Positions 1-45,361 of a stretch of DNA of 45,361 nucleotides are shown here, piece after piece. Source of the stretch: a virus. The stretch is taken from positions 1-45,361 of IMG/VR virus record IMGVR_UViG_3300050821_003741. One strand, given 5' to 3'. The position numbers and the translations under genes were made by a program. Under the pieces are notes generated by a model. It was not told the DNA's origin. It did no database searches and saw nothing but the letters and a program-made list of their open reading frames with translations. Position 1 is the stretch's first letter, and the number at the start of each line of letters is the position of its first letter.

Positions 1-85
1 GGCGCGGCCCAGGTATTCGGCGAGGCCCAGGTATCCGGCGCGGCCCAGGTATTCGGCGAGGCCCAGGTATCCGGCGCGGCCCAGG
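1..85 (+). repeat. 85-bp terminal direct overlap (left copy)
   Basis: Bases 1-85 are identical to bases 45277-45361 by direct comparison, and the reading frame of the hexapeptide gene is preserved when the copies are merged. This is expected for a circular assembly or a circularly permuted phage genome. Because both ends sit in an 18-bp repeat array, the exact join and repeat number are uncertain. Confidence 0.85.
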
Positions 86-228
86 TATTCGGCGCGGCCC
101 AGGTATTCGGAAAGGCCTGGGTATCCGGCGCGGCCTGTGTATCCGGCGCGGCCCAGGTATCCGGCGAGGCCCAGGTATCCCGCGCGGCCCAGGTATCCGG
201 CGCGGCCCGGGTATCCGGCGCGGCCAGC
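1..228 (+). repeat. 18-bp tandem repeat array encoding hexapeptides (left end)
   Basis: Twelve full 18-bp units plus one partial unit, each a variant of GTATCCGGCGCGGCCCAG. Variation is mostly TCC/TTC (Ser/Phe) and GCG/GAG (Ala/Glu). Third-codon positions barely vary, so the units are recent duplicates rather than old protein repeats held by selection. The array continues at 45235-45361. Copy number could be collapsed or wrong, because repeat units are nearly identical over read-length scales. Confidence 0.9.
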
Positions 229-480
229 CTTAAAAAAACAAACGAATATCTAATGATAGGTCCCATCGGTTCGCGGAACGCCATTATGACTGCTTGGGTT
301 GAAAAAAAGGAAATTATGATTTCGACTGGATGCTTTCTCAGCACCATAGAAAAATTTGAAAAGCAGGTCCACTGCGTTCATGCGGGGAAGGATATCGAAA
401 AAGACTATCTCTCTGCACTTTCGTTTGTCCGCGTGAAATTTAAACGCGATGCTGTTGTCTCGCGAGGGGGGAGACGATGA
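1..480 (+). CDS. Hexapeptide-repeat beta-helix protein, C-terminal part (continues from 45073)
   Basis: This is the 3' part of a gene whose 5' part lies at 45073-45361. When the 85-bp terminal overlap is merged, the two parts are in one frame and give about 227 residues. Codons 1-76 hold V-[SF]-G-[AEK]-A-x hexapeptides (VSGAAQ, VFGEAQ and similar), the signature of a left-handed parallel beta-helix. About 15 units, or five helix turns, are present after merging. The tail from about codon 84 (start 'MIGPIGSRN', then 'CGF'-like and 'DYLSALSFVRVKF' elements) resembles the conserved C-terminal domain that caps similar phage proteins, from memory of the family. Nothing catalytic is visible. A structural or surface role is inference. 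The ATG at 253 is internal, not the start. Confidence 0.8.
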   Translation, partial: GAAQVFGEAQVSGAAQVFGEAQVSGAAQVFGAAQVFGKAWVSGAACVSGAAQVSGEAQVSRAAQVSGAARVSGAASLKKTNEYLMIGPIGSRNAIMTAWVEKKEIMISTGCFLSTIEKFEKQVHCVHAGKDIEKDYLSALSFVRVKFKRDAVVSRGGRR

Positions 481-617
481 TTATTTATTGGCTGGAAGAA
501 ACACAAAACGGCATGGCGTTGAAAACCGATATCATCAACGAAGGGGAGAATGTGCGATTCATTAAAGAGGCGGGGTTAGCCGAGGCGTTTATGCTTTACG
601 GATTGCAGGGATTCTAG
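477..617 (+). CDS. Small hypothetical protein (46 aa)
   Basis: The ATG overlaps the upstream stop (ATGA at 477-480) and a GGGGGGAGACG ribosome site precedes it. The product begins MIIYWLEETQNG and ends with an EAFMLYGLQGF tail. It has no recognisable motif and no membrane segment. The gene is abutted by the next gene at 618, so it belongs to the same early transcription unit. Function unknown. Confidence 0.6.
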   Translation: MIIYWLEETQNGMALKTDIINEGENVRFIKEAGLAEAFMLYGLQGF

Positions 618-800
618 ATGGAGAAAAGGCCGGAGGCGATTATTAAAATGATGTGTACGAAATGCGCCCGGACGCATTTCCAGGCATGGGTTTGTGGTTT
701 CTGTGGCGCAAATCTCGGGTGGCGGATCCCGGCAGACGATGGGAAGTGGGAAAGGTTTTGTCGGTGGTGTGGAAAATCTTTTCAGGAAGAAAAGGATTAA
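618..800 (+). CDS. Zinc-ribbon small protein (60 aa)
   Basis: Two pairs of cysteines are visible in each half: CTKC near residues 13-16, CGFC near 27-30 and CRWC near 48-51. This is a zinc-ribbon or treble-clef arrangement. The start directly follows the TAG of the upstream gene. Such small zinc proteins are common in phage early regions, where they may contact nucleic acid or host proteins. No specific partner can be named. Confidence 0.65.
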   Translation: MEKRPEAIIKMMCTKCARTHFQAWVCGFCGANLGWRIPADDGKWERFCRWCGKSFQEEKD

Positions 801-1195
801 ATTTACCGGCGTCCAACGATTTTTGGTTTTCGGTGATTCAGAACGTTCGGAGAAACAGGCTTCCCTAACGAACGTTTCCCGCGTTACCGAATGCGCTGGC
901 AAACAATACCGGCGCTAAAGCGGGGAAAGCTGGGCCAATACCCCAATACTTTCTCCGCCGATTTTAAGACCCCGCGCCTGTGATATCCAGGAGTCTTTGC
1001 GGCCCGAATTGCGGGATAGGACGCCGCCCCCGAGTGGAAGGGCGTAAACGCGCCACGAGAACGCCAGGAGGTAGAAGGCGGTATGATGTTTGGAAGGGGG
1101 CCACATGAACCCAACTAAACTAAGTTTACCGGACCACAGATCAGGCGTGACAGCCCGGAGAGACGGGCAAAATTTAAGAAGGGGGTGCCTTAGAA
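801..1195. other. 395-bp stretch without a convincing gene; contains inverted repeats
   Basis: No frame here has a start with a ribosome site and codon use like its neighbours. Inverted repeats are visible: AACGTTCG (842-849) with CGAACGTT (869-876); GCGCTGG (893-899) with CCGGCGC (909-915); and a GCCCG/CGGGC hairpin just before the gene at 1196. The stretch is the longest apparently non-coding gap in an otherwise packed genome, so a structured RNA, an operator region or decayed coding sequence are all possible. Confidence 0.5.
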
Positions 1196-1372
1196 ATGGC
1201 AAAGCGACCTTGTAAGTGTGGGCGTGAATGGACCCCATGGTGGGTATCGCGTTTTGGATATACCCATATTTGTCCGGGTTGTAAAAAAAGAACGAAGGAT
1301 TGCACATGTCAGAATATCGGGAACGCTATCTCCGGGTCATCCGGGAAGATCGACGCCAAAAAATCCGGGTGA
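1196..1372 (+). CDS. Small zinc-ribbon protein (58 aa)
   Basis: Begins MAKRPCKCGREWTPWW and carries CxC (residues 6-8), CPGC (26-29) and CTC (36-38), a plausible zinc ribbon. A purine-rich AAGAAGGGGG ribosome site lies upstream of the ATG. Its 3' end overlaps the DUF1064-type gene by about 67 bases in another frame. That overlap is long, so the C-terminal 20 residues may be unselected. Moderate confidence. Confidence 0.45.
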   Translation: MAKRPCKCGREWTPWWVSRFGYTHICPGCKKRTKDCTCQNIGNAISGSSGKIDAKKSG

Positions 1373-1692
1373 AGGGAACCCAAACACAGCGGTATGGGGA
1401 CCGGACGTATCATTCAAAGGCCGAGGCGCGGTATGCTCAGGAGTTGGATTTCCAAATAAAAGCCGGGGAAATTTCGTCCTGGGAGCCTCAGTATAAAGTA
1501 AGCCTGGACGTGAACGGCCAGCACATCGCCAACTATTTCGTGGATTTTAAGGTGGTGATGCCGGACGGGGGGATCGAATTGCATGAGGTGAAGGGGTTTG
1601 CGACGGAAATATTTCGACTGAAACGGCTTCTCTTGGAGGCGACGGTGTTGCATGATCATCCTGAAATTAAATACGTGGTGGTGCGCGTATGA
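1306..1692 (+). CDS. DUF1064-type phage endonuclease-like protein
   Basis: The product (128 aa) has a YHSKAEARYAQELD segment near residues 38-51, followed by 'AGEISSWEPQ' and 'NYFVDFKVVMPDGGIELHEVKG'. This pattern fits the DUF1064 family of phage proteins, which resemble PD-(D/E)XK nucleases: D in 'VDFKV', then E and K in 'HEVKG'. A Holliday-junction or other DNA-processing role is known only by analogy. I chose ATG 1306 because GAAGGA lies at suitable spacing; an in-frame TTG at 1300 is less likely. Confidence 0.75.
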   Translation: MSEYRERYLRVIREDRRQKIRVKGTQTQRYGDRTYHSKAEARYAQELDFQIKAGEISSWEPQYKVSLDVNGQHIANYFVDFKVVMPDGGIELHEVKGFATEIFRLKRLLLEATVLHDHPEIKYVVVRV

Positions 1693-1734
1693 AAAAACGT
1701 CCAAGTGATGTAAAAAAGGAAAAAGGAGCGTATA

Positions 1735-2223
1735 ATGGGAATGGCAAAATGCCGGGGGTGTGGAAAGGCAATCTTGTGGGCGACGGATCCGATTGCGGGA
1801 ACGAATATCCCATTGGATACGACGCCGCCCGTGTATGAAGTGACGCAGACGCAGGAGAATGAATTCGCGCTAGCGCGGGCGAACCAAAAATTTAATACGG
1901 ACCAGGCGATGTATTTCGTGAGCCATTTTGCGACGTGTCCGCAGGCGAATCATTTTTCACGGCATCAGCGGGCGATGCCCGAGAAGGATTTGAAAGCGGA
2001 GGCGTCCGGGGAAAACGCGGGGCGGATTTCGTCTGACGCGCAATTGTTGCTGATGTGGCCGGTGGGTGCGTTGGGGTTTTTCGGCGCGTTGTTGTCCGGG
2101 ATGTTCTGGCCCATAGGGATTCTCTTTGTGGCCTATCTGGTGATGTTGTGGCGATACGTCAGAAGAGAAAATAAAAGAAAAGGGAGGGGTGTAAAAAATG
2201 ATCGGAACTTTGAAGTGGTATAA
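1735..2223 (+). CDS. Membrane-anchored zinc-finger protein (162 aa)
   Basis: The N-terminus has a CRGCGK knuckle (residues 6-11) and a later HFATCPQANHFSRH segment (64-77), which together could bind zinc. Two hydrophobic helices lie near residues 103-121 and 122-142 (VGALGFFGALLSGM and PIGILFVAYLVMLW), followed by a basic tail. AAAAAGGAG precedes the ATG. Its end overlaps the cold-shock gene by 26 bases. It is probably a small membrane protein with a cytoplasmic zinc domain; its function is unknown. Confidence 0.7.
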   Translation: MGMAKCRGCGKAILWATDPIAGTNIPLDTTPPVYEVTQTQENEFALARANQKFNTDQAMYFVSHFATCPQANHFSRHQRAMPEKDLKAEASGENAGRISSDAQLLLMWPVGALGFFGALLSGMFWPIGILFVAYLVMLWRYVRRENKRKGRGVKNDRNFEVV

Positions 2224-2410
2224 TCGGGTCAAGGGGTACGGATTCATCACGTCGGAAGGGCGCGATATTTTCTTCCATCATAGCGCAATCCTCTTGGATC
2301 GAAATGGTAAGGAACATTTGGAGGGGGAGGAAGGAAAACGGCTGGAGTTCCAAGAGGTGCGTGGAGAGCGCGGGGCTAAGGCGATCAATATTAAGCCGAT
2401 AGAGGGTTGA
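2198..2410 (+). CDS. Cold-shock domain protein (CspA-like)
   Basis: The 70 residues show the cold-shock fold motifs: GTLKWYNRVKGYGFI at the start (RNP-1 region, KGYGFI) and DIFFHHSA (RNP-2). Family members bind single-stranded DNA or RNA and melt secondary structure. The start follows a GGGAGGGG site and overlaps the preceding gene. It is the last gene before a strong terminator. In this genome, rich in structured leaders, it could act as an RNA chaperone, which is inference. Confidence 0.9.
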   Translation: MIGTLKWYNRVKGYGFITSEGRDIFFHHSAILLDRNGKEHLEGEEGKRLEFQEVRGERGAKAINIKPIEG

Positions 2411-2475
2411 CCAAAAAAGCAATACATGCTTTAATAGAGGGGTGACGGCGACCCAAATTTCATTCTACCCAATCG

Positions 2476-2517
2476 TCCCGTCCTGGGGACTCTCGGCCCC
2501 GGGGCGGGATTTTTTTT
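2476..2517 (+). terminator. Rho-independent terminator after the early region
   Basis: A 13-bp stem pairs 2476-2488 with 2497-2509. Two positions are G-U pairs and the loop is 8 nt. Eight T follow. It closes the transcription unit that ends with the cold-shock gene and separates early from late genes. Confidence 0.9.
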
Positions 2518-2778
2518 GTGTTGACGGCGACGGAAGAAACAGAAACTGATTACGGACCCCCGCTCAAACACCCGCTGTGTGGGTGTTGTCGGGGGCGCGT
2601 TAACATCGATAAAATTCCAGGGGAGCCTTATTTTTTGCGCGGGGAATGGATAACGCCCGTGGTGGTCCAGGTGGTGTGGAATTGCCGATGCCGGGCGTTA
2701 CGCGATCTGTACCCGTGTCATTTATGTACGCGATGCCCGAATTGTTGCCGATGCGATGAAGTCTCTCTGGAGGAGTGA
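2518..2778 (+). CDS. Cysteine-rich zinc-binding protein (about 86 aa)
   Basis: The frame is rich in cysteine: CGCC near residue 22, then CRC, CHLC, CPNCCRC towards the end. Two zinc sites are plausible. The start is uncertain because only GTG 2518 and TTG 2521 lie near the 5' end, immediately after the terminator, with no clear ribosome site. The 3' end overlaps the ParB-like gene, as expected for a real gene of this operon. Function unknown. Confidence 0.55.
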   Translation: MLTATEETETDYGPPLKHPLCGCCRGRVNIDKIPGEPYFLRGEWITPVVVQVVWNCRCRALRDLYPCHLCTRCPNCCRCDEVSLEE

Positions 2779-3419
2779 TGGTCGTTAGGGAGTCGGAAGA
2801 AATGGACGTGGATTTTTCAAAGATCAATCCCGCGCCCTATAACCCACGGAAGGGGTTGCGGCCGGGCGATGCGGCCTATGAATCGATCAAGAAGAGCATC
2901 AATACGTTCGGGTTGGTGGATCCGCTGGTGTGGAATAAGCGCACAGGACATTTGGTGGGGGGGCATCAGCGGTTTACGGTGCTGAAAGCGATGGGGCATA
3001 AGAAGACGCGGGTAAGGGTAGTGGACCTCCCACCCGCCAAAGAAAAGGCGCTCAATTTGGCCCTCAATAAGATCGGGGGCGCGTGGGATAAAAAGAAGCT
3101 GGGGAACCTCTTGGAAGAAATGGACGACGCGGATATTGATTTATCGGTGACGGGATTTGACGGCGATGAACTTGAGGAATTGTTGGGGAAAGATGGCGTA
3201 GAGGTGGAGGGGAAGGTTAAATTCTCCGAAGAGTTGGGGGAAGCCAATAACTATATTGTGTTGGTTTTTAAGAACGAAACGGACTTTCTGCAGGCGGAAA
3301 CGCTCTTTGAATTGGACGGTGTGTATAGTCGACGGCGGAACGGCAAGCCCTGGGCCAAAGGGATCGGGCGCGTGTTGCCAGGGCCGGAAGCGATAGAGAA
3401 AATTAAGGCATCACGGTGA
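2778..3419 (+). CDS. ParB-like nuclease-domain protein
   Basis: An N-terminal ParB/Srx-type domain is clear: INPAPYNPRKGL, then SINTFGLVDPLVWNKRTGHLVGGHQRF. The GGHQRF motif replaces the GERR box of ParB. The family is common beside phage terminase or base-modification genes, often fused to a methyltransferase, but here no methylase domain follows. The remaining half is acidic and helical. It is followed by the glycosyltransferase with a GTGA overlap. ATG 2802 has a better-spaced GGGAG site and may be the true start; 2778 is chosen for the stop-start overlap. Confidence 0.75.
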   Translation: MVVRESEEMDVDFSKINPAPYNPRKGLRPGDAAYESIKKSINTFGLVDPLVWNKRTGHLVGGHQRFTVLKAMGHKKTRVRVVDLPPAKEKALNLALNKIGGAWDKKKLGNLLEEMDDADIDLSVTGFDGDELEELLGKDGVEVEGKVKFSEELGEANNYIVLVFKNETDFLQAETLFELDGVYSRRRNGKPWAKGIGRVLPGPEAIEKIKASR

Positions 3420-4195
3420 AAGCGGCGGACGAGATACGTGTGTTCAGCCCCAGTTATCAGCGCGGGCGGTCGTTGGTGGATACGGCGGTTTACCTGCCGT
3501 GGGTGACCATGGTGGTACATGAATTCGAGGCGGCGGCGTACCGAAAGTCCGGGCATAAGGTGGTGGCCTGCCCGGACAACTTGCGTGGGAATATCGCCAG
3601 GGTGCGTAATTGGATTTTGGAGAAGAACCAGGATTGCCGCGGCATCGTAATGATCGACGATGATTGTACTGGGGTGTTTCACTGGGAAAATCAGCGGTCC
3701 CGGAAGTTGGACGCGGGAGAAGTCGAGGAGTTGCTAGAGAAGGGTTTCGCCATGGCGGAGCAGTGGGGAGCACATCTGTGGGGGATGGGAATGGTCTTTG
3801 ATAAGGGGGCCTACCGGGAGAATACACCTTTTTGCACGGTGCGGCCCGTTCTCGGGAGCTTTTGCGGGGTCCGCCCGGGCGACGGGTTGCGGTATGATGA
3901 GACGTTCCGGCTGAAAGAGGATTTTGATTTCTACCTGCAGTCGCTCCAAAAGCATCGCGTGGTCTTTCGATTCAACGCCTACCAATACCTGGTAAAGCAC
4001 AATAAGCAGACCGGGGGGTGCGCGGGGTATCGAACGGTGCGGGAAGAAAAGGCACAATTTTCGCTTCTCCAGGAGAAATGGGGATCCGAGATCGTAAGGG
4101 TGGATACGGGCGAAAGCAAGGCCATGGTGCGGGGCGATAAGGAAAAAACCTTCGATCCGAACCCATGGATCGTGGCGCCTATTCCGGGGGTTTGA
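3416..4195 (+). CDS. Glycosyltransferase-like protein (TET-associated GT type)
   Basis: Begins at GTG 3416, overlapping the previous stop. Motifs of a GT-A fold are visible: IRVFSPSYQRG at the start, VVHEFEAAAY, NIARVRNWIL, and IVMIDDDCTGVF near residues 78-89 with a DDD metal/sugar-nucleotide motif, then LKEDFDFYLQ. This matches my memory of TET-associated glycosyltransferases, which decorate modified bases in phage DNA. No TET/JBP oxygenase is visible here, so the acceptor is unknown. Its neighbours, a ParB-like protein and an Nmad1-like protein, fit a base-modification context. That link is inference. Confidence 0.7.
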   Translation: MKAADEIRVFSPSYQRGRSLVDTAVYLPWVTMVVHEFEAAAYRKSGHKVVACPDNLRGNIARVRNWILEKNQDCRGIVMIDDDCTGVFHWENQRSRKLDAGEVEELLEKGFAMAEQWGAHLWGMGMVFDKGAYRENTPFCTVRPVLGSFCGVRPGDGLRYDETFRLKEDFDFYLQSLQKHRVVFRFNAYQYLVKHNKQTGGCAGYRTVREEKAQFSLLQEKWGSEIVRVDTGESKAMVRGDKEKTFDPNPWIVAPIPGV

Positions 4196-4699
4196 ATGGA
4201 AGGTTCTGCCTGGACCTCGGAGACGTTGAAAGAATATCTTGATCGGGCTCATATGGATTTGCGCCAAGAAATAAACCAACGCTTTGCCGATCTAGATAGG
4301 GGGGTAAAACTGGCTTTCGAGGCGCAGAAACTTTGGGTTGACCAATCATTCGAGGCGGCGGACAGGGCGATTCTTAAGGCGGAGGTGGCCGCTGAAAAGC
4401 GGTTTGATAGCATCAACGAATTCCGGGCGGTGTTGGGGGATCAGCAGAAGAATTTCATGCCCCGGAGTGAGGTCTTTGTCATTGAGAAAGCGGGAGCGGA
4501 AAAGCTTGAATCGTTGCGGATTCAAGCGGAAATTACGCATCAGTCCATTTTTGAAAAGATCGAAACATTGTCGGTGATGATAAAAGCGGCCCAGGCGGGA
4601 AAAAAGGGGTTGGGGGATGGGATGACGTTGGTTGTGGCGGGGGTGGGGGTTGTAATATCCATCGGCACTTTTTTAATGCTGATGTGGCGCGGAAAATGA
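4196..4699 (+). CDS. Coiled-coil protein with C-terminal membrane anchor
   Basis: 167 aa. A long helical region of alternating charge includes 'EAADRAILKAEVAAEKRFDS' and 'INEFRAVLGDQQ', followed by one hydrophobic helix near residues 143-163 (TLVVAGVGVVISIGTFLMLM) and a short basic end. Tail-anchored coiled-coil proteins with an 'INEFR..L.DQ' segment are frequent in tailed phages and of unknown function. The ATG directly follows the upstream stop. Confidence 0.7.
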   Translation: MEGSAWTSETLKEYLDRAHMDLRQEINQRFADLDRGVKLAFEAQKLWVDQSFEAADRAILKAEVAAEKRFDSINEFRAVLGDQQKNFMPRSEVFVIEKAGAEKLESLRIQAEITHQSIFEKIETLSVMIKAAQAGKKGLGDGMTLVVAGVGVVISIGTFLMLMWRGK

Positions 4700-5013
4700 A
4701 AAGTCCTATTAAAGCCTGGCGGGAGCGGCGGCAGGCCCGGCGTCGGGCGATGTTTCAAAAGGCGTTCAACGATCCAAATTCCTTGGTCCGGGGGGTGGTA
4801 TATGAATACGCCAATCACATGGCCCGGGGGATCGTCATGCGGTGGTTTGATGATCGGCGGATCCGGCGGTGCGCCTGTTGTGTCAGCACGGACCAGTTAA
4901 TCAAGCGGGAGTTGGGTAAACCGCCCAAGGTTCGGGTGGTGTTCTTATGTCCGGCGCATAAAGATACACCTCTCCCGGAGCCAGGGAGTCAAAATGGGGA
5001 ACGTTCCACGTGA
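4696..5013 (+). CDS. Hypothetical basic protein with CxxC
   Basis: 105 aa from ATG 4696, which overlaps the upstream stop (ATGA). The N-terminus is strongly basic (RERRQARRRAMF). The centre has CACC and a later LCPAH, a possible zinc site. Its stop codon lies inside the parS-like palindrome at 5002-5017. No family recognised. Confidence 0.6.
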   Translation: MKSPIKAWRERRQARRRAMFQKAFNDPNSLVRGVVYEYANHMARGIVMRWFDDRRIRRCACCVSTDQLIKRELGKPPKVRVVFLCPAHKDTPLPEPGSQNGERST

Positions 5014-5017
5014 AACA
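5002..5017. promoter_or_regulatory. parS: parS-like ParB-binding site
   Basis: The bases CGTTCCACGTGAAACA match the bacterial parS consensus TGTTNCACGTGAAACA except at the first position. A half-site GTGAAACA recurs at 5023-5030. The palindrome overlaps a stop codon and precedes the next ribosome site. ParB-family proteins are encoded at 2778 and 39686. Binding is not shown. Confidence 0.5.
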
Positions 5018-5050
5018 TGACGGTGAAACAATAAATCAAAAGGGGGCGAT

Positions 5051-5500
5051 ATGAATAAAAAGGATTTTGAAAGTGTTGTGGTCTCTGCATTGGATCGGAT
5101 TGGAAAACTGTTGACACAGAAAGGGATTGAATATTCCAGGCGTGACGACGTGTTCCATGCTTTTCGGAGAGCGGCGTTGACGCTGGAGGGGCTACCCGAA
5201 GAGGCGTTGCTGGGTTTTGCGGAAAAACATCGGGTATCGATTGGGGATATGGTGCGAGATATCGCCTGGGGCGGCCCCGTGTTGGTGGAGCGAATGACCG
5301 AAAAAATTGAGGATTTGGTGGCCTACCTGATTCTCTTGGAAGGGATGATCTTGGAGCGCAACCAGCGAGTGATAGGCGGTAAGGTGATGAAGGGGGAGGA
5401 AGGCCTGGTAGTAGGGGTGAATGTGGCCGCGACTCGTCATGTGGGGTTGAAAGCGCCAAAAAGCGCGGTGATTAAGAAATATCACCCGGTTAAAATATAG
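5051..5500 (+). CDS. Nmad1/DUF1599-like helical protein
   Basis: 149 aa with the pattern 'LLTQKGIEYSRRDDVFHAFRRAA', 'AEKHRVSIGDMV' and 'EKIEDLVAYLILLEGMI'. This resembles phage proteins of the Nmad1/DUF1599 (nucleotide modification associated, MazG-like) group, where acidic and histidine residues of the helices bind metal and nucleotide. The tail after residue 110 is variable. GGGGGCG precedes the ATG. A role in nucleotide or base-modification chemistry is inference supported by the nearby glycosyltransferase. Confidence 0.6.
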   Translation: MNKKDFESVVVSALDRIGKLLTQKGIEYSRRDDVFHAFRRAALTLEGLPEEALLGFAEKHRVSIGDMVRDIAWGGPVLVERMTEKIEDLVAYLILLEGMILERNQRVIGGKVMKGEEGLVVGVNVAATRHVGLKAPKSAVIKKYHPVKI

Positions 5501-5516
5501 CGGGTCGGAGGGTGTG

Positions 5517-5630
5517 ATGGGTCGTTGGGACGGGCGGTATGATGAGTTGATCGGGCGGATTATCATGGTTATAGTCCTGGTGGGCGTGGCCCTCTTTATC
5601 TTTGGATTCTTCCGGTGGGAGTTGGAATAA
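5517..5630 (+). CDS. Small single-span membrane protein (37 aa)
   Basis: MGRWDGRYDELIGRIIM is followed by a hydrophobic helix (VIVLVGVALFIFGFF) and ends RWELE. A GGAGGGTG ribosome site precedes the ATG. The stop overlaps the next start (TAATG). Too short for a family call. Confidence 0.6.
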   Translation: MGRWDGRYDELIGRIIMVIVLVGVALFIFGFFRWELE

Positions 5631-5791
5631 TGTTGCCGCGTTACGATAATGGCTCAGGGGATTTAGTGAACCTCCCTGCCTGCCCGGAATGCGGGGATAA
5701 TGAAGAGGTGGGGACGGATTTTGAGTGGTTGTGGTGCTGTAAATGCGGGAAGCGATGGCGTTCGATGCCAGAGGAATGGATGGAATTATGA
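5630..5791 (+). CDS. Zinc-ribbon small protein (53 aa)
   Basis: CPEC at residues 18-21 and CCKC at 36-39 form a zinc ribbon, with a WRSMPEEW segment after it. Start and stop both overlap neighbours (TAATG at 5' and ATGA at 3'), typical of translational coupling. It sits directly before the small terminase and may be an accessory of packaging, but only position supports that. Confidence 0.65.
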   Translation: MLPRYDNGSGDLVNLPACPECGDNEEVGTDFEWLWCCKCGKRWRSMPEEWMEL

Positions 5792-6213
5792 AATATAACA
5801 AGGAAATGGTGGGGAAGGTGGTAGAGCAGTTGGCGGCGGGGATGAGCCGACTGGATACCTGTAAAATCCTCCAGATCAACTCAGATACCTTCTACCAGTG
5901 GATGAAGAAACCCGACTTTGCCGATACCGTCATTGCGGCGGAGTTTAAGACCAAGCAACGGTGCATCGTTCGGATCCAAAAGGCCACGGGGCGGGATTGG
6001 AAAGCGGCCGCGTGGTGGCTGGAAAGGAAGTTTTATGATGAGTTCGGGCGCAAGGAACGGCACGAGGTAAGCGGCCCTGGTGGTCGGTCTGTGCAGTTAA
6101 ACGGGCATGGGGCGGTGCGCGTGGAAGCCCTCAAGAACCTGGACCTAGAAACCCTGCGTAAATTGGCGGCGCGGTTTGGGAAAAGCGCGGATGAACCCTC
6201 CAAGCCTGCTTGA
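5788..6213 (+). CDS. Terminase small subunit
   Basis: 141 aa from ATG 5788, with GAGGAA upstream. The N-terminal half forms a helix-turn-helix: 'EQLAAGMSRLDTCKILQINSD' then 'TFYQWMKKPDF'. A helical oligomerisation region ('AAWWLERKFYDEFGRKERHE') follows. Small terminases recognise the packaging site on concatemeric DNA and load the large subunit. It lies directly upstream of that gene and overlaps it by 23 bases. An earlier in-frame start at 5743 is less likely because it would overlap the zinc-ribbon gene. Confidence 0.8.
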   Translation: MKYNKEMVGKVVEQLAAGMSRLDTCKILQINSDTFYQWMKKPDFADTVIAAEFKTKQRCIVRIQKATGRDWKAAAWWLERKFYDEFGRKERHEVSGPGGRSVQLNGHGAVRVEALKNLDLETLRKLAARFGKSADEPSKPA

Positions 6214-7657
6214 ATCGCTCAGGCCAGAGGAAGAGCAAGAGTTAGCGTTCCAGGCGGTCTGCGAGGTGGCGCGGCAGGCCGCAGAGCGGGGGGACGTGTT
6301 GGAGTGGGGGAAGATGTTGTTCCCCGACAAGTTCACCCGACCCTTTGACAGTATGATGCATGGCGATTTCGTGGCGATTCAAGATGAGGCGTTCACGAAT
6401 CGAGAGGCCCCCCGAGGGCGCGCCAAAACGACGATCAAGTGTTTCCTCATCCCCATCTTTAAGGCCCTCAACGAACCCCGCAAATTCCAGCATTACCTCA
6501 ACGTCCAGTCCACCGGGGATAAGGCTTTGGCGGTGAATCGGAGCATCAAGCAGGAGATCGAACTAAATCCGTTCATCCAGGTATTGTATGGGAACCAGAT
6601 GGGAGAGCGTTGGACAGACGGCCAGTTTGTCTTGACCAATGGCGTGATCTTCACGGCGATAGGCGCCGGGCAGAGCATCCGGGGGTTGAATTATAACAAC
6701 GTGCGGCCCGATTACCTCATCATCGATGACCTGTATGATGAGTTGGATATCAATAATCCAGAAAGCACTCAGCAGAAGACGGCCTGGTTTTGGGGGTCAC
6801 TCTACCCGGCCCGCGCCCAACATCGGAAGACCAGCGTCCATGTGCAAGGGACGGCTATTAATAAGGTCGATCTCTTGGAGGAGTTGAAGAGTAAGGCGGA
6901 GGTGAATTCGCGGACGTTCCGGGTGGTTCTGGATTGGGAAAAGAAGCAAGTGTTGTGGCCTGAGCTTAAAAATTGGGATGATGTCATGGCCGAGAAAGCC
7001 TTGATGCCCTCGGTCATTTGGTTTCGGGAATACCAGAACGAACGGCGGGACGACACCAGCGCGATTATTAAGCACGGTTGGCTTTACCCGGAAGGGAAGC
7101 CCTCATGGGAATACGATCCGGCGACCCTCAAGTTCGACCGACACTTTTTATTCTTGGATGCGCGCCTGGGAGTCGATCCCTCTATTGGCGAAAAGATGGA
7201 AAATGACTATACTGGTATTGTCCTCATTTGGAAGTGCCGCCATGCGGACAGCAAGACGGCGTGTTTCTATATCGACGCGGTGTGGAACGAACACCTAAGC
7301 CTGGACGGGCGCGTAAGGTTGCTGGAAAAAATCCGGGAGGATCAGCCGTCGGAGCGTCGCATCAGTCGGGCGATGATTGAGGCGATAGGCGGATTCAAAG
7401 ATTTCGCGGCGGAAGTGAAACGACGAACGGCCCTACCTGTCAAAGAAATTGATCGCGTCAGAGACAAAATCAGCAACCTGGAAAACAAGAGCCGATTTTT
7501 TGAAACGCAAAAGGTGTTCCTCAACAAGAACATCGATCTCCGGTTAAAGGACTTACTCGTGCATCAGTTGACGATTAATAAACCACAGCATGAGGATATG
7601 CGGGACGCGCTTTTCCTGGCGTTGGACGACGACGCGGCGGGCTGGGCATGGGTATGA
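6191..7657 (+). CDS. terL: Terminase large subunit
   Basis: 488 aa. The ATPase half has a Walker A-type loop APRGRAKTT at residues 73-81 and a Walker B strand PDYLIIDDLYDE near 173-184. The C-terminal RNase H-like nuclease begins near residue 323 (FLDARLGVDPS), with further acidic residues in 'ENDYTGIVLIW' and 'MIEAIGGFKDF'. It powers DNA translocation into the prohead and cuts concatemers. ATG 6191 is preferred to the upstream TTG at 6176. Confidence 0.93.
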   Translation: MNPPSLLESLRPEEEQELAFQAVCEVARQAAERGDVLEWGKMLFPDKFTRPFDSMMHGDFVAIQDEAFTNREAPRGRAKTTIKCFLIPIFKALNEPRKFQHYLNVQSTGDKALAVNRSIKQEIELNPFIQVLYGNQMGERWTDGQFVLTNGVIFTAIGAGQSIRGLNYNNVRPDYLIIDDLYDELDINNPESTQQKTAWFWGSLYPARAQHRKTSVHVQGTAINKVDLLEELKSKAEVNSRTFRVVLDWEKKQVLWPELKNWDDVMAEKALMPSVIWFREYQNERRDDTSAIIKHGWLYPEGKPSWEYDPATLKFDRHFLFLDARLGVDPSIGEKMENDYTGIVLIWKCRHADSKTACFYIDAVWNEHLSLDGRVRLLEKIREDQPSERRISRAMIEAIGGFKDFAAEVKRRTALPVKEIDRVRDKISNLENKSRFFETQKVFLNKNIDLRLKDLLVHQLTINKPQHEDMRDALFLALDDDAAGWAWV

Positions 7658-9102
7658 GAAAGAAAACCGCGGCGGTGGTGGATCGCCTCTTAGATAATAA
7701 CGCGGCGCTGGCGTTGCGGGCGGAGTCGTTACAGAACGCCCTCAAGAAAAGCGCGGTGCTGAAAAATACGCTCACCGATTTGACGCAGGCTCTTGGAATC
7801 CAGACAAACCTCACCAGCTTCAATCCAATCATCCAGAACAATATCTATGCGCCCATCACTCTTGATTGGTTGACGCTCACTTATTTCTATAAGACCCATG
7901 GGGTCATCCAGACGGCGATTGAAATGCCGGTGTTGGATGCCTTGCGCGGCGGGGTGGATATTGCCAGTAAGCAGATGGACCCCATCGACATCAAAAAGCT
8001 GTTGGATTTCTTTGAAGACAACGACGTGGGGGCCAGCATCGGGGAGACGGGAACGTGGGCAAGGCTGTATGGCGGCGCGGGGTTGGTGGTGAACATCCCC
8101 AACCAAGACCCCGAGACGCCCTTGTCCTTCAAGAACATCAAGGCGATGCGGTTGTATCCGGCGAATCGGTGGGAGTTGGGGGCCGGGTATAAGGCAGAGG
8201 ACAGCGACGGCATAGCGCGGACGCCCATTGAAGAATACAACGCCCGATTCTCTGAGTTTTATAATTTCTATGGCAACAAAATCCACCATTCGCGGGTGTT
8301 CACGTTGTCCGGGAAGAATGCCCCGCACGTCATCCGGTGGCAGTTGCAGGGATGGGGGATGTCGGAGGTGGAACGGATGGTAGAGGATTTCAACCTCTAT
8401 ATTCGGACCAAGAACGTCCTGTATGAACTGCTCCAAGAGGCGAAAGTAGATATCTTCAAGATGGAGAATTTTAATTCCAGTCTCTTGACGGATACCGGGA
8501 CTCAGCAGATTTTTCAGCGGATCCAAAAGGCCCAACAACTCAAGAGCTTCAATAAGGGGCTTCTACTGGATAAACTGGACGATTACGAGCAGAAGCAGAT
8601 CACCTTCACGGGAATCGCGGAGGTGATGAAAGAAAATCGGATTGGGATCGCGTCGGCCATGCGGATGCCCATGGCGAAACTTTTCGGATTGTCGGCGGCG
8701 GGATTTAATTCGGGGGAAGACGACATTGAAAACTATAACGCCATGGTGGAAAGTGAAGTCAGACAAAAGTTGCGGCCGCTTATCCGTAAGGTCATTGCTC
8801 TGGCGTGCGTTCACCTCTTCGGGACGGAGATTGACTTCGATTTCAGCTTCAAACCTCTGCGGGTATTGGGCGCGGTGGAAGAGGAACAGGTCAAGACGTC
8901 ATTGCAGAATCGGATGACCATGCTGTATGACCGCGGGCTTATGACGGCGCAAGAGGTGATGGAGGAATTGAGTAAAGCGAAAATCGTGACCATCCCCACG
9001 GCGGTGGGGGCTGGGATGGAAGCTGAGCGCCCGGATTTGGGCGGAAACGATCAAGAGGAAGGTGGCAAAGAAAATGGATCTGAGCGAAAACGGGAAGAAT
9101 GA
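7648..9102 (+). CDS. Portal protein (DUF1073 type)
   Basis: About 484 aa. The order of segments fits the DUF1073/anchor portal family: 'TLTYFYKTHGVIQTAIEMPVLDALRGG' near residues 72-100, 'LYGGAGLVVNIP' near 142, 'IHHSRVFTLSGK' near 212, and a helical wing with 'RMPMAKLFGLSAAGFNSGEDDIENY'. The dodecameric portal forms the DNA channel at one capsid vertex. The gene overlaps terL by 10 bases (ATG 7648, alternative 7654). The C-terminal tail is acidic and low in complexity. Confidence 0.9.
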   Translation: MGMRKKTAAVVDRLLDNNAALALRAESLQNALKKSAVLKNTLTDLTQALGIQTNLTSFNPIIQNNIYAPITLDWLTLTYFYKTHGVIQTAIEMPVLDALRGGVDIASKQMDPIDIKKLLDFFEDNDVGASIGETGTWARLYGGAGLVVNIPNQDPETPLSFKNIKAMRLYPANRWELGAGYKAEDSDGIARTPIEEYNARFSEFYNFYGNKIHHSRVFTLSGKNAPHVIRWQLQGWGMSEVERMVEDFNLYIRTKNVLYELLQEAKVDIFKMENFNSSLLTDTGTQQIFQRIQKAQQLKSFNKGLLLDKLDDYEQKQITFTGIAEVMKENRIGIASAMRMPMAKLFGLSAAGFNSGEDDIENYNAMVESEVRQKLRPLIRKVIALACVHLFGTEIDFDFSFKPLRVLGAVEEEQVKTSLQNRMTMLYDRGLMTAQEVMEELSKAKIVTIPTAVGAGMEAERPDLGGNDQEEGGKENGSERKREE

Positions 9103-9298
9103 GGTGTCGGCGGGCGCGGTGGCTCAAATCATCATCCAGTTGAAGGCGGACGGGAATCATGTGGCGATCATCGGCCCATTGGGAGAGAAAGGCCTTTGCT
9201 ATCAGATGCTGGAATTGGCCAAAGATGTGGTGCGAAATTACAAATCGGGGTCCGGGTTGATCATTAAGGATCCGGGCGAAAACGGGAAGACGCAGTGA
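9074..9298 (+). CDS. Small hypothetical protein (about 74 aa)
   Basis: Overlaps the end of the portal gene by 29 bases. The product contains 'VAQIIIQLKADGNHVAIIGP' and 'MLELAKDVVRNYKSG', a compact alpha/beta pattern. The start is either GTG 9062 or ATG 9074. AAGAGGAAGG is upstream of both. No family recognised. Confidence 0.6.
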   Translation: MDLSENGKNEVSAGAVAQIIIQLKADGNHVAIIGPLGEKGLCYQMLELAKDVVRNYKSGSGLIIKDPGENGKTQ

Positions 9299-9459
9299 TG
9301 ATTTTGGGGAAACCCCTGGATACTCGCAACGGATCGGTAGCGGTCGTCATCGTTGTCTTGGCGATTATATTCGCCGCGTGGTTGTTTTCGGGATGTGTGC
9401 GAACAAATTTGCAGGCGGAAAGAGAATTTAAGGAGGAACCATGCGTCGATGTCTTTTGA
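9298..9459 (+). CDS. Small membrane protein or lipoprotein candidate (53 aa)
   Basis: The start overlaps the previous stop (TGATG). Residues 13-31 form a hydrophobic helix (SVAVVIVVLAIIFAAWLFS) followed directly by GC, loosely like a lipobox (FSGC). Polar residues follow. It opens the block of exported fibre-like genes. Overlap with the next gene is 19 bases. Confidence 0.5.
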   Translation: MILGKPLDTRNGSVAVVIVVLAIIFAAWLFSGCVRTNLQAEREFKEEPCVDVF

Positions 9460-10712
9460 TGATTTCTTTGATGGCGTTGGTATATGGAAAAGCAATGGCA
9501 TCGTCCGTGGTTCAGCCCGTATACGTGGTGAACTGCTCAACGTCTGCGACGCAGTTATTGGGAAGCCCGGCGCAGAACGTTCAAATGACGAACGTGTGCA
9601 GTAGCGGAACGATTGGCAACGCGATCACCGGCGGGGGTGCGAATCGGATGTTGTATGAGGACGCATCGCAGAATTTGGCGACTTCGCCGAACGTGACCAC
9701 AAACGGATCGACTGTCACGGCAACGGCTTTCTCGGGGTCCGGGTCAGCGTTGACTTCTTTGAAGCCCGCCAATATATCAAATGGGGCTCTCCCTGGAGGC
9801 GTCACCATCACCACGACGAACGTGTCCGCGACCGGAACGCCTTCAGCTACTACGTTTTTCCGTGGTGACAATTCGTGGTCGGCGGCAGGCGGCGGAGGCG
9901 TCCAGGCGGGAGATTCTACGACGTTTACGGGACAGAACACGTTCAACCAAGACGTCACGGCTCTAGGATACAGTTTCACCGGAAACACCGGGAGTACGAT
10001 AACGGCCACAACCAACAATCTCCAACTTGGGGCTGGCGGAACCAACCCCATGCCTGAACTGCCGACGTTCTGGAACGACGCCACTCATGGAAGTGAACTG
10101 ACGTTGCCGCAACAAACCGTGTTGGGCGGCCCCCCTTCTATCGGAGGGAATATAGCGTTCGGTGGATGGCGGAGCGGTTTCTCTTTCAATAGTAGTTCAA
10201 TTTCTGGAATCATCGGAAACAACACCACATACGAGTTCGCCAATACCGCTCTAAAGATCGACGTTGGGAACGGTAGCACTACCGTCCCGGACCTTTGCGA
10301 GGGGGGAGCGTCTGGATGTCATACTGGGTTAGGGTGGGCGGGGGCTAGTAGTAGAGATTTGAGCCTTATCTCTAGGGATGTGGAATCGGCCAGGTTCACG
10401 GACACGCTCATCTTGCACAACGCGCACACGGAATGGACGGGAACGGTTTCGACGATCACGGCGTGCGGAACAGGCCCCACGTTTGTGGGGAATGATAGTC
10501 GTGGAGTGATCACTACGGGGGGCGGCGCGCCCACCTCATGTAAGTTAACGTTCACGTCCGCGTGGACGAACGCTCCGGTGTGCGAGGCGATAACCAGTTC
10601 CGGGACATCTCTGACGTTCATCTCAGCCGTCACGGTCAACGATGTGACGTTCGGGCTGAGCGTGGCACTGAGCAGTGGAAAGATTTATTATCATTGCGAT
10701 GGGTGGCACTAA
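9441..10712 (+). CDS. Sec-targeted fibre-like protein A
   Basis: 423 aa. The N-terminus is a textbook Sec signal peptide: RR, hydrophobic LLMISLMALVYG, then KAMA-S as the cleavage site near residue 20. The body is Ser/Thr/Gly/Asn-rich beta structure with 'SALTSLKPANISNGALPGGVT', as in phage fibres. The C-terminal 90 residues have paired cysteines (ACGTGP, SCKLTF, PVCEAI, YYHCDGWH) that resemble a C-terminal knob domain common in environmental phage fibres. AAGGAGGAACC precedes the ATG. A signal peptide on a virion-type protein is unusual. Confidence 0.75.
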   Translation: MRRCLLMISLMALVYGKAMASSVVQPVYVVNCSTSATQLLGSPAQNVQMTNVCSSGTIGNAITGGGANRMLYEDASQNLATSPNVTTNGSTVTATAFSGSGSALTSLKPANISNGALPGGVTITTTNVSATGTPSATTFFRGDNSWSAAGGGGVQAGDSTTFTGQNTFNQDVTALGYSFTGNTGSTITATTNNLQLGAGGTNPMPELPTFWNDATHGSELTLPQQTVLGGPPSIGGNIAFGGWRSGFSFNSSSISGIIGNNTTYEFANTALKIDVGNGSTTVPDLCEGGASGCHTGLGWAGASSRDLSLISRDVESARFTDTLILHNAHTEWTGTVSTITACGTGPTFVGNDSRGVITTGGGAPTSCKLTFTSAWTNAPVCEAITSSGTSLTFISAVTVNDVTFGLSVALSSGKIYYHCDGWH

Positions 10713-10730
10713 TCCAAGGAGGGAAATGAT

Positions 10731-11117
10731 ATGAGACTTTTAGCTTCGATTCTGGCGGTTGCTGTTCTTTCAATCAACGCCGGGGCTACTTTCACGGCAA
10801 TTTTCATTCCAAACGGCCAAGTGACTTCCGTCCGCGTGGTTTTCGATGCCGCAGGGAACCCTCGACATGCGATTCTTTGCGCGGTGGATAGCGCCGCTGG
10901 TGTTGTATGCGCAAGCGTGGCTCAAGACGCGGCTGGGAGGCCGTTGGCGATAGATGGGACCGGGAATCTCATCAACCAAGCAAGCGTCATAGCGGCTTTC
11001 AAGACGGTTTTGACGGCGGAGGCGGCGCACATCATAGCCGAAGCCAACAAACAGACGGCGGACGGAACGCGGCGCGGGAAGATATCGGTCCCCGTGACTG
11101 CGGCGCAGTTGAATTGA
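10731..11117 (+). CDS. Small secreted protein (128 aa)
   Basis: Signal peptide MRLLASILAVAVLSINAGA with likely cleavage after AGA near residue 19. The mature part contains 'VTSVRVVFDAAGNPRHAILCAVD', two cysteines and a helical end ('AAFKTVLTAEAAHIIAEANK'). AAGGAGGGAAATGAT precedes the start. It lies between two signal-bearing fibre-like genes, so it may be a partner such as an assembly factor. Function unknown. Confidence 0.65.
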   Translation: MRLLASILAVAVLSINAGATFTAIFIPNGQVTSVRVVFDAAGNPRHAILCAVDSAAGVVCASVAQDAAGRPLAIDGTGNLINQASVIAAFKTVLTAEAAHIIAEANKQTADGTRRGKISVPVTAAQLN

Positions 11118-11118
11118 C

Positions 11119-12162
11119 ATGAAAAAACTGACCCTCGTTTCTTTCATCCTGGCATTGTGCGGAGCGGCTAGGGCCGACAATTTCACGTCTTGGAGCGTGG
11201 ACGGGCAGGAGGGTGTGAGGATCACTAGCACGGCGGTGGGGATGTTTCAAATCCTTTTGCCTGACCCTGTGATAGGAGAACGTCCGCAGTTCGGGTCTAT
11301 AAATTCTCCGTTGAGCGGATTCTCCACTGGCAACGGTGTCCAGAACGTCATAAACAACGGCACGGCTAACGTTTCCTGGGGGAGACACGGAGACGGCGCG
11401 TTAGGTCAGGTTTTCAACGCCGGGACGGGCCTTGAGACTCAGATGACAGAGCCTACTCTTGAGAATGAGGGGAACCACGACGGTATTTATTGGATCGACA
11501 ACCGCGCCCCTGACGGGGTATTCGGGCATGACCCGAGCGGACGATTTCTCCTCTTCGATGTCGGCGGAACGCGGATTTTTCGCGTCGGAAATTCAGGGGT
11601 CGGAATCGGAACTCCCATCATCAGCAGTACGTTGACCGTGAATGGTCCCATCGAATCAAAAAACGGAGGATATAAGTTTCCAAATGGATCAATTCAACTT
11701 ACCGCCGCCACCGGCGGATCACAAGTCATTTGTTTCAGCACTGGATCGGTCGGTCAAATTGGTAACGGACCTACTGTCTTGGATTCTTGCGCTGTTCCGG
11801 CGTCTTCTTTGGTTCATGTGGGGTCCATCTTAAAAATCAAGGCGTGGGGCCATATCGTGGTTGGGGGGCCTGTGGCACCTCAATTAAAATTCGGGTCCAC
11901 GATAATTTGGGACAATAGCACGGATTTCACGTCCACGGCGTCTGCGTGGGCTCTCACCGCCACGGTGATCAAGACCGGACCTTCTATGCAAAAATTCACT
12001 TCGGATTCTTTAAGGAACAATGAGTTTTCCGTGGATGGAAAGTCGGGGTCTGCGTCGGAGATTGATACGTCCACCATCACGATATCCGGGATTGGTGTAG
12101 GATTAGGCGCGGCGGACGGGTCAATCATTCAGGACGGATTGGTCGTGGAATTGGAAAATTAA
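11119..12162 (+). CDS. Sec-targeted fibre-like protein B
   Basis: 347 aa. Signal peptide MKKLTLVSFILALCGAARA with cleavage before D20. The middle has 'GNSGVGIGTPIISSTLTVNG' and 'GGYKFPNGSIQLTAA', a motif seen in fibre or surface proteins that end in trimerising domains. The C-terminal part ('VGSILKIKAWGHIVVGG', 'IIQDGLVVELEN') resembles a beta-sandwich fibre knob. The gene starts two bases after the previous stop codon. Role in host-surface contact is inference. Confidence 0.75.
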   Translation: MKKLTLVSFILALCGAARADNFTSWSVDGQEGVRITSTAVGMFQILLPDPVIGERPQFGSINSPLSGFSTGNGVQNVINNGTANVSWGRHGDGALGQVFNAGTGLETQMTEPTLENEGNHDGIYWIDNRAPDGVFGHDPSGRFLLFDVGGTRIFRVGNSGVGIGTPIISSTLTVNGPIESKNGGYKFPNGSIQLTAATGGSQVICFSTGSVGQIGNGPTVLDSCAVPASSLVHVGSILKIKAWGHIVVGGPVAPQLKFGSTIIWDNSTDFTSTASAWALTATVIKTGPSMQKFTSDSLRNNEFSVDGKSGSASEIDTSTITISGIGVGLGAADGSIIQDGLVVELEN

Positions 12163-12174
12163 GGAGCAAATCGG

Positions 12175-13002
12175 GTGAGCTATCCAATAGAACTTGCCAT
12201 CTTTTTCCCAGGGACCTATTACGCGGTGATTCATCACCCGAATGGGACCGTCTGGAATAACGTCACGTTGGTGTTTGAAGCGTTCAACGCGGCCCACTGG
12301 ACGCAATACGCCATCGTATTGTCACCGCAGGGCGCCAGCGGCTATTATTCCGTGGCGTATCCTTCTCAGATTACGGGCGTGTTGACGACGGAATTATTTT
12401 ATCAGCAAGCGGGAGGAGGTCCGTTGATTACCGACCAACCCCCGTTAGGGCAGATACGCACTCAAGGGCAGTTGGTGGGGGTGAACCTGGATAAGACGGC
12501 CTATTTCTTGGATCCGGCGTCGGCGGGCGGCGTCTGGACGGTGCCGGTGCGGACATTGACTCAATCGGCCCCGCAGGTGGTGGCCACGGTGCAGGGGACA
12601 GATATAAGCGTGTTGCGGGGGGACGAATGGGTTATCGCGCTGACAGGGTTAGGTGTTCTTACAGGGCGCACGAAATTATGGTTTACGGTGAAAGCGACGC
12701 CTGATTTATTGGATAGCGCGGCCGCGGTGGAGATCATAGAAGGGTCTGGGAATGGGCAGGGATTGGTGGTTTTGAACGGCGCGCCCCCGGTTAATCCGGT
12801 GGTGGCCGCGGATGGGTCGGTGGTGGTGACGGACGCGACGGCGGGCAACCTGACCATTACGCTGAAAGGCCGGGCGTCGGCAATCTTGGCGGACCAAGAC
12901 CTAAACTATGACATTCAAATCTTGGACGCCTCCGGGAACCCCCTGACCAAGACGGCGGGCGCGTTACATGTGGTGGCGGACGTCACCCGGGCGACTTCAT
13001 GA
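12175..13002 (+). CDS. Structural protein with BppU-like beta domains
   Basis: 275 aa from GTG 12175, preceded by AAGGAGC. It has no signal peptide, unlike the three genes before it. The C-terminal half ('LRGDEWVIALTGLGVLTGRTKLWFTVK', 'LNYDIQILDASGN', 'HVVADVTRATS') follows the pattern of BppU/upper-baseplate N-terminal domains, which join fibres to virions. It could link the exported fibre-like proteins to the particle. The stop overlaps the next start. Confidence 0.55.
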   Translation: MSYPIELAIFFPGTYYAVIHHPNGTVWNNVTLVFEAFNAAHWTQYAIVLSPQGASGYYSVAYPSQITGVLTTELFYQQAGGGPLITDQPPLGQIRTQGQLVGVNLDKTAYFLDPASAGGVWTVPVRTLTQSAPQVVATVQGTDISVLRGDEWVIALTGLGVLTGRTKLWFTVKATPDLLDSAAAVEIIEGSGNGQGLVVLNGAPPVNPVVAADGSVVVTDATAGNLTITLKGRASAILADQDLNYDIQILDASGNPLTKTAGALHVVADVTRATS

Positions 13003-13997
13003 ACGATCCGGCGTTGTTTGGTTTACATCCGAAGCATGAGGCTGATATTGGGCGGCAGATTCTGCGGATATTACGGGACGTGTTATTTTTGCCGCTGTTG
13101 GAAGTGTTAAACGTGGCGACCGCCCAGCCGATGCCAAGAGACATTGTGCAGATGAAGAACGCGCCCGGCGATGCGTTGCAGAAAGCCTTGAGGGAAGGGC
13201 GCGTGCAGTATGAGGCGGGGGTGTTTAGCGGAAAATTCAACGCGGCGATCACCCGCATATTGTTGGGGATGGGGGCTAAATTCGATCAACAGCAGGGCGT
13301 GTTTCGTCTCTCGGCGTCCAGCGTTCCGGGGTGGGTTGTGGCGGAAGCGACGGCCTATCTATCGACCGCCAAGTCCGCGCACGAACGTCTCTTAAAGACG
13401 TTGGATGAGACGGCCCAAAATCTCGAAAAAACCCTTGAAACAAAATCTATAGATGCTAATATAGAATTGACGGAACTGGAAAAAGCCTGGAAAGTGACGG
13501 CGCGAAATTTGGAAGTGAATCCCGAGATCAGCCAGGGCGGGCAGGAAAATCTGCGGCGGGCCTATGACCAGAATATGAAGTTGGCGATCAAGGGGTGGAT
13601 GGACGAACAGATCCCGCGGTTGCGGAAAGTCGTCCGGGATAACGCGGAACAAGGATATCGTTTCGATAAACTCATCCCGGCGATCAAGGCGCGGTTTCAG
13701 GTGGGGCAGAGTAAGGCGGCGTTTCTGGCGCGTCAAGAAACCAGCCTATTGGTATCGAAGTTTCGGCAGGAACGATTTCAGGATATCGGGGTGACGGATT
13801 ATATTTGGATGACCTCACACGATGTCCGCGTGCGGCACGATCACCGGGATTTGGATAAGACGCGACAATCCTACGCGAACCCGCCCATTACGGATAAGAC
13901 GACGGGGGCGCGGAATAACCCGGGCGAAGATTACAACTGCCGATGCGTAGCGCGGCCCATTCTGCCGGGGTCGCAAGAGGTGAGAAGGGCGGCATAG
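12999..13997 (+). CDS. Head morphogenesis protein (SPP1 gp7 / Mu F type)
   Basis: 332 aa. The diagnostic C-terminal core is visible: 'FLARQETSLLVSKFRQERFQDIG', 'YIWMTSHDVRVRHDHRDLDK', then 'NPGEDYNCRCVARPI'. Family members are minor capsid proteins associated with portal and early DNA events. The N-terminal 150 residues are helical. It normally directly follows the portal; here the fibre-like block is placed between them. Confidence 0.88.
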   Translation: MNDPALFGLHPKHEADIGRQILRILRDVLFLPLLEVLNVATAQPMPRDIVQMKNAPGDALQKALREGRVQYEAGVFSGKFNAAITRILLGMGAKFDQQQGVFRLSASSVPGWVVAEATAYLSTAKSAHERLLKTLDETAQNLEKTLETKSIDANIELTELEKAWKVTARNLEVNPEISQGGQENLRRAYDQNMKLAIKGWMDEQIPRLRKVVRDNAEQGYRFDKLIPAIKARFQVGQSKAAFLARQETSLLVSKFRQERFQDIGVTDYIWMTSHDVRVRHDHRDLDKTRQSYANPPITDKTTGARNNPGEDYNCRCVARPILPGSQEVRRAA

Positions 13998-14079
13998 TTT
14001 TTGAAAGACCATTTTAAACGGGCGGGACTGATCATCCCTTAGCGTTCCTAGAGCGCCCCGGCAACCCCCAGCTTCTTAG

Positions 14080-14118
14080 GGCTGGATTTCCCCATATTGG
14101 GAAGTCCAGCCTTTTTTT
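14080..14118 (+). terminator. Rho-independent terminator after head morphogenesis gene
   Basis: A 13-bp stem pairs 14080-14092 with 14099-14111 (one wobble), has a 6-nt loop and is followed by seven T. It splits the head operon. No clear promoter is seen between it and the next gene at 14149, so read-through or antitermination is likely. Confidence 0.9.
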
Positions 14119-14148
14119 GTTGTTGGGGGGAATTTTCAGGGAGGCGCG

Positions 14149-14517
14149 ATGGAAAACGATCTTGAGCGTGTATGCGCCTGGTGCGGAAAGAAGATGGGGA
14201 CGACGCCAAGTTCTCAGACCGGGACAACCCACGGAATCTGCGATACGTGCGTCAAGAAGGAACGGGAAGCGGCGGGAATCAAAAATCTCGAAAACGTGGG
14301 TGAACGGGCTGAGGCTGGGAAAGCTCTTTACGGCCGGATGGGAAATGGAACGTTCCTTCATGCGCACGGGACCTACGTCCGTATCCGTGGCGGGGCCTAT
14401 GACCGGCGGGTGGGAAAGATCGAACAACCAAATGACGCGGATGGAAATGAATATATAGTGCGCCTGCCGGACGGCGAATTGAAAGTGTATCCGGTGGCCG
14501 AAATGGAGGGCGTCTAA
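14149..14517 (+). CDS. Zinc-knuckle protein before the protease (122 aa)
   Basis: CAWC at residues 9-12 and CDTC near 32-35 form a zinc finger. The C-terminal half ('GTYVRIRGGAYDRRVGKIEQ', 'EYIVRLPDGELKVYPVAEM') looks like a KOW/SH3-type beta barrel. A CAGGGAGGCGCG ribosome site gives a secure start. It is placed between terminator and protease-scaffold gene. Specific function unknown. Confidence 0.7.
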   Translation: MENDLERVCAWCGKKMGTTPSSQTGTTHGICDTCVKKEREAAGIKNLENVGERAEAGKALYGRMGNGTFLHAHGTYVRIRGGAYDRRVGKIEQPNDADGNEYIVRLPDGELKVYPVAEMEGV

Positions 14518-14519
14518 GA

Positions 14520-15602
14520 ATGGATTTTGCGATGCTGGAAAAAAAGCTCAAGAACGCAAACGGGTCCGTGAAAAGCGTTACCATCCGGCATCTGGAACCG
14601 GGGCTTGTCCATTACGAATATTTGAACGACGGGAAGGGCGCGACCGTTTTGATTCAGCGACCCTTCTTGGATCGAATCCGGCAGTCGTTGGTGGGGAAAC
14701 CCATCATCAACCGCGCCCACCGCGACATCGATCCAAACGCCTATAAGAATGGAGACGCGGACGGAATCATCATCCGGGCGTATAACGATCCGGGCGATGG
14801 GTGGGATTATGTCGAAGCGTTGGTGTGGGATCCAGCGACGTTGGACAACATCGAGCGCGGGTATTCGGCGTCGTGCCAGTACGCGGTGAACGAATGGACG
14901 GACGGCGGAACCTATCACAACATCGCCTATGAGCGGGAAGCTTTGAACGGAGAGTATGAACACATCGCTATTGTGCCGCAAGGCCGGTACGAAGGCGTGC
15001 GGATCCTGATGAACTCGAAAGATAAAGGAGGCACTATGAAGTTGAAATTCTGGAAGAAGGACGACAAAGAGAAGGCACAAAACGCGATGGAGATTGAATC
15101 TGAGAAGACGGTTTTAGAGCGGGAAGGGAAAGAAATTCCGCTAGAAGCGGCTCTCTCGGCCTATGAAGCCCAAGAGAAAGCCGTTGCCGATGCCGCGGCT
15201 TTGGCGAACGAAAAGCCGGTTTTAAAAGAAACGGACACCATCGAGTATAAGGGCAAACAGGTTGCGGTGTCAGTCCTGACTGCGGCCTACGAAGCCCAAC
15301 TCAAAAATGAGTCTGAGGCGTCCATGAAAAAGGCGCACGAAGACGGCGACCACAAGGACAAGGATTTGGAAAATTGCCCGATGTGCAATAAGGCCAAGAA
15401 CGAACACGACGAGAAGGAAGAGGCTAAAAAGAAGGCCGAGGACGCCGAAAAGGCAAAGAACGCGGCCATGAAAGCTGATAGGATCGACGAAGCCGGAACC
15501 CGGCGGCGCGATCCGGTTGATTTTGCCGCTCCGTTGTCGATGGAAGAAAAAGCGGAAAAAGGCCGAGAAATGTTCGGCTCAAAGAAAAAAGTGGCCGCGT
15601 AG
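14520..15602 (+). CDS. Prohead protease / scaffold fusion (DUF2213 type)
   Basis: 360 aa. Residues 1-165 fit the DUF2213 phage protease region: 'GKPIINRAHRDID', 'NIERGYSASCQYAV' and 'GEYEHIAIVPQGRYEG', with H and S as likely catalytic residues. Residues 173-360 are highly charged, with repeated 'YEAQ' segments, a CPMC pair near 286 and a coiled coil, as expected for a scaffold. The protease matures the prohead. An internal in-frame start at 15036 may give the scaffold alone. Confidence 0.82.
   Translation: MDFAMLEKKLKNANGSVKSVTIRHLEPGLVHYEYLNDGKGATVLIQRPFLDRIRQSLVGKPIINRAHRDIDPNAYKNGDADGIIIRAYNDPGDGWDYVEALVWDPATLDNIERGYSASCQYAVNEWTDGGTYHNIAYEREALNGEYEHIAIVPQGRYEGVRILMNSKDKGGTMKLKFWKKDDKEKAQNAMEIESEKTVLEREGKEIPLEAALSAYEAQEKAVADAAALANEKPVLKETDTIEYKGKQVAVSVLTAAYEAQLKNESEASMKKAHEDGDHKDKDLENCPMCNKAKNEHDEKEEAKKKAEDAEKAKNAAMKADRIDEAGTRRRDPVDFAAPLSMEEKAEKGREMFGSKKKVAA
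15036..15602 (+). CDS. Nested scaffold protein from internal start
   Basis: ATG 15036 lies in frame with the protease gene (codon 173) and is preceded by AAAGGAGG at 15024-15031 with a 4-base spacer, one of the strongest ribosome sites in the window. The product (188 aa, MKLKFWKKDDKEKAQ...) equals the charged scaffold half. This mirrors lambda C/Nu3, where scaffold is made from an internal start of the protease gene. Separate expression is inferred, not shown. Confidence 0.6.
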   Translation: MKLKFWKKDDKEKAQNAMEIESEKTVLEREGKEIPLEAALSAYEAQEKAVADAAALANEKPVLKETDTIEYKGKQVAVSVLTAAYEAQLKNESEASMKKAHEDGDHKDKDLENCPMCNKAKNEHDEKEEAKKKAEDAEKAKNAAMKADRIDEAGTRRRDPVDFAAPLSMEEKAEKGREMFGSKKKVAA

Positions 15603-15634
15603 CGCCATCCACCAAAAAAAAGGAGAGATAACCT

Positions 15635-16105
15635 ATGTCTCAAACTCCACTCAATACCAACCAATTTGCCCTTGTCCCTATCCGGGGCATGGTGGATTGG
15701 ACGATCTCACGTCGAGGAACGATCACCGCGCAAGTCAGCCCCAATGAAGCGGGGCCGATCTTGGCGGGTCAACCGGTCATCTTAGACAGCGCCGCCACGG
15801 GGCCGATGCCTCAAATCAAAGCGGCAGGGAATACCGATATCAAGGCATTCTATGTGGTCTTCAATTCCAAACAGGACAGTTACGCCACGGGCGATGTCTT
15901 GGAGATCACCGGGAACCTTGGCCCCGTCATGTATCTCACCGCCGACGCGACGATTGCGATGGGCGCGACGGTGGAAGACGTGATCGTTGACAGCGCGGTT
16001 CAAACCCTGGCAGGGTCGAAGCCTCGGGGCATTGCTCTTTTAAACGGTGTGACCGGGAACCTCGTTCCCATCATGCTTACCACCCCGTCCGTGCCAGCGT
16101 CGTAA
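15635..16105 (+). CDS. Capsid decoration or cement-type protein
   Basis: 156 aa, beta-rich and glycine/alanine-rich, with 'SPNEAGPILAGQPVILDSAATG' and 'GIALLNGVTGNLVPIMLTT'. In phages with DUF2184 capsids a protein of this size and pattern sits just before the capsid gene and is thought to decorate or stabilise the shell. AAAGGAGAG precedes the ATG. Confidence 0.6.
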   Translation: MSQTPLNTNQFALVPIRGMVDWTISRRGTITAQVSPNEAGPILAGQPVILDSAATGPMPQIKAAGNTDIKAFYVVFNSKQDSYATGDVLEITGNLGPVMYLTADATIAMGATVEDVIVDSAVQTLAGSKPRGIALLNGVTGNLVPIMLTTPSVPAS

Positions 16106-16130
16106 GGCTCAGGACCCAAAGGAGAATAAA

Positions 16131-17123
16131 ATGGATCAAAAGCCTTGGAAATTAACGAACGCTAACGGGGACGTGGACCCGACTCTTACCGGATATCAAT
16201 ACGCGATCCGTACCACCACGGCGTTGCGAGCAAAAACGATTCAACAGAAATTCTTCGAGATCGCCCCGGCGGATTATGTGCCGGTCATTCCCGGAGAAGG
16301 CGCCTGGATGCAAGAAATTCGATCCAACCTCGAGTACTCAATCAGCGGGGACTTTGAAGGCGGGATCATCAACACGGGCCAGAACCAATCGCAATTGGCT
16401 AACGTGGATGTGGCGATGAGCAACAAAAACGCCAAGATCAAAACCTGGGCCAAGGGATACGAATATAGCATCCCCGAGTTGGAACTGGCTTTGGCGTCTA
16501 CCAATTGGGATGTCGTCGCTGGAAAGACCCGCGCCCTGAAAAAGAATTGGGATTTGGGTATCCAGAAGGTTACGTTCCTTGGGATGTTGACCGATACGCT
16601 GGTCCCCGGATTGCTGACGAATTCGGATATCACCATCGACACCACAACCATCCCTGCCAACCTCAGTAGCTTGAGCGCGGACGACTTCCAAACGTTTGTG
16701 GCCAATGTTCTGGCGGTGTATCGTCGGAACGCCAATTTCACGGCGTGGCCCAACCGTTTCGTGGTCCCGGAAGATGATTGGACGGGCCTTGCAACGGCAA
16801 CCTCGGCGGGTTTCCCCATCGTCGATAAAATCACGTATATGGAAAACTTCTTCAAGAAGATCACCGGGCGTGCGGATTTCCGCATCATGCCTCTGGCCTA
16901 TGGGAACGCCGCGCAAAATGCGGGGTTTGTCTCGGCCAATGGAAAGTTCCGATACGTGCTGTATAACGAAGACGCGGAAACGATGCGGATGGACATACCC
17001 GTACCGTTCCAGTTCATCAACCCGACGCCTCGGGCGATTTCGTTTGAAGGCGCGGGCGTGGGGCAGTTCACGGGGTTGGTGATTTATCGGCCTCGGGAAG
17101 TGATCTACTTCGATCATACGTAA
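16131..17123 (+). CDS. Major capsid protein (DUF2184 type)
   Basis: 330 aa. Features of the DUF2184 capsid family: 'AYDYxPVIPGEGAW'-like segment (ADYVPVIPGEGAWMQEI, residues 46-62), 'WAKGYEYSIPELELA', 'NRFVVPEDDWTGLAT' and a C-terminal 'GLVIYRPREVIYFDHT'. It would form the HK97-fold shell. AAAGGAGAATAAA is an optimal ribosome site, fitting high expression. It follows scaffold and decoration genes in canonical order. Confidence 0.88.
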   Translation: MDQKPWKLTNANGDVDPTLTGYQYAIRTTTALRAKTIQQKFFEIAPADYVPVIPGEGAWMQEIRSNLEYSISGDFEGGIINTGQNQSQLANVDVAMSNKNAKIKTWAKGYEYSIPELELALASTNWDVVAGKTRALKKNWDLGIQKVTFLGMLTDTLVPGLLTNSDITIDTTTIPANLSSLSADDFQTFVANVLAVYRRNANFTAWPNRFVVPEDDWTGLATATSAGFPIVDKITYMENFFKKITGRADFRIMPLAYGNAAQNAGFVSANGKFRYVLYNEDAETMRMDIPVPFQFINPTPRAISFEGAGVGQFTGLVIYRPREVIYFDHT

Positions 17124-17136
17124 GGGGGGAAAGGAT

Positions 17137-17466
17137 ATGGCGGAAAACGGGAAAGTCAGCATCTTCAATCGAGGGATACGGGCATATAACCTGGCGGGAG
17201 GAATCAGCATCCCGCCAGGAAAGACGGTGGAAGTGCCTGACGAATTGGTCCAGAAGTATGGATTGTTGGGCGCAAATGGGTACCGCGATTTAGTGGACGC
17301 GGCCACCATTTCACCGTCTCAAAAAAAGCGGGTGGGCGAATTGGAAGCGGAAAATAAGCGTCTCACCGATCTAGTGGCTTCGTTGCAACCCAAAGCGGAA
17401 GCCCCAGCGGAAGAGCCGAAAGTGGAGGCCCCGGTCACTAAACCAGCCTCCTCGAAGAGACGGTAA
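17137..17466 (+). CDS. Small head-associated protein (109 aa)
   Basis: The first 55 residues ('VSIFNRGIRAYNLAGG', 'ISIPPGKTVEVPDELVQKYG') form a small beta domain often found just after capsid genes. Next comes a short coiled coil ('KKRVGELEAENKRLTDLVASLQ') and a Pro/Ala/Glu-rich tail. Function unknown; position suggests a head or neck accessory. Confidence 0.65.
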   Translation: MAENGKVSIFNRGIRAYNLAGGISIPPGKTVEVPDELVQKYGLLGANGYRDLVDAATISPSQKKRVGELEAENKRLTDLVASLQPKAEAPAEEPKVEAPVTKPASSKRR

Positions 17467-17472
17467 AAGCCA

Positions 17473-17943
17473 ATGGCGGCCCCCGCCACCGTTACCGACT
17501 TTAAAAATCGGTTTCAGCGGGAATTCCATTACGGAACGACGGCGAATAAAGTAATGGACGCGGATATCACGAACGCGATCAACGACGCTCTACCGCTGTT
17601 TAATGCCAGCCTGTGGGCCTCTACAGAAGTGATGGGCGCGTTCCTTATGGCCGCGGCGCACTTCTTGGCCTTAAACATCCAGGCGGCGGGCGGATTGAGC
17701 GCGGACGCCAGCGCAAGCGGCGGGTTGGATAACGCGGGCGGCGCGCCCATCCAGAGCCGGACGGTGGGGCCGATTACCTTGAATTATGCCCTTCCCGAGT
17801 CGATCACCCGTAACCCCATCTTGGCGCAGTTCATGCGGACGGATTTCGGGTGTCGATACCTCCAGATGGCGTCTAGTCGGCTTGTGGGAAACATGGCGGT
17901 GGTGTCGGGGCCAAACGATACGGGCGCGCCGATAGGCCCCTAA
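17473..17943 (+). CDS. Head-tail adaptor (DUF4054 type)
   Basis: 156 aa. The helical pattern 'DFKNRFQREFHY', 'ADITNAINDALPLFNASLW' and 'AFLMAAAHFLALNIQ', followed by 'RNPILAQFMRTDFGCRYLQM', matches the DUF4054 family of neck adaptors that dock under the portal. The stop overlaps the next start (TAATG). Gene order supports the call. Confidence 0.8.
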   Translation: MAAPATVTDFKNRFQREFHYGTTANKVMDADITNAINDALPLFNASLWASTEVMGAFLMAAAHFLALNIQAAGGLSADASASGGLDNAGGAPIQSRTVGPITLNYALPESITRNPILAQFMRTDFGCRYLQMASSRLVGNMAVVSGPNDTGAPIGP

Positions 17944-18407
17944 TGAGCGAACTCAAGTTCAACTTTGACCGTCTAAATAAAGTCGTCAAGGCCCTAAGCG
18001 GGCAGAAGTATGTAGTCAAGGTCGGAATTTTGGGGAATAAGGTTTCGCGGAAAAGCAACGTCTTGACAAACGCGGAGGTGGGATTGGTTCACGAATTCGG
18101 ATCCGCCAGCCGAAAAATCCCGCCACGGTCGTTCCTTCGGATGCCGATTTATACGCAGGCGGAAAAAATCATCAAAGAAACGTCTGCGGGGGCCGAAAAC
18201 GATATTGCCGAAGGGAGAATTGTCAGGGTGATGACCCGGCTGGGGGTGGCGGCGGAGAACGCGATCCAGGATGCTTTCGGGAGCGCAGGTTTTGGGAATT
18301 GGGCTCCCGATAAGCCAGCCACAGTGAGGCGGAAAGGGTCTGAAAGCCCCTTGATTGATACGGCGCAACTTCGGAAGTCCATTTCTTCAAAAGTCGAGGC
18401 GGTATGA
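17943..18407 (+). CDS. Neck / tail completion protein (HK97 gp10 or Mu G-like)
   Basis: 154 aa. The pattern 'YVVKVGILGNK', 'NAEVGLVHEFGS', 'IPPRSFLRMPI' and a C-terminal 'LIDTAQLRKSISSKV' is characteristic of the gp10/virion-morphogenesis neck family that finishes the head-tail joint. Start and stop overlap the neighbours, indicating coupled translation. Confidence 0.78.
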   Translation: MSELKFNFDRLNKVVKALSGQKYVVKVGILGNKVSRKSNVLTNAEVGLVHEFGSASRKIPPRSFLRMPIYTQAEKIIKETSAGAENDIAEGRIVRVMTRLGVAAENAIQDAFGSAGFGNWAPDKPATVRRKGSESPLIDTAQLRKSISSKVEAV

Positions 18408-18745
18408 TCCCAAGAGTCTCAGACGCCTTATGGGGCATCCAGGGACAGATGAAATTTCGCCGGGTGACCAAAGACCCGGTCGATTTTCAGATGGAAGAGT
18501 TGACCTCCGACGCAACCACGTTTTTTGCGGTCATGGCCCCAATCCCGGAACAAAAGTTGCTGGTGAAACCCGAGGGCCAGCGGTCATGGATGTGGTGGTC
18601 GTTGTGGACGCGGACGGCATTGAACGTGGACGATATTGTGGTGGACGCGGCAAACGTGCGGTTTCGGGTTATGTCGGTCCATCAGTGGGGCGCGGCGGGC
18701 TTCCGGGAATACCAGTTGACAGAGAGCGCCAATGTCATTACGTGA
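18404..18745 (+). CDS. Head-tail joining protein (hypothetical neck protein)
   Basis: 113 aa, beta-rich, with 'PEGQRSWMWWSLWTRTALNVDD' and 'NVRFRVMSVHQWGAAGFREYQL'. Small beta proteins in this position (after gp10-type, before tail terminator) act as stoppers or joining proteins. The family is not certain. It overlaps both neighbours. Confidence 0.6.
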   Translation: MIPRVSDALWGIQGQMKFRRVTKDPVDFQMEELTSDATTFFAVMAPIPEQKLLVKPEGQRSWMWWSLWTRTALNVDDIVVDAANVRFRVMSVHQWGAAGFREYQLTESANVIT

Positions 18746-19250
18746 ACCCCTAAAAATCATCGGTGACATCTTGGTGGAAGAGTTGTCCTTGACGCCGGGG
18801 CATATTATGTTGGGCTTCGAGAAGTGGCCCATCCCTAAAGAAGGGCTCTATATCGCCCTGGCCTATTTGAATCCGATCAAGATCATCGCCAACAACAACT
18901 ATTCAATCAGCAACGGGCCGAATCCAGACGACGGAATGACGGAAGTGCAAGAACTTGTGGCGCGGTATCTCATCCAAATCGACGCGATGAGTTTTGATAA
19001 TAGCGCCCGGACCCGGAAAGAGGAGATCGCGCAGGCGTTGCATTCGGTGTTCTCTCAGCAACAGCAGGAGATTAACAGCGTGCATCTTGGACGGATCCCC
19101 CCCTTTTTCAATGACATGAGCAGTTTGGAAGAGACGGCGTTTTTGAAGCGGTATACCATCACGGTTTCTATGACGGCCCTCTCTCGGAAACAAAAGACGG
19201 TTTCGTATTACAGCGACTTTAAAGACCCGGAGGTAACGATAAATGCCTAG
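18732..19250 (+). CDS. Neck / tail terminator protein
   Basis: 172 aa with 'EVQELVARYLIQIDAMSFDNSARTRKEEIAQALHS' and a beta end 'FLKRYTITVSMTALSRKQKT'. This fits phage terminator proteins (LIC_12616 / neck terminator type) that cap the tail tube before head joining. It directly precedes the sheath gene and overlaps it by 8 bases. Confidence 0.7.
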   Translation: MSLREPLKIIGDILVEELSLTPGHIMLGFEKWPIPKEGLYIALAYLNPIKIIANNNYSISNGPNPDDGMTEVQELVARYLIQIDAMSFDNSARTRKEEIAQALHSVFSQQQQEINSVHLGRIPPFFNDMSSLEETAFLKRYTITVSMTALSRKQKTVSYYSDFKDPEVTINA

Positions 19251-20376
19251 CCAAACGTTGGACCTTTCTAACGTCATCAATATTTCGATCTTAAGTACCA
19301 GCGCGGGGCTGGGGTTGCCGAATATTAATACCGCGGCGGTGTTCACGAAAGATGTGCCGTCGTGGAACACGGCGTTTAAAATTTACACGAACGCGACCGA
19401 CGTGGCAACGGATTTTGGAAGCTCTTCTAACGCGGCTAAAATCGCCTCGGCGTTTTTCGCGCAACAACCCAATCCGTTAGGGACCAATGGATATTTGGTG
19501 TATATCACCCTTGCCAGCGGCGGCGCGGAATTCGTGGAGACGGCGATAGCGCGGACGTTGAACTCGGTCTATTATTTCGGGGTGTTGGTGGATCAAATCC
19601 TAACCGGGGCGCGGTTGGCGGCTTTGGCGACCTACATGCAGTCCATCGACAAGGTGTTGTTTTACGCCTCCGCAACCCAGGCGGATTATGCGCCCGGGGG
19701 GATGTTGGACCTGTTGCGGTCGGGCGGTGAAACCCATTCGCGGGGCCTGTACTATAGCGATGGGACGGCGATTGATACGCAACTTATGGCGTCGGCCTAT
19801 GCGGGACGCGCCCTATCTACCGATTTCTCCGGGTCAAATACGACGCAGACGATGCATCTTAAAACGTTGGCGACGGTAGTGCCTGACCAGACGGTGGACC
19901 AGACAAACCTAGTGGCGGCCCAAACCGCCGGGGTGGATGTTTACGTGTCCATCGCGGGCGTGTCTGGATTGTTTACCAGCGGAAAGAACGCTTTCTTTGA
20001 CGAAGTGTATAACGAGTTTTGGCTGAAATTCGCCCTCCAGACGTCCGGGTTTAATTTCCTGAAACAGACCAACACCAAAATTCCTCAGACGGAAACGGGG
20101 ATGGAATCCCTCAAGAACGTCTACCGAAAGGTGTTGGACCAGGGAATTCGGAACGGGTTTATGGGGCCGGGGTCATGGACTTCCTCAACCGTCTTCGGGG
20201 ATCCGGCCTCGTTAATTCGCAACATCGCGGATATCGGGTATTACGTCTTCTCTGCGCCCATCACTCAGCAGTTGGACGCCGACAGGCAAGCGCGTAAAGC
20301 CCCGGTAATTCAAATCGCGGCAAAGACGCAAGGCGCAATCCACAGTTCTAACGTCATCGTCAACGTCAATCTCTAA
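19243..20376 (+). CDS. Tail sheath protein (DUF3383 type)
   Basis: 377 aa. Sheath features: 'FGSSSNAAKIASAFFAQQPNP' near residues 55-75, the long insert, 'YNEFWLKFALQTSGFNFL' near 256, and a C-terminal beta strand region ending 'IHSSNVIVNVNL' that exchanges between subunits. DUF3383 sheaths form the contractile outer cylinder. Its presence with the tube and gp25-type genes establishes myovirus morphology. Confidence 0.9.
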   Translation: MPSQTLDLSNVINISILSTSAGLGLPNINTAAVFTKDVPSWNTAFKIYTNATDVATDFGSSSNAAKIASAFFAQQPNPLGTNGYLVYITLASGGAEFVETAIARTLNSVYYFGVLVDQILTGARLAALATYMQSIDKVLFYASATQADYAPGGMLDLLRSGGETHSRGLYYSDGTAIDTQLMASAYAGRALSTDFSGSNTTQTMHLKTLATVVPDQTVDQTNLVAAQTAGVDVYVSIAGVSGLFTSGKNAFFDEVYNEFWLKFALQTSGFNFLKQTNTKIPQTETGMESLKNVYRKVLDQGIRNGFMGPGSWTSSTVFGDPASLIRNIADIGYYVFSAPITQQLDADRQARKAPVIQIAAKTQGAIHSSNVIVNVNL

Positions 20377-20387
20377 AGGAGAAAACC

Positions 20388-20846
20388 ATGCCAGGAGCCG
20401 TTTCACTTACCGGGGCCGATACACTCTTGATTGACGGTCGGGTCATTAACGACCTTGCCGATCAAGACGCGGTGCATATTGTGTTCCCCAATGACCTTGC
20501 GACCGCCAAGGCGTCTAAAAACGGGAACACCATTTTCGCCAAGGACGAAAAGGGGCGGCAGTCGGAAGTGACGGTGCGGGTGCTATTGGGGTCATCCGAC
20601 GACAAGTATCTCAATAGCCGTCTGGCGCAACAGAATCAAGATTTCTCCACGTTCCAATTATTGACTGCCATGTTTTCTAAACGTGTGGGCGACGGGCAGG
20701 GCGGAATGGCGACCAAGGTGCATAATTGCGCGAACGGGATTTTCAAGAAATTCCCGGAAGCAAAAACCAGCGCGGAAGGTGACGCCGACCAGAGCGTGGC
20801 GGTCTATACGTTGGCCTTCGCCAGCACTTCGGAGTCGATCCAATAA
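20388..20846 (+). CDS. Tail tube protein (DUF3277 type)
   Basis: 152 aa beginning 'MPGAVSLTGADTLLIDG', then 'ALxVxF'-like strands and 'TVRVLLGSSDDKYLNSRLAQQ'. It fits the DUF3277 inner-tube family, which always follows the DUF3383 sheath. AAAGGAGAAAACC gives a strong start. The stop overlaps the chaperone start. Confidence 0.87.
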   Translation: MPGAVSLTGADTLLIDGRVINDLADQDAVHIVFPNDLATAKASKNGNTIFAKDEKGRQSEVTVRVLLGSSDDKYLNSRLAQQNQDFSTFQLLTAMFSKRVGDGQGGMATKVHNCANGIFKKFPEAKTSAEGDADQSVAVYTLAFASTSESIQ

Positions 20847-21271
20847 TGGGGTCGCAAGAGTTTGAAATGCCCAGCGGGGCTAAGTTGGTGGTGACGCTGG
20901 CCCCTTTCACGGACTCGCTGGCCTTACACAAAACCCTCATCCGGGCGGCACGGGATTTGCCGATCACCCCGGACGTGTTGCAAATGGACGTGGCGGCATT
21001 GAAAGATGTCTTGATCGAGGCGACCACGTCTCAGGACGTGGAAAAGGCGCTGTTTAAGTGCTTCGAGCGGTGCGTCTATAACAACATGAAGGTTCGGCCC
21101 GATCTTTTTGACGATCCGACGGTGGGGGAAACGGCCCGGGAGGATTATTACTCTATCGCGTGGGCGGTGGTAAAGGTGAATTGCGCCCCTTTTGTCAAGC
21201 GGATTTCTTCGTGGTTGAAGACGGCCTTCAGCAAAAGGCCGGTCGTCTCCCCCGCGTCACCGTCCGTCTAG
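20846..21271 (+). CDS. Tail assembly chaperone, short form
   Basis: 141 aa. Helical product with 'PFTDSLALHKTLIRAARDL' and 'QDVEKALFKCFERCVYN', located between tube and tape measure like lambda G. Chaperones of this class coat the tape-measure protein during tail assembly. A CCCTTTT slippery site at 21187-21193 allows a -1 shift into the following frame, giving the long form. Confidence 0.8.
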   Translation: MGSQEFEMPSGAKLVVTLAPFTDSLALHKTLIRAARDLPITPDVLQMDVAALKDVLIEATTSQDVEKALFKCFERCVYNNMKVRPDLFDDPTVGETAREDYYSIAWAVVKVNCAPFVKRISSWLKTAFSKRPVVSPASPSV

Positions 21272-21444
21272 ACGACGGGTTGATGATCGCGCTGAAGTTG
21301 GCGCGGGCGGGGTATGGGGGCGGCGATCCGATGCGGATCATGGAATGGCCCGCGGATATCGTTGTAGCGGCGTTGCAGTATGAGAAGTTCCGGGGCGATT
21401 ATGAGCAAGCCTATTTGAACCTGAATTACCCGGGGGATAAATGA
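20846..21444 (+). CDS. Tail assembly chaperone, -1 frameshift product
   Basis: Join 20846-21193 with 21193-21444, about 199 aa. The downstream frame from 21193 is open ('CQADFFVVEDGLQQKAGR', then 'DDGLMIALKLARAGYGG') and has no good start codon or ribosome site of its own. This corresponds to the lambda G/GT arrangement. The stop overlaps the tape-measure start (ATGA at 21441). Confidence 0.7.
21187..21193 (+). promoter_or_regulatory. Programmed -1 ribosomal frameshift site
   Basis: C CCT TTT in the zero frame is a canonical X XXY YYZ heptamer. Both tRNAs can re-pair after slipping back one base. A possible stimulatory stem (GGCCTT with AAGGCC, extendable with one bulge) lies about 30 bases downstream, further than usual. 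Confidence 0.65.
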
Positions 21445-22562
21445 ACATCGGAGAGCTTTTCGTCACCCTTGGCGTCAATACCGAGACGATGAAGGTGAAA
21501 GAGTTCACCCGGGCCATTGGGGAACTTCCGGTGCAGGTGTTAGGGGCGATTGCGGCGTTGGCGGGCATTGAATTTGAAATGTCCAAACTAGCCGGGGAAG
21601 CGATGAACGCGGCCGTAGGATTTGAAGCGTTCGGTTCCCAAACCGGGTTGTCGTGGCGGGAACTTCAACGGTGGCAAATTGTGGCGGTCCAGGCGAATGT
21701 CTCCGCCGAGGCCGTCACCTCTTCGGTATCAAACCTCCAGCGGCAGTTGGCCGAAATTCGGCTGGGCCGTGGAAATATCTCTCCTTTCGCAATGCTGGGT
21801 ATCGATCCTCGCCAAAACGCCTTCGGCGTCTTACAACAATTACGAAAACGTCTACCGGGGATGGACCGCGCCATGGCCTCGAATTTGATGGGGCAAATGG
21901 GTTTGTCCCCCGAAATGTTGCAAGTCCTGAGCCTTTCGGATCGAAAATTTGCCGAGTTCGGGCGCACGGTGACGGGGATCACGGGAGAGCAGGAGAAGTC
22001 TTTTTTAAAGGCGAAACTTGCCCTAAACCAATTGGGGTTGGAATTTAAGGATTTTTCGTTCCAACACCTGGCCCCCCTATTGGAAGGCTTTGCGGACTTG
22101 ATGGGAAGTCTCCAGGAGATGCAAGGAGCCCTCCCGTTGCTCGCCACGGGCGCGTTAGCCCTGGGGGCGGCCTTTGCGCCCGTCACCACGGCTGTTATCG
22201 CGTTGCTGGCCGTCCTAGAGGATTTGGTGGGATATGAACAGGGAAAGGATTCTCTCATCGGAACAATCCTAGGCGGAAAGAAGTCAAAGGGCGAAATGGG
22301 TTTCGTGGAAAGCATCAAAACGATCAGGGACGCCTTGATAAACGATCCGGCGTCGATTGGGGACGCGGCGGCGCAAGGGATTATCAATATGTTCCATCGT
22401 CCGTCGAGCGCAAATGTGGGCGGGGGAAGTAATACGAATGTGAGCATCCATGTTCACGGATCGGATGACCCGCATGCCACGGCCGCGGCGGTAGACGAAC
22501 ATCTGCGGCGGACCCTGAGCCATACCGGGACACAGTTGAACGGGAAGCAGGACCAAAAGTAA
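21441..22562 (+). CDS. Tape measure protein (short)
   Basis: 373 aa. Helical N-terminal part, phage tape-measure-like 'LSWRELQRWQIVAVQANVSAEAV', and two hydrophobic stretches near residues 228-258 (LLATGALALGAAFAPVTTAVIALLAVL). A C-terminal 'NVSIHVHGSDDPHATAAAVDEHLRRTLSH' occurs in several phage tape measures. At about 1.5 angstrom per residue the tail would be roughly 55 nm, short for a contractile tail. Confidence 0.85.
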   Translation: MNIGELFVTLGVNTETMKVKEFTRAIGELPVQVLGAIAALAGIEFEMSKLAGEAMNAAVGFEAFGSQTGLSWRELQRWQIVAVQANVSAEAVTSSVSNLQRQLAEIRLGRGNISPFAMLGIDPRQNAFGVLQQLRKRLPGMDRAMASNLMGQMGLSPEMLQVLSLSDRKFAEFGRTVTGITGEQEKSFLKAKLALNQLGLEFKDFSFQHLAPLLEGFADLMGSLQEMQGALPLLATGALALGAAFAPVTTAVIALLAVLEDLVGYEQGKDSLIGTILGGKKSKGEMGFVESIKTIRDALINDPASIGDAAAQGIINMFHRPSSANVGGGSNTNVSIHVHGSDDPHATAAAVDEHLRRTLSHTGTQLNGKQDQK

Positions 22563-23395
22563 TGTCCATCGTTGATACGGCGTCTCAGAGCGTTCAAAGC
22601 GCGGCGGGGAACCTCCAGAGCGTTTTAAAGGGTGGGGATTTCCTTAACTCGTTGACACTCCGTGGCCCTGCCTTTTTGAGGCCCAAAACGGTGGTGGGGA
22701 TTGGCGGTTTTGTTTTTGATTATGCCGGGGAAGCGTCGATCACGTTACAAGCGGAGATCACCGATCATTACGCGGAAGATAATTCCGTGATCAATGACCA
22801 TTATGCGGTGCGTCCGGCGCGGGTGATGTTGCGGGGATTGGTCGGAGAGTTGGTGGCTTCGCCGCCGCAGGGCATCAACGGCGTGCTGGATTTTCTCCAG
22901 AACCGACTAACGACGGTCCCGGCGTTGTTGGGGAAATATACCCCGCAGGCGTTAGGAAAGGTTCAAAAGGCCCTCACACAAGCGCAGAACACGGTCAATA
23001 CGATTGACCAGGGGTTGTCTCGGGTCAAGAACATTGCGGCGTTTTTTGGGAAAGCGAATCCGGGGAATACGAAGCAGACGCAAGCCTTCGCCTTCCTAGA
23101 AAGCATGATGTTGTCTCGGCAGATTTTTTTGGTGGAGACGCCCTATAAATTCTTCGACAACATGGCGATTGAGGCCCTTTCGTTCATCCAGCCCGAAGAG
23201 ACGAAATACGCCTCCGATATTTCGATCACCATGAAGCAGATGCGTTTCGCGGACACGAAGACGGCGGTGACGGATAAGGCGAATTTCAGCGGGCGGGCGG
23301 CGGCACAGCGAGGGTCGGTGGTGGATAACGGGCAGACGAAAGGCGCGACGTTGCTTTATAATTTGGGCGTGAAACCGTTTCTCCCGAAAGGGTAG
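22562..23395 (+). CDS. Distal tail / baseplate hub protein (Dit-like)
   Basis: 277 aa. An N-terminal beta domain ('VGIGGFVFDYAGEASITLQAEITDHYAEDNS', with 'VRPARVMLRGLVGEL') matches the Dit-like domain of contractile phages, where it forms a ring around the tube end. A coiled middle and a C-terminal 'EALSFIQPEETKYASDISITMKQMRFADT' follow. TAATG overlap with the tape measure supports coupled expression. Confidence 0.78.
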   Translation: MSIVDTASQSVQSAAGNLQSVLKGGDFLNSLTLRGPAFLRPKTVVGIGGFVFDYAGEASITLQAEITDHYAEDNSVINDHYAVRPARVMLRGLVGELVASPPQGINGVLDFLQNRLTTVPALLGKYTPQALGKVQKALTQAQNTVNTIDQGLSRVKNIAAFFGKANPGNTKQTQAFAFLESMMLSRQIFLVETPYKFFDNMAIEALSFIQPEETKYASDISITMKQMRFADTKTAVTDKANFSGRAAAQRGSVVDNGQTKGATLLYNLGVKPFLPKG

Positions 23396-23399
23396 CGCG

Positions 23400-23747
23400 A
23401 TGCAAACCATCGACAATATAACCGACGACGCCAAGCAGACCATTAAGGTTTCCTTAATAGATGGAACGGTGGCAACGATTGGATTGATTTACCGTCCGGC
23501 GATCCAGCGATGGACCGCTAATATCGCGTGGAAGACGTTTTCGTGGGAAGGGATCGATCTGTGCGTCCATCCTAACCTTCTGCGGCAATGGCGGAACCTG
23601 ATTTCGTTCGGGTTGATGTGTTCGACGGTTGACGGCGCGGATCCGGTATATCAGCAGGACTTCATTAACGGGCGGGCGTCATTGATCGTTTTAAGTGCCG
23701 TCGAAGTGGCGGGAGTGGAAACGGACGTGATCGGTCAGCCGACGTGA
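23400..23747 (+). CDS. Baseplate plug-like protein
   Basis: 115 aa, beta-rich, with 'VSLIDGTVATIGLIYRPAIQRWTANIAWKTF' and 'RQWRNLISFGLMC'. Similar small proteins between the Dit-like and hub genes form a plug at the baseplate centre (Pam3 gp18-like family, as I recall it). Position is the strongest support. Confidence 0.68.
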   Translation: MQTIDNITDDAKQTIKVSLIDGTVATIGLIYRPAIQRWTANIAWKTFSWEGIDLCVHPNLLRQWRNLISFGLMCSTVDGADPVYQQDFINGRASLIVLSAVEVAGVETDVIGQPT

Positions 23748-24622
23748 AGTTTCAGAGGATTTATATTTTGACGGTGGGAATCGATGATGTGGGAACGACG
23801 GTAACGATAGCTTCCCCCATCACGTTGCATTTTGATGTTCAACGGACAACCCTGTCAAGCGCGAATACGGGGAGATTTCAGGTTTTGAATTTGAAGGAAG
23901 AGACGCGAAAAAAGATTTTCCATGACAGATATGATACGGCGACGTTCCGGCATGTAGTGTTGCAGGCGGGATATGTGGGGCAGAATCCACTCCCGGTGAT
24001 CTACCAGGGAAACATTGTGTCCGCCTATTCGTATCGGCGGCGGGCGGATTGGGTGACGGAGATAGAGGCGTTTGACGGCGGGAAAGCAATCTTGACCAGT
24101 CAGGTAGATCAAACCTTGCCCGCCGGGACGACGTTGCAAGATATGATGACTACGTTAATGAAGACGATGAGCGGAAACCAGGTGACCCCCGGAGCGGTAG
24201 GCGCGTTTAGCGGACAGGGAACGCGGGGGGTCACATTGGTGGGAAATTCGTGGGACATTTTGACGCGGACCGCTCAAGACCAGGGGGGCGCGGCGTTCAT
24301 CGACCAAGAAAAGGTCCATGTCCTGCGTAAGACGGAATATCTAAAAGGCGTGGCGGGGATACCATTGCTGTCAAGCTCGACTGGGCTTCTGAAAGCGCAA
24401 CGACGTTTTAAGGGGCGCGTGGACGTGGAGTTAATGTTTGAATCAAGGCTATCGGTGGGGCAACTGGTAGAACTTCAAAGCGCGGAACGGTTTAATAATG
24501 GGCAGTATCGGGTAGAAGGGGTGCGTCATTCGGGAACGATTAGCGCGGCGGTGGATGGGGGCGTGGTAACGACGGCGAACTTGTGGGACGGACTGAGCGC
24601 GTTGACGGGGGTACAGGTATGA
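23744..24622 (+). CDS. Baseplate hub protein
   Basis: 292 aa from GTG 23744, overlapping the previous stop. Beta-rich with 'STxNxGxFxVLNL'-like (SSANTGRFQVLNLKEETRKK), 'YQGNIVSAYSYRRRADWVTEIEAFDGG' and 'LMFESRLSVGQLVELQS'. This pattern fits gpD/gp27-like hubs that connect the tail tube to the spike. Located between the plug and spike genes. Confidence 0.8.
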   Translation: MKFQRIYILTVGIDDVGTTVTIASPITLHFDVQRTTLSSANTGRFQVLNLKEETRKKIFHDRYDTATFRHVVLQAGYVGQNPLPVIYQGNIVSAYSYRRRADWVTEIEAFDGGKAILTSQVDQTLPAGTTLQDMMTTLMKTMSGNQVTPGAVGAFSGQGTRGVTLVGNSWDILTRTAQDQGGAAFIDQEKVHVLRKTEYLKGVAGIPLLSSSTGLLKAQRRFKGRVDVELMFESRLSVGQLVELQSAERFNNGQYRVEGVRHSGTISAAVDGGVVTTANLWDGLSALTGVQV

Positions 24623-25257
24623 GCCTGACAACGGATAGCGTCATTGAACCGAAGATGCCCGACGTGATGGCGTCGTTAAAAACGGACGTCTTTAAGACGT
24701 TGCATGCGGTGAAAGTGGGGACGATTCAAACCTTCGACGGGACGAAGAAAACCGCACAAATCCAGATTTCTTTTAAGCGCGTGTTGCAAGACGGGTCCGT
24801 GGCCTCGTATCCCATTTTGGTGGATTGCCCGGTGTTTACGTTGCAGGGCGGCGGGGCGTCGGTGCAGTTACCGATTGCGTCCGGCGATTCATGCTTGGTG
24901 TTGTTCTCTGATAGAAACCTGGACGCCTGGTTTACGAACGGCGGGCAGGCAGTGCCTCTGGACGGCCGGGCGCACGATCTGAGCGATGGGATTGCGCTGG
25001 TGGGCCTAAGCCCGTTGAACAGCACGTTGCCGAATTATTCGACGACCGAGGCGACGATGAAATACGGAGGGGCGATTGTCGGGGAGAAGTTGGGGAAGGT
25101 GACGATAGCGAATCAGGCAACCACGTTGCTGTTGGCGTTGAATGGGCTGATCACGGTCATTGAGGGATTGACCACGACTACCAATATCGGCCTGAGCGCG
25201 GCGTCCATCGCGGCGTTGGAAGCTTATAAACTTGTATTTATTTCTCTCCTCTACTAA
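24619..25257 (+). CDS. Baseplate central spike (gp138 N-domain type)
   Basis: 212 aa from ATG 24619 (overlaps the hub stop). 'LHAVKVGTIQTFDGTKKTAQIQISFKRV' and 'LPIASGDSCLVLFSDRNLDAWFTNGG' are the OB-fold of the gp138/gpV membrane-puncturing spike family. The spike tip pierces the outer membrane on contraction. No His-rich iron-binding tip is seen; the C-terminus ends in a hydrophobic helix instead. Confidence 0.82.
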   Translation: MSLTTDSVIEPKMPDVMASLKTDVFKTLHAVKVGTIQTFDGTKKTAQIQISFKRVLQDGSVASYPILVDCPVFTLQGGGASVQLPIASGDSCLVLFSDRNLDAWFTNGGQAVPLDGRAHDLSDGIALVGLSPLNSTLPNYSTTEATMKYGGAIVGEKLGKVTIANQATTLLLALNGLITVIEGLTTTTNIGLSAASIAALEAYKLVFISLLY

Positions 25258-25258
25258 G

Positions 25259-25627
25259 ATGATTATAAGAAAGGTAGACGACAACAACGATTGGCACTTC
25301 GGGAAGGGGTTGAATGATTACGCCTTCGACGAAGCGGCGATCCAACAGAACGTGCGTAGCCGTATTTTGTCATGGTTCGGGGACTGTTTTTTTGCGTTGC
25401 AGGACGGGGTGGATTGGAAAGCGCGTCTGGATAAGGGGCAGAAAGATGCGTTGCGCGCCGACTTAAAAGCGGCCCTCTTACAGTCGTTCGGCGTCGTGGC
25501 CGTGAACGAAATTGACGTGGAGTTCACGGGCGATACGCGGATCCTTGTGGTGAAGTATGATATCCAGACAATTTTCAGTGCTTCTTTTCAGAGTATCATC
25601 CAGCAAGCGGCGGGCGTAGGGAGTTAA
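25259..25627 (+). CDS. Baseplate wedge protein, gp25/W-like
   Basis: 122 aa. 'DWHFGKGLNDYAFDEAAIQQNVRSRILSWFGDCFFAL' followed by 'GVDWKARL' and 'VVAVNEIDVEFTGDTRILVVKYDIQTIF' is the lysozyme-like wedge pattern of gp25/gpW. It nucleates sheath assembly on the baseplate. The ATG lacks a clear ribosome site, so coupling to the upstream stop one base before (TAAG-ATG) is probable. Confidence 0.82.
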   Translation: MIIRKVDDNNDWHFGKGLNDYAFDEAAIQQNVRSRILSWFGDCFFALQDGVDWKARLDKGQKDALRADLKAALLQSFGVVAVNEIDVEFTGDTRILVVKYDIQTIFSASFQSIIQQAAGVGS

Positions 25628-25628
25628 G

Positions 25629-26807
25629 ATGCCGAATCAATTGACCAATACGGGCCTGGAAGTCAAGAGCGTTGATGAGGTGTTCGGGTTTCTGGCGGCG
25701 GGATTTCAAACGATTTACGGCGGGGATATTAATATTGACCCCAGCACCCCGGACGGGCAAGCCCTCAATATCCTGGCGCAGTCCGTGGCGGATTATTTGG
25801 AATTGTTGAACGCGGTGTATAATTCGTTTTCGCCGGTGACGGCTTTTGGGATCGCGTTAGATGAACGGGTGGCCCTCAACGGAGTAACGCGGAAACAGGG
25901 GACGTTCACCTTTACGGATATTGTGGTGGTGACGGATAGGGCCCTAACGTTGCCGGGATTGGATGCGGCGATCAATGATCCGGCGGGAACGGGATTCACT
26001 ATAGCCGACAATGCGGGGAACCAGTTTATTCTGGCGGCGACGCATGTCATTGGCGGACCGGGGACGAACACCTTCTCTTTCCGGGCAAAAAATATCGGGG
26101 CGGTGGAAACCATCCCGAATACGATCACGAATCAGGTCACCATCACGTTGGGGGTGACTTCCGTCAATAATCCAAATATCGCCACGGCGATAGGGGAAAA
26201 CGAAGAGTCGGACGTTGAACTGAAAATCCGGCATGGGAAAAGCTTCAATCTGGCGGCGGTAGGTCCGGCGGATAGCATCCAGGGCGCCATTTTGAATATC
26301 AATGGCGTCACGGATGCGCTGGTGGCCGAGAACACCACGGGCGCCCTGGCCAATGGCGTTCCGGCTCATGGGATTTGGACTATTGTGGAAAACGGGGCCT
26401 TGGCGGATATTGGAAAAGCGATCTATGCGAAAAAGGCCCCGGGATGCGCCATGAAAGGGTCGGTGTCGTTCTTGATCACACGGCCCAATGGAACGACTTT
26501 CACGGCTGTGTTTGATCGGCCCATTTCTCAAAACCTTTTTGTGCGATTCAGTATCTTGCCGAGAAACCCCGGCGTGACGTTCGACAATACGTTGATCAAG
26601 CAGGAGTTGGCGGCGGCGTTGCAGTTCAAATTAAATCAGTCTCCGAACATTGGGGATGTGGTGATCGCCATGCTGACGATTGCGCCGCTTGGAATCTTAA
26701 CCAGCGTCCAGGTATCGGCGGACGGAGCCAATTGGTTTGATATTGTGACACCGACGGATTTTCAGCATAAATTCGTGGCCGATCAGAGCCGGATAACGAT
26801 CCTGTGA
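25629..26807 (+). CDS. Baseplate J-like wedge protein
   Basis: 392 aa. Baseplate_J features: 'FQTIYGGDINIDPSTPDGQALNILAQSVADYLELLNAVYNSF' in pieces at residues 27-65, 'GENEESDVELKIRHGKSF' near 192 and 'GAILNINGVTDALVAENTTG' near 222. It forms wedge arms linking the hub to fibres. It directly follows the gp25-like gene, as in P2 and Mu. Confidence 0.9.
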   Translation: MPNQLTNTGLEVKSVDEVFGFLAAGFQTIYGGDINIDPSTPDGQALNILAQSVADYLELLNAVYNSFSPVTAFGIALDERVALNGVTRKQGTFTFTDIVVVTDRALTLPGLDAAINDPAGTGFTIADNAGNQFILAATHVIGGPGTNTFSFRAKNIGAVETIPNTITNQVTITLGVTSVNNPNIATAIGENEESDVELKIRHGKSFNLAAVGPADSIQGAILNINGVTDALVAENTTGALANGVPAHGIWTIVENGALADIGKAIYAKKAPGCAMKGSVSFLITRPNGTTFTAVFDRPISQNLFVRFSILPRNPGVTFDNTLIKQELAAALQFKLNQSPNIGDVVIAMLTIAPLGILTSVQVSADGANWFDIVTPTDFQHKFVADQSRITIL

Positions 26808-27469
26808 GCGGATTTGGATTTGGAGGGTATGGTTTTGGACCTTATGATAGCGGACCGTCCCCCATCGATTTCAGTGATGCGGTGGTCTATTATGTAAATC
26901 TTTTGATCATCCAATATCGAGCCAAAAGCAACGCTCGAAATACGGTGGGGGTATTAACACAAGAAGGTGTGGCAGATGGAATTGTGGCGGCGGTGCGTGA
27001 CGGGTTTGATATCAATACCGCCGTGGGGTTGCAGATCGATCTGTTGGGAACCTATCGCGGAGCGGTGCGGACGGTATTCGGGTTGGATTTGACCCATAGT
27101 TATTTCGCAACGCCGGTATATGGGGAAGCGGACGCGGATACGGTAAAAGGCTTCGCATTTTACGGGGATGTGATAACGTGGTTCTTTTTGCAGTATGCCG
27201 ACGCGGTGCGGCCCATTTATTCGATGAACGATGATGAGTTGCGGAGGCTGATTAAGTTCCGGGCGGAATCACAGTCACGGTTTTTGAGCCTCCAGGAGAT
27301 TGATAATATCCTGTTTGAATTTTTCGGAACGAACGTAACATTGACGGATAATGGGGATATGAGCATCACATATACCCATAATATTGGGGACTCGGATACG
27401 CTGTTCGGGATCGTGAAGGATACGAATAGTCTGCCAAGTCCGGCGGGCGTGTTGGTGATCGTGGCATGA
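26804..27469 (+). CDS. Baseplate protein, DUF2612 / tail protein I-like
   Basis: 221 aa from GTG 26804. Helical 'LLIIQYRAKSNARNTVGVLTQEGV', 'GLQIDLLGTYRGAVRTVFG', and 'MNDDELRRLIKFRAESQSRFLSLQEIDNILFEFFG' in parts. These fit DUF2612 wedge proteins that act with J and attach fibres. The Gly/Tyr/Phe-rich first 17 residues are unusual. Confidence 0.8.
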   Translation: MSGFGFGGYGFGPYDSGPSPIDFSDAVVYYVNLLIIQYRAKSNARNTVGVLTQEGVADGIVAAVRDGFDINTAVGLQIDLLGTYRGAVRTVFGLDLTHSYFATPVYGEADADTVKGFAFYGDVITWFFLQYADAVRPIYSMNDDELRRLIKFRAESQSRFLSLQEIDNILFEFFGTNVTLTDNGDMSITYTHNIGDSDTLFGIVKDTNSLPSPAGVLVIVA

Positions 27470-27482
27470 GATTGGAGGACCG

Positions 27483-28340
27483 ATGGCGAAATTAAGTCGT
27501 GCATTGTTGACGCTGTTTGGGAGAGATGGGCCTACCAATGATTTCGGTGAATTTGGTTCACAGGCCGCCAACGCTCCTTTAAAAACTAAAGATCCGGCGA
27601 CGATCCAGGCATTAACGGCATGGCTGACGGGGCTAAAAGCGGCGATCAACAATACCAGCAAAGCGCCCTATTTGGAAGACCTCAACGCCCTTTTTTATCT
27701 TCATTCATATATGTCGGCGTATATGTTTCAGGAAGGCGTCCCGGAATGGGAAGCCAATACCAATTATTTTACCAACAGTATCGTCAAGAAGTCCGGGACG
27801 GCGGAACTGTATATTTCAAAGACGGACAACAACCAGGGCAATTCGTTGCCGACGAATTCTGCCGATACCGCGTTTTGGAAGATTTTACAACAGGGGCCTC
27901 CCCCGGGTTCTCTGTTGGATTTTGCGGGAACCTCTGCGCCGCCGGGTTGGTTGATGTGCGACGGATCGGCAGTGAGTCGAACGACCTATGCAAATCTTTT
28001 CGCGGCGATTTCGACAACCTGGGGGATAGGGGATGGGGTGACGACTTTTAATATCCCGGATTTCCGGCGGCGTGTAGCTGTGGGGTCCGGCGGAGGCGGC
28101 ACAGCCGATCTTGGGAATGCGGTTGGAAACGTCGGCGGACAAGAAGCCCATGTTTTGACGACGAACGAAATGCCTGCTCATACACATAATTTCACGGATT
28201 TTAACGTTCCGGGAGGGACAGCGACAATTGCCGCTGGCGCGGCGGCATTTGGAACGGGCCCTACATCTTCGGCGGGTGGTGGGGCTGGGCATAATAATAT
28301 TCAACCCAGTGCAGTTGTTCTCAAGATCATCAAGATTTGA
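27483..28340 (+). CDS. Tail fibre with phage collar domain
   Basis: 285 aa. A helical N-terminal section ends near residue 90, followed by a carbohydrate-binding-like 'EWEANTNYFTNSIVKKSG', then the collar domain: 'GSLLDFAGTSAPPGWLMCDGSAVSRTTYANLFAAI' in parts, 'TTFNIPDFRRRVAVGSG' and 'MPAHTHNF'. The C-terminus 'NNIQPSAVVLKIIKI' is typical. It is cytoplasmic, with no signal peptide, and is likely the fibre attached to the DUF2612 protein. Confidence 0.88.
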   Translation: MAKLSRALLTLFGRDGPTNDFGEFGSQAANAPLKTKDPATIQALTAWLTGLKAAINNTSKAPYLEDLNALFYLHSYMSAYMFQEGVPEWEANTNYFTNSIVKKSGTAELYISKTDNNQGNSLPTNSADTAFWKILQQGPPPGSLLDFAGTSAPPGWLMCDGSAVSRTTYANLFAAISTTWGIGDGVTTFNIPDFRRRVAVGSGGGGTADLGNAVGNVGGQEAHVLTTNEMPAHTHNFTDFNVPGGTATIAAGAAAFGTGPTSSAGGGAGHNNIQPSAVVLKIIKI

Positions 28341-28361
28341 AGAAATTCCAGGGAGGAAATA

Positions 28362-29693
28362 ATGAAAAAGAAAATCGGACTCATCTTGGCGTTGATGGGC
28401 GTTGCCGTGGGGGTATGGGCCACCTCCATCGTTTACTCGAAATACGTGGTGAATGAACCTGCCCTGGCTTATAGTAAAACGTATCAGGTGGATTTGTTGA
28501 CGGCGGGAAAGAACGGGCGAAGTATTGACGCTTTTGCCGCGACAACCGCGTACAGTAGCGCGACCATCGCTAATGTGACTTTTGCGGACGGCGGGGTTTC
28601 CACAAACACGTTGACCGTTGCGGATAATACGGGATTGTTGGGCGTGTCGGCTACAGATCAAATCACAATCACATCGACGGCCCCTTTAAAAAACATGGTC
28701 CTCTTTGTGAATGGGATCCGGTTACGGGCGTTCTATGATTGGAAAGTAGGTGTGGATACGGGGACCACAGCCGGGAATCTTGCCAAAACCATGAATCGTC
28801 TTCCTGGTATCGCGGCATCGGCTTCCGGGGCGGTTGTATTCGCTACCGCTACAACGGTCGGCGCGGCGGCGAATTCATTTACCATCACGAAAAATGCGGC
28901 GACGGGACTGACCATAGCCAGCGCCAATTTTACGGGGGGTGTGGATAATGCCTCCGTGACCATCAACGGGAAAAAATTGACCGTGGGGATCGATATTTCC
29001 ACGACCACGTTGGATACGTCGTCCGGGACGGCCAAAGCCATTTCAACCGCCATTATGGGGAATAGCGCGTTAAGCGCAATCATTCAATCAACATGGACGG
29101 CAGGTGGAGTGGTTTCTACTACTTCAACGGCGGCTGGGGTCAATGCTTTCACGGCAACAGCGAATCCGCCGACGCATCTTGTGTGGGGGGCTTCTACTTT
29201 CCAGGGCGGAACGGCACCAGCCTGGGCGTTGAACGGGACGAAGATTACGGTAACAAACCATTCTCTCTCTACCGGTCTGCCGATTCTGTATACGACGGGA
29301 ACGCTGGCGATTGGAGGATTGACGAACACGACGACTTATTTTGCCATTCTCTATGACGCCAATACCTTCGGATTGGCGACGACTTCCACCGGCGCCGTGG
29401 CTGGATCCGCCATCGTCTTGACTTCCACATCTACGGCGGGGCCTCATACGTATACATTAGCGGCATTACCAATCACCGGAACATTTGGGTTTAAGTGGCA
29501 ATTCTCCGACGACGCAAATACCTGGTTTGATTTTGCGGTATCCAGTGTGACATTCGCAAGTCCCTATACGGCGGCCACGACATCATGGGATTTTGGCCCT
29601 GTAAGCCATCGTTATATCCGCGTGAACGAAAGCGCGGGAACGGCGGGCGGATTAAACGTGCAAATTGCGGGGACGGGAAAGAATACGGATTAA
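28362..29693 (+). CDS. Sec-targeted fibre-like protein C
   Basis: 443 aa. Signal peptide MKKKIGLILALMGVAVGVWA with cleavage near residue 20. The body is Thr/Ala/Gly-rich beta structure with several 'TITKNAATGLTIASANFTGGVDN'-like segments. The C-terminal 80 residues ('FKWQFSDDANTWFDFAVSS', 'RYIRVNESAGTAGGLNVQI') resemble a jelly-roll domain. A GGGAGGAAATA site precedes the ATG. It follows the collar fibre. Confidence 0.72.
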   Translation: MKKKIGLILALMGVAVGVWATSIVYSKYVVNEPALAYSKTYQVDLLTAGKNGRSIDAFAATTAYSSATIANVTFADGGVSTNTLTVADNTGLLGVSATDQITITSTAPLKNMVLFVNGIRLRAFYDWKVGVDTGTTAGNLAKTMNRLPGIAASASGAVVFATATTVGAAANSFTITKNAATGLTIASANFTGGVDNASVTINGKKLTVGIDISTTTLDTSSGTAKAISTAIMGNSALSAIIQSTWTAGGVVSTTSTAAGVNAFTATANPPTHLVWGASTFQGGTAPAWALNGTKITVTNHSLSTGLPILYTTGTLAIGGLTNTTTYFAILYDANTFGLATTSTGAVAGSAIVLTSTSTAGPHTYTLAALPITGTFGFKWQFSDDANTWFDFAVSSVTFASPYTAATTSWDFGPVSHRYIRVNESAGTAGGLNVQIAGTGKNTD

Positions 29694-29705
29694 GAGAGGG
29701 TTTCC

Positions 29706-31742
29706 ATGGCGCGTTTTATGACAAAAAAGAATCTCCTAAAAATCGCCTCGGCGTCAGTACTTCTGGTATTGGCGCCGAGGGCGCGGGCGGACACGTTCAC
29801 GACGCGGTTGGGCCTCGTTAAACCCACCATCGGGTCGTTGGGATGGGGAACGAAATGGAATAACAACGCCGACCTTGTCGATTCCGGCATGGGTATTTTG
29901 GCGGTCCCAAATGCATGGACATCGACAAACACTTTCTCCATGCCCGTAGGATTTGGTGTCGCAAGCCCAACCCCTAATTTTTCCCTGACGACGGGGGGAG
30001 GTCTTAGTATAGGGCAAAACAGTTTCAGTTCCACTTGGAATTTCGACCAGGGAGGATTACATATAGAAATGCCGCAGGCAAAAGACGTGGACGCCAGCGG
30101 CGGATTTGGGGCAGTGAAAATATTTGCCAACAATCCACATGACTCAACGTTGCAAGGGACGTTTGCGCTCGTCACGGCTTCGACCCCATCTTGGCGGCAT
30201 GGCCTGATTGAATGTATCGAACAAGGAAGCGCGTTTCGTGATTTTCGGATCAATCAAAGCGGCGGCGATGTGGTATTCGGGAGTACGAATCCGGGATTGG
30301 GATTATTCGACGCACGGCAGGGGACTAACCAACATATTATCTTTGACCAGGCGGGGATATCTTTATCCGGGGCCGCTGGAATCTCAGTAGTAAATGATGC
30401 GGGGAACACAAACGAACCTTTGGAAATACGCGCCAGCACAACCGCGTTCACGGCGGGGGATGTGGTTATTGGAACGACGCAACCGGCCGTAGGGCTTTTT
30501 CAAGTGCATCAGGGAACGAATAAGAATATCATTCTAGATAAGGCTGGCGTTACATTGGCAAATGCGGTAGGAATATCGGCGGTGAATGACGCGGGAAATG
30601 CAAATATACCTTTGGAAATACGCGCCACCCAGTCGGCGTTTACGGCGGGAGGGGTTGCTTTTGGAAATTTGGCCCCATATGCCAATGTGACGGTGGGAGC
30701 GGGAGGGGCTAGTGCTGGAACTGCGGCTGTGGCCCTTACTTCTGGGACAGTCTTGGCAACCCCGGTGGGAGGTGTAGTGGAATGGAACGGAACCAATTTA
30801 TTTATTACCCAAAATGTGGGGCCTACGCGGAAAACTTTTGCGTATATAGATTCTCCTCTCTCTGGATTCTCAGGAACGCTTTCGGGGAGTAGTGTTTCGG
30901 GGGGAACCTTTGGAGCGGTCAACGGGTCTGCGTTGACAAGTCTGACGGCGGCGAATATCACGGGAAGCAATACACTGCCCGATGGTGTATTAAGCACAAA
31001 TGTTCCTCTCTTGAATACGGCGAATACCTGGACAAAACCGCAAACGATATCCACATCGGTCGCCGGAGCTTTTGTCGTCAATTCAACAAACCTCGTCGTA
31101 AACGGCGCGACAAATCGCGTGGGTGTCGGCATTGCTCCTGTGGCCGGTGTAATGCAAATCAAGGGTGGAACCGACGAAGATATCCAAATTGGGTCCGGGG
31201 TGGCGATTAGTACGGCAGTCGTAATAAACGCCGTCAATGATGCGGCAGGCCTCAATGTACCGTTGGAGATTCGCGCCAATTGGACGGCGATTACTATGGG
31301 GAATTTTGCAATTGGCCTAGGCGGAGGAGTTCCGACGGCGCAATTACATACAGGCGGGACGGTGCGTTTTGCTAATTTTGGCGCGGGAACAGCGACGTTT
31401 GACGCAAACGGTAATATCAGTTCTGTTTCCGATATCCGAATGAAGGATGTGGACGGCCCGTTCACCCGAGGACTCCACGATATTTTAGGGATCCAGCCAA
31501 TTCTGTACCACTGGAAAGCGGAGTCGGGCTTGGATACGGAAAACCAATATGCCGGGTTCTCTGCCCAGGACGTGTTGCCCCATATTCCAGAAGCCACATT
31601 ACAGAACAAAGACGGATTCTATTCTTTCCAAGATCGCCCGGTCATCGCCGCGCTCGTCAATGCGGTCAAGGAATTGTCTGCGAAAGTGGATGCCCTTCAA
31701 ACACAGGTGAATGATTTAACAGAGGCCAAGGGGTATAAATAA
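29706..31742 (+). CDS. Sec-targeted tail spike/fibre with S74 intramolecular chaperone
   Basis: 678 aa. An N-terminal signal peptide (KKNLLKIASASVLLVLAP, cleavage after ARA near residue 29) precedes 'FTTRLGLVKPTIGSLGWGTKWNNNADLVDSG', a fibre segment. Three copies of a module of roughly 60 residues with 'GIS.VNDAGN.N.PLEIRA' occur, near 187-253, 254-319 and about 480-540. The C-terminal 105 residues are a peptidase S74 chaperone: SDIRMKD with Ser575 and Lys580 as the expected dyad, 'QYAGFSAQDVLP', and a final coiled coil. S74 domains trimerise the fibre and then cleave themselves off. Confidence 0.88.
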   Translation: MARFMTKKNLLKIASASVLLVLAPRARADTFTTRLGLVKPTIGSLGWGTKWNNNADLVDSGMGILAVPNAWTSTNTFSMPVGFGVASPTPNFSLTTGGGLSIGQNSFSSTWNFDQGGLHIEMPQAKDVDASGGFGAVKIFANNPHDSTLQGTFALVTASTPSWRHGLIECIEQGSAFRDFRINQSGGDVVFGSTNPGLGLFDARQGTNQHIIFDQAGISLSGAAGISVVNDAGNTNEPLEIRASTTAFTAGDVVIGTTQPAVGLFQVHQGTNKNIILDKAGVTLANAVGISAVNDAGNANIPLEIRATQSAFTAGGVAFGNLAPYANVTVGAGGASAGTAAVALTSGTVLATPVGGVVEWNGTNLFITQNVGPTRKTFAYIDSPLSGFSGTLSGSSVSGGTFGAVNGSALTSLTAANITGSNTLPDGVLSTNVPLLNTANTWTKPQTISTSVAGAFVVNSTNLVVNGATNRVGVGIAPVAGVMQIKGGTDEDIQIGSGVAISTAVVINAVNDAAGLNVPLEIRANWTAITMGNFAIGLGGGVPTAQLHTGGTVRFANFGAGTATFDANGNISSVSDIRMKDVDGPFTRGLHDILGIQPILYHWKAESGLDTENQYAGFSAQDVLPHIPEATLQNKDGFYSFQDRPVIAALVNAVKELSAKVDALQTQVNDLTEAKGYK

Positions 31743-31747
31743 AATCC

Positions 31748-32029
31748 GTGGACGAAAAATCGGATCGCGGCAGATTTGTAATCATCCACGATATGGATAT
31801 GATTGCGACGAAGATTTTGAAGTGGGGCGGGGTGGCGGGCGCCTTGTGGGCGGCGATGGCTTTCGGTGTTAGGCTTAAAGATGTCGTCGAACAGAATCCT
31901 GCGTTGGTTAAAAGCGTGGACGGATTGGGAGATCGGTTGACGTGGGATGAAACGGACGCAAAAGACAAGTTTGATGCGATCATTCAGCGGTTGGACCGAA
32001 TAGAAAAAAAGATAGATCGGCAACGATAA
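31748..32029 (+). CDS. Small membrane protein, holin-like candidate
   Basis: 93 aa from GTG 31748 (alternative ATG 31793). One hydrophobic helix near residues 26-43 (WGGVAGALWAAMAFGVRL) followed by a charged coiled coil ending 'IQRLDRIEKKIDRQR'. The layout is like XhlA/haemolysin-type lysis proteins, and the position near the endolysin supports a lysis role. Not certain. Confidence 0.55.
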   Translation: MDEKSDRGRFVIIHDMDMIATKILKWGGVAGALWAAMAFGVRLKDVVEQNPALVKSVDGLGDRLTWDETDAKDKFDAIIQRLDRIEKKIDRQR

Positions 32030-32083
32030 TGGAGCGGAACGGTGGTGTGGTTTAATTTTTTTCACTGGCGGGAAAGAGGGAAT

Positions 32084-32365
32084 ATGGTTGAACGGCGGGA
32101 ATACCACGAAATAGAACCGAGGGCGGATTGGAAAACGTGGGTGGAAATTGTGTCCATGTGTGTCCCAATCATAATGTTGGGCATGTTTTGGGGGATGATG
32201 AAGACGGACTCGGGTTATTTCAAGGAAGAAATTTCCGATATATCGACGAAGATTTACGATCACGAAACGCGCATCAGCCGGGGGGAAGCGGTCCAGCAGG
32301 AGATGGAGAAACAAATCCCCATCATCAATGCTAAATTGGATCGGCTGATTGCGGGGAGGAAATGA
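32084..32365 (+). CDS. Membrane protein with coiled coil (lysis-module candidate)
   Basis: 93 aa from ATG 32084 with GAGGGAAT upstream; a GTG at 32042 is possible. One membrane helix near residues 21-40 (VEIVSMCVPIIMLGMFWGMM), then 'EEISDISTKIYDHETRISRGEAVQQEME' coiled coil. It could be a second holin-like or spanin-like component. No lipobox or periplasmic signature is visible. Confidence 0.55.
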   Translation: MVERREYHEIEPRADWKTWVEIVSMCVPIIMLGMFWGMMKTDSGYFKEEISDISTKIYDHETRISRGEAVQQEMEKQIPIINAKLDRLIAGRK

Positions 32366-32523
32366 TGGACGACGGGTTATTGATCTGCGCCAGTTGCCAT
32401 CATTATTTTGATCCGGCGACGGGGGAAGTCAGCGAAAAATATAGCAACGTCACGGTGGTGAACACCGATAAAGAATTTTGCAAACCCTGTACGAAAGAAA
32501 AGGATATGTGGCCCCGTGGATAA
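32365..32523 (+). CDS. Small zinc-binding protein (52 aa)
   Basis: CASC near residue 8 and CKPC near 41 define a zinc site around a 'HHYFDPATGEVSEKYSNVTVVNTDKEF' loop. Start ATG 32365 overlaps the previous stop (ATGATG; 32362 also possible) with GGGGAGGA upstream. The 3' end overlaps the endolysin by 8 bases. Confidence 0.6.
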   Translation: MDDGLLICASCHHYFDPATGEVSEKYSNVTVVNTDKEFCKPCTKEKDMWPRG

Positions 32524-33007
32524 CACGATCAAATTATTGCGTCCGTGTGGGATAGAATTTCCCGACGGAAAACAGTTTGCGGAATGGGGGCCGTTGTGGG
32601 GGTATCATTTCGATGCGGAGGGGAATTGGGTCCGGGGGCAGGCGGAACACCTGGGGGAAATGATGGGGCAACACGGCGGGCTTGATATCAAATGCCCGAC
32701 GGGGACGCCGCTGATATCGCCCAGCGACGGAAAAATTTTGGTGGCCGGGTGGCAAGACCCGACGAATCCAAAAAAGGGGTACGGGATTCATGTTTTGATT
32801 GAGTTGCCGGATCCGGCGGGATGGATTTTGACGGGCGGGCATTTCTCAACCCTCTTTATGATAGGGGGCGACTCCGTTAAACGCGGTGAACCCGTCGGAG
32901 TATCAGGCGAAACGGGGAACGTGGACGGGCCACATTCGCATTGGCAGTTGGAAAAGCCCGGGCAGTATCCCAGGATGCCGTTTAATTTTGAGTGGGTAAA
33001 TTCGTAG
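32516..33007 (+). CDS. Peptidase M23 endolysin
   Basis: 163 aa from GTG 32516. M23 zinc motif: QHGGLD with His53 and Asp57, then 'PTGTPLISPSDGKILVAGW', the supporting His109 in GGHFSTL, 'GEPVGVSGETGNVDGP' and the final HSH motif (His140, His142). It would cleave peptide crosslinks of peptidoglycan at the end of infection. No signal peptide, so it needs a holin. Confidence 0.88.
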   Translation: MDNTIKLLRPCGIEFPDGKQFAEWGPLWGYHFDAEGNWVRGQAEHLGEMMGQHGGLDIKCPTGTPLISPSDGKILVAGWQDPTNPKKGYGIHVLIELPDPAGWILTGGHFSTLFMIGGDSVKRGEPVGVSGETGNVDGPHSHWQLEKPGQYPRMPFNFEWVNS

Positions 33008-33018
33008 GGGGGTGGACA

Positions 33019-33333
33019 ATGGGTATTCTACAGGACATAGAAACGAAAGTGGAAGTGTGGATCATCCAAAAGGAGTTGCCGAAGGCGATCAACGCGGGCG
33101 TGGCTGTGGCGTCAGGATTCTTGATGTCTCAGAAGGTGGCCCCGGTGGTGGCGGCGTTGGGGATCGACCCAAATACGATCATCGGGTGGCTGGCGAAATT
33201 CGCGGGAACGACGTTAGTAGCCGGGATATCGCATCTCATTTCAAGCTGGTTGACCAATAAAGCGGTGGTCCCAGCGGTGACGGTGCAAGCCCCGCCAGCA
33301 GTCCCTCCGGTTGGGCCAGTCAAACCCGCCTAA
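33019..33333 (+). CDS. Hydrophobic protein, possible holin
   Basis: 104 aa from ATG 33019 with AGGGGGG upstream. Weakly hydrophobic helices lie near residues 25-38 (NAGVAVASGFLMSQ), 41-50 and 63-80 (GTTLVAGISHLISSWL), with a Pro/Val-rich tail. Placement directly after the endolysin suggests a holin or lysis accessory; hydrophobicity is modest, so a soluble protein is not excluded. Confidence 0.5.
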   Translation: MGILQDIETKVEVWIIQKELPKAINAGVAVASGFLMSQKVAPVVAALGIDPNTIIGWLAKFAGTTLVAGISHLISSWLTNKAVVPAVTVQAPPAVPPVGPVKPA

Positions 33334-33339
33334 ACGCGG

Positions 33340-33753
33340 ATGGGTTTTGATCGATTATCAATAAAGGTAGAGACCGGAGACGGGCGTAATGTCTGTGTCT
33401 TGGAACCATTCTATTTCACCCGGAAAAACGGGGAAGTCGTTGCGGTGGGGGTTGGAGCGGAGAGCGACGGAGCCAGCACACCGCGTGAATCATGGGTAGT
33501 GACACCGCCTTTCGGGTGGTATTGGCTGGCGACGGTTCTGCATGATTATCTCTATCGGTATACGCAGAGGGCAAAAGAGGAGTGCGACGCGATCTTACTT
33601 GAGGCGTTGGAATGGTTGGCTTGGCTTACGGAGAATCCATTATTGCGTGAGGCGCGGATGATCGAAGGGCGGGCGATGTATGATGCCGTGGTATTAGGCG
33701 GCGCGTCGTCATTCGAGGAAGACCGAAAAAACCAAACGAATAGAACGCTATAG
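33340..33753 (+). CDS. DUF1353 protein
   Basis: 137 aa. 'GAESDGASTPRESWVVTPPFGWYWLATVLHDYLYRY' in parts is the DUF1353 signature (PxxxxTDxAS-like start and HDYLY). The family is often near phage lysis genes and may have peptidase-like activity, though no enzyme function is proven. Last gene before the late terminator. Confidence 0.82.
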   Translation: MGFDRLSIKVETGDGRNVCVLEPFYFTRKNGEVVAVGVGAESDGASTPRESWVVTPPFGWYWLATVLHDYLYRYTQRAKEECDAILLEALEWLAWLTENPLLREARMIEGRAMYDAVVLGGASSFEEDRKNQTNRTL

Positions 33754-33801
33754 ACTGCTATAAATGGTACCGATCCCGCGTCCTCCCCCGGACGCCGCCA
33801 C

Positions 33802-33836
33802 CCCCCGCCAGGTCATCGGCGGGGGCCTTTTGTTTT
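33802..33836 (+). terminator. Rho-independent terminator at end of late genes
   Basis: CCCCCGCC (33802-33809) pairs with GGCGGGGG (33818-33825) around an 8-nt loop, followed by CC then TTTTGTTTT. It points along the plus strand and ends the late transcription unit just before the convergent minus-strand gene. Confidence 0.88.
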
Positions 33837-33993
33837 AGGGGGTATCGGTCCGAATCAACCAGCGGAGATAGGCGGGTCGTTTCATGCGGCGTTTCAAGGC
33901 ATTGCGGGCCAGCAATTTTAAATCGTTTCGGGACCAGCGGATCATGTAGGGATATTTGATCACAAGGTTCGCGGGTTTCTTGGGCATCACCAT
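33835..33993 (-). CDS. Small basic protein, the only minus-strand gene
   Basis: 52 aa from the ATG at 33993 (minus), with AGGAGACGAAA correctly spaced before it. The product is very basic and helical: 'MIRWSRNDLKLLARNALKRR' and 'RPAYLRWLIRTDTP'. It faces the early operon across a shared promoter region. A DNA-binding regulator is plausible from charge and position, but no known fold (HTH or ribbon-helix-helix) is clear. A longer reading from 34140 lacks a ribosome site. Confidence 0.55.
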   Translation of the reverse strand: MVMPKKPANLVIKYPYMIRWSRNDLKLLARNALKRRMKRPAYLRWLIRTDTP

Positions 33994-34027
33994 TTTCGTC
34001 TCCTGGTCCGCAGATGGCGTAAAGGAC

Positions 34028-34056
34028 TTGCGGAATATCCAAATAGGATATACAAT
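34028..34056 (+). promoter_or_regulatory. Early operon promoter (sigma-70 type)
   Basis: TTGCGG (34028-34033), a 17-base spacer and TACAAT (34051-34056). The bases 34040-34059 match 18/20 with those at the second promoter (37273-37292), CAAATAGGRTATACAWTTTG, supporting function. It directs the operon starting at 34134. Confidence 0.7.
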
Positions 34057-34073
34057 TTGAGTAGAAGATACAA
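34045..34073 (-). promoter_or_regulatory. Possible divergent promoter for the minus-strand gene
   Basis: On the minus strand, TTGTAT (34073-34068), 17 bases and TATCCT (34050-34045) make a weak sigma-70-like promoter overlapping the early promoter back to back. Both could not be bound at once, so a switch is possible. Confidence 0.3.
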
Positions 34074-34074
34074 G

Positions 34075-34130
34075 AGCCCTTGCGAGGGCGCGGCGACGGG
34101 AGCGAAAACCCCGAAGGCCAAAAGGAGACT
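34075..34130 (+). ncRNA. Two-hairpin leader element, copy A
   Basis: Hairpin GCCCT-TGCG-AGGGC (34076-34089), then CGGG (34097-34100) pairing with CCCG (34110-34113), then AAAAGGAGA. The same arrangement with near-identical second hairpin and ribosome site is found at 34811-34867. Probably a translational control or mRNA-stability leader for the gene at 34134. Confidence 0.5.
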
Positions 34131-34133
34131 CAG

Positions 34134-34280
34134 ATGTCAAGCTCGACCAGGAAACCGAATCAACCCACCAAACAAATCCGTTCTAAACCCCAAAAAGTTT
34201 CACGGAAACAGGCCATGCTTTCGACGGTCTGCGGACGCGCATTCCTGCGCGAAAACGGATATCTGAAAGGAGGAAAATAG
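34134..34280 (+). CDS. First early-operon protein (48 aa)
   Basis: Basic product MSSSTRKPNQPTKQIRSKPQ then 'RKQAMLSTVCGRAFLRENGYLKGGK'. Strong AAAAGGAGA site after leader copy A. Codons 3-7 (34141-34152) contain GCTCGACCAGGA, perfectly complementary to the loop of the short transcript at 37294-37369. No family recognised. First-gene position and basic charge suggest a host-takeover or nucleic-acid-binding protein. Confidence 0.7.
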   Translation: MSSSTRKPNQPTKQIRSKPQKVSRKQAMLSTVCGRAFLRENGYLKGGK

Positions 34281-34282
34281 CC

Positions 34283-34483
34283 ATGAAACAGTATTACATC
34301 AAAGAGCGGATTAATCCGCAACTTGGAACCTATTATGTGGCGTGTGGGCAGATGTCCAAGGCGGCGGCTAGGAGGAGTGAGAATCCTCTCTATGGAGAAA
34401 ATATCATGCACAGCTTCGAAACCGAATCTGCCTACCTTGCGCGGATTCAGGAGTTGAAGAGGCTAGGGGAGAAATTCCAATGA
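34283..34483 (+). CDS. Hypothetical early protein (66 aa)
   Basis: MKQYYIKERINPQLGTYYVA then 'CGQMSKAAARRSENPLYGEN' and a helical 'SFETESAYLARIQELKRLG'. AAAGGAGGAAAATAGCC precedes the ATG. Overlaps the next gene by four bases. A compact small phage protein of unknown function. Confidence 0.7.
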   Translation: MKQYYIKERINPQLGTYYVACGQMSKAAARRSENPLYGENIMHSFETESAYLARIQELKRLGEKFQ

Positions 34484-34668
34484 AAGGAATGATCGTAAAG
34501 ATGCGGAACGGGACCGCAACCATCAGCATTTGGCCGGACGGGCGGACGGTGACGGACGCGGTGGTCAATATCCCTAATTTCGAGAGCCAGCTTTTGGCAG
34601 TTCGCCGCCTTCGATTGGTCGGGTGGCAATTGACGGATCCGAATCGGTGGGAAGAGGCGGAGGTATGA
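34480..34668 (+). CDS. Hypothetical early protein (62 aa)
   Basis: Starts in ATGA overlap with the previous stop, with GGGGAGAAA upstream. Beta-rich start 'MIVKMRNGTATISIWPDGRTV' and a helical 'FESQLLAVRRLRLVGWQL'. No family recognised. Confidence 0.65.
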   Translation: MKGMIVKMRNGTATISIWPDGRTVTDAVVNIPNFESQLLAVRRLRLVGWQLTDPNRWEEAEV

Positions 34669-34874
34669 AAATCGTAGTGGAGGTGCGGACGGCGCGGCAC
34701 GGGTCGGTGAAATGGGAAATAGGGCATGAGGAATGGGATAAAGACCATCGGAAAGCCTTTTTAAATATATTGGCGGTTGTCGCTAAATCCCTGGCTGTAA
34801 AAAAGATTTCAGCCCCCGAGGGGGCAGGGAAACGGGAGCGATACCCCGAAAACCCAAAAGGAGAAAAACCATGA
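34665..34874 (+). CDS. Hypothetical early protein (69 aa)
   Basis: ATG 34665 overlaps the upstream stop. Begins MKIVVEVRTARHGSVKWEIG and ends with a Lys/Glu/Pro tail. The last 20 codons are encoded by leader element B (34811-34867), so the C-terminus is probably shaped by RNA structure rather than protein selection. Overlaps the DUF932 start by four bases. Confidence 0.6.
   Translation: MKIVVEVRTARHGSVKWEIGHEEWDKDHRKAFLNILAVVAKSLAVKKISAPEGAGKRERYPENPKGEKP
34811..34867 (+). ncRNA. Two-hairpin leader element, copy B
   Basis: Hairpin GCCCC-CGAG-GGGGC (34812-34825), then CGGG (34833-34836) with CCCG (34845-34848), then CC, AAAAGGAGA. The string ACGGGAGCGA and CCCCGAA are shared with copy A at 34096-34115. 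It precedes the DUF932 gene and lies inside the end of the previous reading frame. Confidence 0.5.
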
Positions 34875-35956
34875 AAACCGGAAGCTCGTTGCAGAAGTTG
34901 GCGGCAGAGTTGGAGCGTCAGCAGGAGAGTAAGCGGGACTTCATCGCGCCCACCACGGAGTTGGAGGTCGTGGCGCAATGGAATATCGATGGAGAAGATC
35001 GTGGCCCTTGTTTGAGGGTAAACGGGCATGGATTATTCCCGATCAATGATGTGGCCCACCAACAGATCGCGTCACGGGTCGGAATCCCTCAGAAGTATTA
35101 TGACCGGATGAAATTGGAGGCCCCTGGGCTGATGGTGGATAACGTGAACCATTGGTTCGGTGCGAAAAAAGAGAAGCAGATGGTACGGACCCTAGACGGG
35201 ACGGCGCGGGCGTTTCTGAGTGATCGGTATCGGCCCCTGGATAACCTGGATATGGCGACGGCGGTATTGCCCATCCTGGGAAAGATGGGGGTCAAGGTGG
35301 AATCCTCAGAACTGACCCAGAAGCGTCTGTATATCAAAGCCGTGACGCCGAAGGTCACGGCGGAGATTAAGAATGGCGATGTGGTACAGGCGGGGATCAT
35401 CATCAGTAATAGTGAGGTCGGGCTGGGGTCCGTGAAGGTAGAACCCCTGGTATTCCGTCTGGTCTGTCTCAATGGGCTGATCGTCAATGATCATGCGATG
35501 CGAAAGTATCACGTGGGACGTTCCGGGGCGGAGGGTGATATGGCCGCGGAATTCTTCCGGGACGAAACCCGCCAGGCGGACGATAAAGCGTTCTGGATGA
35601 AGGTGCGGGACGTGGTGGCGGGCGCGTTCAACCAAGACGTGTTCGGGCGGATCGTGGAGCGGATGAAAGAAGCCACGGAGAGGATCATTGATGTGGACGT
35701 GGTTAAAGTGGTGGAAGTCGTGCGGCGCGACCATGCGTTGAATGACGATGAGCGGTCCGGCGTACTTCAACACCTCATCAAGGGCGGCGATCTGACGCAG
35801 TATGGGCTGTTGAACGCCGTGACACGGACCAGCCAGGACGTGCCGGATTATGACCGGGCAACGGAATTAGAGCGGACCGGGGGCGATATCTTGGCGATGA
35901 GTGGTGGCGAATGGGAAGCGTTCCTGAACATTGCCGAACGGACGAAACGCGATTGA
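34871..35956 (+). CDS. DUF932 protein
   Basis: 361 aa. DUF932 pattern: 'QQIASRVGIPQKYYDRMK' near residues 63-80, 'RAFLSDRYRPLDNLDMATAVLPIL' near 113-136, 'GIIISNSEVGLGSVKVEPLVFRLVCLNGLI' in the middle and 'LNDDERSGVLQHLIKGGDLTQYGLLNAVTRTSQ' at the end. The family is found in phages and plasmids with recombination genes; its biochemical role is unsettled. Strong AAAAGGAGAAAAACC site and leader B upstream. Confidence 0.87.
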   Translation: MKTGSSLQKLAAELERQQESKRDFIAPTTELEVVAQWNIDGEDRGPCLRVNGHGLFPINDVAHQQIASRVGIPQKYYDRMKLEAPGLMVDNVNHWFGAKKEKQMVRTLDGTARAFLSDRYRPLDNLDMATAVLPILGKMGVKVESSELTQKRLYIKAVTPKVTAEIKNGDVVQAGIIISNSEVGLGSVKVEPLVFRLVCLNGLIVNDHAMRKYHVGRSGAEGDMAAEFFRDETRQADDKAFWMKVRDVVAGAFNQDVFGRIVERMKEATERIIDVDVVKVVEVVRRDHALNDDERSGVLQHLIKGGDLTQYGLLNAVTRTSQDVPDYDRATELERTGGDILAMSGGEWEAFLNIAERTKRD

Positions 35957-35964
35957 GTGACCCA

Positions 35965-36019
35965 TGCCGGGGACTAAACATCCCCGGCAGTAAACGACGG
36001 CCCGGTGGGAAGTCCGGGC
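35965..36019 (+). other. Intercistronic double hairpin
   Basis: TGCCGGGGA (35965-35973) with TCCCCGGCA (35981-35989), a perfect 9-bp stem with a 7-nt loop, followed by GCCCGG (36000-36005) with CCGGGC (36014-36019). No T-run follows, so it is not a classical terminator. It may protect the DUF932 message or control the next gene. Confidence 0.55.
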
Positions 36020-36048
36020 GGAGGGATTGAAAAAGAGTTGGGGGATAT

Positions 36049-36225
36049 ATGCCGGAAGAAAAGACGCTTGAATCTTATGTGGGAGAGTACGACAAGCTGA
36101 TCGATACGGCATTGGAGGCTATGGCCGAGTTGGAACAAATCCGCGTGATGAACGATAAGCTGGTGGCTATAGCGCAGGAGACGGCGCGGAAGTTTGAAGA
36201 AGTGATCCGAAGCATAAATAATTAA
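36049..36225 (+). CDS. Small acidic helical protein (58 aa)
   Basis: MPEEKTLESYVGEYDKLIDT followed by a continuous amphipathic helix to 'FEEVIRSINN'. GTTGGGGGATAT precedes the ATG. Likely a coiled-coil dimer; function unknown. Confidence 0.65.
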   Translation: MPEEKTLESYVGEYDKLIDTALEAMAELEQIRVMNDKLVAIAQETARKFEEVIRSINN

Positions 36226-36239
36226 AAAGGGGAGGGTCT

Positions 36240-36428
36240 ATGTTGCAATGGTGGCTGGTTATTTGGTTTGTGAGTGGCAATACAATGGTGGTCGCAAACT
36301 TCCGAACAAAGGATGAGTGCGTGATAGGCAAGACGTTTTATGTCCCACTTTTTGCAAAGGAGGTCATTGATTCCGCCTGCGTGCCGGGAATTCCAGCGCC
36401 CGATAAAAAGGAGCGGAAACAGCCGTGA
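36240..36428 (+). CDS. Small exported or membrane-anchored protein (62 aa)
   Basis: N-terminal hydrophobic segment MLQWWLVIWFVSGNTMVV then 'NFRTKDECVIGKTFYVPL', and a second Cys near residue 47 that could pair with Cys27. GGGGAGGGTCT is upstream. Proteins of this shape are frequent in phage early regions. Overlaps the next gene by four bases. Confidence 0.6.
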   Translation: MLQWWLVIWFVSGNTMVVANFRTKDECVIGKTFYVPLFAKEVIDSACVPGIPAPDKKERKQP

Positions 36429-36598
36429 AGTCTTACTCCGTTGTGTTTGAGGGTTTTTTCCGTGGAGAGCGTATCACGGTAAGAGTTAGCGATGTCTGGG
36501 GGAAAAATTGGACGGAGGCCACGGAATTGGCGGCATCATTTCTCCATGAAGAACTCCTGGACGATTATAAAGTAATTCTCGTTAAAGAATTGGAGTAA
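36425..36598 (+). CDS. Hypothetical early protein (57 aa)
   Basis: GTG start at 36425 in overlap with the previous stop (GTGA). Beta start 'SYSVVFEGFFRGERITVRV' and a helical 'ATELAASFLHEELLDDYKV'. No family recognised. Confidence 0.6.
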   Translation: MKSYSVVFEGFFRGERITVRVSDVWGKNWTEATELAASFLHEELLDDYKVILVKELE

Positions 36599-36610
36599 AA
36601 GGAGGCGACG

Positions 36611-36820
36611 ATGCTGGAAATTGCAAATGTGGTGAAAGGTCCCAAGGGGTGGCGCGTGTATGTTTTCGATTGGACCAGCCCTCCATTTGAATCCCGGTTA
36701 AATGCGGTATCGAGCGCAAAGCGGTTGAATCTGTCCATGGGGCATGGGATTGAATCGGGCGCTATCGGGAAGAGGTTGGCGCGGGCGGTGAAGAAACTCA
36801 AGGCCCGGCGTCATGGTTAG
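36611..36820 (+). CDS. Hypothetical early protein (69 aa)
   Basis: AAAAGGAGGCGACG precedes the ATG. 'MLEIANVVKGPKGWRVYVFD' then 'FESRLNAVSSAKRLNLSMG' and a basic helical tail. Probably a small nucleic-acid-associated protein on charge alone. Confidence 0.62.
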   Translation: MLEIANVVKGPKGWRVYVFDWTSPPFESRLNAVSSAKRLNLSMGHGIESGAIGKRLARAVKKLKARRHG

Positions 36821-37052
36821 GGGCGCATATCCAAGCCGTCGTCTGAACCAGGCGTTCGTCTTGATGGAAAAGGCGGTAAATGTCTTAGAGAAGGGCCGAC
36901 GGGAATGTGCCAGCGAATTCACTTCGACCTTCGGATTCTATGCCGATCGGCTGAGAGGATTGATTGACGCGGGGGATAGCGTTTCGTGGGGGATGCGGAA
37001 GACGTATCTCCGATGGCGGGCGCGTGAGCAACTCAATAAGAAGAATCGCTAG
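36813..37052 (+). CDS. Hypothetical basic protein (79 aa)
   Basis: Overlaps the previous gene by eight bases. 'RLNQAFVLMEKAVNVLEKGRRE', then 'FGFYADRLRGLIDAGD' and 'WRAREQLNKKNR'. All-helical and basic. Function unknown. Confidence 0.6.
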   Translation: MVRGAYPSRRLNQAFVLMEKAVNVLEKGRRECASEFTSTFGFYADRLRGLIDAGDSVSWGMRKTYLRWRAREQLNKKNR

Positions 37053-37061
37053 GGGGCTAAT

Positions 37062-37262
37062 ATGACAGTTAAATATCTATGGATAGCGGAAAATGCCGAC
37101 GGAAAAAATGCGCAAAAATACGCGGTAGACGATAAGGGGCAAGCCATGCTGATAGCGCTAATGGAAGGGCGGGGCGTGTGGTTTAATTATATCGAGGGGG
37201 AACGAATCCCGAGTGAGTGGTTCCCGTACCTGGAATTTATGGAAATGCTGGAGGGGGATTGA
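37062..37262 (+). CDS. Hypothetical early protein (66 aa)
   Basis: AGGGGGCTAAT precedes the ATG. 'MTVKYLWIAENADGKNAQKY' and an aromatic-rich 'GVWFNYIEGERIPSEWFPYL'. Its stop codon sits inside the -35 box of the promoter at 37259, so the two signals overlap. Confidence 0.62.
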   Translation: MTVKYLWIAENADGKNAQKYAVDDKGQAMLIALMEGRGVWFNYIEGERIPSEWFPYLEFMEMLEGD

Positions 37263-37287
37263 CAAATTATTGCAAATAGGGTATACA
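37259..37287 (+). promoter_or_regulatory. Strong sigma-70-type promoter upstream of recT
   Basis: Perfect -35 TTGACA (37259-37264), 17-base spacer, -10 TATACA (37282-37287). Bases 37273-37292 match the early promoter core 18/20. The start site would be near 37294, directly before GCTCGACCAG and a terminator. Confidence 0.82.
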
Positions 37288-37293
37288 TTTTGG

Positions 37294-37369
37294 ATGCTCG
37301 ACCAGAGTAAAAAAATTCCGATTCTGTGAAGCGCGCCTCCTCCTGGTCGAGCGGGCGCGCTTCTTTTTT
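37294..37369 (+). ncRNA. Short promoter-to-terminator transcript (sRNA or attenuator leader)
   Basis: Between the promoter at 37259 and the terminator at 37328-37369 lie only about 75 transcribed bases, with no reading frame. Its first bases, GCTCGACCAG (37296-37305), are complementary to CTGGTCGAGC (37343-37352) in the terminator loop. The loop bases 37341-37352 are perfectly complementary to 34141-34152, just inside the first early gene. It may be a trans-acting RNA or a recT attenuator; neither is shown. Confidence 0.55.
37328..37369 (+). terminator. Rho-independent terminator between promoter and recT
   Basis: A 10-bp perfect stem pairs GAAGCGCGCC (37328-37337) with GGCGCGCTTC (37354-37363) around a 16-nt loop, then six T. 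It lies before the recT ribosome site, so recT expression needs read-through or antitermination. Confidence 0.85.
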
Positions 37370-37385
37370 GTCCAAAGGGGGCATT

Positions 37386-38372
37386 ATGACGAATGGTAAA
37401 GACGGTGGGAATATTAAGCCTGTGGCGGCGACGGGGGTGTTTTCGTTGGTCCCGAGAACGTATCAAGAAGCGGAGAGCTTGGCAAAGTTGATGGCGGAAA
37501 GCGATATGGTCCCGAAGGATTATAAAGGGAAACCGGGAAACGTGTTGATCGCGGTACAGATGGGTTTGGAGTTGGACCTCAAGCCCATGCAAGCCATTCA
37601 AAATCTGGCGGTGATCAACGGTCGTCCGGCGATCTTTGGCGACCTTGGAAAGGCGATCTTGTTTTCTAAGGGATGCAAAATCGACCAAGACGATATCGAG
37701 ATCGTCAAGAAAAACAAGCGGGCGCGATGCAAGATCACCCGACCGGACGGTCAAGTGATTGAGCGGACCTTCGGAGAAGACGATGCGCGAACGGCGAAAT
37801 TGTGGGGGAAGGCGGGGCCATGGACGGATTACCCATGGCGGCAAATGTCTTGGCGGGCCTTTTGGTTCGCGGCGCGGGACGCGGCGGCGGATATGCTCAA
37901 GGGTGTGTCGGGCGTCGAAGAGGTGATTGATATTGACCCGGATAAAATTATCGACACCGAAACCGTGAAGGACGAAGGACCGAAGCGGGCCAGCGAAAGT
38001 GTGCCGCCCCCGGCGATTGAAACGAAGCCTGACGCGGTGGAGATCAAACCGTCCCCGGAGGTGGCCCCGCCTGAAACGGCGTTGCCCGAGTTGCCAGCGG
38101 AAAGCTCGGAGGCGAAGGATGCGCCAGTGGGAAATATAATTGCGGTGGTCGGGGTGGTGGCCGACATTCAATATAAACCGCTGGGCGAAAAGGACAAATG
38201 GGATTATCTTATTAAAGTGATGGACGCCCAAGGGCCAGTGTATTTGCATACCACAAGCACAGATATGGCAAAGGTCTTCCATACGGCGCGGCATGCGAAG
38301 AAAACGGTGGTAGCCCATTTCAGGATCGAGGGGGCGCGAAATGAAGTCTGCGACGTTACCCCTGGGGTCTAA
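37386..38372 (+). CDS. recT: RecT-family recombinase
   Basis: 328 aa from ATG 37386 with AAAGGGGG upstream; an in-frame GTG at 37326 would start inside the terminator and is rejected. RecT-like core: 'SLAKLMAESDMVPKDYKGKPGNVLIAVQMGLELDLKPMQAIQNLAVINGRPAIFGD' in parts (residues 27-82) and 'WRQMSWRAFWFAARDAAADMLKGV' near 157-180. It would anneal single strands with the exonuclease encoded next. The C-terminal 140 residues hold a Pro/Glu-rich linker and an extra beta domain. Confidence 0.85.
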   Translation: MTNGKDGGNIKPVAATGVFSLVPRTYQEAESLAKLMAESDMVPKDYKGKPGNVLIAVQMGLELDLKPMQAIQNLAVINGRPAIFGDLGKAILFSKGCKIDQDDIEIVKKNKRARCKITRPDGQVIERTFGEDDARTAKLWGKAGPWTDYPWRQMSWRAFWFAARDAAADMLKGVSGVEEVIDIDPDKIIDTETVKDEGPKRASESVPPPAIETKPDAVEIKPSPEVAPPETALPELPAESSEAKDAPVGNIIAVVGVVADIQYKPLGEKDKWDYLIKVMDAQGPVYLHTTSTDMAKVFHTARHAKKTVVAHFRIEGARNEVCDVTPGV

Positions 38373-38991
38373 AACCTTCACGTTCGATCCGGTCCTACAC
38401 CGATATGCTATCAATGGGATCCCCGCGCCGGGAATCACCCGAATATTGGACCTGACCGGATTCATCACCAATAAGGAATGGTTCACGGAGGAGTCGCGTC
38501 AGAGAGGGAAAGACATTCACCGGGCCTGTTGGTTCTTGGCGGAGAATGATCTTAATTGGGACACAGTGAGGCCGGAGTATCGGGCCAGGGTCCGGGGCTT
38601 CCAGAAGTTCTTGGAAGACGTGCAACCAAAGCTGATTTTGGTCGAACAACCCCTGTGTTCTTTTCAGTTCGGTTTCTGCGGAACCCCGGATTTTGTTTTT
38701 GAGGTCCAGGACGTCTTGTGGTGTGTCGATGTGAAAACGGGTCGGTCAGGGCTTCCTGCCGAATTGCAAACGGCCGCGCAAACCATCCTCATCAAAGAAA
38801 TGCCAAGCCCGATGGGGATGACCATGATCGAATGGCTCCCAAGAGTGATAAAACGTTTTGCGCTGGAATTGCCGGAGAACGGGAAGTATAAACTGATACC
38901 CCATCGGGACGACGTGATGGATACGGTGATGTTCTTGAACGCAAACGCCATGGTCCATCGACGGATCAATTGCGGTGAATTGAAGCTGTAA
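38341..38991 (+). CDS. PD-(D/E)XK exonuclease (RecE/Cas4-like)
   Basis: 216 aa. 'HRYAINGIPAPGITRILDLTGF' opens the fold, 'RQRGKDIHRA' is the helical entry, and the catalytic core is 'FGFCGTPDFVF' (Asp near 116) with 'WCVDVKTGR' (Asp and Lys near 129-131), then 'ELQTAAQTILI'. Enzymes of this type resect DNA ends for RecT annealing. The gene overlaps recT by 32 bases. Confidence 0.85.
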   Translation: MKSATLPLGSKTFTFDPVLHRYAINGIPAPGITRILDLTGFITNKEWFTEESRQRGKDIHRACWFLAENDLNWDTVRPEYRARVRGFQKFLEDVQPKLILVEQPLCSFQFGFCGTPDFVFEVQDVLWCVDVKTGRSGLPAELQTAAQTILIKEMPSPMGMTMIEWLPRVIKRFALELPENGKYKLIPHRDDVMDTVMFLNANAMVHRRINCGELKL

Positions 38992-39002
38992 AGGAGAACG
39001 AT

Positions 39003-39662
39003 ATGCCGACGGAACTACAAACCTTAGACCCGGAGAAGCAAGCCCTCGAAGCGGAGGTTAAGTCGCTGGGCCTCATCCCGGTCGTGGATGCGATGTCTTA
39101 CGAAATGGCGGGGGAGCGGTGGAAGGCCCTGGTGGATACTGAAAAGAAAGTCCATCAGCATTTTGACCCGTCGTGTGACGCGGCGCATAAGGCGTGGAAA
39201 GCAATGATTGCCTTACGGGATAAGTTTCTAAAGCCTCTGGAAGAAAACAAGGCGGAGCAAGTGCGATTGATGAAGACGTGGCAACGGGAAGAGGAGCGGA
39301 AACGCCAAGAGGCGGAACGTCAGGCGCAGGAAGAGGCGCGAAAGCGGGCGGAGGATGAGGCGGTGGCTCGGGCGGCGGAATTGGAGAAGGCGGGGTTTAA
39401 GGAATCGGCTCAGCAGGCGATTGCGGAGCCTGTGGCGGTCCCCCAGGTGGTGGCCCCCAGCGTAGTCCCCAAGGGTTTCGGCGGGGCGACTCAAGCGCGA
39501 TGGAAGGCCAAGGTAACGGACCTCAAGGCGTTGGTAGCGGCTGTGGCGGCGGGGAAGGCTCCCTTGGCCTCTATCAAAGCGGATGAGGTTTTTCTCGGGC
39601 AACAGGCGCGGTCGCTCAAGGCGGAATTGAGGTTGCCGGGCGTGGTGGTGTGGGAAGAATAA
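39003..39662 (+). CDS. Coiled-coil protein in the recombination operon
   Basis: 219 aa. Long charged helix between residues 80 and 125 (QREEERKRQEAERQAQEEAR), then an Ala/Val/Pro-rich hinge and a small C-terminal domain 'RWKAKVTDLKALVAAVAAGK' to 'LRLPGVVVWEE'. Similar proteins accompany recT-like and ParB genes in phages and may be DNA-binding accessories. AAAGGAGAACGAT precedes the ATG. Confidence 0.68.
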   Translation: MPTELQTLDPEKQALEAEVKSLGLIPVVDAMSYEMAGERWKALVDTEKKVHQHFDPSCDAAHKAWKAMIALRDKFLKPLEENKAEQVRLMKTWQREEERKRQEAERQAQEEARKRAEDEAVARAAELEKAGFKESAQQAIAEPVAVPQVVAPSVVPKGFGGATQARWKAKVTDLKALVAAVAAGKAPLASIKADEVFLGQQARSLKAELRLPGVVVWEE

Positions 39663-39685
39663 TTCACGAATCAAAGGAGAAAATC

Positions 39686-41236
39686 ATGGAGACGGCGGCG
39701 GAAGGGGCGGGGAAGTCGGAAGTGTTGGTGGGAGAATTGATTGGAATAGACGATATTGTGGTGGGGGAAAATTACCGAGAAATTGATAAAGGGGAGGCCA
39801 TGAAAGAATTGATGGCCTCTATTCAGACGGTGGGACTGATGAATCCGCTGACGGTCCGGTCAAACGCGGATCCGACCAAGTTCGATCTGGTAGCCGGGTA
39901 TCGACGGTATCATGCATTAAAAATGCTGGGAGTGCAGTTAGTCCCCGTCCGTAAGTTTATGCTGACGGACGACGAAGCGGCGAACCTCCGGGCGGCGGAA
40001 AATATCCACCGTCTTGAGTTGAACCCAATTCAGGAAGCGCGGGCGATGGCGGAATTGTTCAAGCGGTTTGGGGGGAACAAGGAAGTCTCAAGCATCGCCA
40101 AAAAGCCCGTAGCCTACGTTGTCCGGGCGTTGTCGTTGTTGAATCTCCCCGAGGCGGTGCAGAAGTTGATCGCGGCGGGGAAGTTGACGGCAGAGCATGG
40201 GCATCAGATTATGCGGGCACCTGAGAAGACGCGGGAAAAATTGGCGGTTTTCGCCACGAAGGAGAACACCTGGAATCATTTGTATCCCACGGTGGAAGAC
40301 CTGAAACGGGAGATCGAGAAGAGCGTGGAACATCCGTTACGCGGGGCGGCGTTCCCGAAAGATCGACCTTATGCCGAAGAGGTGGCGTGTAAAGAATGCC
40401 CGTTCAATTCGTCGAACCAAGAGCTTCTTTTTGATCGGGCGGAAGACGGAATCTGCACGGGTCCTCTGTGTTTTGCCAAGAAGGAGCGGACCTTCTATAA
40501 AGAATTCGCGGAGGAAAATAAAGCGAAATATGCCGCGATGAGGTTTCTGGGGATCGGGGGCGCGCCGGGGTATGACGGTGTTTTTAAGGGGCAACCCGTA
40601 TTCAGTGTGGAACCTAAGGACCAGGAAACGGGCAAGAAATTGCTCAAAGAGAAGCCGGAAGCGTTCGGATGGGGCATCGTCAAGGCGGGGCGGTTTGAAT
40701 CAGATCGAAAGCCGAAAGTGATCTTTACGGTTACGGATGCGTCGGTGCTTCCGAAGACGATGCAAAAGCCGGACGCGGCAGGTGCGTACGATTGGGAAAA
40801 GGAACAATTCATCAGGAAACACGTCGTACAGTCGTTAGCGGCGCGAATCGGTGATGCTTTCAACGGGAGAAACCCCGGACGAAAGATTATGGAAGTGTGG
40901 GCGTTGTGGGCGGTGGATTACCAAAATATCGATAAGTCCACCACTATATTATCGGGGATATATGAACCTCAAAAATTGGTGGGGTTAAATACCGCACAGA
41001 AGATTAAAAAATTCATGGCGGGAATACCCCCCGACGAATTATTGAAAGTGGTGTGGATGGGAACATTTGGCTCGGCGCACGATATTGAAACAAACGCAAA
41101 AGCGGTGGGTATAGACGTGAAAAAGGTTTCAGAAAATATTATTGGTTTGGCGATGAAGGCATGGGAGGATGAGAAAAAGGCGTCCGGGGAAAAAGAGAAA
41201 AAAGAAGTGGACAAACCAAAAGAGAAAAAGTCATAA
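39686..41236 (+). CDS. ParB/RepB-family protein with Cys cluster
   Basis: 516 aa from ATG 39686 (AAAGGAGAAAATC). N-domain: 'LMASIQTVGLMNPLTVRSN' and box II 'LVAGYRRYHALK' (residues 69-79, GYRR for GERR), then 'AAENIHRLELNPIQEARAMAELF' (box III). A HTH-like 'EVSSIAKKPVAYVVRALSLLNLP' follows. A 'CKECPFN' and 'CTGPLCF' pair near residues 243-275 forms a zinc cluster common in phage ParBs. No ParA is visible. It may bind the site at 5002, or act on recombination or transcription. Confidence 0.82.
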   Translation: METAAEGAGKSEVLVGELIGIDDIVVGENYREIDKGEAMKELMASIQTVGLMNPLTVRSNADPTKFDLVAGYRRYHALKMLGVQLVPVRKFMLTDDEAANLRAAENIHRLELNPIQEARAMAELFKRFGGNKEVSSIAKKPVAYVVRALSLLNLPEAVQKLIAAGKLTAEHGHQIMRAPEKTREKLAVFATKENTWNHLYPTVEDLKREIEKSVEHPLRGAAFPKDRPYAEEVACKECPFNSSNQELLFDRAEDGICTGPLCFAKKERTFYKEFAEENKAKYAAMRFLGIGGAPGYDGVFKGQPVFSVEPKDQETGKKLLKEKPEAFGWGIVKAGRFESDRKPKVIFTVTDASVLPKTMQKPDAAGAYDWEKEQFIRKHVVQSLAARIGDAFNGRNPGRKIMEVWALWAVDYQNIDKSTTILSGIYEPQKLVGLNTAQKIKKFMAGIPPDELLKVVWMGTFGSAHDIETNAKAVGIDVKKVSENIIGLAMKAWEDEKKASGEKEKKEVDKPKEKKS

Positions 41237-41272
41237 TAGCGTGTTCCGTTACCGCGGACAATCGGAGGCGTC

Positions 41273-41407
41273 ATGTCACAAAATCCTTCCACCCCATCGG
41301 ATAGGCCGGTAAGCCGAAACCCCGTGTCCAGCCTTTTCAGGCCTCCGTCACGGTTGTTCGGTGGGGTGGTCCTTTTTGTCTTCTCCTGGATCCTTCGTAT
41401 CTTCTGA
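41273..41407 (+). CDS. Small membrane protein candidate (44 aa)
   Basis: GGAGGCGTC precedes the ATG. MSQNPSTPSDRPVSRNPVSS then a hydrophobic helix 'FGGVVLFVFSWILRIF'. The same bases form a large inverted-repeat structure, so codon and RNA roles may overlap. Moderate to low confidence. Confidence 0.45.
   Translation: MSQNPSTPSDRPVSRNPVSSLFRPPSRLFGGVVLFVFSWILRIF
41289..41377 (+). terminator. Branched hairpin with T-run (possible terminator or RNA element)
   Basis: CCACCCCATCG (41289-41299) pairs with CGGTGGGGTGG (41359-41369) with one wobble. An inner CCGTG (41322-41326) pairs with CACGG (41349-41353), and TCCTTTTT follows. It could end the recombination operon before the replication genes. 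Confidence 0.45.
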
Positions 41408-41416
41408 ATCACACAA

Positions 41417-41524
41417 ATGCAAATCCTCAACGATGAAATTTATTCGCGGGGGGTCTTCGATTCGCAAATCACAAATCTCGACATCACGATCCGACACCTT
41501 ATTTTCAATCTGAAAAGCAAATAG
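41417..41524 (+). CDS. Possible small protein (35 aa)
   Basis: MQILNDEIYSRGVFDSQITN and 'LDITIRHLIFNLKSK' look protein-like, and the frame fills the gap before the DUF559-type nuclease. There is no clear ribosome site, so this may be chance. Confidence 0.3.
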   Translation: MQILNDEIYSRGVFDSQITNLDITIRHLIFNLKSK

Positions 41525-41532
41525 GGGGAGAC

Positions 41533-42000
41533 GTGTCACAGATTAACGTGAATTTTGAGTTTCCAGAAAAGGAAATTCATGCCTTAATTGATAAATGCCA
41601 AGATCGGGAAATTGAAATTATAGATGCGGAATATGGCGTTCATGTAACCTCCAGGGATTTCCTAAAACAAACACCCATAGAACAGTTGATGGATATCGCC
41701 CTCTTTCAAAAAATTCGTGAGGGTCAGCAAGAAATTAGGTTGCGGCGTCAAGTGAGAATCGGGCGGTATGTTGTGGATTTTATTGTTGATGATACGACAA
41801 ACAAAATTATTATCGAATGTGACGGACACCAATTCCATGAGAAGACGGCATACCAAGTGCAACACGATAAAAGTAGGGACCGGGAACTTCAAAAAGCTGG
41901 ATTTAAAGTGTTGCGATTTACGGGATCAGAAATTACCCGAAACCCATTACAATGCGCTCTAGACGTTTTGAGGTTTTTTATATGCGAATTCGAACCGTAA
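41533..42000 (+). CDS. DUF559/Vsr-like endonuclease
   Basis: 155 aa from GTG 41533, with GGGGGAGAC upstream. The nuclease core is 'RRQVRIGRYVVDFIVDD' (Asp), 'IIIECDGHQFHEK' (Glu/Asp), 'DKSRDRELQKAGFKVLRFTGSEI' in parts, as in DUF559 and very-short-patch repair enzymes. The N-terminal 55 residues are helical. It overlaps the replication initiator by 19 bases. Role may be DNA repair or host DNA attack. Confidence 0.78.
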   Translation: MSQINVNFEFPEKEIHALIDKCQDREIEIIDAEYGVHVTSRDFLKQTPIEQLMDIALFQKIREGQQEIRLRRQVRIGRYVVDFIVDDTTNKIIIECDGHQFHEKTAYQVQHDKSRDRELQKAGFKVLRFTGSEITRNPLQCALDVLRFFICEFEP

Positions 42001-42767
42001 AACCAGCCTTTTTTAAAGATGAGGATTTGGGGGATTTGCCACCATTAACCCGGTTGCTTTTCCAGGGGCTTTGGTTGATGGCGGATAGGGATGGGCGGCT
42101 AGAAGATCGTCCGAGGTTGATTAAAACCGAGGTTCTACCATATGACCAATGTGATATTGAAAGTATGTTGGATGTCCTAGATAAAGCCGGATTCATCACC
42201 CGGTATGAAGGCGGAGGGAGACGATGTATCTATATCCCTGGGTTTAAAATCCATCAGCGGATTTGTGGAAACGAGGTGAAATATCCAAGCGAATTGCCTG
42301 CCCCGCCTGTTATTGAAAATTCGGGAATCAACGTGGAAGCAACTATGAATCAACTTGGATCACAGGAAAGGGAAAGGGAAAGGGAAAGGAGTAAAGGAAA
42401 GGGAATAGGAAAAGGAAAGGAATTAATATATAGCGAAAAACCATCAGGCTTGATTATTCCAGATGAACTCCAAAACGATCAGGATGCGATTCTAGAGTGG
42501 TTAGCCTACAAAAAGGAGCGTGGGCAGGGGTATAAGGGGGAACGTGGGTTGCAGGCCCTCTGGAGGTGTTTTAAAGCGATCCCAGCAGAACGGAGGCGAG
42601 AGGCTGTGGATTATTCAATGGCAAACAATTGGTCCGGCCTATTTGAAAAAAAAGGAGCATTCAATGGGAAAACCCGAATTGATACGGGCGGGGCAAATAA
42701 TGAAAAAAACGGTGGAGGGGATCCAGACCGAAACGAAGACCTCGCCGGAATTTCTAAGCGCGTTTGA
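41982..42767 (+). CDS. Replication initiator (phage O / DnaD-like)
   Basis: 261 aa from ATG 41982. The N-terminal winged-helix pattern is 'IRTVKPAFFKDEDLGDLPPLTRLLFQGLWLMADRDGRLEDRPRLIKTEVL' in parts, followed by 'YIPGFKIHQ'. A low-complexity linker of alternating Arg-Glu and Gly-Lys lies near residues 128-146, then a C-terminal helical domain 'ILEWLAYKKERGQGYKGERG'. It pairs with the helicase loader downstream. The linker DNA is a GGGAAA-repeat purine tract that may be the origin. Confidence 0.75.
   Translation: MRIRTVKPAFFKDEDLGDLPPLTRLLFQGLWLMADRDGRLEDRPRLIKTEVLPYDQCDIESMLDVLDKAGFITRYEGGGRRCIYIPGFKIHQRICGNEVKYPSELPAPPVIENSGINVEATMNQLGSQERERERERSKGKGIGKGKELIYSEKPSGLIIPDELQNDQDAILEWLAYKKERGQGYKGERGLQALWRCFKAIPAERRREAVDYSMANNWSGLFEKKGAFNGKTRIDTGGANNEKNGGGDPDRNEDLAGISKRV
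42363..42424 (+). repeat. GGGAAA purine tract, candidate replication origin
   Basis: Inside the replication initiator gene, runs of GGG spaced by AAA (42370, 42376, 42382) continue into GGAAAGGG blocks through 42420. In lambda the origin lies as repeats inside gene O. G-quadruplex formation or strand opening are possible. No AT-rich melting element is obvious next to it. Confidence 0.4.
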
Positions 42768-43464
42768 TCTTTGCGTTCGGTGTGGGAATGAGGCGGCTTT
42801 GGGGGATAAGGCTCCAAAGTGGCCCGGATATTGCGCGTCGTGTCATGGGATTGGCGCGGTGCGGTTGCGGGAAGGTCTTCTTGAAAAGTTACCTGAGCGG
42901 TTAAATGCGGATGGAATTCCGCCGAATTGTCAGCAGTGGAAATTGGAAACCCCCGCGTTCTTGGCTAAGGCGATAGAACGATATTATGAATCACCTAGGG
43001 GATTGTTTTTGTGGGGGAGGGTCGGGGTGGGAAAGACAATGGCGATGGCTTTGTTTTTGAATGATTGGTATAAGAAATTTATTGCCGACGAAAAAAACGC
43101 CTATCTTCATTCTATTCCCGACGTGTGGCGGTGGATCGATTATCCGGCGTTTATTATGGAAATTCAAGACGCTTTTAAAAACGGCGACGGGGAAACCACC
43201 GCCTATCAGAAGTTAAAAAAGTTGGCGGACATTCCGGGGTTGGTGATCGACGATCTTGGTGTGGAAAAGCCGACGCCCTATGTAGTCCAGGCGACGTATT
43301 ATCTTTTGGACCGACGGGAAAAATATCTCCGGCAAACATTCATCACGTCGAATCTCCCCCCCTCGGGGTTGGATGAGCAGTATGGGGCGCGGATCACGGA
43401 TCGGATCGTTGGGTGTTGCGACGTATTGGAAATGACGGGAAAGAATCGGAGGTTGAAACCATGA
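42664..43464 (+). CDS. Helicase loader (DnaC/IstB-like ATPase)
   Basis: 266 aa from ATG 42664 with AAAGGAGCATTCA. Zinc-finger-like CVRC (37-40) and CASC (57-60) precede the AAA+ core: Walker A GRVGVGKT (118-125), Walker B LVIDDLG (193-199) and 'QTFITSNLPPSGLDEQYGARITDRI' in parts (sensor region). It would load host DnaB helicase at the phage origin. It overlaps the replication initiator by 104 bases in another frame, so the initiator's C-terminus and the loader's N-terminus share DNA. Confidence 0.85.
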   Translation: MGKPELIRAGQIMKKTVEGIQTETKTSPEFLSAFDLCVRCGNEAALGDKAPKWPGYCASCHGIGAVRLREGLLEKLPERLNADGIPPNCQQWKLETPAFLAKAIERYYESPRGLFLWGRVGVGKTMAMALFLNDWYKKFIADEKNAYLHSIPDVWRWIDYPAFIMEIQDAFKNGDGETTAYQKLKKLADIPGLVIDDLGVEKPTPYVVQATYYLLDRREKYLRQTFITSNLPPSGLDEQYGARITDRIVGCCDVLEMTGKNRRLKP

Positions 43465-43577
43465 CCGAGCAGGAGGAGAAGGATTGTCAGCACGTATGGA
43501 TGGATATGCACTCCGAGGCGATGGGGAGCGACGCTCAGGTCTGCCTGAAATGTGGAATATGGAGGACTGAAGAATGA
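43461..43577 (+). CDS. Mini zinc-binding protein (38 aa)
   Basis: MTEQEEKDCQHVWMDMHSEA then 'VCLKCGIWRTEE'. A CxH pair at 9-11 and CLKC at 28-31 give a zinc knuckle. ATGA overlap at both ends indicates coupled translation. Confidence 0.6.
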   Translation: MTEQEEKDCQHVWMDMHSEAMGSDAQVCLKCGIWRTEE

Positions 43578-43870
43578 TAAATCCGACGGAGAAGGAGTTT
43601 GCTCTAATAAAATCACAAAGTGATAATAGACAAAAGTGGTTTTGGATCGAATTGCCTACCGGCCATCGGGTCGAGAACGAAAATTGGCGGAATAATTCTA
43701 CCTTTGATGAGGATTCGGCTATGTATTTGGCGAATAGAATTAATGCCGCTTTTCGCTCCCGCCTCCGTAAAGAACTGGAGCGGCTCAGGGAGAGAGCGGC
43801 GAAGTGTGCGGAAGAATGTGGGGAAGGTGGAATTGTAGCAAGTCAAATCCGCGCCTTGGACATCGAGTGA
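43574..43870 (+). CDS. Hypothetical helical protein (98 aa)
   Basis: 'MINPTEKEFALIKSQSDNRQ', 'FWIELPTGHRVENENWRNN' and a long coiled coil 'SRLRKELERLRERAAKCAEE'. The start overlaps the previous stop. No family recognised. Confidence 0.65.
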   Translation: MINPTEKEFALIKSQSDNRQKWFWIELPTGHRVENENWRNNSTFDEDSAMYLANRINAAFRSRLRKELERLRERAAKCAEECGEGGIVASQIRALDIE

Positions 43871-44115
43871 GAAGGAAAACGTTTTTTAGTCTTGGTTGGT
43901 GCATGGTAGCATATGATTGGTCGGGCCATTTTTGTTGCTTCCTTGCCCGATTTATGGCCCAGCATGGAATTATGGAAGGGGTTTGTTTATGGAATAAATA
44001 CTCGACGAGGATTTGGCCTTCTATCACGGACGCTCTAGAATATGACCTATATTGGAGTGTGTTTTATTTCATTGCATTGGGTTTATTAATTTTTGGCTAT
44101 AGGGGGATCGAGTGA
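43867..44115 (+). CDS. Small membrane protein (82 aa)
   Basis: GTG 43867 overlaps the previous stop (GTGA); ATG 43903 is an alternative. Aromatic-rich with a hydrophobic C-terminal helix 'WSVFYFIALGLLIFGY' ending RGIE. Overlaps the HNH gene by four bases. Function unknown. Confidence 0.55.
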   Translation: MRRKTFFSLGWCMVAYDWSGHFCCFLARFMAQHGIMEGVCLWNKYSTRIWPSITDALEYDLYWSVFYFIALGLLIFGYRGIE

Positions 44116-44624
44116 GTAGCTGGAGTTTTGATACGAAGAAATTTGTGGAATGGTTACGGCGGCAGGGGGCGGACGTTTTGGCCCCGACCAATCCCTACGA
44201 GTTGGCGCGGTTTCGCGCTCGGGGCGCGGTCCATGTGATCTATATCAATAAGTCGGGGAATATCACCTCTTCCGGGCAGTTCGTCCAGGAATGCCTCAAG
44301 GCGTTCGACGATAATTTCAATATCCCCATGGGGTTTACGGGGCGGCGGAAAACATTGTCCGGGAAAATGAAGGCGTCCCTGTTCATGCGGGATGGGCCGT
44401 TGTGTTTTTTTTGCCAAAAGGAAATGCCGGAAAATGATATGACCATCGAGCATTTGGTGGGTGTGAATAAGGGCGGGACTAGCCATAACGACAACCTGAC
44501 GTTGGCGCATTTTAAGTGCAATCAGCGGGCGGACAATCTGCCGTTGATGGAAAAAATCCATATTCATCGTATCGCATGGGCGGAAACGTTTATAGGCCGA
44601 GAGATTGCAATGGAGAGACTATGA
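44112..44624 (+). CDS. HNH endonuclease
   Basis: 170 aa from GTG 44112. The N-terminal 90 residues form an alpha/beta domain ('WLRRQGADVLAPTNPYELAR'). The C-terminal HNH motif is 'CFFCQKEMPENDMTIEHLVG' then 'GGTSHNDNLTLAHFKCNQRA': Cys pairs for zinc, EH, N and H in order. It may be a packaging or free-standing endonuclease. Confidence 0.85.
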   Translation: MSSWSFDTKKFVEWLRRQGADVLAPTNPYELARFRARGAVHVIYINKSGNITSSGQFVQECLKAFDDNFNIPMGFTGRRKTLSGKMKASLFMRDGPLCFFCQKEMPENDMTIEHLVGVNKGGTSHNDNLTLAHFKCNQRADNLPLMEKIHIHRIAWAETFIGREIAMERL

Positions 44625-44770
44625 AAGATAGAGTTCTGTGCGAGAAATTGCTGATCGAAATGTCCCATTATCTCGGGAGAATGGAGGAAAAAGGTTTTCG
44701 CCCTTTGTCATGTCCATGGATAAGTCGATATTGGTTGTATGAAGACGTGAGGGATAAACGCCGTGAATAA
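44621..44770 (+). CDS. Hypothetical small protein (49 aa)
   Basis: ATG 44621 overlaps the HNH stop, with GGAGAGACT upstream. MKDRVLCEKLLIEMSHYLGR then 'CPWISRYWLYEDVRDKRRE'. Helical and aromatic. Function unknown. Confidence 0.6.
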   Translation: MKDRVLCEKLLIEMSHYLGRMEEKGFRPLSCPWISRYWLYEDVRDKRRE

Positions 44771-45071
44771 CGAATATATCGTCAAGGAATTGGAAAAGTT
44801 GCCCGACGAAGTGGCGGATGCCCTACTGGTCTGGCGGAAGGCCACGGCGGAGCGGGAACGGGTGGAAGGGTATGCCCATTTGAAGCTGAAGGCCGAGGCG
44901 TCCGCGTTCGGAGATCGGTTGACGGTGAAAGACCTCAAGGCGAAAGTGTTGCAGGACGTGGAGGTGTCAAATGCAATCTTGGCGGAGATTATGGCGGAGA
45001 CGACACATATGAGGCTGTATGAACGGTTGATGGCGTTGAAGAAAACGGCGACGATCCGGGGGGCATTTTAA
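44763..45071 (+). CDS. Hypothetical helical protein (102 aa)
   Basis: GTG 44763, GAGGGATAAACGCC upstream. 'YIVKELEKLPDEVADALLVW', 'RERVEGYAHLKLKAEASAFG', 'LTVKDLKAKVLQDVEVSNA' and 'HMRLYERLMALKKTATI'. Such four-helix phage early proteins are common and of unknown function. It is immediately before the beta-helix protein. Confidence 0.7.
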   Translation: MNNEYIVKELEKLPDEVADALLVWRKATAERERVEGYAHLKLKAEASAFGDRLTVKDLKAKVLQDVEVSNAILAEIMAETTHMRLYERLMALKKTATIRGAF

Positions 45072-45072
45072 G

Positions 45073-45361
45073 ATGAAAAAATATGAGCTTACTGGTGAAG
45101 AGCAGGTCTTCCTAGGAACCAAGTTTTTCAGGATTCGGAGTCTTATTGAGATCGAATCCATACAGCTGAAAAAGGGCGACCTCGGGGGATGGGTGGAGAA
45201 GGAGGGGAATCTCTCACAAAATGGCGAGGCCTGGGTATCCGGCGCGGCCCGGGTATCCGGCGCGGCCCAGGTATCCGGCGCGGCCCAGGTATTCGGCGAG
45301 GCCCAGGTATCCGGCGCGGCCCAGGTATTCGGCGAGGCCCAGGTATCCGGCGCGGCCCAGG
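45073..45361 (+). CDS. Hexapeptide-repeat beta-helix protein, N-terminal part (continues at 1)
   Basis: ATG 45073 opens 'MKKYELTGEEQVFLGTKFFR', 'IRSLIEIESIQLKKGDLGGW' and 'VEKEGNLSQNGEAWVS', matching the known head of phage hexapeptide proteins with a 'GDLGGWVEKEGNLS' element. The repeats start at residue 55 and run off the window end. The remainder is at 1-480. There is one base between the preceding stop codon and this ATG and no strong ribosome site. Confidence 0.8.
   Translation, partial: MKKYELTGEEQVFLGTKFFRIRSLIEIESIQLKKGDLGGWVEKEGNLSQNGEAWVSGAARVSGAAQVSGAAQVFGEAQVSGAAQVFGEAQVSGAAQ
45235..45361 (+). repeat. 18-bp tandem repeat array (right end)
   Basis: Seven 18-bp units (VSGAAR, VSGAAQ, VSGAAQ, VFGEAQ, VSGAAQ, VFGEAQ, VSGAAQ) plus one base. 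The last 85 bases are identical to the first 85 of the window. Confidence 0.9.
45277..45361 (+). repeat. 85-bp terminal direct overlap (right copy)
   Basis: Identical to 1-85 and in the same reading frame, so the window closes into a circle of about 45,276 bp, with repeat number uncertain. Confidence 0.85.

Follow-up and report, generated by a model that had tools for sequence, protein, structure and literature searches.

A putative cis-acting attenuator before a phage recT gene, with a terminator loop complementary to the transcript's own 5' end

Phage P4 CI RNA and P1 C4 RNA are short leader RNAs of phages, in each of which one segment complements sites in early transcripts, and hok is a type I toxin mRNA with a sequestered Shine-Dalgarno sequence. 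In the type I toxin mRNA aapA3, the Shine-Dalgarno sequence is sequestered within the same RNA, with the fold changing during transcription (PMC6733600). pil1 of Streptococcus gallolyticus is a leader-peptide attenuator, in which a short 5' ORF is followed by an intrinsic terminator and the position of the ribosome sets read-through (PMC3894217). IsrK of the Gifsy-1 prophage has short terminated and read-through forms, a small ORF and alternative cis and trans pairings; its cis pairing involves a downstream ORF, and in trans it activates translation, with antQ as the outcome (PMC4825925).

Here, we examine a short leader in IMG/VR virus record IMGVR_UViG_3300050821_003741 (positions 1 to 45,361; this whole stretch is the window below). 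We consider it slightly more likely than not that this element forms the leader of the recT operon and would act mainly in cis, as a transcription attenuator. The basis in hand consists of promoter and terminator sequences, interlocked repeats, predicted competing folds, the recurrence of such leaders before recT and covariation in one pair of relatives.

Anatomy and predicted folding of the recT leader

The recT-like single-strand annealing gene (37386-38372, plus strand; phrog_561, E 1.5e-38) lies 3' of an intrinsic terminator, its ATG at 37386 following the T6 tract. Further upstream is a sigma-70-type promoter (37259-37287, plus strand), in which a -35 element TTGACA (37259-37264) and a -10 element TATACA (37282-37287) are separated by a 17-nt spacer. 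The predicted transcription start, A37294, is also the A of an ATG, which may open a leaderless mini-ORF, MLDQSKKIPIL* (37294-37329, plus strand), whose UGA touches the terminator stem. The terminator itself (37328-37369, plus strand), identified by sequence and folding, has a perfect 10-bp stem (GAAGCGCGCC, 37328-37337; GGCGCGCTTC, 37354-37363), a 16-nt loop (37338-37353) and T6. A first-pass annotation of this DNA had described a near-perfect promoter with a start near 37294 and a perfect 10-bp terminator with a 16-nt loop; the sequence bears out both sets of coordinates, the start as a prediction. As in an attenuator, promoter, short leader and intrinsic terminator thus precede the first structural gene, judged from sequence.

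The loop contains the segment UCCUGGUCGAGC (37341-37352, plus strand), 12 nt of which pair with the first early ORF (see below) and 10 nt of which, 37343-37352, are perfectly complementary to the 5' strand of the same RNA, GCUCGACCAG (37296-37305, plus strand). Because the loop also complements the transcript's own 5' end, two inverted repeats interlock; exact 10-mer inverted repeats with short spacers number four in the whole 45-kb window, and two of the four are this interlocking pair. Shuffling the loop against the first 45 nt gives p 0.0003, uncorrected for the hand-picking of this site in the first pass. The earlier statement that the 5' end mimics the proposed target holds, 37296-37305 (GCTCGACCAG) being identical to 34141-34150, while the self-complementarity with the loop had gone unnoticed.

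When the growing transcript is folded, the helix between 5' end and loop is the minimum-energy fold for RNAs ending at 37349-37357, and from 37358 onwards the terminator takes over, with predicted energies of -20.3 versus -30.9 kcal/mol; attenuators have such a geometry. In the attenuator that we propose, RNA polymerase starting at about 37294 would meet the intrinsic terminator ahead of recT, and the terminator loop would be antisense to the RNA's own 5'-terminal translation start; because of this relation, ribosome and loop could each occupy the start, but never both together. At a nascent length of 56-64 nt, the helix of 5' start and loop would be the most stable predicted fold, until the 3' arm has emerged and the terminator wins. 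Since these two folds would compete, a ribosome on the 5' start, or one translating the leader ORF into the hairpin, could shift the choice between stopping and reading through into recT. The start site, translation of the leader ORF, the direction of the switch and its signal are those that we infer. The predicted helix engages the terminator loop and not a terminator arm, so that a pseudoknot is possible, in which the pairing would exist beside the terminator and not oppose it; in the window, where the linkers are 5 and 1 nt long, a 10-bp pseudoknot would be a tight fit.

Leaders upstream of other recT genes

RecT relatives show up to 55% identity to the RecT of the window; neither for the window (best RecT 55%, portal 55-56%) nor for its leader was a close relative found. 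Four other recT loci carry a long-loop terminator behind promoter-like sequence: L006 (= L175), L159, L171 (= L173) and L122. The loop of L006, UAUUUCUCCCAA, has a 12-nt match to UUGGGAGAAAUA, the 5'-terminal Shine-Dalgarno region (shuffle p 0.00005 against the first 45 nt); in L159, CUUUUCUCCC matches GGGAGAAAAG over 10 nt (p 0.0008, same comparison); and in L171, UCCCUUCCAAG matches CUUGGAAGGGA over 11 nt (p 0.0001). In all three, the loop complement is the Shine-Dalgarno sequence of a small 5' ORF that runs through the terminator, and no sequence near a start codon, the leader's own 5' start excepted, complements the loop over 10 nt or more. In L122, whose RecT is the closest (55%), the elements follow in the same order and, as in the window, an ATG lies at about +1; the pairing is weak (GGGGAU, 6 nt, or 8 if wobble is allowed; p 0.22), so that this locus is counted for its layout alone, and near start codons L122 has no loop complement of such length. 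Its leader ORF also runs through the terminator, and the terminated leader has no stop codon in any of these four loci. None of the four, all distant relatives, has a second loop target near a start codon comparable to that at 34141 in the window. Cis pairing is the shared theme, because the loops of L006, L159 and L171 complement only their own 5' start near start codons.

The leaders of L006 and L159 are homologous. Their register was set by hand according to the helices, because automatic alignment displaces the loop by one or two bases; in this register, 10/10 pairs between start and loop are kept, with two double changes, as are 12/12 pairs of the terminator stem, with four double changes. 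This one homologous pair provides the covariation support. The leader peptides differ between relatives, without conservation, and therefore it is the RNA, not the peptide, that is kept. As other recT phages keep the layout with different letters, the element is probably a built-in on/off switch more than a separate regulatory RNA. Between leader start and terminator, L006 (about 4395-4430) and L159 (about 105-140) also contain a hairpin with a GAAA loop and, after it, AAAGCUCUA, an arrangement that recalls boxB/boxA antitermination signals.

A scan of 1.87 Mb of phage DNA for terminator-like hairpins with a loop of 9 nt or more returned 249 after removal of redundancy, and each loop was compared with the upstream 120 nt. 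Complementarity of at least 10 nt was rare, being seen for four of these long-loop terminators, where mismatched pairs gave an expectation of 0.55. Immediately 5' of recT lie three of them, namely those of L006 (= L175), L171 and the window, which was the starting point of the analysis and counts as non-independent evidence; the remaining case, L188, amounts to an A/T-rich hairpin extension. The L159 leader came from a separate, recT-specific scan. Long-loop complementarity specific to recT is thereby suggested, and is put no more strongly because the loci were gathered around recT.

Most recT loci are without such a leader. Among 91 distinct recT upstream regions, those of the leaders above aside, no hairpin has more than 9 Watson-Crick pairs in a row. 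Such a leader was absent from DUF932 relatives (43-51%), from both RecT matches in one species-genome scan and from the further recT loci returned by class-wide phrog_561 searches, and among 25 larger records with portal relatives (only 55-56%), this RecT occurred solely in two loci already known. A pattern built from L006 and L159 matched these two alone; the leaders of L006, L171 and L122 had no DNA match in the phage collection, the promoter-core pattern none in IMG/VR, and no Rfam family reached its gathering score in the window or the four relative loci. The exact motif GCTCGACCAG..CTGGTCGAGC gave 22 matches in IMG/VR, which were discarded as unrelated, all being GC-rich and without promoter or T tract.

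The early region and alternative readings

A promoter core, CAAATAGGRTATACAWTTTG, overlooked in the first-pass annotation, has exactly two occurrences in the window, one before the early operon and one before recT. The sole sequence to share 18/20 bases with the recT version, CAAATAGGGTATACATTTTG, is the early promoter core (34040-34059, plus strand), against 0.03 chance matches expected, and both transcripts carry GCUCGACCAG adjoining an AUG. The genes of the early region comprise a small basic first ORF, a DUF932 protein, RecT, exonucleases and a ParB-like protein. The first ORF (34134-34280, plus strand), identified from sequence and put through a family search, encodes a very basic product of 48 aa with no family match, which could be an RNA-binding protein; no homologue was found in four relative records. 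Its codons 3-6 contain a second copy of the 5' motif (34141-34152, plus strand), a possible trans target of the loop.

The early region has two further features. A 54-nt leader element, made of two tandem hairpins followed by a Shine-Dalgarno sequence, occurs twice with 74% identity, before the first early ORF (34075-34128, plus strand) and before DUF932 (34811-34864, plus strand); a pattern of the DUF932 copy had no match in IMG/VR. Directly 3' of the DUF932 stop, a Twister-P5 ribozyme candidate (35956-36017, plus strand) scores 34.7 bits (gathering 37.6; E 9e-5). Its pseudoknot strands appear swapped (CCC for GgG, GGG for CcC), a swap that would keep pairing and that the search model behind the 34.7 bits does not include.

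The headline proposal of the first-pass annotation was a trans-acting RNA controlling the early operon, and the complementarity behind it stands: loop bases 37341-37352 pair over 12 nt with 34141-34152, starting 7 bases after the A (34134) of the ATG of the first early ORF. A terminated RNA of ~76 nt could thus act as an antisense, its loop binding codons 3-6 and blocking translation while its 5' end mimics the target. We consider this unlikely, even though the perfect match adjoins an ATG, the predicted duplex is stronger than that with the RNA's own 5' end (-25.9 versus -21.5 kcal/mol) and both transcripts would arise from promoters whose 20-nt core (18/20) is shared nowhere else in the window. 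The match is of moderate significance, uncorrected for the hand-picking of the site (shuffle p 0.016 for the whole sense strand, 0.0023 when loosely defined start regions are considered), the loop is predicted to be partly paired internally in the terminated RNA, and a comparable target is absent from L006, L159, L171 and L122. With no separate target in L006, L159 and L171, the relatives lend no support to the trans-acting headline, which may yet apply in this genome; the annotation's other option, a self-regulated attenuator of recT, is supported, as they keep promoter, 5' start and terminator with a complementary loop. The trans match, seen in this genome only, may have been added in this phage, may stem from duplication of a promoter-start module, or may be due to chance.

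A second proposal, which we also rate as improbable, is that a simple constitutive terminator insulates recT or lowers its expression, the complementarities being coincidence. Promoter and terminator alone would account for the anatomy, and the pairing in L122 is weak, but coincidence sits poorly with the shuffle p of 0.0003 here, with similar values in three other recT leaders and with the two double changes kept paired between L006 and L159. It is very unlikely that GCTCGACCAG is instead a DNA-binding site (operator) at 34141, at 37296 and, inverted, at 37343, with RNA pairing as a by-product: although the three exact copies all lie in or beside the two promoter regions, and the phage encodes ParB-like proteins, the distances to the two promoters are unequal (some 9 and 86 bases beyond the -10), one copy falls exactly in the terminator loop, and relatives keep the RNA complementarity with different letters. 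Least credible to us is a post-termination lock, in which 5' end and loop, once paired, would bar ribosomes from the terminated leader without any attenuator decision. The long loops of the relatives would leave room for a pseudoknot, and the leader ORFs of L006, L159, L171 and L122 run through the terminator; in the window, by contrast, the mini-ORF stops at the base of the stem, and the two linkers (5 and 1 nt) leave a 10-bp pseudoknot little space.

Beyond the cis attenuator itself, a wider generalization is doubtful but conceivable: a recurrent, sequence-independent class of phage leaders whose loop is antisense to their own translation start, here extended in trans, by way of a start motif present a second time behind a matching promoter, to the first early gene. 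If true, phages would gate recombination genes with a compact RNA switch that sets the ribosome against the terminator loop, a design recognizable by complementarity alone, without sequence conservation, which may therefore be widespread and overlooked.

Comparison with described leader RNAs

Unlike P4 CI and P1 C4, the leader described here has a single possible target, 3.2 kb upstream, and no immunity role is seen. Against the curated Rfam covariance models of P4 CI, C4 and IsrK, neither the window nor the four relative loci reached the gathering score. The masking of a start region by pairing within the same RNA, in a fold that would change during transcription, resembles aapA3 (PMC6733600) and hok, from which the locus differs in being a recT leader, with no antisense antitoxin seen by eye and with small ORFs that are not obvious membrane toxins.

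With pil1 (PMC3894217), the leader shares a short 5' ORF and an intrinsic terminator, the control by the ribosome that we propose here having been shown there. It differs from pil1 in that the terminator loop complements the ORF start and in that no sensor of an amino acid or of repeat length was seen. A run of control codons of the trp type is absent from the mini-ORF MLDQSKKIPIL, and the peptides of the relatives are unconserved. Similarity to IsrK (PMC4825925) extends to a phage RNA with terminated and read-through forms, a small ORF and alternative cis and trans pairings; here, in contrast, the loop pairs with the RNA's own 5' end, the element precedes recT and Rfam gives no match. In the openly available parts of the literature on pil1, IsrK, P4 CI and P1 C4, a terminator loop antisense to the 5' start of the same RNA was not found. 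Among the mechanisms compared here, leader-peptide attenuators such as pil1, together with IsrK, come nearest to the recT leader.
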